DNA from: a virus
IMG/VR virus record: IMGVR_UViG_3300046522_000745
Coordinates: 1-23,213 of that record
DNA: 23,213 nt
Strand: one strand, 5' to 3'
Positions 1 through 23,213 of this stretch are shown here, in pieces. The notes below the pieces were generated by a model. It searched no databases, was not told where the DNA came from, and worked only from the letters and a program-made list of their open reading frames with translations. Every line of letters begins with the position of its first letter. The stretch's first letter is position 1. The translations under genes were made by a program, and so were the position numbers.

Positions 1-1056
1 TTAGTTGGGAGAAATTGTTCTTCCTTCGAGCTTGCGGATGGCCGCTTCGCCCAGCGCTGGATCACGGTGCATGTAGTGAGTGTCGAGGATGCTCCCGACT
101 TCCTTCAGGCTGTGTCCCGTGATGGCGGCGATCTCCGGAACGGTGGCGCCGGCGACTGCCAGGCGCGTCACGGCGGTGCCGCGCAGGTCGTGGAAGGTCA
201 GACCCGTAACGCCGGATTTGATGCAGGCTTTGCGCCATGATGCGCGGAAGCCTGATTCGGTCCAGGCGGTGCCACGTTCTGTAGCCAGGATGGTGGCGGG
301 CACGGGCTTGCCCTCGGCGGCCAGGCGCTTCTTCAGGGCTTCCAAGGCGGCGCGGAGGGGCGCGCCGACCGGGATCACGACCGCGACCTTAGTCTTGCGC
401 TGGCGCAACCTGATCGTGGTGCCGTCGAACGCGGCCCATTGCAGCCGCAGCAGGTCTCCCTGCCGCTGGCCTGTCCAGAGCGCGAGCGTGAGTGCCAGGC
501 GAAGATGCGCGGGCGCCTTGGCGTGGAATGCTGCTTCGTCCGCGTCGGTCCAGACATTCTCCGTCCGCGCTGCGCGGTAGAGGCGGCCAGGGCGTTCGCA
601 GGGGTTGATGGTGATCAGGCCACGGTTCAAAGCCCATGAGAGTGTGCGGGCGAGCACGGCGAAGGCGTAGTCCGCCTGTCGGCGCGACTTGATGGCGAGG
701 CGTTCACGCCATGCGATGAACTCGCCTCGCGTGCGGCGGTCTTCAAAGGCATCGATCGGGAAATCCCCGAACTCGGCTTCGATCAGCTTGAGGAGCCGGC
801 GATAATCTTTGCGCGTGCGGTCTGCGAGGTCGGCGAACTCGGTCGATTCTTCGAACCTGTCGAGGATCGAGATCAGCAGATCCGTGCGCGGTTCGCGCTT
901 GGCGGTTACGGCGCGATTGTAGCTCGCGACGAATTCCGGCGAGCCGGGCGCACCGTCCAGGCGCGGGCCGCCCTTCCAAGCGTAGTAGTATGTAATGGAC
1001 TTGCCGGATGCGAGTTTCTTCGTGATCCGGTTGATGCCCTTAAGGCGCACTCGCAT
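1..1056 (-). CDS. int: Phage integrase, tyrosine recombinase
   Basis: This protein of 351 residues should catalyse site-specific insertion and excision of the prophage. The C-terminal catalytic domain is complete: Arg198 (in TGQRQGDLL), the HDLR box (His289, Arg292), GH at 314-315, and the nucleophile Tyr328 in THYMHRD. Residues ~60-160 form the usual core-binding SAM-like region, and a short N-terminal arm-binding part precedes it. The stop codon is the first triplet of the window, so the attachment site is probably just outside to the left. It is the last gene of the leftward early operon, and its start overlaps the preceding small gene by 17 bases. The family is clear. Which att site it uses cannot be seen. 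Confidence 0.96.
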   Translation of the reverse strand: MRVRLKGINRITKKLASGKSITYYYAWKGGPRLDGAPGSPEFVASYNRAVTAKREPRTDLLISILDRFEESTEFADLADRTRKDYRRLLKLIEAEFGDFPIDAFEDRRTRGEFIAWRERLAIKSRRQADYAFAVLARTLSWALNRGLITINPCERPGRLYRAARTENVWTDADEAAFHAKAPAHLRLALTLALWTGQRQGDLLRLQWAAFDGTTIRLRQRKTKVAVVIPVGAPLRAALEALKKRLAAEGKPVPATILATERGTAWTESGFRASWRKACIKSGVTGLTFHDLRGTAVTRLAVAGATVPEIAAITGHSLKEVGSILDTHYMHRDPALGEAAIRKLEGRTISPN

Positions 1057-1237
1057 GACGCTTCTGTTTCCAGTTATCGAATGGGGAGGCAGGCGTTAGT
1101 GGCGCTGCCGAAGTCAGGACGCGGATGGTGCCGTCCGGTGCGATCTCCACGCCGGCAACCGGCTCCTGCGCGGCGCGGAAGGCCTTGAGAGCACGAACCA
1201 CGTCGGCTTGGCGAAAGGCAGCGGGTGTTCGGGACAC
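1040..1237 (-). CDS. Small phage protein preceding integrase
   Basis: This 65-residue protein overlaps the integrase start. It reads as an N-terminal helix (AFRQADVVRALKAFRAAQ) followed by a short beta hairpin (GVEIAPDGTIRV). Small proteins of this pattern are often found directly before integrases in alphaproteobacterial prophages. I do not know a proven function. Its size and place would suit a recombination directionality or DNA-binding factor, but no clear excisionase HTH is visible. The overlap suggests translation coupled to integrase. Confidence 0.7.
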   Translation of the reverse strand: MSRTPAAFRQADVVRALKAFRAAQEPVAGVEIAPDGTIRVLTSAAPLTPASPFDNWKQKRHASAP

Positions 1238-1333
1238 GGAACCTCCTTCAGATCGCCCGCCACGGTGGCGGACAATGCTGGCGCCGTGGACGGGGTGGCA
1301 TGTGGACAGACGGCTGACCGGATGAGCTATCGT

Positions 1334-1564
1334 TCACGTCGTGCAGATCGCGGCTGCTGCTGCTTCGCCGTGGCCGCCGATGCGGTTGCGGGTACGGAGG
1401 TCGCGCTGGCGGTCGGCACGCAGGCTTACGCCGGACGTGATTTGGTTGAAGCGGCGGGCGTTGATCAGCTGATGGGCGTAGAGCGTTTCCGCGCACAGGC
1501 GCAGGCGCTCTTCCACCGTCTGGCCGATCCAGTCGTTCGCGGGTTCGAGGTAGAGGAACCTCAT
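1334..1564 (-). CDS. Small hypothetical early protein (76 aa)
   Basis: Unrecognised. I chose the ATG at 1564 because it overlaps the stop of the upstream small membrane gene (ATGA), a typical coupled junction, and because the protein-like sequence starts there (MRFLYLEPANDW). The longer open frame upstream is low-complexity Arg/Pro/His and shadows the neighbour. The middle part (TVEERLRLCAETLYAHQLIN) is probably helical. The C-terminus is Ala-rich. About 100 bases without a gene separate it from the small gene before int. Confidence 0.55.
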   Translation of the reverse strand: MRFLYLEPANDWIGQTVEERLRLCAETLYAHQLINARRFNQITSGVSLRADRQRDLRTRNRIGGHGEAAAAAICTT

Positions 1565-1758
1565 CGGCCGTCTCCTTTCACGCCGGTGAGGGCGTGGGCG
1601 ATGATGAAGGGGATCGCTATTAGAGCAGCGACCAAAAACAGCGCGCGCGTGGCCGCCCGGATGGCGAGCGCAAAGCGGCGATCGTGGCAGGTGCGTGGCG
1701 AGCATCGCCGGCAGCTGCAACCGATCGGGTGGACGGCGTGGGCGGATTGGCGGCGCAT
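1561..1758 (-). CDS. Small single-span membrane protein with Cys cluster
   Basis: This is a 65-residue protein. The N-terminal half holds a Cys/His cluster (HPIGCSCRRCSP, residues 10-21) that could bind a metal. Residues ~38-57 (ATRALFLVAALIAIPFIIAH) form one convincing transmembrane helix. It starts 2 bases after the gapR stop and overlaps the next gene by 4 bases, so it belongs to the early operon. The function is unknown. Confidence 0.6.
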   Translation of the reverse strand: MRRQSAHAVHPIGCSCRRCSPRTCHDRRFALAIRAATRALFLVAALIAIPFIIAHALTGVKGDGR

Positions 1759-1760
1759 CG

Positions 1761-1997
1761 TCAGTCGATCCCGAGCGCGGACTTGTAGTTGTCCAGGAGC
1801 AGGTCCATTTCGCGGCGATCGTCCGGGCTCATCTTCCGGATGCGGACGATCTGGCGCATGATCTTCACATCGTAACCGACCGCCTTCGCCTCGTTGTAGA
1901 TGTCGCGGATATCGTCGCCGATGCCCTTCTTTTCTTCTTCCATGCGCTCCACACGTTCGATGAGAAGGCGCAGGCGATCATCGTTGGTTTCGGCCAT
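1761..1997 (-). CDS. gapR: GapR-family (DUF2312) DNA-binding protein
   Basis: This 78-residue protein is all-helical with a heptad-rich first half (LRLLIERVERMEEEKKGI) and the family's conserved core (IYNEAKAVGYDVKIMRQIVR, then RKMSPDD). GapR of Caulobacter is a nucleoid-associated protein that binds overtwisted DNA ahead of replication forks and transcription and stimulates topoisomerases. A phage copy would be expected to act on phage or host DNA topology. I place the start at 1997, not the longer 2051 frame, because the family begins MAETNDDR and an AAGGA-type ribosome site lies just upstream. It is nearly as long as the chromosomal versions, so it looks intact. Confidence 0.9.
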   Translation of the reverse strand: MAETNDDRLRLLIERVERMEEEKKGIGDDIRDIYNEAKAVGYDVKIMRQIVRIRKMSPDDRREMDLLLDNYKSALGID

Positions 1998-2008
1998 TTC
2001 CAGTTCCT

Positions 2009-2230
2009 TCAGAGCATCAGCAGTTGAGGATCGGGGCTGTTCGCGATCCAATCGGTGCGGGCGGCTACGGCGCGTTCATATGCCGCGTCGGCAGCAGCGT
2101 ATTCGGCCTGGGCGCCGGTGAGCTTTTCGGCGGCACGCGCCTTGCGGCGTTCGCAGCATCGCACCAATTCCTCGACCTTGCGGAGGTCGGGCGAGCCGGC
2201 GAACAGGTACGAGAAGCGAAAATCCGCCAT
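2009..2230 (-). CDS. Small hypothetical protein, coiled-coil-like
   Basis: This 73-residue protein was not recognised. From residue ~16 it is one long charged, Ala-rich helix (DLRKVEELVRCCERRKARAA and onward) likely to form a coiled coil. It begins 5 bases after the upstream membrane gene and ends 11 bases before gapR, in the same direction. It therefore belongs to the early operon. Confidence 0.6.
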   Translation of the reverse strand: MADFRFSYLFAGSPDLRKVEELVRCCERRKARAAEKLTGAQAEYAAADAAYERAVAARTDWIANSPDPQLLML

Positions 2231-2235
2231 GGCCG

Positions 2236-2442
2236 TCAGCCCGCCTGGTGCAAGTGGATCGAGATCTGCGCGATCAGGCAGACGGCACCGAGAGTGGCGG
2301 CCGTACCGAGCAGTACGGGCAGGGCGATCCTGTGGGCGGCAGTGGCAAAGTGCGACAGGCGGCGCTGCGTTGCGGCCAGTGTGAGCGCCTCAGCGACTTC
2401 GAACTGCGCATACATCGCGCCGAGGTCGAAGGGGGCGCTCAC
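2236..2442 (-). CDS. Small membrane protein (68 aa)
   Basis: This is a 68-residue protein with a soluble N-terminal helix (residues ~8-37) and a transmembrane segment at ~39-61 (ALPVLLGTAATLGAVCLIAQ). The start codon overlaps the stop of the preceding zinc-ribbon gene (ATGA), so the pair is probably translationally coupled. It is unrecognised. A single-span early protein could act at the membrane, for example in superinfection exclusion, but nothing in the sequence shows this. Confidence 0.6.
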   Translation of the reverse strand: MSAPFDLGAMYAQFEVAEALTLAATQRRLSHFATAAHRIALPVLLGTAATLGAVCLIAQISIHLHQAG

Positions 2443-2651
2443 TGGATTGCCGCCTTAGGGAGGTCGATCGCGCAGTCAGCGCAGTAGACGAATACATCGT
2501 CCGCCACGGTTTCGGCCGCCCAGTTTTTGGGCAAGGCAGGGGTACGGCTGTGGTGGGGCGTTTCGCAGGCCGTGCAGATGAAGGTGATTGCCGGCTGCAA
2601 GGCGCGCAACGGAGAAGGTGTGCGGCGCTTTGTCTGGCTAGATGGGCGCAT
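2439..2651 (-). CDS. Small zinc-ribbon protein
   Basis: With the ATG at 2651 the protein has 70 residues and two CxxC knuckles (Cys26/Cys29 in ICTACE and Cys57/Cys60 in YCADCA) separated by 27 residues, the layout of a zinc ribbon. The first ~20 residues are basic. A longer in-frame ATG at 2714 adds 21 residues but has no better ribosome site, and I judge the shorter form more likely. It overlaps the downstream membrane gene by 4 bases. The function is unknown. A nucleic-acid or protein-binding role is a guess from the fold. Confidence 0.6.
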   Translation of the reverse strand: MRPSSQTKRRTPSPLRALQPAITFICTACETPHHSRTPALPKNWAAETVADDVFVYCADCAIDLPKAAIQ

Positions 2652-2749
2652 GTCATTGTTCCGGTGAAAGGCAAAGGAGGGGCGTTCCCGGAAGCGAGCC
2701 GGGTTCGAAAGCATCAGGATCAGAAAGTCAGTTCGGCGCGGCCGTCAGT

Positions 2750-3055
2750 TCAGGTGACGGTCGCGCTTGATTCAGGTTCGCTGGGGGGACCATCGTCATT
2801 GGCTGCGCGATCGTTCGCGGCTTCGCGCCACGTCGTCATCGGCAGCTTGTGGAGGGGAGCCGGGAACCGGCTTTGCCGTGTGGTTCGTATTGCCGTCATT
2901 TCCACCACGAAGACATGGCCGCACGCATCCGGGTTGCGGCATGCGTAGTAGAGTTCGCGAAACAGTAGACTTTTCTTCCCGACCGTCTGAGCAAATGCGC
3001 GGCCCCCGCAGGCCGGGCAGTTGACGTGAGGGAGCTGCACCCGTGGACCGGACAT
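2750..3055 (-). CDS. ogr: Ogr/Delta-type late gene activator
   Basis: This 101-residue protein matches the P2 Ogr / P4 Delta zinc-finger family. Cys13 and Cys16 (CPAC), then Cys39 and Cys45 (CRNPDAC), give a C-X2-C-X22-C-X5-C layout; P2 Ogr has X2, X22, X4. After the finger comes the family's EMTAIRTTRQSRFP-like stretch. Ogr binds upstream of late promoters and recruits RNA polymerase through its alpha subunit, switching on capsid and tail operons. In P2 the gene follows D. Here it sits inside the early operon, with its ATG sharing one base with the upstream stop (TAATG). The C-terminal ~25 residues are acidic and probably disordered. Confidence 0.88.
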   Translation of the reverse strand: MSGPRVQLPHVNCPACGGRAFAQTVGKKSLLFRELYYACRNPDACGHVFVVEMTAIRTTRQSRFPAPLHKLPMTTWREAANDRAANDDGPPSEPESSATVT

Positions 3056-3546
3056 TACTTCATCACCCCGATATCTCCCCGACCGACCCCATTGCCGGGC
3101 GCAAGTGCTTTCAGACGGCCGATGAGGCGCGCGACGATCGCGTCTGCCTCTTCGGTCTCAAGGATGGCGGCCAGGATCATCGCGGGCGAGGCGCCGGGCG
3201 CGAGGGCCTGAATGCAGCGGCAGACGGCATCGCCTGCTTCACGGGAAAACAGAGCAATGTCTTCAGCAAGGGCGACGCGGCAGGCATTTGCATCCGCCAT
3301 GGCGACTTCCATCTGCCGGGCGAAGCTGTCCGAAATCGGCGCGTAGCCACCACCGGCGGCGAAGTATGCGCGGTCAAGGGCAAGGGCCTGTTCGAGCGTC
3401 GGCGTTCCGCGATTTTCGCTCTCGCTCCAATGTTGCACGGTGCGCTCCGCGCGGCCGGTTATCCGCGCGGCTGCTTTCCAACCGATCAGGTCACCCACCG
3501 TTGTGATCGCCATGGAGAAAGAGACGGGGTCGCGTGGCTTTGTCAT
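3055..3546 (-). CDS. Putative HTH regulator, second early gene
   Basis: With the ATG at 3546, which overlaps the upstream stop (ATGA), this protein has 163 residues. Residues ~15-40 (TVGDLIGWKAAARITGRAER, then TVQHW) look like a helix-turn-helix, followed by a helical body and a Leu/Ala-rich C-terminus. Its position, second in the early operon behind a Cro-like gene, recalls the CII-like or Cox regulators of temperate phages. I cannot assign it to a named family with certainty. A longer in-frame start at 3585 is possible but would overlap the upstream gene more deeply. Confidence 0.68.
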   Translation of the reverse strand: MTKPRDPVSFSMAITTVGDLIGWKAAARITGRAERTVQHWSESENRGTPTLEQALALDRAYFAAGGGYAPISDSFARQMEVAMADANACRVALAEDIALFSREAGDAVCRCIQALAPGASPAMILAAILETEEADAIVARLIGRLKALAPGNGVGRGDIGVMK

Positions 3547-3833
3547 GCCGCGTCCTTCCGTTGCGCTTTTGCCGGACGATCGCAAACGACGGAGGCGGGC
3601 TTGGCCGTTATGGTGGTTGCGACATCCGACGGGCGGCCAAGGGGGAAGACGACATTTTCAGCGGTCAGGGGCAAGCCAGCGGCAAGGCCAGTATCGAGCA
3701 CTTTGGCCTGCTTTTGCGCGGGAATATGGCCCGCACGCTTCCACGCCATGACCTTGCTGGGGCTTTCGTCTAGGGCGCGAGCCATCGGGCGGATGCCGCC
3801 GAACAAGTCGAAAATTGAGGTGATCCGTTCCAT
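3543..3833 (-). CDS. Cro-like HTH regulator, first early gene
   Basis: This 96-residue protein has an N-terminal HTH of the YdaS/Cro-like type (residues ~5-45, IFDLFGGIRPMARALDESPS then KVMAWKRAGHIPAQKQ), a short TAENVVFPLGRP segment, and a basic, variable tail. It is transcribed divergently from the repressor, with 72 bases between the two start codons. It is therefore the natural Cro/Cox-type antagonist at the prophage switch. The ATG at 3833 has no clear Shine-Dalgarno; an in-frame ATG at 3839 is an alternative. A TATTAT box on this strand (3856-3851) overlaps the first operator. Confidence 0.8.
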   Translation of the reverse strand: MERITSIFDLFGGIRPMARALDESPSKVMAWKRAGHIPAQKQAKVLDTGLAAGLPLTAENVVFPLGRPSDVATTITAKPASVVCDRPAKAQRKDAA

Positions 3834-3838
3834 GACCA

Positions 3839-3854
3839 TTATTGTGCAAAATAA
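3839..3854. promoter_or_regulatory. Operator dyad O1 at the prophage switch
   Basis: TTATTGTGCAAAATAA is a 16-base palindrome with one mismatched pair, directly upstream of the Cro-like start. It contains the decamer TTGTGCAAAA, which recurs exactly at 3889-3898. A leftward TATTAT -10 candidate overlaps it, so protein bound here would be expected to block the early operon. Which regulator binds is not shown. Confidence 0.6.
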
Positions 3855-3876
3855 TAACACAAACAGCAAGCCTTAA

Positions 3877-3905
3877 TTTGCGCATACGTTGTGCAAAAAT
3901 TTTGC
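3877..3905. promoter_or_regulatory. Operator dyads O2/O3 abutting the repressor start
   Basis: TTTGCGCA at 3877-3884 and TGTGCAAA at 3890-3897 form an inverted repeat (7 of 8 pairs, 5-base spacer). GCAAAA-A-TTTTGC at 3893-3905 is a second, perfect 6-base dyad that ends right before the ATG of the repressor. The second copy of TTGTGCAAAA lies within. Binding here could autoregulate the repressor. No Shine-Dalgarno fits between the dyad and the ATG. Confidence 0.55.
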
Positions 3906-4466
3906 ATGGCTAGTTCGGTGACTGTTTCAGTGAATCTTCGCCTCAAAGAGCTGCGGAAATCCGCCAAGCCCGGCCTGACCATTAGAGGCATGGCTGACGC
4001 TTTGGGCATAGGCCATTCACGCTATGCCTATTTCGAAGACCCTAACCGCTTCAAAAAACGAGAACTTCCGCTTGATCTTACCCGTCAGATCGCGGCGGTG
4101 CTTGCTTCGCGGGGTGTCGATCCAGCTGAAGTAATGCTTCTGGCTGGGCTGAAGGGGACTGAAGCTGAGCCAGAGGCTCGCGCGGTGGAAGCGGCACTTC
4201 CACCGATCCAGTACGTGCCTCTGCAAGTCGCGCTGCCTAGTGAAGCAGCGCTGCGGGAGATGTTCCGCGGCCTGCTCGTGCTTGTCCCGGAGGAAGCGAC
4301 GAGGGACGAGACCGCTGAAATTCTAGCTCGATGGCTACCATCTGGTTTCGCAGGAATCGGACCGTATTTGCCCGATCCGGGCGCGGGCACGTTGACTGGA
4401 GCCGGTGCTCTTCTTCCAGCTGCCTCAACAGACGATCTCGAATCGCCGCAATCGTCGCGCACTTGA
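3906..4466 (+). CDS. CI-like prophage repressor (XRE-type HTH)
   Basis: With the ATG at 3906 the protein has 186 residues. Residues ~12-65 form an XRE-like HTH (LRLKELRKSA, then LTIRGMADALGIGHSRYAYF) with the DPAEVMLLAG tail common to this class. A linker and a C-terminal helical region (RDETAEILARWLPSG) follow. There is no LexA/S24-type autocleavage domain, as in P2 rather than lambda repressors, so RecA-driven self-cleavage is not expected. It is the only early gene on the plus strand and faces the Cro-like gene. A GTG at 3891 would add five residues, but the ATG is preferred although neither has a clear ribosome site, so a leaderless or short-leader mRNA is possible. Confidence 0.82.
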   Translation: MASSVTVSVNLRLKELRKSAKPGLTIRGMADALGIGHSRYAYFEDPNRFKKRELPLDLTRQIAAVLASRGVDPAEVMLLAGLKGTEAEPEARAVEAALPPIQYVPLQVALPSEAALREMFRGLLVLVPEEATRDETAEILARWLPSGFAGIGPYLPDPGAGTLTGAGALLPAASTDDLESPQSSRT

Positions 4467-5013
4467 TATTGCACTTCGGACACGCAAACTCGCAGCCCGG
4501 CGTTAGCCGGTACACCTCGCCTTGCACTTTTCCCGCCTTCAAATGTTCCCAATATGTTCTCCTAGTGGCGAAAGGGGGGCGTCTAGGAAAGAGGGAAACG
4601 CAAACGGGGGAAAAATCGCCGGACGGGTGTACAAGCGAGGGTGACATCGACTGGCCGGGTGGGAGGCCGCGATGGCAATGCCTGACTAGATCACTCGAAG
4701 TACCAACACCCTACAAGGTGCAAAATCATTGTGCTCGCAATGCAGCAGCCATCCACCGATTCCTTGGCGGTCACGCCAGATAGCGGAAATGGCTGTCACG
4801 GCAGCAACGCGCCCATTCCGGTCATCTGACGCGCTGAAGGCGGCTCCTAAAAGCCGTCGTTCGTTCAGGTGATCTCGACGGCTACGACGGTGACCTCTAC
4901 TTGGCTGTACTCAGGGACGCGGCCCGGCTGATCCGCCGCCTCATTCAACCCACAATGATTGGCTGGAGCCGTCAAATAAGTTTCCGACTGAACCCGACGG
5001 CAAACGACCGCGC
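4467..5013. other. Intergenic stretch after repressor
   Basis: No convincing gene was found in these ~550 bases. The SOS box is at 4545-4559. A minus-strand frame from about 4647 to 4237 contains a CPKC/IKC cluster and a helix-like stretch near 4540-4400, but more than half of it is antisense to the repressor. The rest (4600-5013) looks like decayed, non-coding sequence up to the end of the ATPase gene. Confidence 0.45.
4545..4559. promoter_or_regulatory. LexA (SOS) box, GTTC-N7-GTTC
   Basis: GTTCCCAATATGTTC matches the alphaproteobacterial LexA consensus of two GTTC half-sites seven bases apart. On the other strand it reads GAACA-N6-GAACA. It lies 79 bases beyond the repressor stop and well away from any clear start codon. 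It could drive a leftward transcript antisense to the repressor or a short rightward transcript. No good -35/-10 pair could be fixed. Confidence 0.55.
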
Positions 5014-7311
5014 TCAGCTGCAAAGGGTTCTGAGCCGCGCGAGGTGCTTCGGATCGACATGCTCAATCATTTCGAAGAGCTGGGTCGCTGCGCCCCTAGT
5101 CTCCTCTAGAGTCATTGTGGAGAACGACAGCAGGTCATCAATGTTGTCCGAATGGGATTCGACCTGCGCGAGCCGTTCGAGCGCAGCTAGTCGCTCCCGG
5201 TCTAGGTCCGGATAGTCGCTGCATAGCTTGTCGAGCTGGCTGGGCAGTCCACCACCTCCAGGTGCCTTGAATGCGAGGAAGACGTCCAGCACCCGTCGGA
5301 TCACGTTCGGGATCATGTAGCCGTGGTCGTCGTATGCATCGGGCTGGTTCACGAAACGGAACACGTGGTTGAACAGGAAGTGGTATTCGGAATCATATTC
5401 CCTGAGCAGCTTCGACATCTCGACGATCGTCGACGAGCGCCGCTGCTGACCTTCCGGGATCGTGACGTCGATGAACAGGAACGTCGCGGTCTGCGCTTTT
5501 CCCTCGGCGGGCCGCACCTTGCCTTTCCAAGCCTTCCTGAACTCGTTCATGCACTGAAGGTTGTGGGTCAGGATGAACACCTGAGCTGCCTTCTCCAAGC
5601 GAGTGCGCACGAGTGAGCACGCGAAGTTCAAGGCTTTCGTGTCTAGGCTCGAAACGGGATCGTCGACGACGACGATGACGTCCTTGAGCTTCCGGTTGTC
5701 GGCCTCGATCGACGACAGGAAGTAGGAGATTGCGATGGCGGTCTTCTCCCCCTCGCTCGGGACCCCGGAGATGGGCGTGCCGTGCCGCTGCAGCTCGTAG
5801 CCCTCGTCAACGGGGTTGATCGTCAGCTCACCGTGGCCGAGGTACGCGGCGATCAGTTTGTTGATCACGCTGGCCGCCGGGCCATGGGTCCGTATCCGCT
5901 GGCGCAGCTCGCGGGCCTGCTCCCGCACAGCCGCGAGGGCATCGGTCGCCACTGTTAGCTTACCGGTTGAATCCGCCATTTCCTTCGCCGACTTCGCGTA
6001 GTCAACGCGGCAGTCGATGATGAAGTGGCGTCGGATAGAGGTCTCGGCGGCCTCCTTGCGCTTCGTGAAGTCGGCGACGGCCTGGTTGTGTGCGGCGATG
6101 GCATCGTTGCAGCTGCCCACCTGCGCGGCCAGTCGTTCGGCGGTGGCAAGGACATCTGCCTCCACCGCGGCGCCCTGCATGTCGGCCGGGGTCGCCGGAC
6201 GCTCGCGCTTGGCGGTGAGCACCGTCTGCAGGGTGCCGAGTTGCTTGACGAGCTGGCCTAACTCCTTCGAGGCGCCCTCGCGCGCATCCTTGAACCCAGC
6301 TCGCAGTTCGGTCGTGAGCTCGTCGGATGCGGGCAGCTGGGAAGCCAGCTGGGTCGTCGTCTCGATGAGCTTTTCCAGTCGGTCCGCCGTCGTCGTCAGG
6401 CGGGCGACGAACTGGTCGACGCTGTCATCCAGGGCGGCGGCCAGCAGCGCCCGTCGTTCCGGGGAGATAGGGGCGCCGCAGTGGATGCAGACGGCGACGC
6501 CGTTCTTCTCGTGATATTCGTGCCCGTGCTTGAGCCAGAGCAGCATGTCGGGATGGCGCTGCACCTCGTCGAGTGCGACCTGCGCCAGTGATAGGCTGCA
6601 GACGTCGGCGATGAAGCGGTAGGCCGTCCCGATAGTCGCCTTGTCGAACGACACCGGTTCGAGGCGGGGCATCGGTTCGTCCAGCCGGCGCGTGTCTTCG
6701 GCGGCCTTCAGCTCGTCGTCGGTGAGCGGTGCCCCTTGGTCGTCCTTCCAGGTCTCGTAGTCCTTCGCGAACGCGGGCGCCTCGTACTTGCGGCTGCCGA
6801 GATGCAAGCGGGACGCGACGGACTTTGCGCGCTCCCGCTTGAAGTTGGTGAAGGTCTTTTCGGCGGCTCCCTGGGCCGCCGAAGCCACCTCCTTCCTAGC
6901 CCCCGCCTTGACGATCTCGCCCTCGATTCGGGTGAGTTCGGCGGCGGCTTCGGCCTGGTCGGTGCCAATGTAAAATACAGGCTTGGCGCGTCCGGCAGAC
7001 CACTGAAGGTTTTGCTCGATGTAGTCCGAGTTGAACACCAGCAGGCGCTGCTCGAGTCCAGCGGGATTGGTCGGGCAGCCGAAAGCCGACCCGTCATCCA
7101 TCTCCACCTCGAACGAGCCGCCCTCGGGAAGTTTCGGGTGCGAAGCCCCCGCCTCGAGGCTCGCAAACACGCGCGACAACGTGCTCTTCCCGGATCCGTT
7201 GAAGCCGTAGACCAAGTTAAAGCGCCGGAACTGCAGCGAGGGCGACCTAGCTCCCCGGTCGGCGTAAATCCCGATGCTCTGCAGCGATTTGATGTTTGTG
7301 ATGATCCCCAT
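5014..7311 (-). CDS. RloC/PrrC-like AAA_13 ATPase, probable anticodon-nuclease defence protein
   Basis: This is a 765-residue ABC-type ATPase of the AAA_13 family. The Walker A is GFNGSGKS (36-43), the signature is PSEGEKTA (518-525), the Walker B is VIVVVDDPVSSLD (545-557), and the switch His is in ILTHN (580-584). Between them, helical coiled-coil arms flank a CIHC zinc-knuckle (275-278), like the Rad50-type hook of RloC. After the ATPase head come SEYHFLF (641-647), NVIRRVLDVFL (669-679) and VESH (717-720). In PrrC and RloC this region carries the Arg-Glu-His tRNA-cutting triad. Candidates here are Arg672, Asp676 (Asp where Glu is usual) and His720. The role as a phage-defence tRNA nuclease is inferred. 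It stands alone on its strand, back to back with the Septu-like pair. Confidence 0.82.
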   Translation of the reverse strand: MGIITNIKSLQSIGIYADRGARSPSLQFRRFNLVYGFNGSGKSTLSRVFASLEAGASHPKLPEGGSFEVEMDDGSAFGCPTNPAGLEQRLLVFNSDYIEQNLQWSAGRAKPVFYIGTDQAEAAAELTRIEGEIVKAGARKEVASAAQGAAEKTFTNFKRERAKSVASRLHLGSRKYEAPAFAKDYETWKDDQGAPLTDDELKAAEDTRRLDEPMPRLEPVSFDKATIGTAYRFIADVCSLSLAQVALDEVQRHPDMLLWLKHGHEYHEKNGVAVCIHCGAPISPERRALLAAALDDSVDQFVARLTTTADRLEKLIETTTQLASQLPASDELTTELRAGFKDAREGASKELGQLVKQLGTLQTVLTAKRERPATPADMQGAAVEADVLATAERLAAQVGSCNDAIAAHNQAVADFTKRKEAAETSIRRHFIIDCRVDYAKSAKEMADSTGKLTVATDALAAVREQARELRQRIRTHGPAASVINKLIAAYLGHGELTINPVDEGYELQRHGTPISGVPSEGEKTAIAISYFLSSIEADNRKLKDVIVVVDDPVSSLDTKALNFACSLVRTRLEKAAQVFILTHNLQCMNEFRKAWKGKVRPAEGKAQTATFLFIDVTIPEGQQRRSSTIVEMSKLLREYDSEYHFLFNHVFRFVNQPDAYDDHGYMIPNVIRRVLDVFLAFKAPGGGGLPSQLDKLCSDYPDLDRERLAALERLAQVESHSDNIDDLLSFSTMTLEETRGAATQLFEMIEHVDPKHLARLRTLCS

Positions 7312-7759
7312 CGCCGGAGTTCATTCTGCGTCCATGCGTTTGTCAACTTCCGTGTTGGCCCATCGCCTTTCTACCTGCAAAAGGAGGGGGCGGCCGCGTG
7401 TCAAAGGAGCTGTGGCGACGTCTGCTATGCGATAACTGGGACACGGAAACTGCCAGACAACAACCGGCCGAAGGGCGCTCGGCAGGTTGAGGCGTGAGAT
7501 GCTCAGCGGCTTTGCGCCCTTTTCGGTCAGTGCAGCGATCTGATCGCGACTTCGACGGTCGCCGTTCGTTGACCGGTAAACGGACCCACAGCAAGCACCG
7601 GACTTCAGGGGGCTTTGCTGCCGAGCAGCTTACCGCCAACAGATCTGGGTAACAATATCCAGTGAGATATTGCGGCACGTCCATTGACTATGGAATACGT
7701 TGGTCGTCGCAAACCCGCTACGACACGAACATCACGCAGGTGGGGCATCTGGGGGAATA
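7312..7759. other. Divergent intergenic region between two defence loci
   Basis: About 450 bases with no credible gene; the open frames here lack protein-like composition. Promoters for both the leftward ATPase gene and the rightward ptuA-like gene should lie here. A perfect dyad, CAATATC-N6-GATATTG, sits at 7653-7672, about 88 bases before the ptuA start. A TTGACT at 7684-7689 is a -35 candidate with only a weak -10. Confidence 0.5.
7653..7672. promoter_or_regulatory. Dyad upstream of the Septu-like operon
   Basis: CAATATC and GATATTG are perfect 7-base arms around a 6-base spacer, in an AT-rich island. The site precedes a TTGACT -35 candidate (7684) of the ptuA-like gene. The arrangement would suit an operator or activator site. 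No regulator gene sits next to it. Confidence 0.4.
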
Positions 7760-9274
7760 ATGTCAGGGTTCAGGCTTCTACGTGCTGCAGGCACATTTGA
7801 ATTGCGCAATCAGCGTGTGGCGCGCGGAGAACGTGAGCCGAACAATGGCCGCCTCGAAGTCGAATTTTCGCCGCCTGTTAACCACGGATCCGAGTCTTGG
7901 GTATCTGTGCTAATCGGGCGTAATGGTGTCGGTAAAAGCCGGCTGCTGGCAGGTATTGCAGACGTCTTCGACAGGATCGACGAGGAGCGAGGCTTCATTT
8001 CGCGCGAGACCCTATCGGTTTCACTTATCGAGTACATGTGCGAGGGGCGGCACGTCGTCCTCAAGCTCAACGAGCGCGATGTCGTATCTGCCACTTGCGA
8101 CGGTCAGAAATGTTCGCCGAGCGACTTGCCGCTTCCCGGCAAGATCATCGCGCTGACGACGACGCCGTTCGACAAGTTCCGTATCTCGCGATCGGCGCAG
8201 CGCCTGCCTGATCGGCCCGTCCAGCCGGAGGGCCGCTACACGTATCTCGGATTGCGTGACCGATCGGGGCGTGCTTCCACGACCGCGACGATCTTCCGCG
8301 CTCTCGAGGGCTTGTTCGAGGCGTCGAAGGGCAGCGACGAGCGGCGGCTCCGGATCGCTGACATCTTCGCCTTTCTCGGATACGAGCCTCGTGTCGAGGT
8401 GCATTATCGTTTCCGTGTCTCCGAGCGTACTCGAATCCAACAGCTCATCGAAGGCGCTTCGATCGAGGAAGTCATCAGTCCCTATGAGACTAGGCCATCG
8501 AGCCGTGGCCTGGGGCGTTTCAGAGATGACCCGGAAGCGATCGAACTCATCCGCAAGGTCGGGCGGGAGGTTAACCGGCGCGGAGTCCTACAATCCTTTA
8601 CTCTCCAGGCCGACTTTCTGGGCTGGTCGGACGACGACATGTTTTTCCGGGACGTGCAGCAATTGCGCCGGCTCGGGATTGTGGAGATGACCGCAGTCGA
8701 GGTCCAGCGGCAAGAGGACGGAACAATCCTAGATCTCCGCCACGCAAGCTCCGGCGAGCTGGGTATCGTCACGGGCTTTCTCGGTTTGGCGTCAGCAATC
8801 CGCGACAACAGCCTCGTATTCATCGATGAGCCGGAGATCAGCCTGCATCCCGAATGGCAGACCCGCTATGTCGATCTCCTCACTAAAACTTTTGCGCATT
8901 TCCGCGGCTGCCATTTTATTCTCGCTACCCACTCCCCGCTCATCCTTTCAGACATCGGAGCTAGATCTTCGAGTGTGATTTCACTCGACTCAGACCGTCG
9001 GCGTGCCGAAAGTGCAGTCGCTTTCGCTGGCAAGTCCTACGACTATCTCCTCGCAACCGCATTCGAGGAACCGGGGAATAACAATCTGTTTGTGAAGGAA
9101 GAGATTATCCGCGCGTTGCGGCTTGCCGCCGATGGGAAAAGCCAGTCACCAGAGTTCATCGAACTGCTTGGCTGGCTCACAACGATCAAGTCGAACCTCC
9201 AGAACGACAGCCCAATCGTGGAACTCATCGAGGAACTTCAGGAAGCGGCGAAGTTTCGGGGCGACCGCTCATGA
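7760..9274 (+). CDS. ptuA: Septu-like ATPase (PtuA type)
   Basis: This 504-residue protein has an OLD/SMC-type ATP-binding head: Walker A GRNGVGKS (53-60), signature SSGEL (330-334), Walker B LVFIDEPEISLHP (352-364) and the switch His in LATHSP (388-393). The middle section (~130-320) is specific to this group and not recognised in detail. I chose the ATG at 7760 because GGGGG lies five bases upstream; a TTG at 7700 is unlikely. The stop overlaps the next start (ATGA), which joins it to an HNH nuclease, the two-gene plan of Septu (PtuA-PtuB). In that system the ATPase forms a complex that restrains or triggers the nuclease on infection. Assignment to Septu rests on motifs and gene order. Related ATPase-HNH pairs exist. 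Confidence 0.82.
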   Translation: MSGFRLLRAAGTFELRNQRVARGEREPNNGRLEVEFSPPVNHGSESWVSVLIGRNGVGKSRLLAGIADVFDRIDEERGFISRETLSVSLIEYMCEGRHVVLKLNERDVVSATCDGQKCSPSDLPLPGKIIALTTTPFDKFRISRSAQRLPDRPVQPEGRYTYLGLRDRSGRASTTATIFRALEGLFEASKGSDERRLRIADIFAFLGYEPRVEVHYRFRVSERTRIQQLIEGASIEEVISPYETRPSSRGLGRFRDDPEAIELIRKVGREVNRRGVLQSFTLQADFLGWSDDDMFFRDVQQLRRLGIVEMTAVEVQRQEDGTILDLRHASSGELGIVTGFLGLASAIRDNSLVFIDEPEISLHPEWQTRYVDLLTKTFAHFRGCHFILATHSPLILSDIGARSSSVISLDSDRRRAESAVAFAGKSYDYLLATAFEEPGNNNLFVKEEIIRALRLAADGKSQSPEFIELLGWLTTIKSNLQNDSPIVELIEELQEAAKFRGDRS

Positions 9275-9903
9275 TCACCGCCACCGTCGCTTATAATGGA
9301 GAGGATCGCGGTTTAGTAGAGGCTTTTGACGGCCTCCGGCGTGACGCGAAGAAAGGCGACTACTGGTCCGACGAGGCTCTTACGGCACTCAAATCTCGAG
9401 TGAAGACTCACTATATCGCGGCTCAAAGATATCGCTGTTGCTATTGCGACCGCCACCGGCCGACCGACAATCATCGCGAGTGGGATGTCGAGCATGTTGC
9501 CGACCGAAGTAAATATCCCTGGTTCATGTTCACCCCACGGAACCTTGCCGCAGCATGTCCTGAATGCAATGGCGCTAAGCAGGCTCAAGAGACGCTAACC
9601 AGCGTAGGCCGCAAGACATATCCGGAAAAGTCGGACGGGTTCAGAATTGTTCACCCCCATTTTGATAACTATACAGATCATATTTTCCGCAAGGGCATGG
9701 TCTATTTGCCCAAGACTGCCAAGGGTCGGAAAACGATCTACATGTGTAATCTTCTTCGGTTCGCCGAGAAACATATCGACTGGACAAATGAAGCAACAGA
9801 TCTGCGTTTCGAAGCCGAGGTCGATGCTGTGTTTGAGGGAGGGGGGGCCGTTGCTCAAGCGGCGGTCGAAACCATCATCGCGCGGCTACCAATCCCCGAT
9901 TGA
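9271..9903 (+). CDS. ptuB: HNH endonuclease (PtuB type)
   Basis: This 210-residue protein has a zinc-bound HNH fold. CCYC (56-59) and CPEC (96-99) are the two metal knuckles. His75 in DVEHVADRS is the catalytic HNH histidine, Asn91 lies in TPRNLA, and Asn100 and Lys103 follow the second knuckle. The N-terminal ~50 residues and the C-terminal half, including the HPHFDNY segment, match the general architecture of the nuclease partner in Septu and some retron systems. The ATG overlaps the ptuA stop by four bases, so the two proteins are probably made in fixed ratio. The coding sequence is visibly less GC-rich than the tail genes, suggesting recent acquisition. No reverse transcriptase is nearby, so this is not a retron-linked copy. 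Confidence 0.85.
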   Translation: MITATVAYNGEDRGLVEAFDGLRRDAKKGDYWSDEALTALKSRVKTHYIAAQRYRCCYCDRHRPTDNHREWDVEHVADRSKYPWFMFTPRNLAAACPECNGAKQAQETLTSVGRKTYPEKSDGFRIVHPHFDNYTDHIFRKGMVYLPKTAKGRKTIYMCNLLRFAEKHIDWTNEATDLRFEAEVDAVFEGGGAVAQAAVETIIARLPIPD

Positions 9904-10133
9904 TCTACAAAGATTAGTGATTTTCTAGCTGAGGTGTGGCGATTCGTGCGCAGATGGTTGCTGCTTCGATAGGCTTGGCTAATCAAAACGAGATCCCATC
10001 CACAGCCACGATCCGGCCCCGGCAGCATCTCGTTCAAACCGAGCGAGCGGCGGTCCGATCGTCGGCTCTGCCGCCATCTGCGTCCGCAACCTGCCAGTCC
10101 GCAATCGGCCAAAAGACGCCATAAGAGTGCTTC
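9904..10133. other. Intergenic region after the Septu-like pair
   Basis: No gene is supported here on either strand. The open frames have biased composition and no ribosome site. No strong terminator was found after the HNH gene. Confidence 0.4.
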
Positions 10134-10340
10134 GTGGAACATAGGTATCAGGCGCAGGTTCTGAAACCTAGTTCGCCGAACCCGATGAACCTGATGCGCC
10201 GGCGCCCGATCCTGAGCCGGATTTTTATCCGGACGAGATTTGGCCGGACGACTGACGCAAGCATGATGCTGATCCCGCTAGCCTTTGGTTTGCTGCTCGC
10301 GGGCACGCTGGTGCTCATCATATCGCTCAAGAACAGGTAA
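10134..10340 (+). CDS. Doubtful small membrane protein
   Basis: This frame of 68 codons starts at GTG (in-frame ATGs at 10185 and 10263 are alternatives). The only notable feature is a strongly hydrophobic C-terminus, MMLIPLAFGLLLAGTLVLII, which could span the membrane. The N-terminal part is basic and not clearly protein-like. It lies alone between the defence genes and a convergent small gene. It may be spurious. Confidence 0.28.
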   Translation: MEHRYQAQVLKPSSPNPMNLMRRRPILSRIFIRTRFGRTTDASMMLIPLAFGLLLAGTLVLIISLKNR

Positions 10341-10362
10341 CAAAACCAGCGAACGCCGTCGC

Positions 10363-10560
10363 TCAGTGCTTGGTCAAGCCGTTATCTAAAATAAAGCCAA
10401 CTGTGTTTCGGATAAGCAGCCACTTGGCGAGTTCCTCGACACGATCTGTCCTTTGCAGCGCCTCAATTTGCGCATTCAGCACAATGCCGACTTCATCGCC
10501 GTGTTCCGCGATCTGTTCCAACGCGATGCGTAGGCATTCTTGATCGTCTGGGATCTGCAT
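10363..10560 (-). CDS. Small hypothetical protein next to late operon end
   Basis: This 65-residue acidic protein is predicted helical throughout (ECLRIALEQIAEHGDEVGIV, then ALQRTDRVEELAKWLLIRNT). It is unrecognised. It lies 43 bases downstream of D on the same strand, separated by a strong hairpin, so it probably has its own promoter or depends on read-through. Its base composition is lower in GC than the tail genes, which fits it being part of the cargo block rather than the tail module. Confidence 0.5.
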   Translation of the reverse strand: MQIPDDQECLRIALEQIAEHGDEVGIVLNAQIEALQRTDRVEELAKWLLIRNTVGFILDNGLTKH

Positions 10561-10577
10561 CGGCGGATCATAGCAAA

Positions 10578-10600
10578 CGGCATTGGCGCAGCCAATGCCG
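10578..10600 (-). terminator. Hairpin after the tail operon
   Basis: CGGCATTGGC and GCCAATGCCG are perfect 10-base arms around a 3-base loop, four bases past the stop of D. On the minus strand the stem is followed by GTTTGCTAT, a poor but T-containing tract. This is the best terminator candidate for the late tail transcript. The same symmetry would also work weakly for rightward transcription. Confidence 0.6.
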
Positions 10601-10603
10601 GTA

Positions 10604-11617
10604 TTAGACGGGCGCGAGTTCCATCCTAAGGTCGGTCCGGAACCCGCCGCCCTTGTCCAGGCGGTGGGTCACCTCAGAAACCAGCCACGTCGTGCCGTCG
10701 ATTGCCGGCTTGAAGCCTGCCACCTCGGCGCGAGCTTCAGGGTAGGCATCGGGTCGGCCGAGCGCGAGCGTCATGTCAAACGTAGCAGGTGCGCGCGTCA
10801 GGCGGGCGGTTTCCGCCGCCGCCGCGCGCTTTGCCGAAGCTTCGTCCGAATACACCTTGCGCAGCTTCTTGGCGCCCTCGGCCTTGCCGATGGTCACCGG
10901 CTTATGCTTCGCGGCCTTCTTGTCGCGCCAGACGGCGGTCACGCCTTCTTGCCCGTCCCGCTTCTGGCGCTGCCAGCTATGCCGGTCGCCGGCGCGGCGC
11001 TGAATAGTGAGGCCGGGGAGCGCGACGCCGGTGCTGGTCTGCCCGGCGCCCTTCGGCGCAAAGATCAGGTGCTTGTCCTTGATCGTCGCGACAGCATCAT
11101 TTTCCCGCCCGAGGCGGCGCAGGAACGCGATGTCGCTCTCGCGGCTCTGAGTGACCGTGGGTACCGCGATCGATGCCAGAGCAGGCGCAATGCGAGCGGT
11201 AAGGCCATTGCGGCCAGCGACGTCCTGGAGCACGGCGCCGAGGGTCGTGTTGTTCCAGCTGTGCGCCCGCCGGTTGCGGATCGCGCTGGTGAAGTCTGCC
11301 GCGCGGGCGCGGATAGTGATCTGATCGGGCGGGCCGCTGTGGGTGACGTCGTCGACCTTGAAGCTGCCCTTGTCGATCAGCCCGGGCGTCACGTCGCGGC
11401 CCTGCAGCCAGCCCAGCTGCAGGCGCAGCACCGCGCCCTCGGGCGGGATTGCCAGCATGCCATCATGATCGCTCAGGACGATGTCCAGCTGATCGGCTTC
11501 GTCCCCGCGCTTCTCCGACAGGGTGAGCGAGACAAGCCTGGCGCGTATGCGGTCGGACAGATCGACGCCGTCCATCGTGACACGCCAGTCGGCGATGTTG
11601 TTGACCGCGTAAGTCAT
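10604..11617 (-). CDS. D: Tail protein gpD (late control gene D family)
   Basis: This 337-residue member of the P2 gpD family is the baseplate-hub/tail-tip protein, structurally related to T4 gp27, that sits between tube and spike. The N-terminus (MTYAVNNIADWRVTMDGVDL, then SDRIRARLVSL) and the segment SRESDIAFLRRLGRENDAVA are typical of the family, as is the C-terminal TTWLVSEVTHRLD. It is the last gene of the tail operon and overlaps U by four bases (ATGA). In P2, ogr follows D. Here a hairpin and then cargo genes follow. Confidence 0.93.
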   Translation of the reverse strand: MTYAVNNIADWRVTMDGVDLSDRIRARLVSLTLSEKRGDEADQLDIVLSDHDGMLAIPPEGAVLRLQLGWLQGRDVTPGLIDKGSFKVDDVTHSGPPDQITIRARAADFTSAIRNRRAHSWNNTTLGAVLQDVAGRNGLTARIAPALASIAVPTVTQSRESDIAFLRRLGRENDAVATIKDKHLIFAPKGAGQTSTGVALPGLTIQRRAGDRHSWQRQKRDGQEGVTAVWRDKKAAKHKPVTIGKAEGAKKLRKVYSDEASAKRAAAAETARLTRAPATFDMTLALGRPDAYPEARAEVAGFKPAIDGTTWLVSEVTHRLDKGGGFRTDLRMELAPV

Positions 11618-12027
11618 GCGGCGGCCGGCGCGCTGGTGACGGCGGCGGGATCATCGACGCCGAGCAGATCGATACCGAAGTCGATCCGGCGCGGCGTACC
11701 ATCAGACATCAGGTAGACCTGCCGCTCGTCGATCGCGGTGATGACGAAGTTGCCGTAGACCCGGCCGCTGCCGGCGACGAGCGGCCATGCTTCGCCCTGA
11801 TTGGCCATTGCCCGCAGATCTTCGAGCGACACGATGCCATCGGACAATTCGGTATAGACCGCGCCTGACAGGCTGACCGTCTCGTCGCCGGGGCCGACGT
11901 ACTGGTTGGCGTCGCGGGCGCCAATGCGCGGAGCGCGGGCATGCCGCCAGTCCATCTTGTGCTGCAGTTCCTCGAACGGCAGCGTGCCGAGTTCGAACAG
12001 GAACATGCCGAGGGCCATCAGGTGCAT
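11614..12027 (-). CDS. U: Tail terminator/completion protein gpU
   Basis: This 137-residue P2 gpU homologue recalls the P2 protein in its opening (LGMFLFELGTLPFEELQHKM, then DWRHA) and in the segments YVGPGDETVSLSGAVY, WPLVAGSGRVYG and SDGTPRRIDFGI. gpU caps the tail tube and sheath at the head-proximal end. The start may be the ATG at 12027 or the in-frame one at 12018. It lies 11 bases after T and overlaps D. Confidence 0.92.
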   Translation of the reverse strand: MHLMALGMFLFELGTLPFEELQHKMDWRHARAPRIGARDANQYVGPGDETVSLSGAVYTELSDGIVSLEDLRAMANQGEAWPLVAGSGRVYGNFVITAIDERQVYLMSDGTPRRIDFGIDLLGVDDPAAVTSAPAAA

Positions 12028-12038
12028 GGGAATCGTCC

Positions 12039-14498
12039 TCAGTTCTCGTCGTCGCCGAAGCCGCGCCCACGGCGTTCACGCTCGATCTGCTCCAGTGCCC
12101 GGCGGACGGCGTCAGCGATGTCCTGCGGATCGCCGGTGACGCCGTGGAAGTGAAGGTTGTAGGTCGCCGGCGCGCCGCTGGCAGCTGCAGCGGACGCGCC
12201 GCCGGCGCCGCTCGATGCCGCCGCCGGTGACACTGCCGCCATCGCGACGCCGCCAGCGCCGACGGCAAGCGCCCGCGTCATCTGTCCTGACAGGTCGGTG
12301 ATCCGAGACAGCGGCCCCGAGGTGTTGGCCGCGAGGCCCTGATCGAGCCCGGCCATGACGAAGCCGCCAAGCCCGGCGAAGACGCGCGAGGGCGAGTGGA
12401 TGCCCAGCTTCTCCCTGAACCAGTTGGCGACCGAACTGGCCGCGCCGACGATCGTCGACTTGAGCGCGGCGAGCTTGCCGACCACGCCGTTGATCAGGCC
12501 CTGGATCAGGTTGCGGCCGATCGCGGCGAAGTCGAGACCGCGCAGGAAGGCGAGCGCCGGCGCGAAGGCTTGCATCAGCAGCCCCAGCGGGGTGAAGGCG
12601 AGGAAGGCCTGGACGATGAAGTCCAGCGCGCTGGAGAACATCGCCTTGATGCCCGCCCACAGGCTGCCGAACCACGCCGTGATCGCGCCCCAGTTCGCGT
12701 AGATGAGGTACGCGGCTGCGGCGACGGCGGCGATGGCGGCGACGATCAGCAGCAGCGGACCGAGTGCGATACCCAGCGGCGCGGCGGCGGCGGTGAGCGC
12801 GGCGAAGGCCAGCGCCATGCCGCCGAGCAGGACGAGAAGCCCGGCGCCGACGCCGAGAAAGATCATGATGCCCTTGGCGAGCACCGGGTTCTCCTGCGCC
12901 CATCCGCGCATGGCGCTGGCGGCAGACTTCACGTAGCCGGCGACCTTGACCACGGTCGGCAGCAGCGCCTTGCCCATGGTGATGTTGAGCCCGGACAGGG
13001 CATTGGTGGCAAGGCCGGTCGCGCCGTCGGTGGTGGCAATGCGGTTGAGGAACTCGCCGTGCATCGAGCCGGCCGTCGCGCTGGCGTCCCCCACCAGCGC
13101 CAGGCGCTGCTTAAGGCCATCGAGATTGGTCAGCATTGGCGCGATAGCGGCGACGCTTTCCGAGCCGAACAGCTGGGTCAGGATGCCCGACTGCTTGTCG
13201 GCGTCCAGCTTCCCGATCCGCTCCATCACGTCGATGATCGCGCCGGCGGCGTCCTTCTGCATGCGCTTACCGACGTCGGTCGCTTCCAGCCCCAGCGCCG
13301 AGAAAGCCTGCTGCTGGCTCTTGGTGGCGGCCTCGCCTTTCGTCAGCGCGAGCATGGTGTTCTTGATGCCGGTGGCGGCGACTTCGCTGGGAATGCCGAT
13401 CGAATCGAGGGTGGAGCCGAGCGCGGCGATCTCGGGCGCGGCGAGGCCGGCGACTTTGCCGAGCGGGCCGATGCGGGTGATGATGTCGGTGACGTTCGCC
13501 GCCTTGCCGCCGAAGCGGTTGGTCAGCGCGTTGACGCCGTCGCCGAGCGCACGCACGCCCTCCTGCGGCAGTTCGAAGGCGGTGCGCCACTTGGCCATCG
13601 TCTCGCCGGCGACGTCGGCGGTCATGTCGAAGGCCACGCCCATCTCGGCCGCGTCGTTGGTGAACTCGAGCAGCTGCTGGCGCTGGTCGCGCAGCGGCCT
13701 GCCCAGCTTGTCCATGCCGACGCCGGCGGCGCCGGCCGCTGCCGCGATCGTCGCCAGTTCGTTCGCGGCCATCGGGATGTTTTCGCTCATGTCGAGGAAG
13801 TCGGTCGACATCCGCTGGGTCTGCGGCCGGGTCATGTTGGTGACCTTGGAGACGTCGGCCATGGCACTCTCCAGCGTCATGGCCTGCTTCACTGCCATCG
13901 CCACCGGCGCGCCGGCGGCGGTGCCCGCAGCGATCATGCCGAGCCCGGCGCCGGTGGCCTTGCCGCTGATGTCGCCCAGCCTGTCCGAATTGCGCTTGGC
14001 CTTGTTGACCCGCTCCAGCTGGGCGGTCTGCTGGCGCAGGGCACGGTTCGCCTGCTCGGTACGCTCGGACAGGCGGTCTTCGTGCCGCGCGAGGTCGCCC
14101 ACGTCGATGCCGGCGGCGGACAGGCGGGCGGACAGCTGCTGCAGTTCGGCGCCGCCGGCATCGAGGCGCGCGGTGAGCGCAGCAGCCTGCCGTTCCGCCT
14201 GCTCGAATTCCCTGGCCAGCTTCTTTGTCGGATTGTCTGTCGCGTCGATCTGCGCCCGCAATTCCGCCATGCGCGCGGTCGTTTCCTGAAGCTTGCGGCT
14301 GTCGGCGCCGAAGGCCGATTCCTTCGCCTTGTAGCTGCCGACCTGCTTCTGCAGCTTGTCCAGGTGCTGCAGTTCGTCGGCGGTCTTCGCCAGATCCCGG
14401 CGCGCGGCGGACGACGCGCCGGTGATCGACTTCAGAGGCGCGGTGAGCTTGTCGAGCCCCTGAAGGATGACCTGAAGCCGAAGGTTCCTGTCCGCCAT
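12039..14498 (-). CDS. T: Tail tape measure protein gpT
   Basis: This protein of 819 residues is close to P2 gpT in length. It sets tail length and may form the DNA channel on injection. The first ~170 residues are a long coiled coil (LDKLTAPLKSITGASSAARR and onward), followed by a phage tail tape-measure core (ALESAMADVSKVTNMTRPQT-like region, ~210-480). Several hydrophobic helices lie at ~538-600, and there is a conserved C-terminal motif WFREKLGIHSPSRVFAGLGG. The gene starts on the last base of the E' stop (TAATG). Confidence 0.95.
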   Translation of the reverse strand: MADRNLRLQVILQGLDKLTAPLKSITGASSAARRDLAKTADELQHLDKLQKQVGSYKAKESAFGADSRKLQETTARMAELRAQIDATDNPTKKLAREFEQAERQAAALTARLDAGGAELQQLSARLSAAGIDVGDLARHEDRLSERTEQANRALRQQTAQLERVNKAKRNSDRLGDISGKATGAGLGMIAAGTAAGAPVAMAVKQAMTLESAMADVSKVTNMTRPQTQRMSTDFLDMSENIPMAANELATIAAAAGAAGVGMDKLGRPLRDQRQQLLEFTNDAAEMGVAFDMTADVAGETMAKWRTAFELPQEGVRALGDGVNALTNRFGGKAANVTDIITRIGPLGKVAGLAAPEIAALGSTLDSIGIPSEVAATGIKNTMLALTKGEAATKSQQQAFSALGLEATDVGKRMQKDAAGAIIDVMERIGKLDADKQSGILTQLFGSESVAAIAPMLTNLDGLKQRLALVGDASATAGSMHGEFLNRIATTDGATGLATNALSGLNITMGKALLPTVVKVAGYVKSAASAMRGWAQENPVLAKGIMIFLGVGAGLLVLLGGMALAFAALTAAAAPLGIALGPLLLIVAAIAAVAAAAYLIYANWGAITAWFGSLWAGIKAMFSSALDFIVQAFLAFTPLGLLMQAFAPALAFLRGLDFAAIGRNLIQGLINGVVGKLAALKSTIVGAASSVANWFREKLGIHSPSRVFAGLGGFVMAGLDQGLAANTSGPLSRITDLSGQMTRALAVGAGGVAMAAVSPAAASSGAGGASAAAASGAPATYNLHFHGVTGDPQDIADAVRRALEQIERERRGRGFGDDEN

Positions 14499-14976
14499 TA
14501 CGTCTTTCCGGTCTTAGCAGGGGGCTGGGAGCGGCGCGCGGCCTGCGCGCGCCAGGACATGAGTTCGGACAGGTCCATCCCGTCCATGGCGCCGGGCGAC
14601 CAGTGGAAGACGATCGCCAGATCCGCCATCGCGTCGTCTACGCATCGAGGGCATCCATGCGCTGCGACCTCTGCAGCAAAAAACCCCCGATCTCCGCGCC
14701 GCAGGCGAGCAGGTCGGCCGGCTCCATGTTGCCGACTTCGGCCTCGGTGATCGTGGGCATGGAGATGCGCGGCAGGATCCTGGTCAGGGCATCGACCTTC
14801 AACTGGCCGAGATCGACCAGCGAGAGGCCGCGCAGTTCGCCCGAACGGGGCTTGCGCAGCTGCAGGCTCTCGATGGTCTGGGTGCCGCGCACGATCGGCG
14901 TATCGAGCACGACGGTGCGCAGGACCGGACCGGCGGCGGCAGCGGCAAGGGCAATGGTGGATGCTTCGGTCATCAA
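14498..14976 (-). CDS. E': E+E' tail assembly chaperone, made by -1 frameshift
   Basis: E is read normally from 14976 to the slippery site at 14683-14677. A -1 shift there would bypass the E stop and continue in the E' frame to the TAA at 14498, giving about 159 residues instead of 112. The E' part carries MADLAIVFHWSPGAMDGMDL and SELMSWRAQA, the recognised GpE signature. In P2 the E/E+E' pair act as chaperones that load the tape measure protein during tube assembly. The E' frame also has an internal ATG at 14629, so a separate 43-residue product cannot be ruled out. The junction residues (G-G-F-L/F-A-A-E) are inferred from the heptamer. Confidence 0.85.
14638..14976 (-). CDS. E: Tail assembly chaperone gpE
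   Basis: This 112-residue member of the P2 gpE-like tail assembly chaperone family has the typical segments TVVLDTPIVRGTQTIESLQL, LRKPRSGELRGLSLVDLGQL and KVDALTRILPRIS. It lies between the tube gene FII and T, as in P2. The 3' end contains the T TTT TTG slip site. The first 18 residues are Ala-rich. The start may be either of two adjacent ATGs. An 83-base gap separates it from FII. Confidence 0.92.
   Translation of the reverse strand: MMTEASTIALAAAAAGPVLRTVVLDTPIVRGTQTIESLQLRKPRSGELRGLSLVDLGQLKVDALTRILPRISMPTITEAEVGNMEPADLLACGAEIGGFLLQRSQRMDALDA
14677..14683 (-). promoter_or_regulatory. Programmed -1 frameshift site T TTT TTG
   Basis: On the minus strand the bases read T TTT TTG, with TTT and TTG as the zero-frame Phe-Leu codons of E. 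This is the canonical X XXY YYZ layout and the same heptamer known for P2 gene E. Both slipped tRNAs keep pairing after a one-base move back. No downstream pseudoknot could be established by eye. Confidence 0.85.
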
Positions 14977-15059
14977 AAATTCTCCGGATCTGAGGGGAAA
15001 GCGACGGACTTCGTGCTATCGAGTAGGAATGCGCCGGCGGGGCCGGCACAGGTGTGGGA

Positions 15060-15572
15060 TCAGAAGATGCCGAGGAGGCCGCGCCGTTCGGCCAGGCGGT
15101 CGATGCCGTCCACGAACTCGATCATGTTCAGCGGATCGATTTCCAGTTCCGTGCGGCCATTCCAGACGAGCTTGTAGTAGGCGACCGCCATGGTGGCGGT
15201 GAACTCGCTGGCCTCGCCGGTTTCCTGATCGCCCATCTCGATCTCCGAGAAGCGGCCGCGCACGATGACCTCGACATGGTCGACGTCGGCGGTGTCGTCG
15301 GCCTGATAGTTGCCGGCAAAGCGGATGTAGACGCCGTCGACCGTGGGCGTGCCCCACTGGCGCAGGATCTGGCGCATGGGGCCGCCGCAGGTGAACGACA
15401 TCTCCATCGCCTCCATGCCCATGTCCATGCTGACGGTGCCGCTCATGCCGGCGCCGCGGTACTCCTCCATCTTCCGGGTGAGCGTGGGCAGGGTCACGGT
15501 TTTGGCATCGCCCATGTAGGCGAGGCCTTCGTTGAACAGCATCTGGTCCTTGAGGGTGCGGGGCATTCCCAT
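15060..15572 (-). CDS. FII: Major tail tube protein gpFII
   Basis: This 170-residue P2 FII-type tube protein polymerises into the inner tail tube around the tape measure. It begins MGMPRTLKDQMLFNEGLAYM and contains the family's LPTLTRKMEEYRGAGMSGTV segment and IEIDPLNMIEF-type C-terminus (here LEIDPLNMIEFVDG). It follows the sheath gene by 59 bases. Confidence 0.95.
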   Translation of the reverse strand: MGMPRTLKDQMLFNEGLAYMGDAKTVTLPTLTRKMEEYRGAGMSGTVSMDMGMEAMEMSFTCGGPMRQILRQWGTPTVDGVYIRFAGNYQADDTADVDHVEVIVRGRFSEIEMGDQETGEASEFTATMAVAYYKLVWNGRTELEIDPLNMIEFVDGIDRLAERRGLLGIF

Positions 15573-15631
15573 GGCGGGCTCCTGAGATCGGGAAAGGGAG
15601 AGGGTTGCGGGCGCGCGTCAGGCGCCCGCGA

Positions 15632-16807
15632 TCAGACGTCTTCGGACAGCTGCGCCGAGAAGTCGGCGAAGTAGCTGTCGGTGATGCGCTGGTTGAAGCC
15701 GAGGTCTTCGAGCGGCGGCGGCACGGTGTAGTCGTAGTCGATACGCAGCTTGCCGGCCTTGAGCGCCGAGACGTCGTTCTGCGCCTCGTCGTACCAGGCC
15801 CTGGCGCCGAGGATCACGCCGCCGGCCTTCAGCTGGCGGAACAGGCCGTTGATGGTCTCGATGATGTCCTTGGCAAGGCTGGGGGTCAGCGGCTTGTCGA
15901 TCGCCCAGAGCATGCCGCCCACGATCGTGTCGGCGAGCAGCTGCGCGACGCGCACGGTGCTTTCGAACACGAAGGGGCTTTCCGCCTCGGCGGTCGTGCG
16001 GTTGCCCCAGAAGCGGTAGCCGCTGTCGGTGCGCACCAGCGCGGTGACTTCCGAGGCATTGAGCACGCCCGCCTCGCTCGACTGGTCCTCGATGTCCCAG
16101 TGAATGTCCTTGGTGAGCCCGACGACGCCGCCCACGGCGACGTTGGACAGCGTCTTGTGCGGGCCGGTCTGGGTATCGATCAGGGCGCGCAGGCCCATGG
16201 CGCGGGCGGCGGCGTAGCTGGTGACTGCGGCGCTGGTCGCGGTATCCCAGGCGAGGAAGTCGGGCATCAGCAGCATCAGTTCGCGGGCGCTGAAATGGGC
16301 GCGGTAGGCGGTGGCCGCAGCGACGTCCTCGCCGATCGCGCGGGCATAGGCGAAGCCGCGCAGCTTCTGCGCCACCACGGCGAGCGCGGCGGTGACCGCC
16401 TGCGTTTCGAGGCCGGGAGTGCCGAGGATCTTCGGCTTCACGCCCAGCTGCGCCTGCGCGGCCAGCAGCGCCTGCATGCCGGTCTTCTGGCCCTGCGGGG
16501 TAGTGGTGCCGATGACATTGGTGGCAGTCTCGGCGGCATTGGCGCCAACATCGACGCGCACCACGACGAGGATCGGGCGGGTCTGGTCGGCAATGGCGCG
16601 CAAGGAGCCGGCCAGCGTGCCGCCGACGCCGGCGCTGCCGATCGCGGTCTCGATGTCGGTGATGAGCACCGGGCGGTTGAGCGGGAAGACGCCGGCAGTG
16701 GCATCGGGCGCGGTGGCGACAAGGCCGATGATGGCGGTGGAGACTGCCGTCAGCGTCCGCGCGCCTTCGACGATCTCGGTGACGGTGATTCCATGCTTGA
16801 AGGCCAT
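15632..16807 (-). CDS. FI: Contractile tail sheath protein gpFI
   Basis: This 391-residue sheath protein is close in length to P2 FI. Its N-terminus (FKHGITVTEIVEGARTLTAV) opens the family. It also has PNLTWKD-like sheath positions (DFLAWDTATSAAV), a SGYRFWGNRTTA segment and an EDLGFNQRITDSYF C-terminal part. The sheath contracts on adsorption and drives the tube through the envelope. It follows W directly after 15 bases. In P2 the genes J, I, H and G lie between W and FI; here they are absent from this place. Confidence 0.95.
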   Translation of the reverse strand: MAFKHGITVTEIVEGARTLTAVSTAIIGLVATAPDATAGVFPLNRPVLITDIETAIGSAGVGGTLAGSLRAIADQTRPILVVVRVDVGANAAETATNVIGTTTPQGQKTGMQALLAAQAQLGVKPKILGTPGLETQAVTAALAVVAQKLRGFAYARAIGEDVAAATAYRAHFSARELMLLMPDFLAWDTATSAAVTSYAAARAMGLRALIDTQTGPHKTLSNVAVGGVVGLTKDIHWDIEDQSSEAGVLNASEVTALVRTDSGYRFWGNRTTAEAESPFVFESTVRVAQLLADTIVGGMLWAIDKPLTPSLAKDIIETINGLFRQLKAGGVILGARAWYDEAQNDVSALKAGKLRIDYDYTVPPPLEDLGFNQRITDSYFADFSAQLSEDV

Positions 16808-16822
16808 GAGCGTTCCTTGGGC

Positions 16823-17167
16823 TTAGAGAGGCAGAGCGAAGCGGGTGCGAGCCGTCGCCGGCGCGGTGTCCGTGCGATCGGCTTCGATGTTGAGGGTGGC
16901 GGCGCCGGGGCTCGCGCCGGCCGAAAGGCTTACGCGGCGCAGGCGCAGGCGATCTTCCCAGCGCGAGATGGCCAGCGCGGAGGCAGCGAAGATCCGCAGG
17001 ATGTTTGCCGCCGTCATGGGCTGGTCGATCAGGTCGGGCAGCAGCGAGCCGTATTCGCGGCGGCCGACGCGCGTGCCGATCGGCGTGCCGAGGATATCGG
17101 CCACCGATTCCCTGATGCTGCCCAGGCCGTCGATCACGGCGCCGCTGCTGCGAGACATGCCCGCCAT
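16823..17167 (-). CDS. W: Baseplate wedge protein gpW (gp25-like)
   Basis: This 114-residue member of the P2 gpW / T4 gp25 family has the hallmark RVGRREYGSLLPDLIDQP and ISRWEDRLRLRRV. gp25-like proteins sit at the baseplate and seed sheath assembly. Its ATG shares its A with the V stop (TGATG), a coupled junction. An in-frame ATG three codons later is an alternative start. Confidence 0.93.
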   Translation of the reverse strand: MAGMSRSSGAVIDGLGSIRESVADILGTPIGTRVGRREYGSLLPDLIDQPMTAANILRIFAASALAISRWEDRLRLRRVSLSAGASPGAATLNIEADRTDTAPATARTRFALPL

Positions 17168-17721
17168 CAGACGGGCGTGCCGGTCTGGGCGGCGCCGGCG
17201 GCAACGCCGCTGTGCTTGTGGCTCTTCAGGCTGATGCCGCCGCCGACGACGTCTTCGCTCGCCTCGGCCTTGCCGGCGACCTTGAGGTTGCCATTGATGG
17301 TCACATCGCCGGTGATGGCAGCCCCGCCCGGCGCGACCAGCGTGGCGGTCCCGCCTTCCGGCAGGACGACGCTGAGCGCATGGCTGACGAAGTCGTAAGC
17401 GATGACGGCGCCATCGGGCATTTCGATGAGAACCGCGTCGCGCAGGCTGGAGGGGGCGGGGTTGGCGTCGGACCAGATGCCGAGCAGGACGATGCCGCCC
17501 GCAAGATCGCCTTCAGGGGAGAAGACGACGCATTGTTCGCCGATCGAGGGGGGCGACCAGACCTTCACCTTGCCCGCGCGCTGCGCCAGCCAGGGCAGAT
17601 CGCCCGTCGTCAGGTCGCCGATCTCGACGGTGCAGGTGGCCGCGCCGTGGTCGACGGAGGCCACGGTGCCCAGCTGGATCACTTCGCCGGTAAGCTGTTC
17701 AGGGTCTGCAGTTCGCGCCAT
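17167..17721 (-). CDS. V: Baseplate spike protein gpV
   Basis: This 184-residue spike resembles P2 gpV. An OB-fold N-terminal part (QLGTVASVDHGAATCTVEIG, then TGDLPWLAQRAG) is followed by PSIGEQCVVFSPEGDL and a beta-helix repeat region (GAAITGDVTINGNLKVAG). Near the end SHKHSG holds the His-x-His pair that binds iron at the spike apex in P2 and Phi92 proteins. It pierces the outer membrane on injection. It is the first gene of this tail run. Its start codon lies inside an 8-base hairpin with no clear Shine-Dalgarno. Confidence 0.93.
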   Translation of the reverse strand: MARTADPEQLTGEVIQLGTVASVDHGAATCTVEIGDLTTGDLPWLAQRAGKVKVWSPPSIGEQCVVFSPEGDLAGGIVLLGIWSDANPAPSSLRDAVLIEMPDGAVIAYDFVSHALSVVLPEGGTATLVAPGGAAITGDVTINGNLKVAGKAEASEDVVGGGISLKSHKHSGVAAGAAQTGTPV

Positions 17722-17735
17722 GGTGCGACCATGGC
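17717..17735 (-). promoter_or_regulatory. Hairpin over the gpV start codon
   Basis: GCCATGGT and ACCATGGC are perfect 8-base arms around a 3-base loop. On the minus strand the ATG of V is in one arm, and an out-of-frame ATG (17732-17730) is in the other. In the mRNA this would hide the start codon unless opened by a protein or ribosome. A DNA-level operator role is equally possible. Confidence 0.5.
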
Positions 17736-17760
17736 GGCAGGTTCAGACGGACGCGCGGGG

Positions 17761-17792
17761 CTGCATTTCGCTGAGCAGTATGCGAAATGCAG
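17761..17792. promoter_or_regulatory. 10-base inverted repeat upstream of the tail operon
   Basis: CTGCATTTCG (17761-17770) and CGAAATGCAG (17783-17792) are perfect arms around 12 bases, about 40 bases upstream of gpV. A second, smaller dyad, CGGGAT-G-ATCCCG, is at 17798-17810. The position suits a late-promoter control site. No T tract follows, so a terminator is less likely. The 17722-17967 stretch otherwise holds no gene I can support. Confidence 0.55.
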
Positions 17793-17967
17793 AGGATCGG
17801 GATGATCCCGCTGGTGCCTGGTTAGGGCGCGATGCCATACGCCTGTTCAATCCGTCTCAATCTCGCTGCGGCCGGCCGCAATCGCAGAAGCTCACGGCAT
17901 GCTCGTCGGAACGATACAGCCCGAACCGCATTGCCGTCCGACTTCTTTTCAAGCGGGATTTTGATTG

Positions 17968-18120
17968 GTGCTGGATTCGCGAGCCTTCCTATGGGGCATC
18001 AAAGCTGCGCGATCAGGTCTTCCAGACAGTTCCAACCCCTATCGACAAATCAAGGATCGAGCTGCGTGGCAGGCCGGTCATGCGCAGGAACAGCAGGCTC
18101 AGCGCGCAAGGCAGGGGTGA
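17968..18120 (+). CDS. RMF-like (Rmf/CrpP family) small protein
   Basis: This 50-residue protein starts at GTG 17968 (TTG 17965 and CTG 17971 are alternatives; a stop lies just before). It aligns without gaps to ribosome modulation factor over ~33 residues: the conserved Gly-x-x-Ala, Gly, Pro-Tyr, Arg, Trp and Gly all fall at the RMF spacing (LWGIKAARSG, then NPYRQIKDRAAWQAGH). RMF binds 70S ribosomes and drives hibernating 100S dimers; CrpP-type relatives have other reported roles. Here it is a phage cargo gene on the strand opposite to the tail genes. The family call is from pattern only. The start and expression are uncertain. Confidence 0.55.
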   Translation: MLDSRAFLWGIKAARSGLPDSSNPYRQIKDRAAWQAGHAQEQQAQRARQG

Positions 18121-18226
18121 TCCGTATGACTTACGTGGTGCATTGCAGCACACGACCGCACCTGTCATGGTTCGGACCAGGCGCCTGGAGATCTGCTCCA
18201 GAGCATAGAGCGCCGAACTGGAACAC

Positions 18227-18388
18227 GTGTTGCTCGCAGCTTTCTGGCTCATGCTATGCCACTTCCACCAGCACTATCCGGATGTGGCGACGCTATCGGA
18301 CAACGGCCTGCATTTTTCCGCTAAGTGCCGGGGCTGCAAAAGCGTGATATTTCGAAAGTCCGGCGAGGCATGGCGGCCGGCTGTCTGA
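18227..18388 (+). CDS. Small zinc-ribbon-like protein, copy 1
   Basis: With GTG 18227 the product has 53 residues; ATG 18251 would give 45. The C-terminal half, LHFSAKCRGCKSVIFRKSGE then AWRPAV, has a CxxC knuckle and a closing Trp-Arg. The next gene shares this layout: aromatic-x-x-Lys-Cys-x-x-Cys, then Ile-[FY]-Arg, then Trp-Arg. Only one CxxC is present, so zinc would need a partner or His ligands (HFHQHY upstream). The function is unknown. Too short for routine gene callers. Confidence 0.45.
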   Translation: MLLAAFWLMLCHFHQHYPDVATLSDNGLHFSAKCRGCKSVIFRKSGEAWRPAV

Positions 18389-18432
18389 TCCCTCGGCCGC
18401 GAACTTTCGTCACCTGAGGTTCATCGAAAATT

Positions 18433-18612
18433 GTGAAGCGTCGCGCGATGCAAATCATACCGCAAAGCATCCGATGCGCCTTAAAGAAGCATGCCCCTGA
18501 CAGGGGCCGCATCTCATGGGACGGGCACCACTATGTCAGCAAGTGCGAGGCGTGCGGCGTCGGTATCTATCGCTTGGCGCATAGGCGCTGGCGACAAATC
18601 GGCCCGGAATAG
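18433..18612 (+). CDS. Small zinc-ribbon-like protein, copy 2
   Basis: GTG 18433 gives 59 residues and ATG 18448 gives 54. The segment DGHHYVSKCEACGVGIYRLA ends in RRWRQIGPE and parallels the previous gene: hydrophobic pair, Lys-Cys-x-x-Cys, Ile-Tyr-Arg, Trp-Arg. The basic N-terminus (KRRAMQIIPQ) could contact nucleic acid. The two genes are 44 bases apart and in one direction, so they look like a diverged tandem duplicate. No named family is recognised. Confidence 0.5.
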   Translation: MKRRAMQIIPQSIRCALKKHAPDRGRISWDGHHYVSKCEACGVGIYRLAHRRWRQIGPE

Positions 18613-18685
18613 GTCCGGTTCAGTCGTCGGATACGGTGCGATGGAGGACGATCGCGAGGCCGCAACCTAATGTTAACTGCAAAAA

Positions 18686-18701
18686 TCGATTGTCAAATCG
18701 A
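18686..18701 (+). promoter_or_regulatory. Dyad with candidate promoter for the next small gene
   Basis: TCGATT-GTCA-AATCGA is a perfect 6-base dyad in an AT-rich stretch. TTGTCA (18690-18695) inside it is a possible -35, with ACTATT (18713-18718) at 17 bases as a weak -10. Both lie ahead of the ATG at 18759. The overlap would let a repressor bound to the dyad block the promoter. Confidence 0.4.
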
Positions 18702-18758
18702 CGGCTCTTGGCACTATTCCCCCACCGATGGAAACAATCGGATGAGGGGATTTGAAGC

Positions 18759-19025
18759 ATGGCGCACCATCTAGCGCGTTACTTTCTATCATGCGGTCAT
18801 ACGGCCGATGTGCCAGCGACAATGGCTGATGTTAAAAGCCCAATCGTCTGCCGGAAATGCTCGGCGCCAACCGAAATCCCATCTGAAGTTCTCGATCTCG
18901 TGCGTGTACCTCCATCGGATCCAGCTTGCGAGGCACCCGCAGTGTCCATTGAGGGCTCGATCGCTGCCGGCCCCGGCAGCTGTGATGGCTACCGGGGCAG
19001 GGACACGAGTTGCCGTGAGCGTTAG
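18759..19025 (+). CDS. Small Cys-rich hypothetical protein (88 aa)
   Basis: This 88-residue protein carries SCGH (residues 11-14) and CRKC (31-34), a plausible metal-binding set. An Ile/Val-rich stretch and a Gly/Ser-rich, probably disordered tail follow. A GAGGGGAT ribosome site and a promoter-like region precede the ATG. Its stop overlaps the stop of the convergent methyltransferase by four bases. The last third of the gene contains two mutually exclusive GC hairpins (18963-18980, and 18970-18976 with 18992-18998). These may act as a terminator, or mean that the true protein is shorter. Unrecognised. Confidence 0.5.
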   Translation: MAHHLARYFLSCGHTADVPATMADVKSPIVCRKCSAPTEIPSEVLDLVRVPPSDPACEAPAVSIEGSIAAGPGSCDGYRGRDTSCRER

Positions 19026-19840
19026 TTGTCGTTCGCGGGCAACGCGAAGTTGCTGATTAGCACTTCGCGGGCGGGCCTGGACTTGGTGCCAATCGTGTAC
19101 GTCGTGTCGATCGCCGCGATGGCGAAGCGGGCAAACGTCTCCCGCACCCCCTCATTGTCATTCAGCGAGATCAGGAACTTGCCCTTGATGCCGGCCAGCT
19201 GGTCGGCGAGCGCGGCGAAGTCCTCGCGGCCGAAGACGTCTTTCCCGTAATCCGTCTCGCACGCCCAATAAGGGGGATCGAGGTAGAACAGCGCGCCCTC
19301 GCGGTCATAGCGCCGGATGAAGTCAGCATAGGGCAGGCGCTCGATCACGACGGATTGCAGGCGATCATGGAGATCCGCCAGCATCGGTTCCAGCTTGCCG
19401 ACGTCGAAGCGCGCCGGGCCGGCCGCATCCACACCGAAGGTCCGGCTTTTCACCCGGCCGCCGAACGCCAGACGCTGGACGTAGAGGAAGCGTACCGCGC
19501 GCTGCAGGTCGGTCAGCCGATCGGGATCCTGCGCGAGCAGCCGCTCGAACTCGGCGCGGCTCGCGACGCGGAAGCGCAGCATGTCGACGAGGTAGGGGTA
19601 GTGCTCGGCGAGGCAGCGGAACAGGGTGACGACGTCGCCCGAGATATCGTTGATAGCCTCGGCGCGCGGCCGGCTCCTGCGGCGCAGGAAGATGCCGCCC
19701 ATGCCGACGAATGGCTCGGCATAGCTGGTGTGCGCGGTGCGCTCGATGATGGCGCAGATGCGCTTCGCCAAGTTGCGTTTTCCGCCGATGTAGCCGGCGA
19801 CGGGAGAGGTTGGGGAAACGAGAACAAAAGGGGTAGACAT
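19022..19840 (-). CDS. D12-class DNA adenine N6-methyltransferase (Dam-like)
   Basis: This 272-residue Dam/T4Dam-type methyltransferase has GYIGGKRNLAKRI (16-28) at the N-terminus, the SAM-binding EPFVGMGGIF (42-51), IND (63-65), and the catalytic DPPYW motif (188-192, alpha-class order). The FLYVQRLAFGG segment (118-128) is also typical. It would methylate adenine in a short sequence, probably to protect phage DNA from host restriction. The site cannot be told from sequence alone. An AGGAAA ribosome site precedes the ATG. No partner restriction endonuclease is adjacent, so it is an orphan methyltransferase. It is placed between fibre genes and the V-D tail run. Confidence 0.92.
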   Translation of the reverse strand: MSTPFVLVSPTSPVAGYIGGKRNLAKRICAIIERTAHTSYAEPFVGMGGIFLRRRSRPRAEAINDISGDVVTLFRCLAEHYPYLVDMLRFRVASRAEFERLLAQDPDRLTDLQRAVRFLYVQRLAFGGRVKSRTFGVDAAGPARFDVGKLEPMLADLHDRLQSVVIERLPYADFIRRYDREGALFYLDPPYWACETDYGKDVFGREDFAALADQLAGIKGKFLISLNDNEGVRETFARFAIAAIDTTYTIGTKSRPAREVLISNFALPANDN

Positions 19841-20048
19841 GGTGGGTTTCCTGCACGATGTCCCTCCCGCGCCTGAGCGCGGAAGGGTACTCGGGTGGGA
19901 CAGGCGCGGCGCCCGTCAGAGTGCGAGTGCAGGCTCGCTGGTTTCGCAGATGTTGGCACATCCGAAGCCCCCTTCCGTAAAAGGGGAACAGGTTGGCGGG
20001 AAGACCTTTCGGGATTCCTATGCGCCGCCGGCCTTTGCCGACAGCGGA

Positions 20049-20291
20049 TCAGGCCTCGTCTTCAGTCTCGGCTTCAGCCTCGTCTTCGGCCTTGGTGAGG
20101 ATCGCGCCGAGGCGGCGATCGATTTCGAGGAGCTGGATCATTGCGGCACCGAGGTGCGCGCGGGCCTCGCCGTAGCGCTCGGCCGCTTCGTCTTCCGGCG
20201 CGGGGGCAGTGCGCAGCGCGTCCTTCAGGTCGCGCGCTTCGATCGCGAGGGGAGACAGTAGGGCGAGCGCCTGGGCGCTGATATCGGTCAT
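20049..20291 (-). CDS. Small acidic helical protein after the fibre gene
   Basis: This 80-residue protein begins MTDISAQALALLSPLAIEAR and ends with a run of Glu/Asp/Ala (EDEAEAETEDEA). The middle, ARAHLGAAMIQLLEIDRRLG, is an amphipathic helix. An AGGAGT ribosome site lies six bases before the ATG, 11 bases after the fibre stop. Small acidic proteins in this place are common in phages, sometimes as fibre chaperones, but I recognise no family. About 200 bases with no gene separate it from the methyltransferase. Confidence 0.6.
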   Translation of the reverse strand: MTDISAQALALLSPLAIEARDLKDALRTAPAPEDEAAERYGEARAHLGAAMIQLLEIDRRLGAILTKAEDEAEAETEDEA

Positions 20292-20302
20292 GGCTTCACT
20301 CC

Positions 20303-22699
20303 TCAGGTAATCGGTTCGCGGATGCCGGCGCGCTCAAGGCCCCACCAGCGGGCGGGCAGCAGGTTGCCCAGCGAGCCCCGGTTGATGCCCATCAGCCAGT
20401 CGTATTCCCGGCCGTAGAGGTCGATCGCGGCGGTCACGCCATCGACGGCCGAGCCGCCGGTGTTCTTCGGCAGGCCGGTGGCGGGATCGTAGAACAGCGC
20501 CCGCTTGCCAGCGCCGGTCGGCGTGAGCGAGATGTCGAACGCGGTGCCGGTGATCAGCATGTAGCGGCGCAGGGCGATGCCCTTGAGCGGGGCCAGCGTG
20601 CTCATGAACAGCTGGGTGAGCAGCGCGAGGCTGATCGGAATACCATCGGCGGGGATGGCCACCGTCGTGATGTCCTCGTTGAAGCCGAAGTGCGCGAAGC
20701 CGAGATCGGTATCGACGGACAGGAAGAAGCCGTTGGTGCGGTAGGGATCGGGCGCCGGCCGCACGACCGCCGCCCCGGCCAGCGAGGTGCCGCTGGTGTT
20801 CTTCAGGAACAGGCGGACGGAACTCAGGCCGGGGTTGGTCTGCAGCAGGGTCGCGGTGTCGAACGAGCCCGAGCACCCGCCGGGCATGACCCGCATGGCA
20901 ATGAACAGTGTGAGCTTGGTCGTGTTGGGGATGCGGGGATAGAGGATGGCATTCGCCGCATCGACAGGCAGGAGTCGGGGGTTCTGCCGGCCGTCGTCCA
21001 TGCCGAGGAACTCGACCTCATAGCGCGGATTCGTGTCGCCGGTGTCCTGCGCCATCAGGAACGTCTTGCGGCCCTCGTGCCCGCCCCGGAAGTTCGACGC
21101 CTTGATGATGATCTCGCGCGAGCCCTGGGTAATCTTGCCGCTGCCGCGCGTGATGGCGCCGGTCTTGCTGATCGCCACGGCGCCGTCGCCGTTGTCGCCG
21201 GCGACGCGGATGCAGTTGGCGACCGTGCCGAGGATCAGGCCATTGGACAGCACCGTGCCGGCCGCGTCGTTCTCGCGCAGCGGCAGCACTTCCTCGTGGA
21301 CGTAGGGCGCGCCGCCATACGAGGCCCGCAGCAGCCGGGTGTCCTCGAAGCCCTTGAGCGTCGCCCCCTGCGTGGCGAAGTGCAGGCCGTCGAACGTCAG
21401 ACCGTCTTCGGTGTTGGTTGAGACGTGCTGACGCCAGATCGTTTCCCAATCCCAGATCTTCGCGCCGTGGATGGCCCGTAGTTCGCGGAACAGGCGCCGC
21501 TGCTTGTCCTCGACGCCGTTGGCGAGGCTGCCGCCGGTGGCGAACACCCATGGGCCGGTGAACGACGCGATCAGCGCGTCGACGTTGGCGCGGGTGACGC
21601 TGTAGGCCACCGTCTGCTCGTCGTTGGTCGAGGCTTCGCAGATGTTCATGCCCGCAGCGCGGGCCGGGAAGGCCGCATTGTCGGCGAGCACGCGGGCGAG
21701 GATCTGCCCGGCGGTGTCGCCGTTCTTCCCCAAGTTGGCGCTGTCGACCATGCCGGGGGACAGCTTCAGCGTCACGTCGTAGGACGTGCGCACGGGCGCG
21801 CCGATGCTCTGCCAGGTCAGGCTATCTCCGCTCGGCCGGTAGATCAGGCCGGCGCCGATGGGATCGAAGAGGCAGTCGTTCTTGAGCGCCGCCTCGTTGC
21901 GGATGATCATCGCCCGGTAGTTGCTCGTCATCTGCGACAGGCGCGCCGAGCGGACCTGCGTTGCCAGCTTGACGGCGTCCAGTTGGTCGGACCGGGCAAG
22001 GCCGAGCGAGATGTAACGCGTCGCGTTGTGGTTGCCCCAGGCGGCGCCGGAGACCTTGCGCCACCCCAGCTGCCACTGCGCCCCGGCGCCGCCAGCATAA
22101 TAGCCGCTGCCGAACGCCTTGGGCGCGCCGGCCGCGTCGAAGCCATTGACGAACGGGATGTAGTAGCGCCCGGCCACGCCCATGCAGCGGGGGATGACGA
22201 AGCCGCCCTGCGCGGTGAACTCCGCTGCCGTGATGGTGGCCGACGACACCAGCAGGTCACCGGCCGAGCCCGGCACGGCATTGAGGCTGGCGGTGGGCAG
22301 GCGCTCGTAGATGCCGACAGTGTAGTAGGCAGCGTCAGTCGGCGCGGTCAGCGCCGCGCGGATCATGTCGATGAAGCCCGGCGGGAAGTCCGTGCCGCAG
22401 AGCCATCCCCGCGCGATCGAGGTGAACAGGCTGGCGGCGGTGTTCTGGCCGCTGCCGAACAGCGACACCAGCGTCGTCGCACTAGCCCGGTTCCGGTCCA
22501 TGGCGTTGGTGAACGATGCCGTCGCAGCCGTGGCTGTCGCGGCTTGCGTGGCCATGAGGGTGAGAAAGGGCTGCGCCAGCTTCTCGAAGAAGGCGGACGC
22601 CAGCGTGCGCCACATCGCCCCGCCCTTGAGCACGGGCAGCGTCTCGGTGCCATCGACGTTCTCGGGCGGCAGGACGGGAAGCTGGGAAGTCTTGGCCAT
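20303..22699 (-). CDS. Tail fibre/spike with SGNH-hydrolase domain
   Basis: This is a 798-residue protein. The N-terminus (MAKTSQLPVLPPENVDGTET) looks like a short attachment segment, and residues ~30-100 are helical. From ~285 it has SGNH/GDSL esterase blocks: GDSLTW with the catalytic Ser293, NGD (326-328, block II Gly), TND (358-360, block III Asn359), and DGLH (437-440, Asp437 and His440). The remaining ~350 residues contain beta-rich, lectin-like stretches. SGNH domains in phage fibres usually remove acetyl groups from surface polysaccharide, so this probably recognises and trims host O-antigen or capsule. The substrate is not known. The ATG comes one base after the upstream fibre stop (TGACATG). 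Confidence 0.85.
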   Translation of the reverse strand: MAKTSQLPVLPPENVDGTETLPVLKGGAMWRTLASAFFEKLAQPFLTLMATQAATATAATASFTNAMDRNRASATTLVSLFGSGQNTAASLFTSIARGWLCGTDFPPGFIDMIRAALTAPTDAAYYTVGIYERLPTASLNAVPGSAGDLLVSSATITAAEFTAQGGFVIPRCMGVAGRYYIPFVNGFDAAGAPKAFGSGYYAGGAGAQWQLGWRKVSGAAWGNHNATRYISLGLARSDQLDAVKLATQVRSARLSQMTSNYRAMIIRNEAALKNDCLFDPIGAGLIYRPSGDSLTWQSIGAPVRTSYDVTLKLSPGMVDSANLGKNGDTAGQILARVLADNAAFPARAAGMNICEASTNDEQTVAYSVTRANVDALIASFTGPWVFATGGSLANGVEDKQRRLFRELRAIHGAKIWDWETIWRQHVSTNTEDGLTFDGLHFATQGATLKGFEDTRLLRASYGGAPYVHEEVLPLRENDAAGTVLSNGLILGTVANCIRVAGDNGDGAVAISKTGAITRGSGKITQGSREIIIKASNFRGGHEGRKTFLMAQDTGDTNPRYEVEFLGMDDGRQNPRLLPVDAANAILYPRIPNTTKLTLFIAMRVMPGGCSGSFDTATLLQTNPGLSSVRLFLKNTSGTSLAGAAVVRPAPDPYRTNGFFLSVDTDLGFAHFGFNEDITTVAIPADGIPISLALLTQLFMSTLAPLKGIALRRYMLITGTAFDISLTPTGAGKRALFYDPATGLPKNTGGSAVDGVTAAIDLYGREYDWLMGINRGSLGNLLPARWWGLERAGIREPIT

Positions 22700-22700
22700 G

Positions 22701-23213
22701 TCAGGTCCCTACGGCGATGAAGCAAGTGCCATCGGCGCTGTCGTCGGCGCTGAAGACAGAGAAGCCATCCTTGGTGATGGTGGAGGTGATGACGGCGGGC
22801 GGGTTGTCCTTGCTGTCGGGCCCGCCAGCCGTGACGCCGCTGCAGACCACCGAGAAGCACGCGGTCTGGAAGCCGGGCGCGAAGGCCACCGGCGTCGTTG
22901 CGTTGGCGGCTGCGGAGAACCGGCCCCAGACGATTTGCAGCCCGAAGAACCGGATGTAGCCGTTCTGCGCCAAGGTCATCGCGATCGGCCCGAGCCGGCG
23001 CGGCGTCACCACCTTGTCCGTAGCGGTGCCGGCGGCGATGTCGGCATCGCTGGCCTCCGTCACAGTCAGGACGCGGCTTGCCGAGAGGTCGCCGCCGCCG
23101 GTGACGAGGCCGCCGCCGGTGATGGAGCGGCCCCGAAGCGCGTCGATCGCGCCGCCGACGTTGTCGAGCACGGTGCGCAGGCGGCGCGGGGTGACCACCG
23201 AGGCTGCGGAGGC
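22701..23213 (-). CDS. Tail fibre protein, 3' part (runs off the right edge)
   Basis: The reading frame is open to the window edge, so the true start lies beyond 23213; the visible 170 codons are the C-terminal part. It contains two copies of a VVTPRRL motif (SVVTPRRLRTVLDN and KVVTPRRLGPIAMT), repeats often seen in P2 gpH-like and other phage fibres. The ending, IRFFGLQIVWGRFSAAANAT and FAPGFQTACFSVVCSG, is a gp53-like fibre tip fold. It probably forms one host-binding unit with the SGNH fibre that follows. Confidence 0.8.
   Translation of the reverse strand, partial: ASAASVVTPRRLRTVLDNVGGAIDALRGRSITGGGLVTGGGDLSASRVLTVTEASDADIAAGTATDKVVTPRRLGPIAMTLAQNGYIRFFGLQIVWGRFSAAANATTPVAFAPGFQTACFSVVCSGVTAGGPDSKDNPPAVITSTITKDGFSVFSADDSADGTCFIAVGT

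Follow-up and report, generated by a model that had tools for sequence, protein, structure and literature searches.

Defence hotspots are already known as a kind of prophage locus, and those of P2 and P4 include, in E. coli P2, a site flanked by gpA and gpQ beside cos and, in the Vibrio P2-related phages K139/PhiO18P, one between cI and int (Rousset et al. 2022, PMC9122126). In the open-access literature, which leaves most subscription journals outside, we found no description of a hotspot between gene D and the repressor, or of any such hotspot in sphingomonads. Two families of defence proteins are relevant to the locus described here. RloC is a Rad50-like split ATPase of 658–897 aa that carries the triad R692-E696-H737 and a CxxC zinc hook, while PrrC is shorter (341–416 aa), has neither coiled coil nor hook, and is linked to a type I restriction-modification enzyme (PMC2610378). 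Published PtuAB systems cleave tRNA-Tyr (PMC13096335, PMC11555353), and PMC11555353 mentions another Septu as cleaving nicked phage DNA.

The phage backbone and the position of ogr

The window, i.e., the whole stretch of DNA analysed, is the 23,213-base record IMGVR_UViG_3300046522_000745, from a P2-like prophage of a sphingomonad-type host. It encodes an integrase, a GapR-like protein, gpD, Ogr, sheath, tape measure, gpW and gpV; the homologues of gpD, gpV, gpW, sheath and Ogr are Peduoviridae-type marks. Its relatives are prophages in Novosphingobium, Sphingobium, Sphingomonas and their neighbours. The backbone features that frame the locus are:

2750..3055, minus strand: Ogr/Delta late-gene activator (PF04606, E = 1.6e-11), within the early operon, not after D
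3543..3869, minus strand: Cro-like regulator (weak Pfam P22_Cro match), first gene of the early operon
3891..4466, plus strand: HTH protein, presumed phage repressor (weak Pfam HTH match, conserved position, divergent orientation), left boundary of the proposed hotspot
about 4516..10106, no strand: variable (cargo) segment, its edges set by resumed homology, on the left to the relative L003 and on the right to the relative L002
10107..10603, no strand: flank behind D with a small shared ORF, matched by L002 at 100% identity over 498 bp
10578..10600, minus strand: terminator-like hairpin (10-bp stem, T-rich tail) directly after D, where the late tail operon is predicted to end
10604..11617, minus strand: gene D (baseplate hub), which is conserved and bounds the proposed hotspot on the right

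According to the original prediction, a P2-like prophage carries two defence loci in its D-repressor interval, and both are present there as intact open reading frames. Since a strong terminator-like hairpin lies right behind D, late transcripts probably end short of the cargo. The further suggestion that the cargo had replaced ogr after D was wrong, as the Ogr_Delta gene belongs to the early operon. Where the contigs of sphingomonad relatives extend that far, nearly all of them run from D through the variable interval to repressor, cro, p3055 and ogr, with gapR coming next in most cases. Outside this clade, ogr directly follows D in two Pantoea loci (L126, L128) and lies close behind D in a Brevundimonas locus (L091), so the sphingomonad clade either relocated ogr or lost and regained it. 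Loss or replacement of ogr by cargo was ruled out, because nearly all close relatives keep ogr in the early operon whatever cargo they carry; its position is thus unrelated to any particular cargo.

Two other parts of the backbone also vary. The place of the repressor (window 3891-4466; L006, L010, L070 and others) is held by two unrelated types of repressor-like protein, window-like in some relatives and of a ~220-aa XRE type in 27 intervals, which indicates that the immunity region itself is swapped beside the cargo. Inside the tail module, a Dam-type (D12) adenine methyltransferase (window 19022-19840) is 82–91% identical in many relatives, and its distance to gene V ranges from ~0.1 to 1.9 kb among them, making this a possible second plastic site.

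The RloC-like ATPase and the Septu pair

Between the boundaries, the window carries two divergently oriented modules:

5014..7311, minus strand: AAA_13 ATPase of 765 aa (Pfam AAA_13, E = 7e-171; PADLOC PDC-S06, E = 2e-151)
7312..7759, no strand: divergent intergenic region of 448 bp, with 7366 as the last position homologous to the nearest relative of the ATPase
7760..9274, plus strand: PtuA, SMC-type ATPase of a Septu system (PADLOC PtuA, 8e-98)
9271..9903, plus strand: PtuB, HNH nuclease of Septu (PADLOC PtuB, 2e-61)

The first gene had been proposed to encode a RloC/PrrC-like ATPase, and the architecture of RloC was borne out by its Rad50-like head, zinc hook, R672 and H720. The protein contains a Walker A motif (residues 36-43), the hook cysteines C275/C278, an SEGE signature (519-522) and a Walker B motif (D550/D551), with long helices predicted at 117-475, in the stretch that separates Walker A from the signature, and its C-terminal part carries R672-x3-D676 and H720. 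C275/C278, R672, S719 and H720 are invariant in all 28 aligned sequences, while position 676 is Asp in the subclade of the window (4/28) and Glu in the remaining 24. The structural model (pLDDT 83) has a Rad50/SMC head, a long coiled coil and an all-helical C-terminus. Structure-search rows span residues 1-643 only, and no HEPN fold occurred among these matches, which hardly cover residues 644-765. A full-length profile alignment with PrrC (probability 97.5) placed R672, D676 and H720 opposite the R-x3-E and SH of PrrC; the PADLOC PrrC model matched at only 8e-8, and the C-terminal domain alone gave no significant match to PrrC. A PDB sequence search with the ATPase returned no match, and the isolated phage records gave one weak match only.

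By published features, rather than by comparison with tested RloC sequences, the protein resembles RloC in its length, which falls within the range of 658–897 aa, in an ABC/Rad50 head interrupted by a coiled coil that bears a CxxC hook, and in the C-terminal R...H of the anticodon-nuclease triad. It differs from both RloC and PrrC in having Asp where these have the catalytic Glu. It is related to PrrC in its ATPase and its triad spacing, and it departs from PrrC in its 765 aa, its zinc hook and the absence of hsd genes among the annotated neighbours. Its function is probably RloC-like, with the catalytic step predicted from sequence. Elsewhere, fragments of the ATPase adjoin a restriction endonuclease on a Bradyrhizobium plasmid (L140), and a 586-aa chimeric ATPase ORF lies beside integrase-like sequence in a sphingomonad genome (L152).

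The second module, predicted to be a Septu-like PtuA-PtuB pair, was identified by PADLOC as a complete Septu pair. PtuA probably starts at the ATG at 7760, the TTG at 7700 merely lengthening the frame; the PADLOC match spans residues 64-518 of that longer frame. As in Septu, an SMC-type ATPase is followed by an overlapping HNH gene (4 bp shared by ptuA and ptuB), and the Walker and HNH residues are kept. Close relatives of PtuA all keep Walker A (53-60), the SSGE signature, D356/E357 and H391, bar the variable last E of the signature. PtuB retains E74-H75, N91, C56/C59 and C96/C99, of which E74-H75 and N91 are invariant among five aligned sequences; a PDB sequence search with PtuB gave no match. 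For the AlphaFold model of PtuA (pLDDT 78), the best 17 structure-search rows were all PtuA chains (Z 15.5–18.3), with the next family, SMC heads, at 14.4. The fold is like that of PtuA from the retrons Ec83 and Ec78 (Z ~18 over ~347 residues, rmsd ~5.2) and from Septu 8eea/8ee4 (Z ~16), whereas sequence identity is about 15–20% to the solved PtuA proteins and 37–41% to the nearest rhizobial and sphingomonad copies. In contrast to a type I-A retron, no RT-like protein was found among the interval genes by translation and family matches, and the window contained no Rfam match and no tRNA.

Variation of the interval and its cargo among relatives

Related loci were collected via D or the repressor in viral contigs and genomes, and D, repressor, cro, p3055, ogr and gapR were placed by profiles. 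After removal of duplicates, 68 unique intervals remained, 65 of which, mostly sphingomonad and including that of the window, ended at cro. In relatives reaching the early operon the bounds are conserved, with D on one side and repressor/cro on the other. The length from D to cro ranged from 1188 to 8045 bp with a standard deviation of 1632 (n = 65), compared with 128 for p3055 to ogr. The distance from ogr to gapR was likewise variable (standard deviation 1188), so the D-repressor interval is not the sole plastic place. Turnover of its content is evident among close relatives: 13 of 19 phage pairs with a 90–95% identical 1.6-kb U-D backbone had less than 30% of the interval DNA in common. L002 is 95% identical to the window across 2.9 kb and diverges abruptly at window position 10106 into a PHP/AAA-type gene of 990 aa, which matches the Ppl model in part and occupies the place of PtuAB. 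At the opposite edge, the window is homologous to L003 again at 4515, just beyond the repressor.

Smaller traces were observed as well. A match of 23–42 bp at window 10207-10251 to the end of a ~138-aa gene that neighbours a 220-aa repressor in L006, L010 and L073 is possibly a leftover of earlier content. In other P2-like viral contigs, an AAA ATPase gene follows D at a short distance (L252) or comes behind D-ogr (L270), a hint that the place behind D accepts cargo more widely.

Gene calls in the relatives were mechanical, and the PADLOC or Pfam scans covered about 25 of the longer ORFs in the cargo. The genes found include PtuAB of another subfamily (L077, from Sphingobium sp. 15-1), a KAP NTPase of type PDC-S20 (L012), PDC-M60A (L047), a DRT reverse transcriptase (L045, E = 3e-169), a type II methyltransferase with a restriction enzyme (L050), PDC-M41A (L003), TIR (L039), GHKL ATPases (L025, L026), an HsdR_N domain (L103) and a Dam-type methylase with DndB (L037). 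Other cargo is not defence-like, namely glycosyltransferases in L031 and rhamnan-synthesis genes in L083, and L062 carries large proteins without a match. Overall, about ten larger-cargo intervals had distinct defence-type PADLOC or Pfam matches, a figure that is a plain count made at this site alone. Cargo ORFs of at least 200 aa lay mostly on the strand of the repressor (69 versus 22), a count that may include some unrecognised repressors. The D-repressor content is thus highly variable among related prophages and often of defence type, and with respect to a P2-type hotspot the original prediction held.

Three large cargo genes had no PADLOC match: two in L062, encoding 798 aa (8266-10662) and 436 aa (6483-7793), and one of 780 aa in L050 (13696-16038). 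The 798-aa and 780-aa genes were also without a Pfam match, and all three are candidates for unknown systems.

Relation of the two modules and competing explanations

It had also been suggested that the two modules share a promoter region and may act together; this part was not supported. No sigma-70-like site was found in 7312..7759, and a promoter scan gave 2 sites against 1.6 expected, so there was no evidence of a promoter. The nearest relative of the ATPase (G390/L151; 86% identical in protein, 83% in DNA) matches the window only at 4819-7366, i.e., the gene with short flanks, the match ending 55 bp upstream of the start codon, and adjoins a 977-aa gene that is a relaxase by appearance. 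Among 398 Sphingomonadales genomes, relatives of the ATPase occurred in eight and window-type PtuA in one, without overlap. In viral contigs, protein searches with single sequences recovered no relatives, for which alignments were needed. None of 74 viral ATPase-family loci had PtuA or PtuB within ~6 kb, none of five viral PtuAB pairs had the ATPase beside them, and the plasmid copies are likewise separate, so that the check for joint occurrence yielded zero cases. Window-type PtuA at E<=1e-60 was found in none of 385 alphaproteobacterial genomes, a scan of low power for co-occurrence. Given the lack of co-occurrence and the end of ATPase homology 55 bp upstream of the gene, the gap is best seen as the place where two modules, acquired independently, were joined.

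These counts bear directly on the idea that the ATPase and PtuAB are parts of a single composite system under shared control, for example with one armed once the other is inhibited, as PrrC guards its restriction enzyme. The genes are adjacent, divergent and 448 bp apart, both families have tRNA-targeting members (PMC2610378; PMC13096335), and PrrC-type guards have been linked to other nucleases (PMC3710099); set against the viral loci, the non-overlapping genomes and the abrupt end of the closest ATPase DNA, we consider such a system very improbable. We give equally little credence to a layered pair, in which both modules would hit translation through tRNA, coordinated by the shared gap, and an invader bypassing one, e.g., by bringing tRNA, would meet the other. 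Relatives fill the slot with many other anti-phage genes, which argues for a hotspot rather than a joint two-part system. The interval could instead be a general accessory-gene (moron) site without defence bias, in which defence genes are a chance part of the cargo. The glycosyltransferase, rhamnan-synthesis and other non-defence genes, together with many short ORFs without assignment, would fit this, whereas the different kinds of defence-type match in about ten larger-cargo intervals make it unlikely.

A separate question concerns the ATPase itself, which might be a PDC-S06-type DNA-repair or DNA-sensing protein rather than a tRNase, its C-terminal domain having another activity. The Glu-to-Asp change at the triad position, the lack of a significant match between the isolated C-terminal domain and PrrC, and structural matches confined to residues 1-643 point in this direction, while the invariant zinc hook and the invariance of R672, S719 and H720 in the columns of the R and SH of PrrC speak against it; on balance we regard a non-tRNase as a minority possibility, to be taken more seriously than the alternatives above.

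We favour the reading that the D-repressor interval is, in all likelihood, a defence-gene hotspot of Sphingomonadaceae P2-like phages, in which two independent modules would here guard the lysogen. Expressed from the silent prophage, they would counter superinfecting phages via abortive infection or nuclease attack, with tRNA or DNA as the presumptive target. The Rad50-like head and zinc-hook coiled coil of the RloC-like ATPase, thought to sense DNA damage or ends, may then release a C-terminal PrrC-type tRNA anticodon nuclease, and the PtuA ATPase would scaffold and control the HNH nuclease PtuB. The ATPase offers a clean case for asking whether tRNA cleavage survives an Asp in the triad of a RloC-like enzyme, and the slot is a defined place to mine for new systems, given the 798-aa and 780-aa genes without family match beside known ones.

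The reading would extend P2-type defence hotspots to Sphingomonadaceae. Like the P2/P4 hotspots, the interval is a small variable segment between conserved P2-like genes that holds diverse anti-phage systems, often more than one; unlike them, it has D and the repressor on either side and belongs to Sphingomonadaceae phages whose ogr is in the early operon.
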